A stretch of DNA of 41,756 nucleotides from Campylobacterales bacterium (lineage in GTDB: Bacteria > Campylobacterota > Campylobacteria > Campylobacterales > Hydrogenimonadaceae), in assembly GCA_027081015.1 (NCBI GenBank), contig JALWMA010000090.1:1-41756 (forward strand), given 5' to 3'. A program made the position numbers and the translations under genes. The notes under the pieces were generated by a model. The model saw only the letters and a list, made by a program, of their open reading frames with translations, did not search any database and was not told the origin of the DNA. Every line of letters starts with the position of its first letter. Position 1 is the first letter of the stretch. This document shows, piece by piece, positions 1 to 41,756 of this stretch.

Positions 1-503
1 AGCTTGATGAGCCCGAAGGTCTCGTCGCGCTCCACGACACTCAGACCCTGCCTGGTGACAGACTGCTCCCTTCTAAGACCCGTTATCCAGACCTCCCTCT
101 TTTCGAGTGCGCGCTTGAGCGGCTCTATCTTTCTGACCCTGCAGCACCTCTTTCTATTCTCTATGCTCTCGTAAAATCCGTTTATCCCCTGCTCGAGCAC
201 CAGCCGCTCCACCTCGGTGCGGTCGGGGAAATAGGGCCTTATCTTCGTTTTGTAGAGCTGTTCGGTCCGCTCCCAGACGCTGTAGGTCTCTTCGGGAAGC
301 CTTCCCGTATCGAGCGTGAAAATCTCCGTTTCGGGATCTATGGAGAGGACCATGTGGGTCAGCACCTGGTCTTCGGCCCCGAAACTCGTGGCGAGGACGA
401 TTTTCCCTTTATACTCCCTTAGAAACTCTCTCAAAATAGCTTCTGGAGCGGTGTCGTCGTATAAATTTTCGTATCTTTTTGTCTCTTCTATCGTTGTCTG
501 CAT
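1..503 (-). CDS. cysH: Phosphoadenylyl-/adenylyl-sulfate reductase, partial (3' end outside window)
   Basis: Assimilatory reductase that turns APS or PAPS into sulfite in the cytoplasm, feeding sulfide to cysteine synthesis. The visible 167 residues start MQTTIEETKRYENLY. They hold the nucleotide-binding ATSFGAEDQV segment near residue 38 and the LDTGRLPEET stretch near residue 64, both typical of the family. The ENRKRCCRVRKIEPL segment near residue 115 carries the paired cysteines that ligate a 4Fe-4S cluster in APS-reductase-type members; E. coli PAPS reductase lacks this pair. The matching C-terminal CxxC would lie outside the window, so APS versus PAPS preference is inference. The ATG at 501-503 is preceded by AAAGGAG at good spacing. 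The DUF2061 gene ends 10 bases upstream, so the two are very likely cotranscribed. Confidence 0.93.
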   Translation of the reverse strand, partial: MQTTIEETKRYENLYDDTAPEAILREFLREYKGKIVLATSFGAEDQVLTHMVLSIDPETEIFTLDTGRLPEETYSVWERTEQLYKTKIRPYFPDRTEVERLVLEQGINGFYESIENRKRCCRVRKIEPLKRALEKREVWITGLRREQSVTRQGLSVVERDETFGLIK

Positions 504-513
504 AATACTCCTT

Positions 514-741
514 TCAAATCTGGTATTCCGGCTCTTTCTTTACCCTGCCGAGGGGAATTTTGTTCCAGGCCCGTTCGTGAAGATAGTAGAGAACCATCTT
601 CGTGACCAGTTCGATACTTCCGATCGATGCGGCCATACCCAGGCTCCCCGTAATGATGTAAGATATTATGATCGTATCGAGAGTGCCGAGCGCTCTCCAT
701 GAAACGGTCTTCACTACGCTTCTATACGGCTTCTCATGCAT
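514..741 (-). CDS. DUF2061 small membrane protein
   Basis: A 75-residue protein with two hydrophobic segments, about residues 18-34 and 38-53, and a conserved-looking C-terminal stretch LYYLHERAWNKIPLGR, which fits the DUF2061 family of predicted membrane proteins. The biochemical role is unknown. Members are often found beside assimilatory sulfate reduction genes, and here cysH follows after 10 bases on the same strand. That association, not the sequence, suggests a role in sulfur uptake or reduction. The ATG at 739-741 has AGAGGAAA upstream. A terminator-like hairpin after cysK and a TTGACT hexamer in the gap ahead of this gene suggest a separate transcript from metY-cysK. Confidence 0.85.
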   Translation of the reverse strand: MHEKPYRSVVKTVSWRALGTLDTIIISYIITGSLGMAASIGSIELVTKMVLYYLHERAWNKIPLGRVKKEPEYQI

Positions 742-793
742 GGCATGTTTCCTCTACTAAATAAAGTCTATCGAATTAGTCAAGAATACTCTC

Positions 794-833
794 AAAAAAA
801 ATTCTCTCCGGCGGTCTACTCGTATAGTCCGCC
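794..833 (-). terminator. Hairpin plus T-run at the end of cysK
   Basis: GGCGG (810-814) pairs with CCGCC (829-833), with three further pairs inside after one mismatch. On the minus strand this is followed eight bases later by a run of eight T (plus-strand A at 794-801). The stem overlaps the cysK stop codon. The T-run sits further from the stem than in classic intrinsic terminators, so it may work as a partial terminator between cysK and the DUF2061-cysH unit. Confidence 0.5.
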
Positions 834-1736
834 GCTAAGATAACGCTCGCCCGTGTCGTTGAGCATCGTCACCACCGTCTTGCCCCTGTTCTCCTCCCTG
901 CCGGCGATCGATGCGGCTGCAAATACGTTGGCACCCGAAGAGATTCCTACCAGCAGTCCCTCCTCTTTTGCCAGCTCCCTGGCAGTCGACATCGCAGCTT
1001 CGTCCGACACGGTGTATATTTCGTCATAGATCCCCGTATCGAGGATTTTAGGAACGAAGCCCGCGCCGATCCCCTGGATTTTGTGTGGAGCCGGGCCGCC
1101 TCCTCCGAGAACCGGAGAGTTTTTCGGCTCTACCGCCACTATGCGAATGTCGGGATTGTGCTCTTTGAGCACCTTCCCGACCCCCGTAATCGTACCCCCG
1201 GTACCGACCCCCGCTACGAAAATGTCGACTTTTCCGTCGGTGTCTCTGAGGATTTCGCGTGCCGTAGTCTCTATGTGTATCTGCGGGTTTGCCGGGTTTT
1301 CGAACTGCTGCAAGATTACGGCACTCTCCAGCTCCCCGGCAAGTTCATGCGCCTTCTGCACCGCTCCGGCCATGCCTTTCGCCGGTTCGGTCAGAACCAG
1401 TTCGGCGCCGAGGGCCGCAAGCAGTTTCCGCCTCTCGATGCTCATGGAAGACGGCATCGTGAGGATGAGCCTGATCCCCTTGGCGGCGGCTACCGAAGCG
1501 AGCGCGATGCCCGTGTTGCCGCTGGTGGGCTCTATGAGAACGGTATCTTCGGTTATTCTCCCGCTCTCGATGGCATCTTTTATCATATTCGCGCCTATGC
1601 GGTCCTTTACGGAGCCGGTCGGGTTCATAAACTCGCACTTTCCAAGCACCAAAGCCCCGCATCTGTCGGAAACCTCTCCAAGCTTTACCAGCGGGGTGTT
1701 TCCAATGAGTCCCGTTACATCTTCGGCATAGTTCAT
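816..1736 (-). CDS. cysK: Cysteine synthase A (O-acetylserine sulfhydrylase)
   Basis: PLP enzyme making cysteine from O-acetylserine and sulfide. At 306 aa it has the normal length. Motifs in order: NPTGSVKDR with the PLP lysine at residue 44, [11 protein letters not shown] (the substrate loop), [10 protein letters not shown] (the phosphate-binding loop) and GISSGAN near the C-terminus. The chosen start is the ATG at 1734-1736 (MNYAEDV), preceded by AAAGGAT at five bases. The same frame stays open further upstream but runs into the rrf2 gene. It lies 22 bases after an Rrf2-family regulator whose C-terminal tail resembles CysK-docking peptides, so CysK may also act as a regulatory partner here (inference). 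Confidence 0.97.
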
Positions 1737-1758
1737 GAAATATCCTTTCTTTTTGGCG

Positions 1759-2175
1759 CTATATCGTATAGCAGAGCTGCTTGGAGAGCTTCTGCTCGTA
1801 CAGCCTGAAGTCGTCGAGCGAGATGTCGAATATCTCCTCCAGCTTCTTTTCGGCATCTTTGAAAAAGAGCTCCAGAACGCTGTTTCTGGTGACCGTTTCG
1901 GTTATCCGAAACCCGCCCTCGAGAGACTTCAGGAGTTCTAACACCCTTATCTCCGAAGGGTCCGACGCCAGCATGTACCCTCCGTAGGCCCCCCTTACGC
2001 TTTTGACGAAACCGTCTTTTTTTAGCGTGTTGAGCAGCTGTTCGAGGTAGTTTTGCGGTATCGCCGCCCTTTCGGCGATATCGCGTATCTTTACCGGTTT
2101 TTTGAACTGATACTCTTTCGAGAGCTCATACATGGCCAGCAGGCCGTATGTGCCCTTGGAGGAGAGGAGGGTCAT
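1759..2175 (-). CDS. Rrf2-family transcriptional regulator, possibly CymR-like
   Basis: A 138-residue winged-helix regulator. The N-terminus [19 protein letters not shown] and the [15 protein letters not shown] and [10 protein letters not shown] segments are the standard Rrf2 signature. The region where IscR and NsrR carry three Fe-S cysteines has none here, so it is not a cluster sensor of that kind. Known relatives without cysteines include Bacillus CymR, which represses cysteine genes only in complex with CysK. The protein ends Cys-Tyr-Thr-Ile, and a C-terminal isoleucine after an aromatic-containing tail is what CysE, CdiA toxin and CymR insert into the CysK active site. The gene starts one base after the metY stop and lies 22 bases ahead of cysK, so it is cotranscribed with both. 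Cysteine-responsive control of this operon is inference. Confidence 0.9.
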
Positions 2176-2176
2176 G

Positions 2177-3442
2177 TCAGCTCTCCATCGCCTGTTTTAG
2201 ATCTTCTATGAGATCCTCGTAAGCCTCGAGCCCCACGCTGAGCCTGACAAGGCCAGGCGTGACACCGGTTTTTTTGAGTTCTTCCTCACTTAGCTGCTGA
2301 TGTGTCGTACTCGCCGGATGGGTGATGATCGATTTCGAGTCCCCGATGTTCACGACGACGCTGAAGAGCTTGGTGTTGTCCAGAATCTTTTTCGCATACT
2401 CCAGGTCTCCGACATCGAAGCTCACGAGTCCCGAAGCCATACCGTCCCTGAAGTAGCGATCCACCTTTTCGCGGTTCGCATCGTCTGCAAGGGCGGGGTA
2501 GTTGACCTTGAGAACCTTCGGGTGGCCCTTCAGGAACTCGGCGACCTTAAGCGCGTTTTTGGAGTGCTCCCTGACCCTCACCGCGAGGGTCTCGAGACCC
2601 TGTATATGCAGCCAGGAGTTGAAAGGTGCGGGAGCGGCACCGATGTCGCGAATGAGCGAGAGCCTGATCCTCAGGGTAAAGATCGGAAACGGAAGATCGG
2701 CGTAGACGAGGCCGTGGTAGCTTTCGTCGGGTTCGTTGAAGTGCGGATACTTTGCGTTTCCGATCAGTTTGGAGTTGAGATCTTTGCTCTCCACTATAAG
2801 ACCGCCTATGGCCGTGCCCTGTCCGTTTATATATTTGCTCGCACTGTGTACGACGACATCGACGCCGTGTTCGAGCGGGTTGAATATGACGGGTGTGGCG
2901 ACGGTGTTGTCGCAGATGGTCACTACATTGTAATTCGATGCGATCTCGACGATCCTGTCGACATCGGCAACGCTGATGTGAGGATTCGAGAGCGATTCGA
3001 AAAAGATCGCTTTGGTCTTTTCGTCTATAAGATCTTCGAGGTCCGAAGCGGTGTCGCTGTCGAACACTCTGGCCTCTATGCCGAAGCGTTTTACGGTATG
3101 TGTAAGGAGTGTTGTGGCTCCGCCGTATATCTTTTTTGCGACGATTATGTTGTCGCCCGCTTCGGCGAGGTTCGCTACAGAGTAGAAGATGGCCGCCTGT
3201 CCGCTCGATGTGGCGATCGCCGCAGCGCCCTTTTCGAGTGCCGCGATTCGATTTTCGAGCACCTCGGTCGTCGGGTTGTTGAGCCTGGTATATATGGGCC
3301 CGAGCTCTTTGAGCGCAAAGAGGTTTGCGGCACGCTCCGCGGTCTCGAAGTCGTAGGCTGTCGTCTGGTAGATAGGAACGGCCATGGTTTTGTAGTCGTC
3401 TTTGTCGTAACCGTAGTGTAGTGCGAGTGTCTGTTCTCTCAT
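2177..3442 (-). CDS. metY: O-acetylhomoserine sulfhydrylase
   Basis: Cys/Met-metabolism PLP enzyme of 421 aa. It converts O-acetylhomoserine plus sulfide to homocysteine, the direct sulfhydrylation route to methionine. The PLP lysine is K203 in SASKYINGQGT, which is followed by the family IGG motif, and the GPIYTRLNNPTTEVLE stretch near residue 48 is the conserved substrate and cofactor region. Length and the N-terminal LALHYGYDKDD fit MetY rather than the shorter MetB/MetC (about 380-400 aa). The ATG at 3440-3442 has AAAGGAC upstream. It is first in the metY-rrf2-cysK operon, downstream of a clear promoter. Cystathionine enzymes are the main alternative but less likely. Confidence 0.93.
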   Translation of the reverse strand: MREQTLALHYGYDKDDYKTMAVPIYQTTAYDFETAERAANLFALKELGPIYTRLNNPTTEVLENRIAALEKGAAAIATSSGQAAIFYSVANLAEAGDNIIVAKKIYGGATTLLTHTVKRFGIEARVFDSDTASDLEDLIDEKTKAIFFESLSNPHISVADVDRIVEIASNYNVVTICDNTVATPVIFNPLEHGVDVVVHSASKYINGQGTAIGGLIVESKDLNSKLIGNAKYPHFNEPDESYHGLVYADLPFPIFTLRIRLSLIRDIGAAPAPFNSWLHIQGLETLAVRVREHSKNALKVAEFLKGHPKVLKVNYPALADDANREKVDRYFRDGMASGLVSFDVGDLEYAKKILDNTKLFSVVVNIGDSKSIITHPASTTHQQLSEEELKKTGVTPGLVRLSVGLEAYEDLIEDLKQAMES

Positions 3443-3456
3443 CTTTTCTGTCCTTT

Positions 3457-3480
3457 ACAATTTGTGATTTGTGTAATTGT
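3457..3480. promoter_or_regulatory. Inverted repeat overlapping the metY -10 region, candidate operator
   Basis: ACAATT (3457-3462) and AATTGT (3475-3480) form six-base inverted arms around a 12-base centre containing two TTTGTG-like copies. The right arm overlaps the -10 hexamer of the metY promoter, and the element covers the expected transcription start. This is where a repressor would act. The Rrf2 protein encoded in the same operon is the natural candidate. Only the geometry is seen; binding is inference. Confidence 0.4.
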
Positions 3481-3504
3481 AATGGAAAAAAGAGTTAATG
3501 TCAA
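3476..3504 (-). promoter_or_regulatory. Sigma-70 type promoter of metY-rrf2-cysK
   Basis: On the minus strand TTGACA (3499-3504) and TACAAT (3476-3481) are separated by 17 bases, a near-consensus promoter. The -10 lies about 34 bases ahead of the metY start codon. A TATCGATA palindrome sits at 3508-3515, just upstream of the -35. Confidence 0.8.
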
Positions 3505-3575
3505 GTATATCGATAGAGTTTACGTAGTATTGGTGCCGACAATATGAACCGTCGAGCGGCATATCTGCATCTATC

Positions 3576-3603
3576 TTGATGAAACCTATTGATTTTGTAT
3601 AAT
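3576..3603 (+). promoter_or_regulatory. Promoter-like pair on the plus strand with no gene in front
   Basis: TTGATG (3576-3581) and TATAAT (3598-3603) are 16 bases apart. No plus-strand gene follows. A transcript would cross the hairpin at 3659-3684 and run antisense to the end of the tetraheme cytochrome gene. It could drive a small RNA or be a chance match in an A+T-rich gap. Confidence 0.3.
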
Positions 3604-3658
3604 TATGTTAGTGCCGTTTTAAATATTGAATGTATCGATGAAGATAAAAGAGTGAGAT

Positions 3659-3684
3659 ATCCGGCCCTCTGAAAAGAGCCGGAT
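3659..3684 (-). terminator. Hairpin terminator after the tetraheme cytochrome gene
   Basis: ATCCGG pairs with CCGGAT, followed inward by CTCT/AGAG around a GAAA loop. It lies 13 bases beyond the stop codon of the 3698-4378 gene. On the minus strand the stem is followed by a T-rich stretch including TTTT, moderately like an intrinsic terminator. Confidence 0.55.
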
Positions 3685-3697
3685 GCTTGGAGAGTGT

Positions 3698-4378
3698 CTA
3701 CTTGTCGTGGCAGGTTTTGCAGAGTTCGCTGCCTGTGTTCCTGTGTCTAAGGAAAGTGTTATTTGTGACAGAGTGTGGGTCATGGCAGCTTACACACTGA
3801 ACTTTACCGTTTCTAAGAAGATCGTTGATCGTTGTAGCGCGGTTCCATCCGGTAATGGCAGTATCTTTTGGCTTTAGGCTGGCTGCTCCTTCAACATAAG
3901 GTATTGAAATAGGGTGGTCGTTTGTCAAATCCCCATAAAGACCTATTGCGAGTGACGGATCGGATCTTAATATTTTAGGAGTGCTCCGTCCTATTAGTGC
4001 TCCATTGGTATTGTAATTACCGGAACCTGGAGCATTAATTACGGTATTTGCGGCACTGACTCCGTCATGACAACTCAGGCATGCCAAGGAGGCGCCAGAA
4101 GGAGAAGGATCGGTTTCTGTTCCGGCGATGGTTTTTCCCGCAACTCCTTCTGCTGTAGCACCATACATGGTGAATGATGTCCCTGTCGTAGGCTTGTTCC
4201 ATAGCGGAGCGTCGAACTCTATGTTGCTTCCATGCGGAGTGTGACAGTAGACACAAATCTCATCATTGTCGCCTACTTGTCCAGTGCTCAAGTCATGTAG
4301 TGAGCCCACCATGGTAGCAAAAAGACTTGTACCCATAAAAGATGCAAGCCCGATACATAGCAGTAGTTTCTTTCTCAT
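3698..4378 (-). CDS. Secreted tetraheme cytochrome c
   Basis: A 226-residue protein with a Sec signal peptide (about residues 1-21, ending LFA) and four CxxCH heme sites: CVYCH, CLSCH, CVSCH and CKTCH. Two of these are followed by TPHGS and DPHS, the doubled-CXXCH arrangement found in cytochrome c3/c7-like multiheme proteins. It should sit in the periplasm and carry electrons; donor and acceptor cannot be read from the sequence. The ATG at 4376-4378 has a strong AGGAGGGGG site. The coding stretch is visibly poorer in G+C than its neighbours in parts (about 43% in one hand-counted 60-base line), which may point to transfer. An 18-bp direct-repeat box upstream is shared with the monoheme gene at 11222-11566. 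Confidence 0.92.
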   Translation of the reverse strand: MRKKLLLCIGLASFMGTSLFATMVGSLHDLSTGQVGDNDEICVYCHTPHGSNIEFDAPLWNKPTTGTSFTMYGATAEGVAGKTIAGTETDPSPSGASLACLSCHDGVSAANTVINAPGSGNYNTNGALIGRSTPKILRSDPSLAIGLYGDLTNDHPISIPYVEGAASLKPKDTAITGWNRATTINDLLRNGKVQCVSCHDPHSVTNNTFLRHRNTGSELCKTCHDK

Positions 4379-4431
4379 TATCCCCCTCCTTCGATGTTTC
4401 AGTTTTTGACTTGAATATTATTGCATAATAG

Positions 4432-4449
4432 TGTAAAAGCAGTGTAAAA
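4432..4449 (-). promoter_or_regulatory. Direct-repeat box TGTAAAA-N4-TGTAAAA ahead of the tetraheme gene
   Basis: Two TGTAAAA copies 11 bases apart (4432-4438 and 4443-4449, written on the plus strand) lie 54-71 bases before the start codon. A -10-like AT-rich block follows about ten bases closer to the gene. The same box, differing by one base in the spacer, lies 48-65 bases before the gene at 11222-11566. Direct repeats at one helical turn are typical of OmpR-family binding sites, and such a regulator is encoded at 6645-7301. Confidence 0.55.
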
Positions 4450-4537
4450 TAATCTGAAATAACTGATTGAATATGATAAAAAATGGTTGGAAAGAGAAAA
4501 TTTGGTGTTATTTAAGTATTTGAGAGGGGAAATTTCT

Positions 4538-4558
4538 CTCCCGCTTCGAAAGCGGGAG
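4538..4558 (-). terminator. Nine-pair hairpin after the secreted coiled-coil protein gene
   Basis: CTCCCGCTT (4538-4546) and AAGCGGGAG (4550-4558) form a perfect nine-base-pair stem with a three-base loop, eight bases after the stop codon of the 4566-5216 gene. The following minus-strand tract is only modestly T-rich, so strength is uncertain. Confidence 0.6.
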
Positions 4559-4565
4559 CAAAGTT

Positions 4566-5216
4566 TTAAAAACCGCACGCCTCCGCTCTTGTTGAGCCGG
4601 CTTTAAATATGACCTTATGGTCAGGACCGTCTGAGAAAAAATGAATATTTGAGCTTCTCGGCCAAATATCAGCAATGAAATCACCTCCGTCACCGTAAGC
4701 TCTTAGTTTAAGCCGTTCGTGTTTTGCGGATTCGGCAATTATGCCTCTTGCGACCCCCCATTCTCGTGAAATTCCTCTTGTAAAATTCATCTGTGTGTAT
4801 GTCAGATCATTTTGCGGGTCTCCGTTGAAGTAGTAGTTACGTCCAAACGGATCGTCGGGATTTCCGTTCAGGTAGTAGCCGAAGAGAGAGATAAAGCGCG
4901 GGCCGGATGTGCAGATCTCCATGCTGTCCTCTCTTCCGTCACCGTCAATATCGCCTGTCGATTTGGCATAGACCCAGTCGCCGTCTTTGACGTCGAGCGC
5001 CGTTATATAGGCGTTGAACTCGTCGAGTGTGAAGTTGCCCTGACTAATCGTGAACTCCCTTTGCGGGTGGAAAGATTCGAGTCTCGTTACCCTCTGCTCT
5101 ATGGAGTCCATGCGCGCTTCCAGCGCCGATAGCCTCTCTTCGATCGTCTGTGCCTGCAAAGAGCCTGCAGTAACCAAAAGCAGCAGCGATGCCGCCGTCA
5201 AAAATCTTTTGCCCAT
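4566..5216 (-). CDS. Secreted protein with short coiled coil, unknown function
   Basis: 216 residues starting MGKRFLTAAS, with a signal peptide cleaved near QAQ (about residue 23). A short heptad coiled coil follows, TIEERLSALEARMDSIEQ to about residue 48. The rest is a globular domain rich in Asp, Gly and aromatics. One loop, DIDGDGREDS near residue 89, resembles an EF-hand or thrombospondin-3 calcium loop. Two cysteines (EICTSG and the C-terminal EACGF) could form a disulfide. I do not recognise the family. The start at 5214-5216 is chosen over an upstream ATG in frame because it has AAGGAGG at ideal spacing and begins the signal peptide. A promoter lies at 5250-5279. Position inside the cytochrome island hints at a role in the cell envelope. 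Confidence 0.8.
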   Translation of the reverse strand: MGKRFLTAASLLLLVTAGSLQAQTIEERLSALEARMDSIEQRVTRLESFHPQREFTISQGNFTLDEFNAYITALDVKDGDWVYAKSTGDIDGDGREDSMEICTSGPRFISLFGYYLNGNPDDPFGRNYYFNGDPQNDLTYTQMNFTRGISREWGVARGIIAESAKHERLKLRAYGDGGDFIADIWPRSSNIHFFSDGPDHKVIFKAGSTRAEACGF

Positions 5217-5249
5217 AATTGCCTCCTTCTGTTTATTTGGAACGGAAAA

Positions 5250-5279
5250 AGTGTAGCATTTAATGGTGTTGCATGTCAA
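5250..5279 (-). promoter_or_regulatory. Promoter of the secreted coiled-coil protein gene
   Basis: On the minus strand TTGACA (5274-5279) and TACACT (5250-5255) are 18 bases apart, ending about 33 bases before the start codon. The rest of the gap to 5473 shows only weak AT-rich symmetry and no gene. Confidence 0.7.
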
Positions 5280-5473
5280 TAAAGAGCTATAAACAACAAA
5301 AAAAGTTATCAAAAAATCCATATAAAATAATCTCTATTTATTTACCTGCGTAGACGCATTTTTAAAAAATGTTATATTCATATGGTCGCTTCGGCGGCGG
5401 AGTCCGCAAAGGTTTGCGCGATGCGGCTCTTTGGACGGGCCGGGCAGATAAAGGGGCGGTCGTTAGAGGGCGG

Positions 5474-6655
5474 CTATTTTTCGCTCTTTTCGGTGAAGGT
5501 GTATTCGAAGTAGCTCCCTTTTTCGGGTTCGGAGACTATCTTTACTCCTATGTTCTCTTCGTTCACGATCTTTCCGACTATGTTGAGGCCGATGCCGAAG
5601 CCCCCTTTGGTGTGGTCTTCCCTGTAGTAGCGCGAAAAGATTCTCTGGGTATCTTTTATGCCTATTCCGTAATCTTTGAAGCCCAGCACTATCTTGTCGC
5701 CGTCGCGTTTTAGAGACAAAATCACCTCTCCGCCCTCGTAGGAGTACTTGATGGCGTTTGAGAGGTTGTTGTCTACGATCTTTTGGAGTTTGGTCGGAAC
5801 GAAATCGATATATATGTCGTCTTCTATCTCCAGGTGGAGGGTGATATCTTTCAGCTCCGCTATATCTTTGAAGTAGTCGGCCGATTTTTTCAGGAATTTG
5901 CTGAAGTTTATACGTTTTTTGTCGCTCTTGTTGATCGTGTGCTCTTTGATAAGGTAGTTCATGTCGTCATAGAGCGACGAGAGGATCTTGGCGGCCGACT
6001 TTATGCGCGAGAGGTGGCGGTTCTTTCCAAACTTCTCGGTAAACATATCTATATTTATGTTTATGATCGATAGCGGGGTGTTTATCTCGTGCATCGAGTC
6101 TTTTATGAAGTCGTCGAGGGCCCTGTTGATCTCTTTGAAGGGTCTGGAGAAGTTTTTGAGTATCATGAATGAAAAGAGGAACGTAACGGCGAGGATCGAG
6201 AGAAATATTATGAGAATGTTGAACAGAATCGTGTAGATATTGAACTCCGTACCCGTCACGAGGTATTTGGCGCCGAAGTAGTACTCGTCGGGAAATTCGG
6301 TTACGTAGTATCTGTAGTTTCCCTGCTTGTGGTAGCCCTGTTTCAGGTTCAGCGCCGAGATGGGCTCTTTTATCAGGGTGAAAATTGCGTTGCCGTTTCT
6401 GTCGTAGAGGCCTGCCTGGTAAGATTTGAACCTCGGAAACGTGAAAGTGCTCTGGAACCTGCTGTCGAACTTCTCCATCTCGTTTATAATCTGGATGCTC
6501 TTTTTTTTGAGCGCCATCTCCGTTTTTACCTCTTCGAGGTTGTAGGTGTAGTTGTCGTAGATAGCGAATGGGACGAGCAGAATGGCCATTACTATCAGTG
6601 TGTAGAGTATGGAGTATCTGAGTGAAAATCTCGATTCGTTTATGTCAAGTTTCAA
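5474..6655 (-). CDS. Membrane sensor histidine kinase
   Basis: 393 residues. Two membrane segments (about 14-33 and 141-165) flank a periplasmic domain of about 105 residues. The catalytic part has the H box DSMHEINTPLSIINI with the phospho-accepting His189, the N box NNLSNAIKYS near residue 302, and the G boxes KDYGIGIKD and GGFGIGLNIV. No HAMP or PAS domain is evident between the second membrane segment and the H box, so signal passes directly. The HEINTP version of the H box is common in Campylobacterota kinases. The gene overlaps the response regulator stop by 11 bases, so the two are translationally coupled and form a pair. The ligand is unknown; the surrounding cytochrome genes suggest a redox-related or electron-acceptor signal (inference). 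Confidence 0.93.
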   Translation of the reverse strand: MKLDINESRFSLRYSILYTLIVMAILLVPFAIYDNYTYNLEEVKTEMALKKKSIQIINEMEKFDSRFQSTFTFPRFKSYQAGLYDRNGNAIFTLIKEPISALNLKQGYHKQGNYRYYVTEFPDEYYFGAKYLVTGTEFNIYTILFNILIIFLSILAVTFLFSFMILKNFSRPFKEINRALDDFIKDSMHEINTPLSIININIDMFTEKFGKNRHLSRIKSAAKILSSLYDDMNYLIKEHTINKSDKKRINFSKFLKKSADYFKDIAELKDITLHLEIEDDIYIDFVPTKLQKIVDNNLSNAIKYSYEGGEVILSLKRDGDKIVLGFKDYGIGIKDTQRIFSRYYREDHTKGGFGIGLNIVGKIVNEENIGVKIVSEPEKGSYFEYTFTEKSEK

Positions 6656-7301
6656 GTTTGTACCCTACGCCGCGGATATTGGTTATGAGATCTTTGTTCA
6701 GCTTCTTTCTGAGGTTGTTTATCTGTACCCTTACGTTTGCGGGATCTACATAGTCTTCCCAGACATATTCGGTAATCATCTCGGGGGTGACTACCCGGTT
6801 TTTGTATTTTATAAAAAGATCGAGGATCATCTTCTCCGTTTTCGAGAGGCTCACCTCCTCTTCGTCTTTGGTAAGGGTAAAGGAGTCGGTGTGGTATTCG
6901 TACCCTCCCGGAAGCTTTATGGTCTCTTCGTTCGAGCGTAAAGAGGCGAGTTTCAGGGCGGTCGCTACGCGCAGCTTGAGCTCTTTCATATCGAACGGTT
7001 TTTTTATGTAGTCGCAGCAACCGAGGTCGTAGCCGCGCTCCATGCTGTCTATTTCGGTCAGGGAGGTTATGAAGATGGTCGGGGTCTGAATACCGTTTTT
7101 GCGCAGCTGCTCCAGAAGTTCGAAGCCGTTGATCCCGGGAACGTTCACATCTACGAGCAGAAGGTCGTAAGAGCCCTCGAACGTAGCATCGAGAACAGAC
7201 TTTCCGTCGGAGAACTCTTCGACTATGTAGCCGTTCTCTTCGAGCAGCTCTTTTATCGATTTTCTCAGCATATATTCGTCTTCGAGCAGTAGGATCTTCA
7301 T
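6645..7301 (-). CDS. OmpR-family response regulator
   Basis: 218 residues: receiver domain about 1-115 with acidic pocket E7-D8-E9, phospho-accepting Asp51 in LLLVDVNVPG and the conserved KKPF lysine near 101. A winged-helix DNA-binding domain covers about 125-216, ending NIRGVGYKLET, the OmpR/PhoB hallmark. It overlaps the upstream Cache gene by ATGA and the downstream kinase by 11 bases. Family members bind direct repeats about one helical turn apart, and two such repeats lie ahead of the cytochrome genes at 4432-4449 and 11617-11634. That these are its targets is inference. Confidence 0.95.
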   Translation of the reverse strand: MKILLLEDEYMLRKSIKELLEENGYIVEEFSDGKSVLDATFEGSYDLLLVDVNVPGINGFELLEQLRKNGIQTPTIFITSLTEIDSMERGYDLGCCDYIKKPFDMKELKLRVATALKLASLRSNEETIKLPGGYEYHTDSFTLTKDEEEVSLSKTEKMILDLFIKYKNRVVTPEMITEYVWEDYVDPANVRVQINNLRKKLNKDLITNIRGVGYKLET

Positions 7302-8407
7302 TTTATTCTCCCCTGTTTCCTGTTTTTGTGAAAGTTGTGTACTATCAGGTCGATGAGCTCCTCTTTCGAAAGTGCCCTGAGCCTCTCTTTGGCGGCCTCG
7401 TCGAAGAGCAGCCTGTCTTTCTCCTCTATGCTCGAGCTGAGATGGAGAATCTGCTCCGGGCTCATCTGCCTGAAAATGTTCTCACTGTTTGAATTGACGT
7501 AGTGGTATATGTCCTCTTTCGTACTCTCCATCGTGAAGATGCTCTTTATGAGCGACTGCTGTTTTCCGGAGAAGTTGTCGAAGTTCTCTTTCGATACGAC
7601 GGTTATGAAGTATCCGAGATGTTTGCCGTAGTCGTTGTTTATAGGGTATGCGGCAAAGAAGAGGCCCGCTTTTTTGAGGTAGTCGGTATGTATCAGCTCT
7701 TCGAACTCCTCATTGTCGAGCGAGGCGAGGGTGTCGGCGAGGTGGCGGCTGTAGTTGTTCGCGGCGATCGTGTAACCGGATATTTTCGGATTGCCAGAGG
7801 CGATATCGAGACGCTCCGGGAGATTCGTTTTCAGTATCGGGATCGTCTCTATGCGGTACTCCCTGAGTTTCGATACCACACGATCAAAGAGTGTCGTAAC
7901 CTCCAGTATGCCTATTATGTGGCCGCCGTAGATTATGGGTGCGGAGGCTTTTATGCCGGCGGGAGGGGTGTCTTCTATCGTGGCTTTGGGGCTTCTGGTA
8001 TCGACGATCTCGAGCAGATCCCGGCGGCCGGATACCATAGCCGTTTCGGAGGAGTTGGCCTCCCAGCTCCTTGCGAATACGGAAAGGCCCCTTCCGAATA
8101 TCTGGGTGTAGATATATTTTCGGTTCAGGTGCTTGATGAAAGAGTCGGTGGTGTCGTGGAGTATCCTGTAGCCCTTGGCCCTGTCGTTCTCCAGAATCGC
8201 ATCGGCTATGGCCCTGTTTTTGCTCATCGCGAGAGCCAGCGAGAGCGACTGGATCTTTTCGGAGTTGATCGTGTGCAGGAGAAATTTGTTTATGTTGTCG
8301 TACGCCATGTTCATCTTGCTTACCTCTCTCTTCTTGTCGAGGTTTACGATTAGAAGAACAATGGCGATCGCCAGGGCGACTGTTATGGCAATAAAGATCT
8401 TTTTCAT
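7298..8407 (-). CDS. Membrane-anchored periplasmic Cache-type sensor protein
   Basis: 369 residues with one N-terminal membrane segment (about 4-23) and a long extracytoplasmic part. The APIIYGGHIIGILEVTTLFDRVV stretch near residues 157-177 is a typical Cache/PAS-like fold element (substrate-pocket strands after a long helix), and a second alpha/beta part follows to about 275. The last 90 residues are a charged helical segment (MSPEQILHLSSSIEEKDR). No second membrane segment, HAMP, kinase or methyl-accepting domain is present, so it cannot signal alone and probably feeds the histidine kinase encoded two genes downstream. Its stop overlaps the response-regulator start (ATGA). Such unlinked extracytoplasmic sensors act as co-sensors in other systems; here that is inference. 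Confidence 0.8.
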   Translation of the reverse strand: MKKIFIAITVALAIAIVLLIVNLDKKREVSKMNMAYDNINKFLLHTINSEKIQSLSLALAMSKNRAIADAILENDRAKGYRILHDTTDSFIKHLNRKYIYTQIFGRGLSVFARSWEANSSETAMVSGRRDLLEIVDTRSPKATIEDTPPAGIKASAPIIYGGHIIGILEVTTLFDRVVSKLREYRIETIPILKTNLPERLDIASGNPKISGYTIAANNYSRHLADTLASLDNEEFEELIHTDYLKKAGLFFAAYPINNDYGKHLGYFITVVSKENFDNFSGKQQSLIKSIFTMESTKEDIYHYVNSNSENIFRQMSPEQILHLSSSIEEKDRLLFDEAAKERLRALSKEELIDLIVHNFHKNRKQGRIK

Positions 8408-8453
8408 TTAAAGGTTCATTCTGCTTTGCTGATCTGTTTGTTAAAACGTTTTT

Positions 8454-8459
8454 ATTATA
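8454..8459 (-). promoter_or_regulatory. Probable -10 element of the Cache-RR-HK operon
   Basis: TATAAT on the minus strand about 46 bases before the Cache gene start, in an AT-rich stretch. No good -35 hexamer is visible at 16-18 bases, which would fit an activator-dependent or AT-rich Campylobacterota promoter. Confidence 0.45.
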
Positions 8460-8605
8460 CAACGAATTATATAAAGTGTACCTCTAAGAGCCGACGCCGT
8501 ACCGTTAACAAGTATAAAACGGCTTTTTGCGATTTTTTTTAATACCTGACGTTGAGCGAACTCCCGCCCCTAACCGAAGGGGGAGGGCGGAGTATCTATA
8601 TTGAG

Positions 8606-9676
8606 TTACTTTTTATGGCACCTTTTGCAGACTTTGAAGGGTGTCGATCCGGTTGTGCGAAGCAGGAAAGGTCCTTTGGAGCCGTGGGGGTTGTGGCAGC
8701 TCGAACATACCAGTTCGCGGCCAGGTCTGGACGGGTCGGGTCTGCCTCGTGTGGGGTGCCCCCCTTTGTTCCTCGAGAAGACGAAAGCGTTTATGATATG
8801 CTTGCCCGATGCCATTTCGGCGTGGCAAGTGGTACAGAGTTCCCATATCGGTTTTCTCAGAAAGAAAGGGTTCGGCGAAGAGTGCGGGTTGTGGCACTTG
8901 TTGCACCGGCCGAGCTTTGTCGGGCCGTGGTCGGAGCGGTTGTGCTTCATGATTTCTTCGACCCTTTCGTGGCACTTGAAGCAGTCAGGTGCGATCGGGT
9001 CTGGTTGTAAATATTTGCTTTTTCCTTCGTCGGGAAGGTTGTTCTCTCCCGCCTTTCCCGTATGGCAGACCGTGCACATGAAGTTTACCGAGGGCGCATG
9101 GCCGTTTTTTCTCGAGGTGAGGACCTCGTGGCATGAGTAGCAGTTGGAGTCCTGCGGATTTTCAAGAACCTGAATATCTTCGGTAAGCCCCCCTTTGGCC
9201 TTTACGGTCTTTTTGGGCGCCTTTTTGAAATCGGGCTCCATCTTGTGGCACCTGGAGCACTTTTTTTCATTTTTGTCGCTGTGGAAAAAATATTTTTTGA
9301 ATCTGTAAGGAGCCTCGTCGGCTGTTTCATAGACTTCGGAGCGGTAAAAAACCTCTACGCTCTTTTTTACAGTTTCGTTGTCGTCGGTATATGCTGTGAC
9401 TGTGATGTTGTTGTCTCCGAGCTTAAGCTTGACGCTTTTACAGTAGTAGCCGGTTTTCGGGCTATGCTTGTATATGTAGAGCTTTCCCTCCCCCGTCTCT
9501 ATCTCGAGCCTTCTGATTTTACCGGGTGGGGTCTTGACCACAAGTGACGCGTAGGCGTCGTCATATATTGCCCCGTTTTGAGGCGACTCGATCTCAAGTA
9601 TGCCTGAATCGGCTCTCCCCCCGGTCAAAAACAGAAAACCGAAGAGGAGAATGGCCGTTATACGGTTTCTCCTCAT
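8606..9676 (-). CDS. Octaheme cytochrome c with N-terminal beta-rich domain
   Basis: 356 residues with a signal peptide (about 1-22). Residues about 25-115 look like an Ig-like beta-sandwich domain (IESPQNGAIYDDAYASLVVK, then VKLKLGDNNITVTAYT), a pattern seen in extracellular binding modules. The C-terminal part has eight CxxCH sites: CSRCH, CYSCH, CTVCH, CFKCH, CNKCH, CTTCH, CSSCH and CKRCH. Two NPH-type distal histidines (HNPHSS, HNPHGS) fit the doubled-CXXCH family. It lies 9 bases downstream of the twelve-heme lipoprotein gene and is cotranscribed with it. The fusion of a beta-sandwich to a heme wire suggests attachment to a surface polymer or partner protein (inference). The ATG at 9674-9676 has AGGAC upstream. 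Confidence 0.9.
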   Translation of the reverse strand: MRRNRITAILLFGFLFLTGGRADSGILEIESPQNGAIYDDAYASLVVKTPPGKIRRLEIETGEGKLYIYKHSPKTGYYCKSVKLKLGDNNITVTAYTDDNETVKKSVEVFYRSEVYETADEAPYRFKKYFFHSDKNEKKCSRCHKMEPDFKKAPKKTVKAKGGLTEDIQVLENPQDSNCYSCHEVLTSRKNGHAPSVNFMCTVCHTGKAGENNLPDEGKSKYLQPDPIAPDCFKCHERVEEIMKHNRSDHGPTKLGRCNKCHNPHSSPNPFFLRKPIWELCTTCHAEMASGKHIINAFVFSRNKGGHPTRGRPDPSRPGRELVCSSCHNPHGSKGPFLLRTTGSTPFKVCKRCHKK

Positions 9677-9685
9677 GCAACCGTC

Positions 9686-11056
9686 CTATTTCGTATTGAC
9701 AATAGGCTTCTCCCTGTCGTAGTAGCGTCTTGCGTGACATGCCGGCGCGCACGACCCGCCTGTCGGTGTCTCTATGTACCTGATCGGGAAGTTGATCTTT
9801 CCGAACTTCGTCTTTTTCCTCAGGTGGTGAGGGTAGTCTTTCGTTCCGTGGAAGTCGTGGCAGGCACGGCAGGTACGGCCCTTTTTCTGGTCGACGTGTA
9901 CGAAGTGCAGGTTTTGGGTACCGTTTCTGAAGTTGGTGTACTCCGTCGTCTTCTCTTCGGTTATCTTCTTCGATTCATGACACTCGAAGCAGATATAGTT
10001 GTTTACGTCGAAGCTCGCGTAGAATGTCGACGGGAACGGTTTTTTAAGCATTCTGAAGTTGGGGCTTCCGTGCGGGTTGTGGCACATTGCGCAGTCTCCC
10101 CACTGTATCGGGCCGTGCCAGTCTGGATTCTCTTCGAGGTGTTTGGCCATGTTTACGAGCTTGACTCCGTCTTCATCCCTTTTAAGGGGCTGGTTGTGGC
10201 ACTTCAGGCACATATTCATGATGCTGTCGGCCTTGATCATTCTGGGCTGGCCGGTTCCGTGCGGATCGTGACACTCCTGGCAGCCGTTTGGTCTGCTCAG
10301 CGCACCGTGCTTGTTTTTGGCCTTTTCGGTCCACTCTTTTTTATCGGCGTGGCACATAAGGCAGAGATCCTTTTTGCCGTCGGCCTTGAGCTGGAACCTG
10401 TAATCTTCGGTATGCGGATCGTGGCAGTTGATGCACTGGTCTTTGACCGGCGGGTGGATATTGTCGGTCTTATGCAGGAACTCCCCCTTGGCGGTGTGGC
10501 AGGATGTGCAGAGTTCGTTTATGTTCGATGCCACGAGAAGCCTTTTGTTCGGAGACTTGTGCGGGTTGTGGCATGCTGTACAGGCGCCGGCCGCGACAGG
10601 TCCGTGGATGAACTTTTTTCCCTCTTTGAGATCTTTGTCGTGACACTGGTAGCAGAGGTCGGGTGTGTCCATGACAAGAGAGTAGTTTTTGCTCTTGTCG
10701 GGATGTTTGTCTTTGTGGCAGACTGTACAGTCGCCCCACTCGAAAGGCGGGTGAACCACCTCTTTTTCAGAGAGGAGGTTCGGTTCGAAAAAGGGCGTTT
10801 CACCCCCATTTTCCGGTTTTGGGACCTCCTCTACAGCAGGCGCTTCAACGGGTGCCGGAGCGGCTTCCGCCACGGGCGCTGCAGCCGCCGGCTCCGCGGC
10901 TTCCGGTAGTGTCTCTTTTCCGGGTTGGACCGTTTCGGTTTTTGCTGTAACGTTCTCTTCAGGTGCCTTCTCTTTTGTCGGAGTCGTACACCCGGTCAGC
11001 AACAGTACGGCAAAAACCGTCGATAAAACGGATACTCTCCATCTGGAAACTCTCAT
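9686..11056 (-). CDS. Twelve-site multiheme cytochrome c lipoprotein
   Basis: 456 residues. The N-terminus has a lipobox LLLTGC with lipidated Cys23, so it should be anchored in the periplasmic or outer-membrane leaflet. Residues about 30-85 form a Pro/Ala/Glu-rich flexible spacer. Then come eleven CxxCH sites (CTVCH, CYQCH, CTACH, CTSCH, CINCH, CLMCH, CQECH, CLKCH, CAMCH, CFECH, CRACH) and one CX3CH site, CAPACH, near the C-terminus. Many sites are followed by NPH or DPH, typical of doubled-CXXCH modules that pack hemes into chains. A clear promoter lies upstream and the octaheme gene follows after 9 bases. Likely role: conducting electrons across the periplasm or to the cell surface. No MtrB-like barrel gene is in the window. 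Confidence 0.93.
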   Translation of the reverse strand: MRVSRWRVSVLSTVFAVLLLTGCTTPTKEKAPEENVTAKTETVQPGKETLPEAAEPAAAAPVAEAAPAPVEAPAVEEVPKPENGGETPFFEPNLLSEKEVVHPPFEWGDCTVCHKDKHPDKSKNYSLVMDTPDLCYQCHDKDLKEGKKFIHGPVAAGACTACHNPHKSPNKRLLVASNINELCTSCHTAKGEFLHKTDNIHPPVKDQCINCHDPHTEDYRFQLKADGKKDLCLMCHADKKEWTEKAKNKHGALSRPNGCQECHDPHGTGQPRMIKADSIMNMCLKCHNQPLKRDEDGVKLVNMAKHLEENPDWHGPIQWGDCAMCHNPHGSPNFRMLKKPFPSTFYASFDVNNYICFECHESKKITEEKTTEYTNFRNGTQNLHFVHVDQKKGRTCRACHDFHGTKDYPHHLRKKTKFGKINFPIRYIETPTGGSCAPACHARRYYDREKPIVNTK

Positions 11057-11140
11057 CTAAATCCCCCTTTGATAAGTGCTTTTTATCTTCTCGCCGATAT
11101 CGGGAATATATATGAAAAAATTATACTCCTCGGCCGACGA

Positions 11141-11169
11141 ATGATAGTACAAAATTTTTGGCGTGTCAA
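11141..11169 (-). promoter_or_regulatory. Promoter of the lipoprotein-octaheme cytochrome operon
   Basis: On the minus strand TTGACA (11164-11169) and TATCAT (11141-11146) are 17 bases apart. The -10 ends about 85 bases before the start codon, leaving a leader that includes a second TATAAT-like block at 11120-11125. Confidence 0.75.
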
Positions 11170-11221
11170 GACAAAAATTCATCAAAATCCCTTCTTTAGG
11201 TACTCTTAAAAAATAGAATCA

Positions 11222-11566
11222 TCATTGATTCTTATGTACGCTTGTTAGATAATATGCCAGTGCCCTGTAGTCCTCTTCGAACATATGTTTCGTTTTGTAT
11301 AGTTGCGGTTTCATGATCATGAATCTCTGCGGATCGATTATCGGGGGCGCATCCCCCTTGAGGAAATCTACCAGCTTTCTTTCGTTTCCAAGGTAGTGGA
11401 CGGCTATCGTCTCAAGAGAGGGTCCCACGCTCGCAGCATCGTCCGTGGGTGCATGGCAGATGTTGCAGTTGTATTTCATAAATATCTGCTTTCCCCTCTC
11501 CGTCAGATCCATCTGTGCATATGCGAATCCGATCGTTATGAAAATCGGTAAAATCTTTTTCAGCAT
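11222..11566 (-). CDS. Small monoheme cytochrome c
   Basis: 114 residues with a signal peptide (ending AYAQ, about residue 18), one heme site CNICH near residue 36, and a likely axial methionine in FMIMKPQL near residue 84, as in class I cytochromes c. The expected role is a soluble periplasmic electron shuttle. The ATG at 11564-11566 is preferred to the TTG just before it because AGGGGG then sits at proper spacing. An 18-bp direct-repeat box nearly identical to that ahead of the tetraheme gene lies 48-65 bases before the start codon, followed by a TATAAA -10. Confidence 0.9.
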   Translation of the reverse strand: MLKKILPIFITIGFAYAQMDLTERGKQIFMKYNCNICHAPTDDAASVGPSLETIAVHYLGNERKLVDFLKGDAPPIIDPQRFMIMKPQLYKTKHMFEEDYRALAYYLTSVHKNQ

Positions 11567-11616
11567 CAAATCCCCCTTCTCTCCAAATGAACTATCTTAC
11601 ATTTATACTCTTTTTT

Positions 11617-11634
11617 TGTAAAAGCACTGTAAAA
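11617..11634 (-). promoter_or_regulatory. Direct-repeat box TGTAAAA-N4-TGTAAAA ahead of the monoheme gene
   Basis: TGTAAAA copies at 11617-11623 and 11628-11634 are 11 bases apart with spacer GCAC (GCAG at the other copy). On the minus strand a TATAAA lies about ten bases beyond the proximal repeat, so the box replaces the -35, as expected for an activator site. Confidence 0.55.
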
Positions 11635-11786
11635 AGGCGTGCGCTCCTTTTCCAGCTTCCATATTATAACACCCGAGAGCCCTCTTTTTATATTTTTCTC
11701 TAATATTTTGAGAATTTGGGCCGATATCTAAGGTTGGCGGAAAAAGAGACTGTTTTGACGCAAAAAACCAAATTTCGGAGAAGAGA

Positions 11787-13529
11787 ATGCTGGAGAGTTT
11801 CGATCTGTTTTTGGACCACTTTTTCTCGTATTTCATAGAGTTCATAGAGGTTCTGCTCTTGTTGACCGTTTTCGGGCTGATAAATCTTTACATCTACGAC
11901 AGGTATGTGCAGCGGAAGCACCAGCTTCTGATCAACTACCCTATCATAGGGCGCTTCCGCTACCTTTTCGAAACGTTGAGGGAGCCGCTTAGGCAGTATT
12001 TTGCCGAAGAGACCTTTTACGAGTCGAGGGACAAGGTGGAGTGGGTCTACAAGGCGGCCAAAAATGTGCCCAACTTCATGTCCTTTTCGGTTTCGCAGCC
12101 ATTTTCCGGCTCGCGTTTCGTCATAAAGCACTCACCGCATGTCCTCAACGACAGCGAAGTAGACTCCGACTTCGGCGTACTTTTCGGAAAGAACCGCCCG
12201 ATACCGTTTCGCACAAAAAGCCCGATAATCCGTTCAGCTATGAGCGACGGGGCCCTGAGCCCGGAGTCGGTGCGCGCCTTTACACTCGGAGCCACGCTTT
12301 CGGGTTTTACGATAAATACGGGCGAAGGGGGGCTCACCTCCAACTACTTCTTCACCCATAGGCCCGATCCGAAAAACGCGCGTTACCTCGAGATCGTGAA
12401 GAGTACGCCCGCTGCGGAGCTCGTGTTCAAGCTTGTCACCCTCTTTTTCAACCGGTCGCTGGCGATAAAGACATACAGAAAACTGCTTCTAAACAAGAAG
12501 ACGGAAAACACATACATATACGACCCGGTATCGCATTCGCTATTCAGGGTCGACTGGAAAGCGCCGCTTTCGGCGTTTCCCGAAGAGGTACCCGAAGATA
12601 TGCCGGATCTGATTTTGCAGATAGGATCGGGGCTCTACGGAGTGCGGGACGAGAACGGCAACTTCGACGAGGAGCGGTACGAAAAGGCGATGCGCTTTTG
12701 CCGAATGACCGAGATAAAGATAGCCCAGGGCGCGAAGCAGACCGGCGGCAAGCTGGCCGGATCGAAAGTTACCGCCGACATAGCCTACTACCGCGGAGTG
12801 GAGGAGGGCAAAGATCTGATATCTCCAAACCGCTTCCCCTATGCCGGCACCACCGACGAGCTGCTCGATTTCGTGGGCAGGCTCCAGGAGATCTCCAAAA
12901 AGCCGGTCGGCATCAAGATCGTGATTTCGGACGCAAAGAGCGTCGAAGAGCTCGCAGAGACGATGAAGAGACGCAAAGCAGAAGGGAGGGCGATAGTCGA
13001 TTTCATAAGCGTAGACAGCGGAGACGGGGGCAGTGCGACCGCTCCGTTGGAGCTTATGGAGTCTGTGGGGCTTACGACACCGAACGCCCTCTATGTGATG
13101 GATACGATGCTTCGCAGGTACAACCTGCGGGAAGATGTGAGCATAATCGCCAGCGGAAAGATACTCGCACCCGACGATGTGGTCATAGCCCTCAGCCTCG
13201 GTGCCGACGCGGTGGGAATCGCCAGGGGGTTCATGATGAGCGGCGGATGCATACGCGCCAGGAAGTGCTCGGGAACGCAGGGGCATGTATGCCCCGTAGG
13301 CATGGCGACACAGGATCCAAAAAAGAGGGCTTCGTATCTCGTCGTTCGCAAAGGGGGGGAGATCGCAAACTACCATACCAATCTGCTAAAAGGGATAAAG
13401 ACGCTCCTGGCGGTGATGGGTGTAAAGAGGTTGGACGAGCTCGATAAAAAGCACCTTACGTTCAAAAACCGCTCCGGGGAGATATTTTTCGATATAGACA
13501 ACTACTTTCACCAAAAACTACACATCTGA
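11787..13529 (+). CDS. FMN-binding glutamate synthase-family protein with N-terminal membrane anchor
   Basis: 580 residues. A hydrophobic segment (about 18-36) anchors the N-terminus. The rest matches the FMN and Fe-S part of glutamate synthase: RSAMSDGALSPESVRAF near residue 151, SGFTINTGEGGLT near 172, a KIAQGAKQTGGKL-type loop near 309, and SGGCIRARKCSG to CPVGMATQDP near 484-510. In GltB the 3Fe-4S cluster is bound by CX5CX4C; here the spacing is CX5CX7C. The glutaminase domain of GltB is absent, so it cannot be ordinary glutamate synthase; relatives are annotated as FMN-binding glutamate synthase-family proteins of uncertain substrate. It lies 13 bases ahead of mqo and then gltA. GGAG six bases before the ATG supports the start. 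Confidence 0.88.
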   Translation: MLESFDLFLDHFFSYFIEFIEVLLLLTVFGLINLYIYDRYVQRKHQLLINYPIIGRFRYLFETLREPLRQYFAEETFYESRDKVEWVYKAAKNVPNFMSFSVSQPFSGSRFVIKHSPHVLNDSEVDSDFGVLFGKNRPIPFRTKSPIIRSAMSDGALSPESVRAFTLGATLSGFTINTGEGGLTSNYFFTHRPDPKNARYLEIVKSTPAAELVFKLVTLFFNRSLAIKTYRKLLLNKKTENTYIYDPVSHSLFRVDWKAPLSAFPEEVPEDMPDLILQIGSGLYGVRDENGNFDEERYEKAMRFCRMTEIKIAQGAKQTGGKLAGSKVTADIAYYRGVEEGKDLISPNRFPYAGTTDELLDFVGRLQEISKKPVGIKIVISDAKSVEELAETMKRRKAEGRAIVDFISVDSGDGGSATAPLELMESVGLTTPNALYVMDTMLRRYNLREDVSIIASGKILAPDDVVIALSLGADAVGIARGFMMSGGCIRARKCSGTQGHVCPVGMATQDPKKRASYLVVRKGGEIANYHTNLLKGIKTLLAVMGVKRLDELDKKHLTFKNRSGEIFFDIDNYFHQKLHI

Positions 13530-13542
13530 TAGAGGAGAAACG

Positions 13543-14919
13543 ATGCAGCACTACTATAACGTCATTATCGTCGGGGGAGGAATTTCCGGTACCGCACTTC
13601 TTTATGAGCTTGCCGAGTATACGGATATCGAAAGCGTGGCTCTTTTCGAGAAGTACCCCTCCATCGCGCAGATCAACAGCAACGGAAGAAACAATTCCCA
13701 GACTCTGCACTGCGGCGATATAGAGACCAACTACACCTTCGAGAAGGCCAAAAAGGTCAAAAGGACGGCCGGGATGCTTCTAAACTACGCCCTCGGGCAC
13801 GGGTACGCCGAAAAGCATATATTCAAATTTCCGAAGATGGTCATAGGTGTCGGAGACGAGGAGGTGGAGTTTATCAGGAGGCGTTACGAGAGTTTCAGGG
13901 AGCTCTACCCCTACCTCGAACTCTATACGAAAGAGGATCTGGCCGCAATAGAGCCGAAGCTGACAGAGGGGCGGAGTGAGGATATAGCGGCGATGGGCGC
14001 ACTCGACGAATACTGTGCGGTAGATTTCGGAGCCATTGCCGAGAGCTTCGTGCAGAATGCCAGAAAGAGGTCCAAAGGTCTCTGTGACGTCCACCTGGGG
14101 TCGGAGGTTTACGGGATAGAGAAGATGGGCGACAAGTTCCAGCTTCTGACACCAAAAGGGAAGTACTTCGCCGACTATGTTGTCGTGGATGCCGGGGCCC
14201 ACTCCCTGCTTCTGGCACACAAGATGGGTTACGGAAAAGATTACGCCTGCCTTCCCATAGGGGGGAGCTTCTACTACGCCCCCGCCTCGATTCTGGGTTC
14301 GAAAGTCTACACGGTCCAAAACGACAAGCTTCCGTTTGCCGCCATACACGGAGACCCGGATATCCTTGTGAAAGGGAAGACCAGGTTCGGCCCGACGGCA
14401 CTGGCGCTTCCGAAGCTGGAGCGCTACACCGAAAATACCTATGTGGAGTTTTTCGAGTCGTTGCGGCCCGACAAGTCGGTAATGAAGGTCTTCTACGATC
14501 TTTTGGCCGACAGCGACATAAGGGAGTATATATTCAAGAACATGATGTACGAGGTACCGGGAATCCGCAAGGGGCTCTTTTTGAAGGAGGCGCAAAAGAT
14601 AATACCTACACTGACGGAGGGCGATATAGAGTTCGCCGAGCATGTAGGCGGGCTCAGGCCGCAGATAATCGACAAAAAGGAGAAGAGGCTGCTGCTCGGT
14701 GAAGCCAAAATAGATACGAAAGAGGGTATAGTCTTCAACATGACACCCTCCCCCGGCGCGACGAGCTGCCTCGGAAACGCCCTGAAAGATGTGGAGCTTA
14801 TAGCTGAGTATCTCGGGTGCGGGTTCGACAGGAAAAGGCTGCAGAGGGATCTCGTAGACGAAGAGGTTGGCACCGAGCGGCTAAATATCGTGCCCGGGTA
14901 TGCCGTTTCGGCGAGCTGA
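13543..14919 (+). CDS. mqo: Malate:quinone oxidoreductase
   Basis: 458-residue FAD enzyme that oxidises malate to oxaloacetate and passes electrons to the quinone pool at the inner membrane. The FAD-binding IIVGGGISGTALLYEL motif is at residues 8-23. The NNSQTLHCGDIETNYT, PIGGSFYYAP and GPTALALPKLER segments closely resemble, from memory, Helicobacter pylori Mqo (HP0086). The ATG at 13543 follows GAGGAGA. It lies between the glutamate-synthase-like gene and citrate synthase (18-base gap to the gltA start), so oxaloacetate made here is the direct substrate of the next enzyme. Confidence 0.92.
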   Translation: MQHYYNVIIVGGGISGTALLYELAEYTDIESVALFEKYPSIAQINSNGRNNSQTLHCGDIETNYTFEKAKKVKRTAGMLLNYALGHGYAEKHIFKFPKMVIGVGDEEVEFIRRRYESFRELYPYLELYTKEDLAAIEPKLTEGRSEDIAAMGALDEYCAVDFGAIAESFVQNARKRSKGLCDVHLGSEVYGIEKMGDKFQLLTPKGKYFADYVVVDAGAHSLLLAHKMGYGKDYACLPIGGSFYYAPASILGSKVYTVQNDKLPFAAIHGDPDILVKGKTRFGPTALALPKLERYTENTYVEFFESLRPDKSVMKVFYDLLADSDIREYIFKNMMYEVPGIRKGLFLKEAQKIIPTLTEGDIEFAEHVGGLRPQIIDKKEKRLLLGEAKIDTKEGIVFNMTPSPGATSCLGNALKDVELIAEYLGCGFDRKRLQRDLVDEEVGTERLNIVPGYAVSAS

Positions 14920-14937
14920 TTGGAGAAAGGAGGAGAT

Positions 14938-16209
14938 ATGGCTACATTTACGATAAAAAACGGTCAGACGGGAGAGGTGGGTGAGTTCGAAGTACTCGAA
15001 TCCACCATAGGTGCCCCGGTAGTGAACATTGCGGGGCTGCGTTCGAAGCTCGGTGCGTACACATACGACAACGGGCTGGGAGAGACGGCCACCTGCCAGT
15101 CGGCCATAACATATATAGACGGTGCGAAGGGCGAGCTTCTTTACAGGGGCTACCCGATAGAGGAGCTGGCGGAGAAGAAGAACTATATAGAAGTCTGTTA
15201 TCTGATCCTGCACGGCGAACTGCCCGACGGCGATCAGTACGAGAGGTTCGAAAAGGATATCCGAACCAAGAGTTATCCGCACGAGGGGATAAAGCACCTA
15301 TTCAACGCCTTTCCGGACAACGGCCACCCGATGGCGATACTCTCTTCGGCGGTTTCGGCCCTGAGCGCGTTTCACCACCAGCACCTCAATGTGAGCGGGG
15401 ATGAGGAGTTTATGGAGATGGCCAGAAGGATCATCGCCAAAATGCCTACGCTGGCCGCCTTTACATACCGCCACTCGATGGGCTACCCGCTTATCTACCC
15501 AGATATGGAGAGGTACTTCACCGAAAACTTTCTCTATATGCTGAGGGCGTTTCCCACCGGCAAAACGGAGGTAAAAGATGTGGAGGTGCGCGCGCTCGAC
15601 AAGATATTCATGCTCCATGCCGACCATGAGCAGAACGCCTCCACCACCACCGTGAGGGCCGTAGGCTCCACAGGGGCCCACCCCTATGCGGCCGTAGTGG
15701 CCGGAATTAACGCACTCTGGGGCAGGGCGCACGGCGGCGCCAACGAGTCGGTGATAGCCCAGCTCGAGATGATAGGAAGCGTCGATAACGTAGACAGTTT
15801 CATAAAGCGGGCGAAAGATCCAGACGATCCGTTCCGTCTTATGGGGTTCGGCCACAGGGTCTACAAAAACTTCGATCCGCGTGCGAAGGTTTTAAAGAGC
15901 CTCAGGGACGAACTCAGGGACACCATAGGCATAAGCTCGAGGCTCATAGAGATCGCCGACAGGGTAGAGCAGATAGCGCTTAGTGACGAGTACTTCGTAA
16001 AGAGGAACCTCTACCCGAACATAGATTTCTACTCGGGTACGATTCTTGAAGCGCTCGGTATCCGCAAGAAGATGTTTACGCCGATCTTTGTCATAGGGCG
16101 TACGGTCGGATGGATCGCGCACCTGATAGAGCAGAAAAAAGATCCCAGGCAGAAGATATACAGGCCGAGGCAGCGTTATATCGGCAGTGCAAGAAGAAGC
16201 GTTCCGTAG
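14938..16209 (+). CDS. gltA: Citrate synthase
   Basis: 423 residues, type II (hexameric) citrate synthase condensing oxaloacetate and acetyl-CoA. Visible motifs: LYRGYPIEELAE, the catalytic HADHEQNAST region, GRAHGGANE and the GFGHRVYKNFDPRA block with active-site His and Arg. The start is the ATG at 14938-14940 with AAAGGAGGAG upstream. An in-frame TTG 18 bases earlier has no ribosome site. The gene ends 2 bases before the convergent response regulator gene, leaving no room for separate terminators. Confidence 0.97.
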   Translation: MATFTIKNGQTGEVGEFEVLESTIGAPVVNIAGLRSKLGAYTYDNGLGETATCQSAITYIDGAKGELLYRGYPIEELAEKKNYIEVCYLILHGELPDGDQYERFEKDIRTKSYPHEGIKHLFNAFPDNGHPMAILSSAVSALSAFHHQHLNVSGDEEFMEMARRIIAKMPTLAAFTYRHSMGYPLIYPDMERYFTENFLYMLRAFPTGKTEVKDVEVRALDKIFMLHADHEQNASTTTVRAVGSTGAHPYAAVVAGINALWGRAHGGANESVIAQLEMIGSVDNVDSFIKRAKDPDDPFRLMGFGHRVYKNFDPRAKVLKSLRDELRDTIGISSRLIEIADRVEQIALSDEYFVKRNLYPNIDFYSGTILEALGIRKKMFTPIFVIGRTVGWIAHLIEQKKDPRQKIYRPRQRYIGSARRSVP

Positions 16210-16211
16210 GT

Positions 16212-16895
16212 TCAGGCGGAAACCGTGTAGCCGACCCCGTTCACATTTGTGATTATGTCGTCTCCTATCGCGTTGCGTAAACGGTGGATGAGGGACCTGA
16301 GGGTGTTGTCGCTCTTTATCTCGCTCCAGACTTCGAGGCAGATCCGTTCGTTCGAGACGGTGCTGTTTTTGTTTTTCGCGAGGAGTTCGATGAGCCTCAG
16401 CTTTTTCGATGTGAGCGGCACCTCTTTTCCATTTTTTATTAGACGACGGTTGGAGGTGTCGAAAAAGAAGCCGTTTTTCAGCTCTATTAGATCCGCCGCC
16501 TTCTCCTCCCTGCTTTCACCGTTGTGCGTGAGGGCCACTTTCAGCGTGGCGAGTATCTCTTTCTCCCGATAGGGCTTCATCAGGTAGGCATAGGCCTTCG
16601 ACATCTCCGCATACTCTATCATCTCTTTTTCCGCATAGGCGGTCAGGAAAATGATCTTGCAGGAGGGGAGAATACGGCTTATTTCGAGTGCGGCCTCGGT
16701 TCCGGTGATCTTCCCTTTCAGCATAATGTCCATGAGTATCGCATCCGGTTTGCTCTTTCTGCACTCCCTGACAGTATCTTCGGCGTTGTCGGCCACTCCC
16801 GAAATCTCATAACCGGCTTTTTGAAGCATCTTTTTGAGATATTCGGCTGAAAGCAGGTCGTCTTCCGCTATAAAAACTCTCTTCTTCTCGTCCAC
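16212..16895 (-). CDS. Orphan OmpR-type response regulator
   Basis: 227 residues: receiver with acidic pocket IAEDD near residues 9-13, phospho-accepting Asp56 in ILMDIMLKG and the LMKPY lysine. A winged-helix domain follows, with the C-terminal INTNVNGVGYTV-like end (IITNVNGVGYTVSA) that marks the family. No kinase gene is adjacent, so the partner is elsewhere. The start is taken as GTG at 16893-16895, since GGAG lies seven bases upstream; the TTG two codons earlier would sit almost on top of that site. It is convergent with gltA. Its target is unknown. Confidence 0.9.
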   Translation of the reverse strand: MDEKKRVFIAEDDLLSAEYLKKMLQKAGYEISGVADNAEDTVRECRKSKPDAILMDIMLKGKITGTEAALEISRILPSCKIIFLTAYAEKEMIEYAEMSKAYAYLMKPYREKEILATLKVALTHNGESREEKAADLIELKNGFFFDTSNRRLIKNGKEVPLTSKKLRLIELLAKNKNSTVSNERICLEVWSEIKSDNTLRSLIHRLRNAIGDDIITNVNGVGYTVSA

Positions 16896-17157
16896 TATCA
16901 AACTCCGGTAAGGATATAAGTATCGGCCGTTGTGCCTGCGAAATTTTTACCGTAGACAGCGTTTCTGTATTGAAGATTATGCGAAAAAGTTGCTAAATCT
17001 GCACTTACCCCGAATTTCGCTCATCTACAGACTCGGCACCGGAGATTCGGAAACAGCGCTTTTCAAACCGGGGGGCTTCGGGATTGTTAATCGGTGTGAA
17101 GCGGCAGCAGAGCCTATGAGGCGGTGCGCCAGGTCCTCGTACTTTTTATAAAAACTT
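16896..17157. other. Gap between orphan regulator and porin gene
   Basis: About 260 bases holding the leader of the regulator gene and the 3' side of the porin gene. No convincing gene, RNA or strong hairpin was seen. An AT-rich near-palindrome next to the porin stop (about 17145-17157) may mark transcript ends. Confidence 0.4.
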
Positions 17158-18615
17158 TTAGAAGAAGTAGTTGAGTTCAAGTCGATACTCGCTGTATGAA
17201 GGGTTCTCTTTGGGTATCGGTGCACTCTGCGCATCGCCGTCGGCAAACGCTATTCGCAGACGCGTTTCAAGGCCCGGAAACGATCTGAACCTCTCTGTGG
17301 CATCGAGGTGCAAAACGGCAGTGTCGGCCTGTACGCCCGGTTTGGTGTCGTCGAAATTCTGGATCGCGTAGCGAAACATTACGCTCAGGCCGGGAACGAG
17401 ACCCGCCTTGTCAAAACTGTAGTCGCCGCGGACCATGTATGTCTCCGTACCGGCATACCAGTTGTACTGCCCCATCGCACGGGTAAATCCGCCGGTCGGA
17501 AATCCGCGCCACGGAGCCACTATGTCGGCTTCATCGGCGACCTTCGAGTAGCCCAGCCGCAACTTCCATGCAGAGTCGCCCTCTATGTCTATACGGGCTG
17601 CGAAAAGCCGGCCGTCGAGGCTCTCGGGAGCGGCGTAGCCGGTCGTGTCCCCTTTGAGGTTCGCTACGGCGCCGAGGCGGCCGTCGAGACCGTCGTACTG
17701 TTTCATATAGCGGACTCCCGGTGCTATTTTGTAACCGTCTACCCTGACTGTGTAGTGCGCTTCGAGCGTCGCGGAAGAGACGACTCCCGGTACCGCCGTA
17801 TAGTTCGTTTTCAGTTTCAGGCTGGCCGTAGGGCTTGCCGAAGCTTCGAGGACAACGAGATCGTGGTTCGGATCGAGCCCGGCCGAAACGAATTTTTGGT
17901 ATGTAAGCGATCTGTTTACTGCCGAATCGTCGTTGTTGGCCCAGCTGTCTCCTTCGGCGTTTCTGTATGTCAATACGTCGTGAAAACGGGTGTGGCCGCG
18001 CAGCTTCTGCCGCGAGAAAACGGCCGCTTTGACCGTGGTTTCGTAGAGATCGTTCGATATGAGCGATAGGCCGTAGAAGGTGTTGGGGATCATCTTCGTA
18101 TCGTTTGCGCTTGTGAGCAGACTTTCGAAAATCTGGCGTCCGAAACGGACTTTCGTTTCGCTGAAGCGGTACTGCAGATAGGCTTGTGCAAGAACCGTCA
18201 TTCCCCAGTCGCCGGTTTTTTTTACGTTGTAGCGGTCGGTCGTATCTTTGCCCGCTTTCAAAAAGCCTACGTCACCGTTCTCCATATGCCACGGGTTCTG
18301 CGATGTGTAGAGACCCGCCATAGAGCTCAAACCCCTGAACTCAGCCGAGTCGTAAAGGAGGCTTCCGCCGACGGCAGCGGCCCAGTTGTCCCGTTTTGCA
18401 GGGCTCTCCTCCCTCCAGTTCCATCTGAACGTATTGATCCTCAGGCGCCCACGGAACTCTCCTTCGGCAAGCATACCGACCGGAGAGTCGGCTCTTTTGA
18501 TATCTTGCTTTGACAGAGCTGTTTCGGCTGCCATGCCCTTCGTCCCTGCCGCATGGAGCACCATACAGAGGCTCAGGGCACCCGCTGCCGCAGCGGTAGG
18601 TATAATCATCTTCAT
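17158..18615 (-). CDS. OprD-family outer-membrane porin
   Basis: 485 residues with a signal peptide (about 1-23). The early GEFRGRLRINTFRWNW stretch, alternating amphipathic strands throughout, and the C-terminal YRLELNYFF ending in phenylalanine are marks of an OprD-like 18-strand barrel. It should let small solutes cross the outer membrane; the substrate is unknown. Members are frequent in Campylobacterota. The ATG at 18613-18615 has AGAGG upstream and a promoter lies at 18673-18702. It is not part of the cytochrome island and shows no MtrB features. Confidence 0.85.
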   Translation of the reverse strand: MKMIIPTAAAAGALSLCMVLHAAGTKGMAAETALSKQDIKRADSPVGMLAEGEFRGRLRINTFRWNWREESPAKRDNWAAAVGGSLLYDSAEFRGLSSMAGLYTSQNPWHMENGDVGFLKAGKDTTDRYNVKKTGDWGMTVLAQAYLQYRFSETKVRFGRQIFESLLTSANDTKMIPNTFYGLSLISNDLYETTVKAAVFSRQKLRGHTRFHDVLTYRNAEGDSWANNDDSAVNRSLTYQKFVSAGLDPNHDLVVLEASASPTASLKLKTNYTAVPGVVSSATLEAHYTVRVDGYKIAPGVRYMKQYDGLDGRLGAVANLKGDTTGYAAPESLDGRLFAARIDIEGDSAWKLRLGYSKVADEADIVAPWRGFPTGGFTRAMGQYNWYAGTETYMVRGDYSFDKAGLVPGLSVMFRYAIQNFDDTKPGVQADTAVLHLDATERFRSFPGLETRLRIAFADGDAQSAPIPKENPSYSEYRLELNYFF

Positions 18616-18669
18616 CTTCTACCTCTTCAGCCTTCCTTCATCGTCGTCGAAGGCGGCTCTTTATGATCG

Positions 18670-18702
18670 CGATATATATCGACACGATTTTTCAACTCTC
18701 AA
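18670..18702 (-). promoter_or_regulatory. Promoter and palindrome ahead of the porin gene
   Basis: On the minus strand TTGAGA (18697-18702) and TATATA (18673-18678) are 18 bases apart. The -10 is embedded in the perfect 12-base palindrome CGATATATATCG (18670-18681), a possible operator. Confidence 0.45.
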
Positions 18703-18777
18703 GCCGTTTGCGATATTTTAGCGTTTTAGAGTGAGATTTATTTCTGGAGGGGTGTTTGTAGTATCTAATTTATGAAG

Positions 18778-18854
18778 TGGTGGGCCAACCAGGACTCGAA
18801 CCTGGGACCATCCGGTTATGAGCCGGATGCTCTAACCAACTGAGCTATTGGCCC
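18778..18854 (-). tRNA. tRNA with CAU anticodon, probably tRNA-Ile2 (or elongator tRNA-Met)
   Basis: A 77-base cloverleaf including encoded CCA. The acceptor stem GGGCCAA pairs with TTGGCCC, the D arm is AGCTCAGTTGGTTAGAGC, the anticodon stem CCGG/CCGG carries loop CTCATAA, and the T arm has GGTTCGAGTCC. The CAU anticodon fits elongator Met or, after lysidine modification, Ile2. The pairs C4-G69 and C5-G68 are identity features for the lysidine enzyme TilS, and E. coli Ile2 also begins GGCCCC, so Ile2 is favoured. It lies 16 bases downstream of rodA on the same strand and may be processed from that transcript. Confidence 0.93.
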
Positions 18855-18870
18855 TTTTGAAAGGGTTTCT

Positions 18871-19992
18871 CTAAAGAAAATTAACTTTAGAGCCGGAATT
18901 ATACAAAAAATTGAACCGAAATGCAATAAAGTTTTCCAAAATTCCGAAAAGCAGCATGAAATTTATGAAATTGCTCCCTCCGTGGCTCAGCAGCGGAAGG
19001 GGGACCCCGACGACCGGAGCGAGCCCGATGGTCATCAGGATGTTCACGCTCATATAGACGAAAAGCAGGAAGGCGATGCCGTATGCCGTCACCTTTATGA
19101 AGTAGTCCTCTTTCGCATGGATTCCGAGGCTCAGAATGTGAAGTATCAGAAGCGCGTAGAGAAGTATCAGCGCGGCCGCGCCTATAAACCCGAAACGCTC
19201 TACGAAGTAGGCGAATATGAAGTCGCTGGATGCTATCGGCAGAAACTTCAGCTGCGTCTGAGTCGCCTCCTCTTTCGGTTTTCCGCTCATACCGCCTGAG
19301 CCGATGGCGATGATCGACTGCTGTACGTGGTAGCTCGGCTTTTCGGCCAGAAAGTCGTGGATCCTCTTCTTCTGGTAGTCGTGAAGATTCCCGTACAAAA
19401 AAGGTGCCGCAACCGCGAGGGTAAACGCTATGCCCGCCCATATCTTCCACTTCACACCCACCAGGAACAGCACCCCGTAGCCGATGATGAGAAGTACGAG
19501 CGCGGTGCCCAGGTCCGGCTCTTTCGCTATCAGGATAAACGGCAGGAGTATGTAGAAGGAGAATTTCGCGAAATCTTTCAGGCCGTATCCCTCGGGCCGG
19601 GGCGGGTTTTCCTGAATCAGGTATCCGAGCATAAGTATGAATGCCGGTTTGAAAAGCTCCGAAGGCTGTATGGTCAACCCTACGAAAGGGATCTCGAGCC
19701 AGCGCTGCGCCCCCAGCTTCGTGACACCGAATATATCGACGCTAAGCAGCAGGAGTATGGTGAGCCAGTAGAAAAGAGGAATCAGCCATCTAATCGATCT
19801 CCAGGGGATCAGGAAGAAGATAAAGAAGATGGCGAATCCTATCGCGGTGTAGAGAAGCTGTTTGCGAAAGAGTGCCGGGCTGATCTCGCTTACGAGGTAT
19901 AGCGAGGTAATGATCAGGGGCAGGATGAGCAGAATGAGAAAAAAATCGAAATGTGTTAAAATGCGCCTGTCGAACATCAAGAGGTGTTTCAT
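18871..19992 (-). CDS. rodA: Rod-shape SEDS peptidoglycan polymerase RodA
   Basis: 373 residues with about ten membrane segments. It is a SEDS-family glycosyltransferase that elongates glycan strands with a class B penicillin-binding protein. Family stretches include GAQRWLEIPFVGLTIQPSE, the catalytic-Asp region KEPDLGTALVL, the QQSIIAIGSGG loop and the C-terminal GVPLPLLSHGGSN. The last signature and the context (homologous position to C. jejuni mrdB, from memory) favour RodA over FtsW. It is divergent from the pseudouridine synthase gene across a 45-base gap. An eight-pair hairpin (18869-18892) covers its last codons. Confidence 0.95.
   Translation of the reverse strand: MKHLLMFDRRILTHFDFFLILLILPLIITSLYLVSEISPALFRKQLLYTAIGFAIFFIFFLIPWRSIRWLIPLFYWLTILLLLSVDIFGVTKLGAQRWLEIPFVGLTIQPSELFKPAFILMLGYLIQENPPRPEGYGLKDFAKFSFYILLPFILIAKEPDLGTALVLLIIGYGVLFLVGVKWKIWAGIAFTLAVAAPFLYGNLHDYQKKRIHDFLAEKPSYHVQQSIIAIGSGGMSGKPKEEATQTQLKFLPIASSDFIFAYFVERFGFIGAAALILLYALLILHILSLGIHAKEDYFIKVTAYGIAFLLFVYMSVNILMTIGLAPVVGVPLPLLSHGGSNFINFMLLFGILENFIAFRFNFLYNSGSKVNFL
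19954..19962 (+). promoter_or_regulatory. Extended -10 promoter for the rluD-to-amidase run
   Basis: TGT-TAAAAT forms an extended -10 inside the first codons of the divergent rodA gene, about 75 bases before the pseudouridine synthase start. It is the only promoter-like site seen ahead of the long plus-strand run. Confidence 0.4.
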
Positions 19993-20037
19993 GGTATCCT
20001 ATCTGCCAAACTTGTTTCAGGAAATTGTATCGAACAA

Positions 20038-21045
20038 ATGAATAGAGAGAGTTTAACAAGGCACCTCGTCGCCCAAAGAGCCGAGAGGCTCGACAGGTTC
20101 CTCCACTCCCATATAGGAGGTTCCAGAAACCAGGTGGAGCGGCTCATAAAAAAGGGGTATGTCAGAGCGGGGGGCAAAAAGGTAACCAAAGCCGGCTACA
20201 GGCTCAGCGGCGGCGAAGAGGTGGAGTATACGATACCGCAGGAGCCGGAGCGTGAAGCCGCGGCGGTAGATTTCGAGATACCGGTAATCTACGAAGACGA
20301 GGATATGCTTGTCATCAACAAACCCTCCGGGATCGTTGTGCATCCGGCTCCGAGCGTCAAAGAGGCTACGCTTGTCGACTGGCTGAAGGCCAAAGGGGTT
20401 TCGCTCTCCACGATAAGCGGAGAGGAGAGGCACGGCATAGTGCACCGGCTGGACAAAGAGACAAGCGGCGCGATGGTGGTGGCCAAGAACAACCGCGCCC
20501 ACGGGGAGCTTTCGAAACAGCTGCAGGTAAGAAGCATGGGGCGCTACTACCTGGCCGTAATCGACTACCCCCTAAAGAGCTCCGGCGAAGTGGAGGGGCC
20601 CATAGGCAGGAACCCGGCCAACAGGCTGAAGATGGGCATAGTGCGCGGCGGAAAGCCGGCAAAGACAAGATTCGAAAAGCTGATCTCTTCGCAAAAAGGG
20701 GCCTACGAACTGATAGCGGCGAAGCTCCATACCGGCAGGACGCATCAGATCAGGGTCCATCTGGCTTCGCTCGGGCGCCATATAGTCGGCGACGGTTTAT
20801 ACGGTTTTAAGAGCGGCAAAGGTAAAATGGAACGTATTTTACTGCACGCTTTCGTGCTCTATCTGAAGCACCCGGCAACGGGTGAACAGATGCAGTTTAC
20901 CGCAGATATTCCCGATAACATGAAGAGAGTTATAGAGAGCTATTTCGAAAAGGAGAGATTAGATGAAGTACTGGATCCGTGCAGTCTGCTTCGGCGCTTT
21001 GGTGATGTTTGCCGGGGGATGCGCAACGAAGAGCGTAACGCCTGA
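20038..21045 (+). CDS. rluD: RluA-family 23S rRNA pseudouridine synthase (RluD-like)
   Basis: 335 residues. An S4 RNA-binding domain covers about residues 15-65 (ERLDRFLHSHIGG to RLSGGEEVEYTIP). The catalytic domain follows, with HGIVHRLDKETSGAMVVAKN holding the catalytic Asp, and the family RTHQIRVHLASLGRHIVGD motif. It isomerises uridines in large-subunit rRNA; the exact site (RluC or RluD type) cannot be told. The start ATG at 20038 is chosen because the S4 domain begins soon after; its ribosome site is weak. The reading frame runs 83 bases into the next gene, giving a 27-residue tail that looks like missing-stop read-through, not a domain. Confidence 0.9.
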   Translation: MNRESLTRHLVAQRAERLDRFLHSHIGGSRNQVERLIKKGYVRAGGKKVTKAGYRLSGGEEVEYTIPQEPEREAAAVDFEIPVIYEDEDMLVINKPSGIVVHPAPSVKEATLVDWLKAKGVSLSTISGEERHGIVHRLDKETSGAMVVAKNNRAHGELSKQLQVRSMGRYYLAVIDYPLKSSGEVEGPIGRNPANRLKMGIVRGGKPAKTRFEKLISSQKGAYELIAAKLHTGRTHQIRVHLASLGRHIVGDGLYGFKSGKGKMERILLHAFVLYLKHPATGEQMQFTADIPDNMKRVIESYFEKERLDEVLDPCSLLRRFGDVCRGMRNEERNA

Positions 21046-22216
21046 AAAGCCCAAAATAAGAGCCGACCTGCCGAAAGTGGAGTCGATCAAGACATTGAGC
21101 GATATGACGAGCGTCGGTTTCGAGTGGAAGATGATTCCCTCGGCAAAAATAGAGGGGTATATGCTCTACAGGCTCGACCCCGGAAGCACCGGCGGCAGGC
21201 TGAAGCGCGTAGCCACCATCGCGGACAGGTACAGCTCCCACTATGTGGACGAGAACCTGCAGCCCGGCTCTCTCTATCTTTATCAGATGTCGACCTACGA
21301 CGCCGAAGGCTTCGAGTCTCTGCAGTCGAAGCCGGTGCGTGTGAAGACAGCCCCTATGGTCCCTTCGGTCAGTTTCGTGCGTGCCATAGCGAACCTCCCG
21401 AAGAGGATAAAGGTGATCTGGCGCCCCCACCAGGATCTTCGCGTAAAGGGGTATGTCGTGGAGCGCTCCACCGTTTCCAAACCGGGAGAGTGGAAGAGGG
21501 TGGCCGAGGTAAAAAACCGTCTTAGCGCGGAGTATATCGACAAAGATATCGAGATAGAGGAGGTCTACGTCTACAGGGTCAGAGTGAAGCTCTGCAACGG
21601 CCTTGTATCGGGTCCGAGTACCGAAGTGAAGGCGGTAACCAAGCCGCTGCCCAAGCCTCCTCTCGGCCTGACCGCCACGCAGGACCTGCCCAGGAAGATC
21701 CACCTGCAGTGGCAGCCGAGCCAAAGCCCGGACGTAGTCTACTACAAGGTCTACAGAAGCCCTTTCGCAAACGCCTTTTACAGCTATAGAGCCAAGACCG
21801 ACGTCACATACTATGACGACAAGGTCGACGATGACGGAAAGATATACTACTACAAGGTGACGGCGGTAGACAAAGACGGCCTCGAGAGCCCTATACCCGA
21901 GGTCCCCGTCATGGGCAGTACGCTTCCTAAGCCGGCGGCTCCGACGATCACCGCGGCGAAAACGGCTTTCAACCAGGGGATTATCTTCTGGGAGCCGGGA
22001 GACGATCGTGCGGACAGATACGATGTGATCCGCACCCACTGGGAGGGGTTGACGAAGCAGGAGCGCACCTTCACCAACATATACGGCAACAAGTTTGTCG
22101 ACAAGTTCATGAAACCGGGAGTCAAATATAGCTACAGAGTCGTGGAGATAGATAGAAACGGACTCCGTTCCGACCCCTCCGAAGCTGTGGAACTCTATAT
22201 AGAAGCGGGGCGGTAG
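20963..22216 (+). CDS. flpA: FlpA-like lipoprotein with fibronectin type III repeats
   Basis: 417 residues with lipobox MFAGGC (lipidated Cys20) and about four fibronectin type III-like repeats (roughly 34-130, 131-228, 230-325, 326-413), each ending in a tyrosine-rich strand such as LYQMSTYDAEGFES. It occupies the same place as C. jejuni Cj1279c (FlpA), between the pseudouridine synthase and trmB. Repeat two carries WRPHQDLRV at residues 153-161. In C. jejuni FlpA the fibronectin-binding peptide is WRPHPDFRV at the equivalent place. AGGAGAG five bases before the ATG supports the start. The ancestral role is probably in the envelope or division (neighbours are FtsEX and EnvC), not host binding; this is inference. 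Confidence 0.88.
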   Translation: MKYWIRAVCFGALVMFAGGCATKSVTPEKPKIRADLPKVESIKTLSDMTSVGFEWKMIPSAKIEGYMLYRLDPGSTGGRLKRVATIADRYSSHYVDENLQPGSLYLYQMSTYDAEGFESLQSKPVRVKTAPMVPSVSFVRAIANLPKRIKVIWRPHQDLRVKGYVVERSTVSKPGEWKRVAEVKNRLSAEYIDKDIEIEEVYVYRVRVKLCNGLVSGPSTEVKAVTKPLPKPPLGLTATQDLPRKIHLQWQPSQSPDVVYYKVYRSPFANAFYSYRAKTDVTYYDDKVDDDGKIYYYKVTAVDKDGLESPIPEVPVMGSTLPKPAAPTITAAKTAFNQGIIFWEPGDDRADRYDVIRTHWEGLTKQERTFTNIYGNKFVDKFMKPGVKYSYRVVEIDRNGLRSDPSEAVELYIEAGR

Positions 22217-22224
22217 AGAAGCGG

Positions 22225-23406
22225 ATGCCCCATATCAAGATCGAGAGTTTCGACGAGTCCCTTCTGCCGTTCGAGGCGGAGGGGGTGAGGTTCGAATGGT
22301 TCGCGAGGAATATCGAACATCCGGAGGAGGGGCTGATAGGCATAGAGTGCGACGGGGTCCCGTTTCTGCTGAACTTGAAGCCCAAAGGGGGGAGTCTCCT
22401 CCTGAAAGGGGAGAAGATAACGAGACCCTCTCCGAGCACCCTTTTGAAGAGGGCGCTGAAAGCCTATGTCGACAAAGCGGAGCCGCGTGTGCTCTTCGAC
22501 AACCTTTCTGACCCGGAGCGTGCAAAGCTGCTCAAACCGCCGGGCTCACTGAAAGATATCTCCGGTTTCGACCCCTCCTCGCTGCCCGACAAACCGCTAT
22601 GGGTGGAGATCGGATTCGGGAGCGGCCGCCACCTGGTGCATCAGGCGAAGGAGAACCCGGACGTCCATCTTGTCGGGCTCGAGATACACAGGCCGTCGCT
22701 CGAACAGGTCCTGAGGCGCATAGAGCTCGACGGGATCGAAAACCTCTGGGTAATAGACTACGATGCGCGCCTTTTCATGGAGCTTCTCCCGAGCAACAGG
22801 GTCGAGAGGATATTTGTCCACTTTCCGGTTCCGTGGGACAAAAAGCCGCACCGCAGGGTAATATCGGAGCCGTTTTTGCGGGAGTCTTTGCGCGTTCTCG
22901 AAAAAGGGGGAACGCTCGAACTGCGCACCGACAGCGAAAACTACTTCAGGTATGCGATGGAGCTCTTTACGCGCCCGAAAGAGGTGAAGCTGACCCTTTC
23001 GAAAAATCTCGAAGCGGCGGTTCGCAGCAAGTACGAGGATCGCTGGCGGCGGATGGACAAGAACATCTACCAGATAGATGTGGAGTCGCTCGAAGAGTCG
23101 AAACCGCGCCTCTCGGAGTATGACTTCTCTTTTAAAAGGGTGCTGCCGTTGAACGAGCTTTTCGAAAAAAAACCTGAAAAAGCGTGGATAGAGAGGGACC
23201 ATTTCGTCCATCTGGAGCGTTTTTACGCCATAAACGAAAGAGACGGACTCGTGAGGCTCTCTTTCGGCAGTTTCGACAGACCGGAGCACAAGTTCATCCT
23301 GATAGAAGAGGGCAGGGCCGCATACTATCCGCGCCCGCCGGTCAAAACCGCGACGAACTACAGGGCGCACAATAAGATAAGGGAGTGGCTGGAATGCGCA
23401 ACGTGA
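22225..23406 (+). CDS. trmB: tRNA (guanine-N7)-methyltransferase, long Campylobacterota form
   Basis: 393 residues. The SAM-dependent TrmB domain covers about residues 125-300: WVEIGFGSGRHLVHQA (SAM loop), LVGLEIHRPSLEQV, and HFPVPWDKKPHRRV in place of the usual FPDPWPKKRH motif. It methylates G46 of tRNAs. About 120 extra N-terminal and 90 extra C-terminal residues make it much longer than the 210-240 aa E. coli type, as is usual in Campylobacterota. It starts 9 bases after the FlpA-like gene and overlaps ftsE by 13 bases. Confidence 0.92.
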   Translation: MPHIKIESFDESLLPFEAEGVRFEWFARNIEHPEEGLIGIECDGVPFLLNLKPKGGSLLLKGEKITRPSPSTLLKRALKAYVDKAEPRVLFDNLSDPERAKLLKPPGSLKDISGFDPSSLPDKPLWVEIGFGSGRHLVHQAKENPDVHLVGLEIHRPSLEQVLRRIELDGIENLWVIDYDARLFMELLPSNRVERIFVHFPVPWDKKPHRRVISEPFLRESLRVLEKGGTLELRTDSENYFRYAMELFTRPKEVKLTLSKNLEAAVRSKYEDRWRRMDKNIYQIDVESLEESKPRLSEYDFSFKRVLPLNELFEKKPEKAWIERDHFVHLERFYAINERDGLVRLSFGSFDRPEHKFILIEEGRAAYYPRPPVKTATNYRAHNKIREWLECAT

Positions 23407-24065
23407 TAGAGGCCAGCGCACTGAAACTCGCCTATCCGAGACACGAGCCCGTAATCAAGAGCGCTACGTTCGAGGTTCGGACCGGAGAGTTCGTATTTGT
23501 GACGGGCGCAAGCGGAAGCGGAAAGTCGACACTGCTGAAATCGATGTACGGCTCCATGCCTCTTTCGGGCGGTGAGCTTCAGGTGGGCGGTATCGACATG
23601 GACTCGATATCGGGCTCCAAACTCTACAAGCTGCGCAGGCATATAGGGATAATATTTCAGGACTACAAACTGATAAGGGAGTGGAGCGTCGAAAAGAACG
23701 TGATGCTGCCGCTCATAATCGCGGGTTTTCCCAAAGATGTCTGCCGCGCACAGGCGCAGAAGCTCCTTACGCACGTGAAGCTTTCGCACAAAAGCGACAA
23801 ATATCCCCCCGAGCTAAGCGGCGGAGAGCAGCAGAGGGTCGCCATGGCCAGGGCTCTCGCGCACAACCCCTTTTTGATCCTGGCCGACGAGCCGACCGGA
23901 AACCTCGACGACTACTCCTCCCAGGTGGTGTGGAACCTTCTGGAGCGTGCGAACGAGGAGCTCGAGACCACCATTCTGGTTGTGACGCACCATATTCCGG
24001 AGATGTTCAGCGCGCACTACCGCCACCTGATGATCGAAAACGGAGTTGTCTATGAGATCCATTAG
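23394..24065 (+). CDS. ftsE: Cell-division ABC-type ATPase FtsE
   Basis: 223 residues: Walker [10 protein letters not shown] near residue 37, the Q-loop [15 protein letters not shown], signature [15 protein letters not shown] and Walker [15 protein letters not shown]. Together with FtsX it transmits ATP-driven changes across the inner membrane to activate wall hydrolysis at the septum. The start ATG at 23394 lies inside the end of trmB (13-base overlap) and the gene overlaps ftsX by 14 bases, so trmB-ftsE-ftsX are translationally coupled. Confidence 0.95.
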
Positions 24066-24864
24066 ACACCATCTCTCCCTGATTCTTCCGCTTTTCGCCA
24101 TCCTCTTCTGTATAGAGTACCTAATGGTCTTCGACCGTATAACGGAGAGTCACGAGAAGAGCCTCAAAGAGAGCTACTCCATCATTCTGGTGGCGGATAG
24201 ATCGGCCAAGCTCTCCGACATCTCCCACCGCGACACCCTGATAGAGAGGGTAGAGAAGATAGATGCCGAAAACGTGCTTCGCAGGATCAAGGCCGACATG
24301 AACCCGGAAAGTGCAGAAAAGATAAGGTCCATCATGCCCCTATTCTTCTCTATAAAACTGAAAAGATATGCCGACGGCGAGAGGATCGAAAGGCTGAGGT
24401 CCGAGCTCATCTCGATACCGGGGGTGCGGGATGTGCACATATTCGAGAAGGTGCACGACAGGCTCTATGCGATGCTGCTGTTCATGAAGATAAGCTTTAC
24501 AGTTTTCAGCGTACTGATAGGCGCCATATCTCTTCTGCTGCTGGTGAAACAGATGACGATATGGCAGTTCGAACATAGGGAGAGGATGCAGATCATGTCA
24601 CTCTTCGGGGCTCCCGTATGGCTGCGCAGCGGAGTTCTATTCAGGCTGGCTGTAGTCGATGCGCTGCTCGCCCTTCTCTTCGTCGTTTCGGCGCTGCTTT
24701 ACCTTGTCAACGACCCCGGTGTGGTCAAGCTTCTTGATGCTGTAGGTGCGACGCCGGAGAGACTTTTTAGATTCGACGATATCACCGTGCTGGCCGGTGT
24801 CTCTTTCGCCATTGCCGTTTTCAGTGCCGGATGGGTGGTACTGCGTTTCAAAGAGGAGCAGTAG
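24052..24864 (+). CDS. ftsX: Cell-division membrane protein FtsX
   Basis: 270 residues with membrane segments at about 9-28, 141-166, 195-220 and 241-263. A periplasmic loop of about 110 residues lies between the first two, the site that contacts EnvC in E. coli. The start is the ATG at 24052, inside the end of ftsE. The sequence is divergent but topology and position immediately after ftsE and before an EnvC-like gene make the call safe. Confidence 0.9.
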   Translation: MRSIRHHLSLILPLFAILFCIEYLMVFDRITESHEKSLKESYSIILVADRSAKLSDISHRDTLIERVEKIDAENVLRRIKADMNPESAEKIRSIMPLFFSIKLKRYADGERIERLRSELISIPGVRDVHIFEKVHDRLYAMLLFMKISFTVFSVLIGAISLLLLVKQMTIWQFEHRERMQIMSLFGAPVWLRSGVLFRLAVVDALLALLFVVSALLYLVNDPGVVKLLDAVGATPERLFRFDDITVLAGVSFAIAVFSAGWVVLRFKEEQ

Positions 24865-24869
24865 CTGGA

Positions 24870-26096
24870 ATGGTTCTGAGACTGCTGCTGCTGATACCGG
24901 CCCTTCTTCTGCTCCCGTCGTTCGGGGCCTCTATCGACACGAAGATAAAAAAGTCTAAACAGAGGCTGGCGAGCACGAAAAGCGCTTACAGCAGTATGGA
25001 CAAGAAGCTGGCGAAGATCGCCAGGCAGATAACGGCCAACAGAAAAAAGCTGCGCGAGCTCGACAAGACCATTGCGAAACTCGATGCGGAGATAGCGGGC
25101 GGCGCCAAACGCTACGCGGAGGGTGAAGCGAGACTCAGAGAGATAAAGAAGCAGCTCAAAAAGCTCGAGCTTACGAAAAAGAGGCAGGAGAAGGAGCTGA
25201 TAGATCTTATGGCCAACCGCTACGTGCTCGGAGAGATAAAGAGGCAGAAGGGCCTGGAGTCGCCCGAAGATGTGGTGGAGAACGAGACTCTCAAGGTGCT
25301 TATAGAGGCCGACAGCGAGCGGCTGAAGAGGATGCAAAAGGAGTACAGGAGTACGCTTTTGCGGAGTGAAAAGCTTGTGGCCGAAGCCGAAAAGATAAAG
25401 GCGATGATAGACGAGCTCGAGGCGAGAAAGGCCAAAGCGGCGAAGGAGAAGAGCAGAAGGAAGGAGCTTCAGGCGAGATTCGAAAAGGAGAAGAGGGAGT
25501 ACCAGGCCAGGCTGCAGAAACTTCAAAACGAGGAGAGGGATCTTAGAAAGACTCTTGCGAGGCTGAATATTCTCAAAAGAGAGAGGGAGAGCAGAAAAAG
25601 AGCTCCGAAGCCGGACAAACGGATCCGAGAGGCGATCGCGTCTGGCGACAAACTCAACGTGCGAACCATCGGTTCATCATACCAGCGCCATGCGGTTGGA
25701 CGATACAGGGGCAAAAAGACGATCTCTCCAGTAGGAAGGGCGAAAGTGGTCAAAAAGTTCGGATCCTACATCGATCCGGTCTACAAGATTAGAATCTTCA
25801 ACGAATCGGTCACCCTCCAGCCGTACAGAAAGAATGCGAAGGTGAAAAATGTGCTGAACGGCCGCGTGGTCTTTGTCAAAGATACGAAGCTGCTCGGCAA
25901 GGTGGTGATTATAGAGCACAAAAACGACCTGCATACAATTTATGCCAAGATGGACAAGATAGCCCCGACCGTCAAAGAGGGGAAGAAGATAAAAAAGGGG
26001 TATGTCATAGGCAGGGTCGACAAGGAGCTGATGTTCGAAGTGACGCAGAAAGAGCGCCATATAAACCCGCTCGACCTAATCACCCTGAAGCGTTGA
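24870..26096 (+). CDS. envC: EnvC-like murein hydrolase activator with degenerate LytM domain
   Basis: 408 residues: signal peptide (about 1-21), a very long coiled coil (about 25-260, rich in Lys, Arg, Glu), then a LytM/M23 domain (about 295-408). Active M23 peptidases need an HxxxD and an HxH motif. Here the first position reads FNESVTL, the second YAKM where YAHL is usual, and the last ELMFEV where HLHFEV is usual, so the zinc ligands are missing. E. coli EnvC is equally inactive and works by activating amidases under FtsEX control. The target is probably the AmiC-like amidase encoded at 31696-33162. The start ATG at 24870 begins the signal peptide. Confidence 0.9.
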   Translation: MVLRLLLLIPALLLLPSFGASIDTKIKKSKQRLASTKSAYSSMDKKLAKIARQITANRKKLRELDKTIAKLDAEIAGGAKRYAEGEARLREIKKQLKKLELTKKRQEKELIDLMANRYVLGEIKRQKGLESPEDVVENETLKVLIEADSERLKRMQKEYRSTLLRSEKLVAEAEKIKAMIDELEARKAKAAKEKSRRKELQARFEKEKREYQARLQKLQNEERDLRKTLARLNILKRERESRKRAPKPDKRIREAIASGDKLNVRTIGSSYQRHAVGRYRGKKTISPVGRAKVVKKFGSYIDPVYKIRIFNESVTLQPYRKNAKVKNVLNGRVVFVKDTKLLGKVVIIEHKNDLHTIYAKMDKIAPTVKEGKKIKKGYVIGRVDKELMFEVTQKERHINPLDLITLKR

Positions 26097-26150
26097 GAGC
26101 GGCTTTCAAACCTCTTGCGGCGATTAGCGTTTAACATATATCTGTTTTAA

Positions 26151-26906
<756 letters not shown>

Positions 26907-26935
26907 CAGGAAAAAATTTATAAGAGGAGAGAAAG

Positions 26936-27148
26936 ATGAGACTTGAAAAGAGAGCAGCGAAAGCTTTGGAGAGAGCAAACTTCAACAGATACCTCCTTTC
27001 GGCCGCCGTCTCGAAGAGGGCGAACGAACTTGCGGCCGGCGCGGAGCCGCTTGTAGATATGGACCTCAAAAAGCATAAGTTTTCCGATATCGCCATCACA
27101 GAGATTGCGGAGGGGTATCTTAAAATCGAGGGTGTGGAAAAGAGTTAA
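26936..27148 (+). CDS. rpoZ: RNA polymerase omega subunit
   Basis: 70 residues. The N-terminal EKRAAKALERANFNRYLLSAAVSKRANELA matches the RpoZ helix that clamps the beta-prime C-terminus. AGAGGAGAG precedes the ATG. It is 29 bases after pyrH and 9 bases before the (p)ppGpp enzyme gene. The rpoZ-spoT linkage is widespread, and in E. coli omega forms part of ppGpp site 1 on the polymerase. Confidence 0.95.
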   Translation: MRLEKRAAKALERANFNRYLLSAAVSKRANELAAGAEPLVDMDLKKHKFSDIAITEIAEGYLKIEGVEKS

Positions 27149-27157
27149 GGCCTTTAT

Positions 27158-29314
27158 GTGCAGCCGTCAATAGAGCCGCTGCTTCAGAAGATCCGTTCGA
27201 TCCGGACGGTCTCCGAGGCGCAGTCGCTCCTTTTCGAGACGATATCCCCTACCCAGAAGATAACAGATGCGCTCGCATTCGCCAAAGAGGCGCACGAGGG
27301 GCAGCTCAGAAAGAGCGGTGACCCATATATCGTCCATCCGATACTCGTAGCGGCGATAACCGCTTCGATAAGCTCCGACGAGACGATGGTACTGGCCGCG
27401 ATCCTGCACGATGTGGTCGAAGATACATCTTACGGCATAGATGATATCAAGAGCCGTTTCGGGGAGGATGTGGCCCACCTGGTCGAAGGGTTGACGAAGA
27501 TCGTGGAGATCAGAGACAGCGAGCTGGTCCCTTCGACGTCGGACGAAAAGCTGGTGACATCCGCGCTCAGTTTCCGAAAGATGCTTATATGTTCGATAGA
27601 GGATGTGCGCGTACTCGTCATAAAGCTGTGCGACCGCCTGCACAATATGCTCACGCTCGACGCCCTCTCCCCGGCAAAGCGCCACCGCATAGCGGAAGAG
27701 ACGCTGGTGGTCTACGCTCCGATAGCGCATAGGCTGGGGATAGCGGCACTCAAAAACAAGCTCGAAGATCTGAGCTTCTACTACCTCTTTCCGAAAGAGT
27801 ACGAGAAGATAGACGATTACATCACGTCGCACAGCCAGGACTTCCAGATAAGGCTCAATACATTCATCTCGAAAGTCAAGACCCTGATGCTGCACAACGG
27901 CTTCAAATCGGACAGTTTCGAAATCTTCGGCCGGGTCAAACACTACTACTCCATATATCTCAAGATGCAGAGAAAAGGGATCTCCATCGACGAGATACTC
28001 GACCTGCTGGCGATCAGGATACTCGTCAGAGAGCCCATAGAGTGCTACCGCTCCCTCGGTATTCTGCACCTGAACTTCAAGCCGCTGATAGCGCGTTTCA
28101 AAGATTATGTGGCGCTTCCGAAGGAGAACGGCTACCAGACCCTTCACACGACGGTATTCGACGATACGTCGATCATAGAGGCGCAGGTCAGGACGTTCGA
28201 GATGCACAAAACGGCCGAGTACGGGATAGCCGCCCACTGGAAGTACAAGCAGGGCGACACTACGATAAATATGGAGTGGCTCAAGAACCTGCAGTATCAG
28301 AACGAATCGATAGAGGAGTTCTACGAACTCGTCAAAAACGACCTCTACAGCGAGGATATTAGCGTCTTTACCCCGGGCGGGGACCAGATAACCCTTCCGC
28401 GCGGCGCAACGGTGCTCGATTTCGCGTATGCCGTACACTCGCAGGTCGGAGAGCGTGCGAAGGCAGCCCTGGTAAACAAGCGGCCCGCTTCGCTGCTGAG
28501 CGAACTCAAAAACGGGGACCTGGTACGGATCATCACCGCAGAGGAGCCGATATACCACTGCACATGGATAGATGCGGTGAAGACATCGAGGGCCAAGAGC
28601 CACATGAGGACGCGCTGCAACAAGAAGCGCAAAGAGATCGACAGTATGAGCGCCATAAACATACTCTCTGCGACACTCGGAATAGGAACGCAGGAGGTTA
28701 GGGAGTGGATTTCGGCCCAATCTTTCGCAGACCAGTTATACAGGATTCCGAGGGATCTGAGCTTCTACAAAGAGGTTCTGCACAGGTATGTGGCGGACAA
28801 GCGCAAGAGGTCGATCCTTCCGTCTATACTTCAGCGGCCGCAAAGAAAGCTGAAGCTCTACAACTTCGAAAACTTCACGGTCTACTCTACGGATAGTGTG
28901 TCGAGTGTGGAGTTCGACTACTGCTGCCACCCGAAGCGCGGAGACCCGATAGCCGCTTTCAAAATGGGCAGCAAGGCGGTGGTACACCACAAATTCTGCG
29001 AAAAGGCGAACGCCCTGATAGAGAAGGGCGCTCCGATGCTCTTCGTGGAGTGGAGGGAGAGGAGGCTTCAGAGGTACCGCCTGCTGGTCACCCTCAAAGA
29101 CGAAAAGGGGGCACTGGCCAAGCTTCTGGCCTATCTTGCGAAGATAGAGTGCAACATAATCTCCATAAAGCTCGGAGAGGGGACTTCGCAGAGCAACCTC
29201 TGCGAAGTGATCTTCGAGAGCAAAGATCACGACCAGGTACACCTCAAGGAGCTTCTCGAGAGGAAGTTCAAGGTGATAGAGCTTGTGAGTGTGACGGATG
29301 CGTACAAACAGTGA
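27158..29314 (+). CDS. spoT: Bifunctional (p)ppGpp synthetase/hydrolase (Rel/SpoT)
   Basis: 718 residues with GTG start (27158) and TAAGG seven bases upstream. The N-terminal HD hydrolase domain has HPILVAA and the intact metal motif AAILHDVVEDT. The synthetase domain follows (FGRVKHYYSIYLKMQRKG, and IARFKDYVALPKENGYQTLHTTV near residue 305). Then come a TGS domain (SVFTPGGDQITLPRGATVLDFAYAVH) and a C-terminal ACT domain (about 640-715). Both active sites look intact, as expected for a single long RSH enzyme that handles the stringent response. Confidence 0.96.
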   Translation: MQPSIEPLLQKIRSIRTVSEAQSLLFETISPTQKITDALAFAKEAHEGQLRKSGDPYIVHPILVAAITASISSDETMVLAAILHDVVEDTSYGIDDIKSRFGEDVAHLVEGLTKIVEIRDSELVPSTSDEKLVTSALSFRKMLICSIEDVRVLVIKLCDRLHNMLTLDALSPAKRHRIAEETLVVYAPIAHRLGIAALKNKLEDLSFYYLFPKEYEKIDDYITSHSQDFQIRLNTFISKVKTLMLHNGFKSDSFEIFGRVKHYYSIYLKMQRKGISIDEILDLLAIRILVREPIECYRSLGILHLNFKPLIARFKDYVALPKENGYQTLHTTVFDDTSIIEAQVRTFEMHKTAEYGIAAHWKYKQGDTTINMEWLKNLQYQNESIEEFYELVKNDLYSEDISVFTPGGDQITLPRGATVLDFAYAVHSQVGERAKAALVNKRPASLLSELKNGDLVRIITAEEPIYHCTWIDAVKTSRAKSHMRTRCNKKRKEIDSMSAINILSATLGIGTQEVREWISAQSFADQLYRIPRDLSFYKEVLHRYVADKRKRSILPSILQRPQRKLKLYNFENFTVYSTDSVSSVEFDYCCHPKRGDPIAAFKMGSKAVVHHKFCEKANALIEKGAPMLFVEWRERRLQRYRLLVTLKDEKGALAKLLAYLAKIECNIISIKLGEGTSQSNLCEVIFESKDHDQVHLKELLERKFKVIELVSVTDAYKQ

Positions 29315-29402
29315 GAGGGCGGCAGCGTTTGCGGGTTACGCATAAAAGCCGGCCCCTGCGCCCGCTACGTAAAATATAACTAAGATAGAGGATACGGCAG
29401 AC

Positions 29403-30602
29403 ATGGTTGAAGAGGCTTTGAATGAGATAAGGCGCGGAGCCGCCGAGATTATTACGGAAGATCAGATCGAGTCGCTGGTTCGCGGCTATTACGAAAAGGG
29501 CGAACCGTACTACGTGAAGGCCGGTTTCGACCCGACCGCGCCCGACCTGCACCTGGGCCATACGGTACTGCTTCAGAAGCTGGCCACTTTCCAGAAGTAC
29601 GGGGCGATAGTACAGTTTCTGATAGGCGACTTCACCGGAATGATAGGGGACCCTACCGGCAAGAGTCAGACGAGAAAGAAGCTGAGCCGTGAAGAGGTCA
29701 AAGAGAATGCCAAAAGCTACGAAGAGCAGGTTTTCAAGATTCTGGATCCGGAAAGGACCGTCGTCGTCTTCAACAGTGAGTGGCTGGGCAGGCTCACCAG
29801 TTACGAGATGATCGAGCTCGCGTCGAAGAGAACCGTTGCCAGAATGCTCGAGCGCGACGACTTCGAAAAGCGATTCAAGAGCGGGCAGGATATCTCCCTT
29901 TACGAGTTTTTCTACCCGCTCTTTCAGGGGTACGACAGCGTGGTTTTAAAGAGCGATATCGAGATTGGCGGGACGGACCAGAAGTTCAATCTGCTCATGG
30001 GGCGCCACCTGCAGCGCGCCTACGGTGTGGGAAAAGAGCAGGTGGTGCTGATGATGCCGATACTCGAAGGGCTCGACGGCGTACAGAAGATGAGCAAGTC
30101 GCTGGGCAACTTCATAGGCGTAGCGGAGGAGCCGAACGTGATGTTCGCGAAGCTGATGAGCATAAGCGACGACCTGATGTGGCGCTACTACGAGCTCCTT
30201 AGCTCCCGTCCGCTCACCGAGATCGCGCGGATGAAGGAGGATACGGCAAGCGGAAAACTGCACCCGAAAAGGGCCAAAGAGATGCTGGCCGAAGAGATAG
30301 TGGAGCGTTTTCACGACAGGGAGTCCGCGCTTTCGGCCTGCGAAGAGTTCAACAAGGTCTTCAGGCAGAAAGATATTCCTACCGAAATGCCCGAGTACGA
30401 AATGGAGGGTCCGGTATGGATAGCGAAGGCGCTTGTAGAGGCGAAGCTCGAGCCCTCCACATCCCAGGCCAGACGCGATCTGCAGGCGGGTGCGGTAAGG
30501 ATCGACCGGCAGAAGGTGAGTGACAAAGACTTGCATTTGGAAGCGGGAGAGTATATACTTCAGGTAGGAAAGAAAAAATTTGCAAGAGTGAAGGTGAAGT
30601 AG
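29403..30602 (+). CDS. tyrS: Tyrosyl-tRNA synthetase
   Basis: 399-residue class I synthetase. The HIGH-type motif is HLGH in [15 protein letters not shown] near residue 50, the tyrosine-site stretch is [16 protein letters not shown], and KMSKS is present in [12 protein letters not shown]-terminal S4 domain (about 335-399) binds tRNA. It lies 88 bases after spoT, and its TAG stop shares one base with the GTG start of the next gene. Confidence 0.97.
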
Positions 30603-31693
30603 TGGAGTTGAAACCTGTAAAAATCGGAAAGTATACACTTAAATATCCGATCATCCAGGGCGGCATGGGGGTAGGTATAAGCTGGGACCGGTTGGCCGGC
30701 CATGTGAGCCTCGAAGGGGGGCTCGGTGTCATTAGCAGCGTCGGTACCGGCTATTACGAAAACAGGGCGTATGCCGAAAAGCTGGTGGCGCAGCGGCCGC
30801 TCGAGGTTGAAAACTTCTACTCCAAAAGAGCTCTCGAGAAGATCTTCGAAAATGCGCGCAAAATCTGCGGCGACGCACCGCTGGCGAGCAATGTTCTCTA
30901 TGCGATCAACGACTACGGGCGGGTCGTGGAGGATTCGTGCGAGGCGGGTGCGAACATCATCATAACGGGTGCCGGGCTCCCTACCAATATGCCGGAGTTC
31001 ACCGCCGATTTCCCGGATGTGGCACTCGTTCCCATAGTCTCTTCACCGAAAGCCCTGCGCCTGATCTGCCGCCGCTGGGAGAAGCGGTACGGCAAAGTTC
31101 CCGATGCGGTGATACTCGAAGGGCCGCTTAGCGGCGGGCACCAGGGGTTTACCTACGAGCAGTGCATGATGGAGGAGTACCAGCTCGAGAACCTGATAGG
31201 CCCGGTAGTGGAAGAGGCGGCCGAGTGGGGCGGTATTCCGGTCTTCGCGGCGGGAGGAATCTGGGATAAGAGAGATATAGAGAGGTGCATAGAGCTGGGT
31301 GCGAGCGGCGTACAGATGGGTACACGTTTCATCGGGACGCACGAGTGCGACGCGCACAGCAACTTCAAAGAGATCCTTTTAAAAGCGAAAAAGGAGGATA
31401 TACTCCTGCTCAAATCTCCCGTGGGCTATCCGGCGAGAGGAGTAAAGACCAACCTGATAGATCTTGTGCAAAAGAGAGAGGGGCCGGCGATCAAGTGTAT
31501 AAGCAACTGTGTCGCTCCGTGCAAACGCGGGGTGGAGGCGAAAGAGGTGGGCTACTGCATCGCCGACAGACTCAGCGACGCCTATATGGGCGACAAAGAG
31601 CTCGGCCTCTTTTTCAGCGGTTCTAACGGGTACAGGATAGAAGAGATCATATCCGTCAAAGAGTTGATGCACAAACTTGTCCACGGAGAGTAA
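30602..31693 (+). CDS. Nitronate monooxygenase/FabK-type FMN oxidoreductase
   Basis: 363-residue TIM-barrel flavoprotein. Family segments: YPIIQGGMGVGIS at the N-terminus (FMN loop), ASNVLYAINDYGR, NIIITGAGLPTNMP, GPLSGGHQG and VFAAGGIWDKRDI, then the phosphate-binding GASGVQMGTRFIGTHE. Near the C-terminus four cysteines (KCISNC-VAPC and GYCIADR) could bind a metal or cluster; similar cysteines occur in this COG2070 subfamily. The substrate is unresolved: nitronate monooxygenase and enoyl-ACP reductase share this fold. The start is GTG, overlapping the tyrS stop by one base, with AAGGTGA upstream. Confidence 0.88.
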   Translation: MELKPVKIGKYTLKYPIIQGGMGVGISWDRLAGHVSLEGGLGVISSVGTGYYENRAYAEKLVAQRPLEVENFYSKRALEKIFENARKICGDAPLASNVLYAINDYGRVVEDSCEAGANIIITGAGLPTNMPEFTADFPDVALVPIVSSPKALRLICRRWEKRYGKVPDAVILEGPLSGGHQGFTYEQCMMEEYQLENLIGPVVEEAAEWGGIPVFAAGGIWDKRDIERCIELGASGVQMGTRFIGTHECDAHSNFKEILLKAKKEDILLLKSPVGYPARGVKTNLIDLVQKREGPAIKCISNCVAPCKRGVEAKEVGYCIADRLSDAYMGDKELGLFFSGSNGYRIEEIISVKELMHKLVHGE

Positions 31694-31695
31694 CC

Positions 31696-33162
31696 ATAAG
31701 CCGCATAGCTCTCTTTCTTGCTCTCTTCCTCTTTGTCGTATCCCTTTCGGCTTCGGAGATCTCCGAGCGTCTGAAAAGCGCCTCCGAAGCGATCTCTTCC
31801 GACTCCAAATCGGTTGTCTGGAAGGGTTACCACGAATATCAGTCGATCTATATGAAGGCGCTGCTCGAACGGAACAAGAGAGTGCAGATAGAGGCGCTGA
31901 AGGGTCTGATAAAAGCTTCCGGGGTACTCGGACTCGATCCCGCCAGGTACGAAAACGCCCTAAAGGCTGTAACCCCGCGGCAAACAGCGAAAAAAGTCTC
32001 CGAAAAAGGTACGAAATCTTCCACGAAACCTTCCGCTTCCGTAGAGAGGCGCCCGCCCGCCTCAAAAGTTTCGAAAAGAGCGAAACTTTTGAAATCGAAG
32101 GTCGAAAAGGGAAGGCTGGTTCTGCAGTTCGACAGGCGGGTAGAGAGAGGGTCGATAAAACACTTCATACTCGAGCGTAAAGGGAGGATCCTTTATGTAT
32201 TCGACTTCAAAAATGCCGCAATCCCCTTCTCTATAAAACGCTACAGGGGCGAAAGCTTCAAAGAGATCAGGATCGCACAGTTCGATCCGAAGAGGGTCAG
32301 GGTCGTTATAGAGACTCTCAAAGCGTACAAACCGAAGCTGACCACAGCGGATAAAACCGTGACGGTAACCCTGCCCGGATATTCGAAAAAAGTTAAGGGA
32401 GGAGGTGCGAAAAAAGCATCTTCCAAAAGCCCGTCCACAGCCGCGGTTCAGGCTGCTTACGGTGCCTCGTTTGGAAAAAACAGCTATACGGTGGTTATCG
32501 ACCCGGGTCACGGCGGCAAGGATGCAGGAGCAATAGGATACAAAAAGAGGAGAGAGAAAGATGCGGTACTGGCTGTCGCGAAACGCCTGAAGAGGGTGTT
32601 GGAGAAAAGGGGCTTCCGGGTATACCTGACGCGCAGCAGGGATGTTTTTGTACCGTTGAAAAAGAGGACCAAATTCGCAAACCGGAAGAATGCGGACTTT
32701 TTCATATCTATCCATGCTAACGCGGCACCGAAGGGAGGAAGCAGATATAAGAGCAAAGGAATCGAGACATATTTTCTTTCATGGTCACGAAGCGGGCGAG
32801 CAAAGAGAGTGGCCGAACTGGAGAATAGAGCCGATTTTAGCAATAAAAATTTCTATACAAAAAATACCTACCTAAACAGTCTGAACAGGGAAAAGATTAT
32901 TGAATCTAATAAGCTTGCCATAGATTTGCAGAGACAGATATTGGCTTCCTTGAAAAAAAAATATAGAGGTGTTGTGGAAAATGGTGTACGTGACGGACCG
33001 TTTTGGGTCCTTGTGGGTGCCCAGATGCCGGCAGTTTTGATAGAGATAGGCTACATCACCCACCCCACCGAGGGGCCGAGGCTCTTCAACCCAAACTACC
33101 AGAACCTTTTGGCCGAAGGTATCGCCAACGGGATCGAGAGTTATATTTATCATAGTCGATAG
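31696..33162 (+). CDS. amiC: N-acetylmuramoyl-L-alanine amidase (AmiC-like), apparent AUA start
   Basis: About 488 residues. The frame is open from 31627, and 31702-31755 encodes a good signal peptide core (RIALFLALFLFVVSLSAS), yet no ATG, GTG or TTG lies ahead of it in frame. The only plausible initiator is ATA at 31696, seven bases after GGAG; the first in-frame ATG (31852) would discard the signal peptide. An AMIN-like beta domain covers about 134-235. The zinc amidase domain follows (about 263-485), with VIDPGHGG, the REKD glutamate, FISIHANA and VLIEIGYIT supplying the metal and catalytic residues. It cuts the stem-peptide amide in the periplasm for daughter-cell separation and is the likely partner of FtsEX-EnvC. 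G+C drops sharply at about 32821-32940. The stop lies in a heptamer array. Confidence 0.88.
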   Translation: MSRIALFLALFLFVVSLSASEISERLKSASEAISSDSKSVVWKGYHEYQSIYMKALLERNKRVQIEALKGLIKASGVLGLDPARYENALKAVTPRQTAKKVSEKGTKSSTKPSASVERRPPASKVSKRAKLLKSKVEKGRLVLQFDRRVERGSIKHFILERKGRILYVFDFKNAAIPFSIKRYRGESFKEIRIAQFDPKRVRVVIETLKAYKPKLTTADKTVTVTLPGYSKKVKGGGAKKASSKSPSTAAVQAAYGASFGKNSYTVVIDPGHGGKDAGAIGYKKRREKDAVLAVAKRLKRVLEKRGFRVYLTRSRDVFVPLKKRTKFANRKNADFFISIHANAAPKGGSRYKSKGIETYFLSWSRSGRAKRVAELENRADFSNKNFYTKNTYLNSLNREKIIESNKLAIDLQRQILASLKKKYRGVVENGVRDGPFWVLVGAQMPAVLIEIGYITHPTEGPRLFNPNYQNLLAEGIANGIESYIYHSR

Positions 33163-33231
33163 TTGATGGTCGATGGTCGTTGGTCGTTGGTTGATGGGTT
33201 TTTGGTTTTTGGTTTTTGGTTTTGGGTTTGG
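33154..33231. repeat. Degenerate heptanucleotide tandem repeat (about 11 units)
   Basis: Units AGTCGAT, AGTTGAT, GGTCGAT, GGTCGTT (twice), GGTTGAT, then after one extra G three exact GGTTTTT units, GGTTTTG and GGTTTGG. The period is seven throughout. The first unit contains the last amidase codons and its boundary makes the TAG stop. It fills the space between the convergent amidase and ppa genes. Confidence 0.8.
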
Positions 33232-33235
33232 CCAC

Positions 33236-33259
33236 CGCCCTTGCGGGCGAGGTCTTTTT
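33236..33259 (+). terminator. Terminator of the amidase transcript
   Basis: CGCCC (33236-33240) and GGGCG (33245-33249) form a short stem with TTGC loop, followed by AGGTCTTTTTA on the plus strand. The T-run touches the ppa stop codon on the other strand. Confidence 0.5.
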
Positions 33260-33776
33260 ATCTGTAGTTTTTTATAGCCGCTTCGAGCAGTTTTGCGGCC
33301 TCCTCTTTTCCTCGGAACTCTTTTACCTTTACCCACTTGTTCGGTTCGAGCATCTTGTATGTTTCGAAAAAGTTCTTCACCTTGTTGAGCAGCGCCTTGG
33401 GGAGATCTTCGTAGCTCTCTATAGCGTCGTAGGAGGGGTCGATTTTGCTTACCGGTACCGCAAGGAGCTTCTCGTCCATTCCCGCTTCGTCCTCCATAAG
33501 AAGAACGCCGATAAGGCGGCACTTTATTACCGAGCCGGCCTGAACGGGGCAGTCGTTCAGGACAAGAATGTCTATCGGGTCTCCGTCGTCCGCCAGAGTG
33601 TTTGGAACGAATCCGTAGTTGGCGGGGTAGAACATGGCCGAGTAGAGTATGCGGTCTACGAATATGGCGCCGCTCTCTTTTTCGATTTCATATTTGATGT
33701 TCGATCCGTAAGGGATCTCGATCAGCGCATGGACCTTGTCCGGGCACTCGCCGCTGCCGATTTTGGAAATATCCAT
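33258..33776 (-). CDS. ppa: Inorganic pyrophosphatase
   Basis: 172-residue family I soluble pyrophosphatase that splits PPi from biosynthetic reactions. The ALIEIPYGSNIKYEI segment, the YGFVPNTLADDGDPIDILVL block with the three metal-binding aspartates, and the C-terminal lysine-rich helix are all present. The start is the ATG at 33774-33776 (MDISKI), preceded by AGGAGAG; a longer frame upstream has no such site. It is convergent with the amidase gene. Confidence 0.96.
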   Translation of the reverse strand: MDISKIGSGECPDKVHALIEIPYGSNIKYEIEKESGAIFVDRILYSAMFYPANYGFVPNTLADDGDPIDILVLNDCPVQAGSVIKCRLIGVLLMEDEAGMDEKLLAVPVSKIDPSYDAIESYEDLPKALLNKVKNFFETYKMLEPNKWVKVKEFRGKEEAAKLLEAAIKNYR

Positions 33777-33903
33777 AATTGCTCTCCTAATGTAGTTGAT
33801 GCGCAATTTTATCGCAATGTGTTTGAAAATCAAATCAAGCAGTAGAGTGTTTATGTGGTAAAATTCCGCAAAACCAAACTGCAGCAGCCATACGGAGTCT
33901 ACA

Positions 33904-34734
33904 ATGCGCCCTCTCTACCTTACCGATCTCGATAAAACCTTTCTAAGAAGTGATCTGAGTGTCGGCGATTACAGCAAAAGTGTATGGAACAGGCTCGCGG
34001 ATGAGGGGGTGAAACTATCGGTAGCGACCGCCAGAAGCTATACCGGTGTCCGCAAGCTGCTCGACGGCATAAGGCTGAAGGAGCCGCTCATACTGCTTGA
34101 CGGTGTGATGATAGCATCTGGCGACGGAGAGCCGCTTCATATAGCCTCTCTGTCGAGAGATACGGCCGACGCCGTGATAGAGGCGGGCCGTAAAGAGGCC
34201 GGTTTCGAGCCCCTTCTTGTAGGGCTCGACGAAAACGGAAACGAGCGCTTCGTATATCCGAAAAGGAGGAACAGGTACCAGCAGGAGCTTCTCGAGACCT
34301 ACCACAACGACAGGAGGCTACTCGACGCCGACCCTCTCAGGGCGATGGAGAGAAATCTCAAGATAGTCTACATGGAGAGCGAAGAGGTGACCGCAGGGCT
34401 CGAAGCGGCATTCAGGGAGCTTTTCGGAGGCCGGATCGAGATCAAACGTTCGAAAGATCCCTATATGGATTGCTGGTTCATGACGGTACTGCATGCGGAG
34501 GGCGACAAGGCGCACGCCCTCACACGGCTGGAGAAGATAGAAGGGGTCGACAGGGTCCACACCACTGTATTCGGAGACAGCCACAACGATCTGGGTCTGT
34601 TCGAAGCGGCGGGGCGTAGAGTGGCCGTAGCCAACGCGATAGAGGAGATCAGGGAGCTTGCCGACATAGTGCTGCCGTGGACGAACGACGAAGAGGGTGT
34701 GGCGAGGTATCTTGAGAAGGAGCTTCTTCGATAG
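33904..34734 (+). CDS. HAD-superfamily (Cof-type) phosphatase
   Basis: 276 residues. Motif I TDLDKTFL (nucleophilic Asp), motif II SVATARS and motif IV GDSHNDLGLFEAA are clear, and a large C2 cap lies between about residues 85 and 195. Family members dephosphorylate sugar phosphates or nucleotides; the substrate is unknown. GGAG seven bases before the ATG and a TAAAAT -10-like site at 33859-33864 support an independent transcript. It ends 5 bases from the convergent DUF503 gene. Confidence 0.88.
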   Translation: MRPLYLTDLDKTFLRSDLSVGDYSKSVWNRLADEGVKLSVATARSYTGVRKLLDGIRLKEPLILLDGVMIASGDGEPLHIASLSRDTADAVIEAGRKEAGFEPLLVGLDENGNERFVYPKRRNRYQQELLETYHNDRRLLDADPLRAMERNLKIVYMESEEVTAGLEAAFRELFGGRIEIKRSKDPYMDCWFMTVLHAEGDKAHALTRLEKIEGVDRVHTTVFGDSHNDLGLFEAAGRRVAVANAIEEIRELADIVLPWTNDEEGVARYLEKELLR

Positions 34735-34739
34735 AGGGG

Positions 34740-35015
34740 TTATAGCAGGTCGAAGGCCAGCTCCGAATGGATATCGGGATACCTGCTCTCGAGCATAGTC
34801 TCGATTTTCCCGATCTTCAGGTTCGCCTCCTGTTCGCTCCGGCTCAGGAAAGCGATGGCTATTTGCGCCTCTTTCGGGTATTCGCCAGAGATATCGAGCA
34901 CCGAACAGTTCATTCGAGAAAGATGCTCTTTGATCGAATTCACGACGGCGCGCCTCCCTTTTTTGGACTCCGCAAACGGAAGGTCAATCGTCAGGGTCGC
35001 AAATGTCAGGGTCAT
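34740..35015 (-). CDS. DUF503-like small protein
   Basis: 91 residues with a beta-alpha-beta-beta-alpha pattern: FATLTIDLPFAESKKGRRAVV at the N-terminus and a long C-terminal helix, resembling the DUF503/YlxP fold. The function is not established. Its start lies inside the end of the CinA-like gene (32-base overlap) and it lacks a good ribosome site, so translation probably depends on the upstream gene. Confidence 0.7.
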   Translation of the reverse strand: MTLTFATLTIDLPFAESKKGRRAVVNSIKEHLSRMNCSVLDISGEYPKEAQIAIAFLSRSEQEANLKIGKIETMLESRYPDIHSELAFDLL

Positions 35016-35754
35016 CGTGCCTGTCCCCTTCGAGCCACTCTATATTTTTCGACTCCATGAAAGAGATGAACTCTTCAAGGCACTCTCGGACCGACTCCTC
35101 CTCTTCGCCGGCGAGGCTTATGACGGCTATGCGTCTCTTGCCGCAAAATGCCGGCAGGGATGAGAGCTCGATCTCTTTCGGCACCCTTCTCATCATCTCT
35201 ATCAGGTCGTTTTCGCTCGTAAGGGCCGTGAATGTCGTTCTGTATATCCGCTTCGGTTTCGGCAAAATCTCATCGAGAGCCTGAAGTACCATCGGGTGTG
35301 CCATCTTCGGAAATCCCGGCACGAAAAAGAAGCGCCCCTGAAGGCTGAAGCCGGGTACCCTGTTTACCGGATTGTCGAGCAGGGCCGCGCCTTCGGGCAG
35401 CTCCGCCATCCCGATTCTATGCGGGTAGGCCTCTTTTCCGAACTGCTCCAGTATGAGCCTTTTCGCCCCTTCGTGCGTTTTTGGAGGCTTTTGGGTAAAG
35501 ACTTCGGCGGCCGCTTCCCTGGTGAGGTCATCGGGGGTGGAGCCGATGCCGCCGAAACTGAACATATAGCTTTGGGGATCGTTCTTTATGAGGGTGAATA
35601 TCTTTTTGATGAGGCTCATCTCGTCCGCTATGACGAAAGAGGCGTAGAGCCTCTCTCCGCGCTCCAGAAGCTTCGAAGAGAGGAAATCGAAGTGGCGGTC
35701 GGCCCTTCGGCGGTTGAGTATCTCAGATCCGATGATGACCTGATAGATGTGCAT
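34984..35754 (-). CDS. CinA-like molybdopterin-binding domain protein
   Basis: 256 residues. The N-terminal 170 residues match the MoCF/CinA N-terminal domain: IIGSEILNRRRADRHFDF, then FSFGGIGSTPDDLTREAAAE (the GGxGxTxDD loop) and the NPVNRVPGF segment. The CinA C-terminal deamidase domain is absent; the last 85 residues are acidic and of unknown role. Relatives have been linked to nucleotide-sugar (ADP-ribose) hydrolysis. It shares one base with the adk stop (TGATG). Confidence 0.85.
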   Translation of the reverse strand: MHIYQVIIGSEILNRRRADRHFDFLSSKLLERGERLYASFVIADEMSLIKKIFTLIKNDPQSYMFSFGGIGSTPDDLTREAAAEVFTQKPPKTHEGAKRLILEQFGKEAYPHRIGMAELPEGAALLDNPVNRVPGFSLQGRFFFVPGFPKMAHPMVLQALDEILPKPKRIYRTTFTALTSENDLIEMMRRVPKEIELSSLPAFCGKRRIAVISLAGEEEESVRECLEEFISFMESKNIEWLEGDRHDDPDICDPDD

Positions 35755-36326
35755 CAGATTCTGCTTTTTATGAACGCTTCCATCTCGTCGACGATCTCTT
35801 CTATGGAGCGCTCGCCGTCGATGACGTGCAGCAGCCCTTTTTTCCTGTAGAACTCCCTGATCGCCTCTATCGGCTCCAGGTAGACTTTCATGCGGTTTTT
35901 GAAAACCTCTTCATTGTCGTCCGCACCGCGTGCGCGGCCCAAAACGCGCTCACGTGCGACATCTTCGCTCACATCCACCTCTATGACGGCTTCGAGTTTA
36001 ACATCCGGTTCGTTCGAAAGTATCTTGTCGAGGGCCTCCATCTGCTCTACGCTTCTGGGGAAACCGTCTATGAGTATGACCGGCTTGTCGCTCTTTTTGA
36101 TGGCGCTTACGATCGTGTCTATGACGATATCGAGGGGCACGAGGTTGCCCTTGCTGATGTAGCGCTCTATCGTGGCGCCGAGCATAGAGCCGCTGGCCAC
36201 TTCGGCGCGAAGCAGGTCGCCTGTGGAGTAGTGTGCGATCGTGTCGGGGTTGTTGGCGGCGATAAGCTCCGCATCCGTTGTCTTGCCGCTTCCCGGCGCT
36301 CCGATTATTAGAAAGAGTTTTTTCAT
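35754..36326 (-). CDS. adk: Adenylate kinase, short form
   Basis: 190 residues, interconverting ATP, ADP and AMP. The P-loop GAPGSGKTT is at residues 9-17, followed by YSTGDLLR and [10 protein letters not shown]. The lid segment is short, with no zinc cysteines, as usual in Campylobacterota. The ATG at 36324-36326 has AGGAGA upstream; the frame stays open earlier but that part overlaps the feoA-like gene. Start and feoA stop overlap as ATGA. Confidence 0.96.
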
Positions 36327-36565
36327 GAGATTCTCCTGAGGTTGATTGGTTTTACTATGATCTTTTCGGCCTGTCCGCGGCAGAGAGCTATATCGACTTC
36401 GTCGTTTTTGATCTCTATGGGGCCGAGGAAGGCTTTGCTCTTTATTTCGACTATGTCGCCGACCCTGATTCCGAGGGCGTCGAGCCGGCACTTGAAGCGG
36501 TCGCAGTCGCGCTCGAACCCCTTTATCTTTACGATATCGCCCGGTTTGGCGTCACTTAGGCGCAT
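36323..36565 (-). CDS. FeoA-domain protein
   Basis: 80 residues: [18 protein letters not shown], then [25 protein letters not shown] and a final [15 protein letters not shown], the SH3-like FeoA fold. In Feo systems FeoA supports the iron transporter FeoB, but no feoB is in this window. The gene overlaps aspS by 14 bases upstream and adk by 4 bases downstream. Its role here is unclear. Confidence 0.88.
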
Positions 36566-38321
36566 CGGCTTTCGGCTGCTTCCTGATGCGGATTCCGAGC
36601 TCTTTGAGCTGATCTTCGCCCACCGGGCTCGGCGCGTGAGTCAAGAGGCACGTGGCGCTCTGCGTTTTGGGAAACGCTATTACGTCGCGTATGCTCTCTT
36701 TTTTGCCTATGAGCATCATTAGCCTGTCGAAGCCGAGGGCGAAGCCTCCGTGCGGGGGCGCTCCGAACTTGAGGGCGTCGAGCAGGAAGCCGAACTTCTC
36801 GTTCGCCTCCTCTTCGCCTATTCCGAGCATTTTAAAGACTTTTTGCTGAATATCCAATTTATGTATACGTATGCTCCCCCCGCCGAGCTCTATGCCGTTT
36901 AGTACGATGTCGTATGCTACCGACTCGATCGCCTCGACATCCTCTTCGTCTATGTTTTTGGGCATCGTGAAGGGGTGGTGCAGCGCTTTTAGATGGAGCT
37001 CTCCCTCTTCGAGTTCGAACATCGGGAAGTCGACAACCCAGACGAACTCGAAGCGCTCTTCATCTATAAGCCCCAGCCTCTGCGCCACTTCTGCGCGGAG
37101 CCGTCCCATGTAGTCCCATACCGTTTTGCGGTCTCCGGCGCCGAAGAAGACTATGTCTCCGACCTGCAGTTGGAGCCTCGATTTCATCGTCTCTATCGAC
37201 TCTTCGGAGAGGAACTTGAGTATAGGCCCTTTGAGACCCTCCTCTTTTACCTGGATGTAGGCAAGGCCCTTCGCGCCGAACTGCGACACGAAGCTCTCGA
37301 GCTCCTTGATGATCTTTCTCGAAAAGGCGTTGTCGCCTCCCGGAACCTTGAGCGCCTTTATCCGGTTGAGCTTTTTGTACTGCGCGATCTCGGCGAAGAT
37401 GGGCGAGTCGCAATCTTCGAAGAGGTCTATCACCTCCACCAGTTCGAGGCCGTAGCGGAGGTCGGGCCTGTCGTTTCCGTACTTCTCCATCGATTCGCGA
37501 TATGTTATGCGGTTGAAGGGGGTCTTTACCTCGTGGCCGCAGGCGGAGAAGACGGCTTTTAGAAGCTCTTCCGCCACACCCATCACATCCTCCTGGGTGC
37601 AGAAGCTCATCTCTACGTCTATCTGGGTGAATTCGGGCTGGCGGTCGGCCCGCAGATCTTCATCCCTGAAACATTTTGCTATCTGAAAGTACCTGTCGAA
37701 ACCGCTTACCATCAGAAGCTGCTTGAAGAGCTGCGGCGACTGCGGCAGTGCGTAGAATTCTCCGTTGTGTACGCGGCTCGGCACGAGGTAGTCTCTCGCT
37801 CCTTCTGGTGTCGATTTCGTCAAAATCGGGGTCTCCACCTCAAGGAACCCAAGCGAGTCCAGCAGGTTCCTTGCGGCTATCGCGGCTTTGGAGCGGAGCT
37901 TGAAAGTCTCGAACATCTCTTTACGGCGAAGGTCGAGGTAGCGGTACTTGAGGCGTATATCTTCGCCAACGTTGGGGTCGCCCATCGTGAACGGCATAGG
38001 CTCGCTCCTGTTCTCGATGGTCAGCTCCTCTATGACCACCTCTATCTTTCCGGTTTTGAGGCGGGGGTTTTCGAGACCTTCGCCGCGCATGCGCACCTTT
38101 CCCCTGGCTATCAGAACGTATTCATCCCTGACCTGGGAGGCCTTCTTGTGGGCGTCGGCATTGTCTGCCGGGTCGCATACGAGCTGCACGAGGCCGCTCT
38201 TGTCCCTGAGGTCTATGAATATTACACCGCCATGGTCGCGGTAGCTGTTTACCCAGCCCGCCAGCGTGACCTCTTCGCCGACGCTCTTTTCGTCAAGATC
38301 GGTACAGTAGTGTGTTCGCAA
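36552..38321 (-). CDS. aspS: Aspartyl-tRNA synthetase
   Basis: 589 residues, bacterial-type AspRS: OB-fold anticodon domain (about 10-100), class II core with YRYLDLRR, motif 2 [21 protein letters not shown], a GAD insertion (about 275-400) and motif 3 [12 protein letters not shown]. The start is taken as TTG at 38319-38321 ([11 protein letters not shown]), because GGAG lies seven bases upstream and alignment to E. coli (MRTEYC) begins there. A GTG 33 bases earlier has poor spacing. AspRS of this phylum may also charge tRNA-Asn for later amidation; not shown here. Confidence 0.94.
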
Positions 38322-38410
38322 ATCGGATCTCCAGTTTCTGGTGCGTTCAGACACCCTTTTGAGTTTGTCGCCGCATCGGTTTCGTCTGCCGGCGAGTCAA
38401 TAATGGCGCG

Positions 38411-38459
38411 ATTATATCAAAACCAAACTTATTTTTTGTTAGAATCTTTCGATATCGAA
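38411..38459. promoter_or_regulatory. Divergent promoter region of aspS and nadK with palindrome
   Basis: TATAAT on the minus strand (38411-38416) fits the aspS operon and TAGAAT on the plus strand (38440-38445) fits nadK. Just beyond the latter lies a perfect 12-base palindrome TTCGATATCGAA (38448-38459), near the expected nadK transcription start. Neither has a clear -35. Confidence 0.45.
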
Positions 38460-38530
38460 TCTTCCTGTTTCGAAAACTTGCCGGCTGCAGCGATGCAGGA
38501 GCTGTTTGGGCCGGAGTGTAAAGGTGTATT

Positions 38531-39394
38531 GTGCGAACCGATCTTGAAATAGAGCGCGTAGGTATCGTCCTTCGGCCCTCCACGCCGGAGCTTAAGGCCC
38601 TCTTCTACCAGGTCAAGAGCGCTTTCGAGAAGCACGGCGCGGAGGTTTTGGTGGACTCCATCAGCGCCGGAATGATTGGCATTCTCGGGCAGGAGTTCTC
38701 CGTCATATGCGAAAAGAGCGACATACTGGTATGCATAGGGGGCGACGGAACTCTGATTTCACTTGCGAGGCGCAGCTACAGCTACCACAAGCCGATCCTC
38801 GGCATAAACGCCGGAACGCTCGGCTTCCTGGCCGATATAAACCCCTCCGAGACCGAGTCGTTCATAGACAAACTCTATACCGGGGAGTTCAGGATAGACG
38901 AGAGGATGATGATAGAGGGGGTGCTTTCGAGCCCGAGGGCGCAAAAGAGTCTCCACTCCTTCAACGATATCGTCATAAGCCGTCCATCGATATCGAAGAT
39001 GGTGAAGGTGGACGCCTACATAGACAAGAAGTGGTTCAACACCTACTACGGTGACGGGCTGATCGTATCGACCCCCACCGGCTCCACCGCCTACAACCTC
39101 GCCGCCGGCGGTCCGGTTACGTTCCCCCTGACGGATGCCTTCATTCTGACGCCGATCTGCCCCCACTCCCTGACACAGAGACCGCTCGTGATTCCCGCCG
39201 ACTTCGAGATAGAGATAAAGACACCCGAAAAGGAGTCGCTCGTCATTATAGACGGCCAGGAGCAGTACGACTTCGGACCCGACGATACGCTCGTCATAAA
39301 AAAGGCTCCGATAGGCGCGAGGCTCATACACAGGGTGGAGCGGAACTATTTCGATGTGCTGCGCGAAAAGCTTTCATGGGGGCAGGGGCGATGA
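38531..39394 (+). CDS. nadK: NAD kinase
   Basis: 287 residues, phosphorylating NAD to NADP. The GGDGT motif (CIGGDGTLISLARR near residue 69), GINAGTLGFLADI, and the TPTGSTAYNLAAGGP block are all present. The start is GTG at 38531 with AAAGGTG upstream. The stop overlaps the recN start as ATGA. Confidence 0.96.
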   Translation: MRTDLEIERVGIVLRPSTPELKALFYQVKSAFEKHGAEVLVDSISAGMIGILGQEFSVICEKSDILVCIGGDGTLISLARRSYSYHKPILGINAGTLGFLADINPSETESFIDKLYTGEFRIDERMMIEGVLSSPRAQKSLHSFNDIVISRPSISKMVKVDAYIDKKWFNTYYGDGLIVSTPTGSTAYNLAAGGPVTFPLTDAFILTPICPHSLTQRPLVIPADFEIEIKTPEKESLVIIDGQEQYDFGPDDTLVIKKAPIGARLIHRVERNYFDVLREKLSWGQGR

Positions 39395-40929
39395 TAGAGA
39401 GGTTCTATGCGAAGAGCCTTGTCGGCTTCGAGACGATCGACCTGGAGCTGAATCCGGGTCTTGTGGCGGTGACCGGGCCGAGCGGGGCCGGTAAGTCTGT
39501 TTTTATGGGCTCCCTGCTTGCGCTCTTCGGCCTTGGCGATATCAAAGCGGAGCGCTCCGAGGCGCTCTTGAAGAGGAGTCCGCTTCTTGACCTCGAGAGC
39601 TACGAGAACGACGAGGCGGAGATCACTCTCCGGGCCGTCAAGAGGGATAAGATCAGGTACTTTCTGAACGATCTGACCGTCTCGAAAAAGCGGCTCAGGG
39701 AGATGATGAGACCCATCGTAAGGCATATAGCGCAGCGTGACAACCGTGAGCTTTCGCCGGAGCTCCTTCTGGAGCTGGTGGATGCTATGGCCGCCTATGC
39801 CGACCCGGGATTCGCGGAGCGAAAAGATGCGTTCGTTCGACTCTACGGGGAGTACCGCCGAAAGAGCGACAGGCTCGAGACGATGCGCTCCGACGAGAAG
39901 CGCGTAAAGGAGCTCATCGAGTTCGCGGAGTTCGAGATAGCCAAGATAGACGAGACGGCTCCGAAACCCGGGGAGGACGAGGAGCTTATGAAGATCAAGC
40001 GCAAACTCTCCAAAAAGGAGAAGATAGCGGAGGCTATAGCCAAAGCTTCGCTGATCTTCGAAGCCGAGCACGATGTCCACGAGGCACTGGAGCTCATAGA
40101 GGGCGATTCGGCCCTCTTCGACGAGGCGATGAATATGCTCAGAGACGAGTTCGAAAGGGCGCGGGAGGCGCTCGAAGAGCTCGAAGAGACCGATGTCGAG
40201 CGCGTTTTGGACCGAATAGAGGAGCTTGCGGCCCTGAAGCGGAGATACGGCTCGATAGAGGAGGCCCTCGCATACAGGGAGGAGAAGATAAAGGAGCTCG
40301 AGTACTACAGAAACATCGACCATGAGCTCGGTGATCTCGAAACCGAAGTGGAGATGCTCCTGCTGGCTCTCAGGAAAGAGGCCGAAAACATAAGCTACAG
40401 CAGAAGGGAGGCTTCGCAGAAGGTGGAGAGGTTCATAAACGGCTACCTCGAGCAGCTGCGTATGCCGCCTCTGCGTCTACAGATCTCTCCAAAGCCCCTC
40501 GACGCATCGGGAGTGGATGAGGTAAAGATCGATCTGCAGGGTTCATCCATCGATACCCTGAGCGGCGGTGAGTTCAACCGTATAGGTCTTGCCGTTCTGC
40601 TCTGCAAAAGCGAGCTTGCCGGCGGGGAGGGGATACTTCTGATAGACGAGATAGACGCAAATGTCAGCGGCGACGAGTCGATAGCGATAGCCAGGCTCCT
40701 GAAGGCCCTTTCGAAAAACTATCAGATCGTGGCCATTTCGCACCAGCCGCACCTTAGTGCGGCCGCTTCGCAGCACATTCTCGTGGCGAAAGAGGGTGGT
40801 GCAAGTGTGGCCAGGGTTTTGAAAGATGAGGAGAGGGTCGCGGAGATCTCGCGAATGATAGCGGGAGAGAAGGGTATGGCCGAAGCTTCGAAACTGGCCG
40901 AGAAGATTTTGAAAGAGTTCTCCTCCTGA
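39391..40929 (+). CDS. recN: DNA repair ATPase RecN
   Basis: 512 residues, SMC-like. N-terminal Walker A GPSGAGKSVF near residue 32, central coiled coil (about 150-340), signature LSGGEFNRIGLAVL and Walker B GILLIDEIDANVSGDES, then an AISHQPHLSAAA switch. It acts in double-strand-break repair. It is somewhat shorter than E. coli RecN (about 553 aa). The ATG at 39391 overlaps the nadK stop; an in-frame ATG 15 bases earlier is less likely. Confidence 0.93.
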   Translation: MIERFYAKSLVGFETIDLELNPGLVAVTGPSGAGKSVFMGSLLALFGLGDIKAERSEALLKRSPLLDLESYENDEAEITLRAVKRDKIRYFLNDLTVSKKRLREMMRPIVRHIAQRDNRELSPELLLELVDAMAAYADPGFAERKDAFVRLYGEYRRKSDRLETMRSDEKRVKELIEFAEFEIAKIDETAPKPGEDEELMKIKRKLSKKEKIAEAIAKASLIFEAEHDVHEALELIEGDSALFDEAMNMLRDEFERAREALEELEETDVERVLDRIEELAALKRRYGSIEEALAYREEKIKELEYYRNIDHELGDLETEVEMLLLALRKEAENISYSRREASQKVERFINGYLEQLRMPPLRLQISPKPLDASGVDEVKIDLQGSSIDTLSGGEFNRIGLAVLLCKSELAGGEGILLIDEIDANVSGDESIAIARLLKALSKNYQIVAISHQPHLSAAASQHILVAKEGGASVARVLKDEERVAEISRMIAGEKGMAEASKLAEKILKEFSS

Positions 40930-40992
40930 AAAAGGAGCTCTGCAAATAGGGTACAATTATCCCGAAATTTTACCGCGGGAGCCCTACTTAAG

Positions 40993-41756
40993 ATGATAAT
41001 AGACACACACTGCCACCTCGACGATCCGCGATTCGATGAAGATCTCGAGGAGGTGATCGAGCGTGCCGAGAGCAGGGGTGTAGGCGCCTTTCTGATTCCC
41101 GGAGCCGATCCCGATACGCTGCGGAAGGCCCGTGAAATATCGTACAGCTATCCCGGAGTCTTCTATGCCGCCGGCGTACACCCCTACGATTTGCAAAAGT
41201 ATGACGAAGAGCTTCTGCTCGAACATCTGAAAGATCCAAGGTGCATAGCCGTCGGAGAGTGCGGTCTGGACTACTACAGGCTGCCTGAAGATGAGGGGGA
41301 GGCGCACGAGATCGTGGCCCGCCAGAAGCGGATCTTCTCTTTGCAGATAGAGATGGCCAAGAGTCTGAAAAAGCCCCTGATCGTCCATATTCGCGATGCG
41401 AGCAGCGATTCGATGCGGCTTCTTTTGGAGCACGGCGCGTCGGAGGTCGGGGGAGTGCTGCACTGCTACAATGCCGACGAGCAGCTGCTGAAGCTGGCGG
41501 AGCACGGATTCTATTACGGAATAGGGGGTGTGCTCACATTCAAGAACGCGAAGAAGCTGCCGCACGTTCTGCCGAAAATTCCGCGTGAGCGCATAGTGGT
41601 CGAGACAGACGCCCCGTACCTGACTCCGCACCCCTACAGAGGGAAGCGCAACGAGCCCTCGTACACCGTTTACGTGGTCGAAAAAATTGCCGATATTCTC
41701 TCGATCGATTACGAAGAGGCCGCCGAGTTGACCACAAGGAACGCAAAGAGGCTATT
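40993..41756 (+). CDS. tatD: TatD-family metal-dependent deoxyribonuclease, partial (3' end outside window)
   Basis: 254 residues visible. The metal motif IIDTHCHLDD is at the N-terminus, followed by AVGECGLDYYR (metal-bridging Glu), LIVHIRDA, GVLHCYNA and ETDAPYLTPHPYRGKRNEP, the full TatD signature. Only the last few residues are missing. A TACAAT -10-like site at 40952-40957 suggests its own promoter in the 63-base gap after recN. In C. jejuni a response regulator gene (cbrR) lies between recN and tatD; it is absent here (from memory). Confidence 0.95.
   Translation, partial: MIIDTHCHLDDPRFDEDLEEVIERAESRGVGAFLIPGADPDTLRKAREISYSYPGVFYAAGVHPYDLQKYDEELLLEHLKDPRCIAVGECGLDYYRLPEDEGEAHEIVARQKRIFSLQIEMAKSLKKPLIVHIRDASSDSMRLLLEHGASEVGGVLHCYNADEQLLKLAEHGFYYGIGGVLTFKNAKKLPHVLPKIPRERIVVETDAPYLTPHPYRGKRNEPSYTVYVVEKIADILSIDYEEAAELTTRNAKRL

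Follow-up and report, generated by a model that had tools for sequence, protein, structure and literature searches.

An Rrf2-Family Regulator with a Predicted CysK-Docking Tail in Sulfur-Assimilation Operons of the Campylobacterota

An Rrf2-family gene that lies between metY and cysK in the window, the complete 41,756-nucleotide stretch of a Campylobacterales contig that was analyzed here, very probably encodes a CymR-like repressor of sulfur assimilation that would use the cysteine synthase CysK as co-repressor and O-acetylserine (OAS) as the competing signal; we infer docking, the OAS effect and DNA binding. A broader reading, which is favored on balance, is that across the Campylobacterota the CysK-docking tail is carried by a transcription factor and not by CysE, and that it provides an OAS-reading CysK co-repressor for the metY-rrf2-cysK-(DUF2061-cysH) operon and, in some genera, for methionine uptake and sulfate reduction, acting via an undescribed operator; the same class of Rrf2 protein would serve cyanobacteria and spirochaetes. 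The phylum is sulfur-centered and includes hydrothermal-vent and organohalide-respiring genera, and the proposal supplies a testable sensor, effector, operator, and regulon. It suggests that control by CysK as an enzyme co-repressor is wider than the Firmicutes and gives a possible reason why the CysE of the Campylobacterota manages without a docking tail of its own. A full-text search of the open-licence literature found no description of a CymR/Rrf2 CysK-docking regulator in Campylobacter, Epsilonproteobacteria, or Sulfurospirillum, which agrees with the statement in an initial sequence-only reading of this DNA that none is known to have been described in the Campylobacterota.

Organization of the metY-rrf2-cysK Operon

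The genes are arranged in the order metY-rrf2-cysK-DUF2061-cysH on the minus strand (table 1), and family scans of metY, rrf2, and cysK bear out the names given in the sequence-only reading. The gap between metY and rrf2 is 1 nt and the gap between rrf2 and cysK is 22 nt (cysK ATG at 1736), all on the same strand. A scan of the minus strand from position 400 to 3650 identified a sole promoter-like match, located upstream of metY, and from this we infer the co-transcription of metY, rrf2, and cysK that the sequence-only reading had assumed, which is well supported. Both metY and cysK adjoin rrf2 in 97 out of 137 distinct relatives that were fetched with their flanks, and the nearest Rrf2 protein from a named genome (91% identical) belongs to a Hydrogenimonas metagenome-assembled genome (MAG), which makes Hydrogenimonas the most likely genus of the window. 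The DUF2061-type gene and cysH were recognized by eye, the latter from its translation, and both labels are putative. The CysH protein of a related genome matches NF002537 with 209 bits in a family scan, and a DUF2061 gene upstream of cysH is also present in Sulfurospirillum-like genomes. The same genome contains a second cysteine synthase A gene (G000:C144:54988-55881, L193) that is unlinked to rrf2.

Table 1. Features of the metY-rrf2-cysK region (positions within the window)
Feature	Position	Strand	Remarks
Promoter and predicted operator ATCGATATACTTGACATTAACTCTTTTTTCCATTACAAT	3476..3514	(-)	Upstream of metY
metY (O-acetylhomoserine/O-acetylserine sulfhydrylase)	2177..3442	(-)	TIGR01326, 564.5 bits; first gene of the operon
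Rrf2-family regulator, 138 aa	1759..2175	(-)	Rrf2 family scan, 93 bits
Predicted CysK-docking tail L-C-Y-T-I and stop	1759..1776	(-)	Consensus [YF]-x-I-COOH
cysK (cysteine synthase A)	816..1736	(-)	TIGR01139, 441.6 bits; proposed co-repressor
DUF2061-type membrane protein, 75 aa	514..741	(-)	3' of cysK, 5' of cysH
cysH (PAPS/APS reductase)	1..503	(-)	Truncated by the window edge

A Conserved C-Terminal Isoleucine on Rrf2

The C-terminus of the Rrf2 protein is SKQLCYTI, and the CYTI ending reported earlier was confirmed, the last codons reading exactly L-C-Y-T-I-stop. Its conservation was assessed in 151 Campylobacterota-type Rrf2 relatives (about 35–91% identical), assembled from relatives in 60 related genomes, from named GTDB genomes that contributed 80 loci, and from additional sampling of 397 Campylobacterota genomes. 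A terminal isoleucine is present in 148 of these 151 proteins, which are distinct sequences and not independent events, many of them coming from close relatives. The residue at position -3 is aromatic in 150 out of 151 (Tyr in 138, Phe in 12), and the remaining tail positions vary widely save for a Leu/Ile preference at -5. Variation of the tail among relatives had been set beforehand as the observation that would speak against docking; when the test was run, isoleucine was found at the end of all 22 relatives aligned from the 60 related genomes (35–91% identical), and both Y136 and I138 were invariant in an alignment of 53 sequences from named genomes. By comparison, the background frequency of terminal isoleucine is 5.1% (32/627) among the other open reading frames of the same loci. 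All three isoleucine codons (ATA, ATT, ATC) and all three stop codons (TAA, TAG, TGA) are used by the tail-bearing relatives, and the constraint therefore acts on the protein. The isoleucine tail of this Rrf2 is beyond chance.

The three exceptions (L061, L154, and L175) form one supported clade within the Sulfurospirillaceae with a longer tail that ends in FGL; this clade still has the operon. The other Rrf2 protein of the genome under study (contig C131) has no tail. Tail-bearing rrf2 genes without cysK co-transcription (L148, L147, L143, L176, L020, L016, and L141) often adjoin a gene for a membrane protein of about 145 amino acids with a CP...VD...R start, presumably DUF4395-like as judged by eye. 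In three tail-bearing Rrf2 proteins (L017, L020, and L021, the first from the genus of the window) a CCxxxC cluster is located in the loop that binds the Fe-S cluster in IscR, and these proteins are possible double sensors of cluster and CysK.

Tails of the same kind are found on other Rrf2 proteins. The CymR sequences of Listeria (3LWF) and Staphylococcus aureus (3T8R) in the PDB both end in YMFYI and the Thermincola potens protein 4CIC ends in YMYYI. The Bacillus subtilis CymR sequence used as a query is free of mismatches to 2Y75 from residue 2 to the end of that chain at residue 128. Within a public plasmid collection, Rrf2 proteins ending in isoleucine are encoded beside cysK or a cysteine synthase gene in Pseudanabaena, Aulosira, and Treponema and were also identified in Nostoc and Peptoclostridium; the cyanobacterial and spirochaete tails beside cysK or cysE read MFYI, MYYI, and EYCI. 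The tail is absent from five Fe-S/IscR-type Rrf2 proteins of the collection, two of which are encoded beside suf or nif genes.

A separate Rrf2 subfamily (L026:1324-1782 and L027:1315-1773; genomes G024 and G042) combines Fe-S-type cysteines with a VGGLGI end similar to CysE and CdiA tails, and its genes adjoin those of ABC-transporter binding proteins, sulfate-like in L026 and cystine-like in L027. This subfamily is possibly an independent CysK-docking regulator. A search of the plasmid collection with the GLGI-tailed Arcobacter-type Rrf2 returned only matches that mostly stop short of the tail.

The predicted fold of the window's Rrf2 (AlphaFold2) is a winged helix with a mean pLDDT of 91, the last residue block being the least confident (69), and helix 120–136 of the model reaches close to the C-terminus. 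This arrangement, together with the tail-bearing paralogues that lie away from cysK, would fit a tail that is kept for Rrf2 dimer packing, for stability, or as a C-terminal degron, unrelated to CysK. However, there is almost no variation in the last residue and in the aromatic residue at -3, in contrast to most of the preceding stretch, the five Fe-S-type proteins do without the tail, and the linkage to cysK is strong. Furthermore, the terminal residues match those of CymR, in which the role of the tail as an anchor is both modeled and genetically supported (PMC11487621). A function unrelated to CysK is thus judged very improbable, and docking to CysK remains the preferred reading of the tail.

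The Proposed Docking Partner and the CysE Tail

A C-terminal isoleucine also docks unrelated proteins, the CdiA-CT toxin of Escherichia coli 536 to CysK and Caenorhabditis elegans EGL-9 to CYSL-1. Among the CysK proteins encoded adjacent to rrf2, the PLP-lysine motif SVKDR and the pocket loop TSGNTG are kept in 105 out of 105. The CysE protein of the genome under study ends in AFIKSIKS, and none of 56 Campylobacterota genomes encodes a CysE with a terminal isoleucine, irrespective of whether rrf2 was found there. The Campylobacterota therefore seem to lack the classical CysE-CysK complex, which would leave the CysK slot free for Rrf2. The complex is reported to be absent from B. subtilis as well (PMC12895370).

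The missing CysE tail also bears on an alternative in which Rrf2 represses the sulfur genes and senses something else, while its tail chiefly inhibits or titrates CysK as a stand-in for the tail of CysE. CysE tails are known to inhibit CysK by occupying its active site (PMC12895370), and since CysE has no such tail in 56 out of 56 genomes, CysK would otherwise be without a protein inhibitor. In B. subtilis, however, which offers a close functional precedent, the mode of action is co-repression (PMC11487621), and a transcription factor is expected to be far scarcer than an enzyme, so that it is unlikely to inhibit the CysK pool strongly. This alternative is considered improbable, and CysK is retained as the proposed co-repressor.

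In one plasmid (Pseudanabaena ABRG53c, L177) CysE and the adjoining Rrf2 both end in isoleucine (GAGI and MFYI) and are encoded beside cysK, making the two tails possible rivals for one CysK slot.

A Predicted Operator Upstream of metY

The promoter upstream of metY scores 11/12 in the promoter scan and 31 bits with the site matrix. It is the only site in the genome at ≤2 mismatches and the only one in the window above 8 bits (site matrix). The element has the consensus ATnrAnnTACTTGACAwT, including a nearly perfect -35 box, followed by a -10 box. It was identified upstream of metY in nearly all distinct rrf2-linked operons, at 97 distinct sites of which a few are weaker fits (e.g., L171 to L173), and was absent from the metY promoters of 30 out of 30 genomes in which rrf2 was not found. 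In 12 Sulfurospirillum-like genomes the element occurs at 31 sites, 25 of which precede metY (12 sites), (DUF2061-)cysH-cysD (8 sites), or metQ-metN (5 sites), and a reversed control pattern gave zero matches in the same genomes. The other six sites precede a gene for what we take to be a LivK-like binding protein; one of the six (G410) was assigned through identity to a fetched site, and one is followed by a presumably metH-like gene, both names being our own reading of the sequences. One CysH and one MetQ protein were confirmed by a family scan.

The element covers the -35 box of the metY promoter, and these sequence patterns predict it to be the operator of this Rrf2. Its near-perfect -35 and -10 boxes would also fit a conserved promoter of high strength and nothing more, or a binding site for another sulfur regulator. 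The similarity of the element to one published CymR site, that of B. subtilis cysK, is likewise at chance level, no better than shuffled sequences (112/300 and 178/300), a comparison with a single site and not with a consensus, which the C. acetobutylicum and S. aureus papers do not spell out in usable form. However, bases beyond the two hexamers are also conserved (A-10 98%, T-9 93%, A-2 93%, C-1 96%, and T7 92%), the element is missing from the genomes without rrf2, and the additional genomic sites mostly lie before sulfur genes. The association between the element and rrf2 could come partly from shared operon history. A promoter or foreign site is rated as rather unlikely, and the assignment as the Rrf2 operator is preferred.

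Two other sequences were considered. Close to the start of metY lies a near-perfect inverted repeat (TTACAATT-N12-AATTGTAA), which was rejected as an operator because it is not conserved within the genus. A candidate second copy of the element (TTGACTAATTCGATAGA), located in the 74-nt gap upstream of the DUF2061 gene, scores far below the site matrix and shows a weak likeness to the metY element (16/500 shuffles).

Relation to CymR and IscR

The best matches to the Rrf2 model among solved structures (Foldseek) are 4CIC and CymR 2Y75 (E = 2e-11 and TM = 0.81 for 2Y75). The protein has no Fe-S cysteine set, its sole cysteine being C135 within the tail. It scores 92.4 bits with the CymR model NF047409 (91.5 bits in a genome search), below the cut-off of 195, and 71 bits with the IscR model TIGR02010 against a cut-off of 207.55; besides the missing cluster cysteines, its neighborhood is cysK/metY and not isc/suf. 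In a phylogenetic tree for which the final eight residues were removed, the Campylobacterota Rrf2 proteins form one supported group (99/96) that includes one MAG labeled Spirochaetes and that adjoins cyanobacterial proteins (90/81), and CymR of the Firmicutes is placed in a separate clade together with IscR-type proteins. The window's Rrf2 is not CymR itself because the family score, the clade, and the CymR-box tests all failed. The best reading is an Rrf2 repressor of a kind that uses CysK as co-repressor and is distinct from the CymR family. Of the CymR-CysK type of sensor proposed in the sequence-only reading, the way of working is supported by the tail, CysE, and the element, but membership in the curated CymR family did not hold.

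Proposed Mechanism

When cysteine is plentiful, CysE would be feedback-inhibited and OAS would be low, allowing the Rrf2 tail to sit in the active site of CysK. Rrf2 and CysK would then hold the operator as a complex and block the promoter of the metY-rrf2-cysK(-DUF2061-cysH) operon. When cysteine is scarce, OAS would build up and drive the tail out of CysK, which would release the operon. In such a cycle CysK would therefore be both a product and the sensor of the operon. Tail entry into CysK, competition by OAS, and binding of the complex to the element are proposed because of the B. subtilis precedent (PMC11487621, PMC3828012), in which the CymR C-terminus is modeled as the CysK anchor and the regulon is derepressed when cysK or cymR is inactivated (PMC11487621), and the CymR-CysK complex is mostly dissociated at high OAS (PMC3828012). 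The FGL clade, the tail-bearing paralogues away from cysK, the CymR score below the cut-off, and an element unlike the CymR site count against the proposal.

Comparison with Known Systems

The CymR-CysK system of B. subtilis and S. aureus (2Y75, 3T8R, and 3LWF) shares with the proposed system an Rrf2 winged helix without an Fe-S cluster, a sulfur regulon (predicted in the present case), an aromatic C-terminal tail with a final isoleucine, and the link to cysK, and B. subtilis likewise lacks the canonical CysE-CysK complex. It differs in that the window's Rrf2 reaches 92 bits versus the required 195, is 30–34% identical in a structural alignment, belongs to a separate clade, and is encoded within the metY/cysK operon, the promoter element of which is unlike the CymR site in sequence. 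IscR, including that of T. potens (4CIC, ending in YMYYI), is the best fold match, but the window's protein has no cluster cysteines and is tied to sulfur assimilation and not to Fe-S assembly. The CysE-CysK complex has in common a C-terminal isoleucine that occupies the CysK active site in an OAS-sensitive manner, whereas here CysE is without the isoleucine and a transcription factor carries the tail instead. The CdiA-CT toxin of E. coli 536 and C. elegans EGL-9 with CYSL-1 share docking of unrelated proteins by a C-terminal isoleucine but are not transcription factors, and the function of the partner is a different one.
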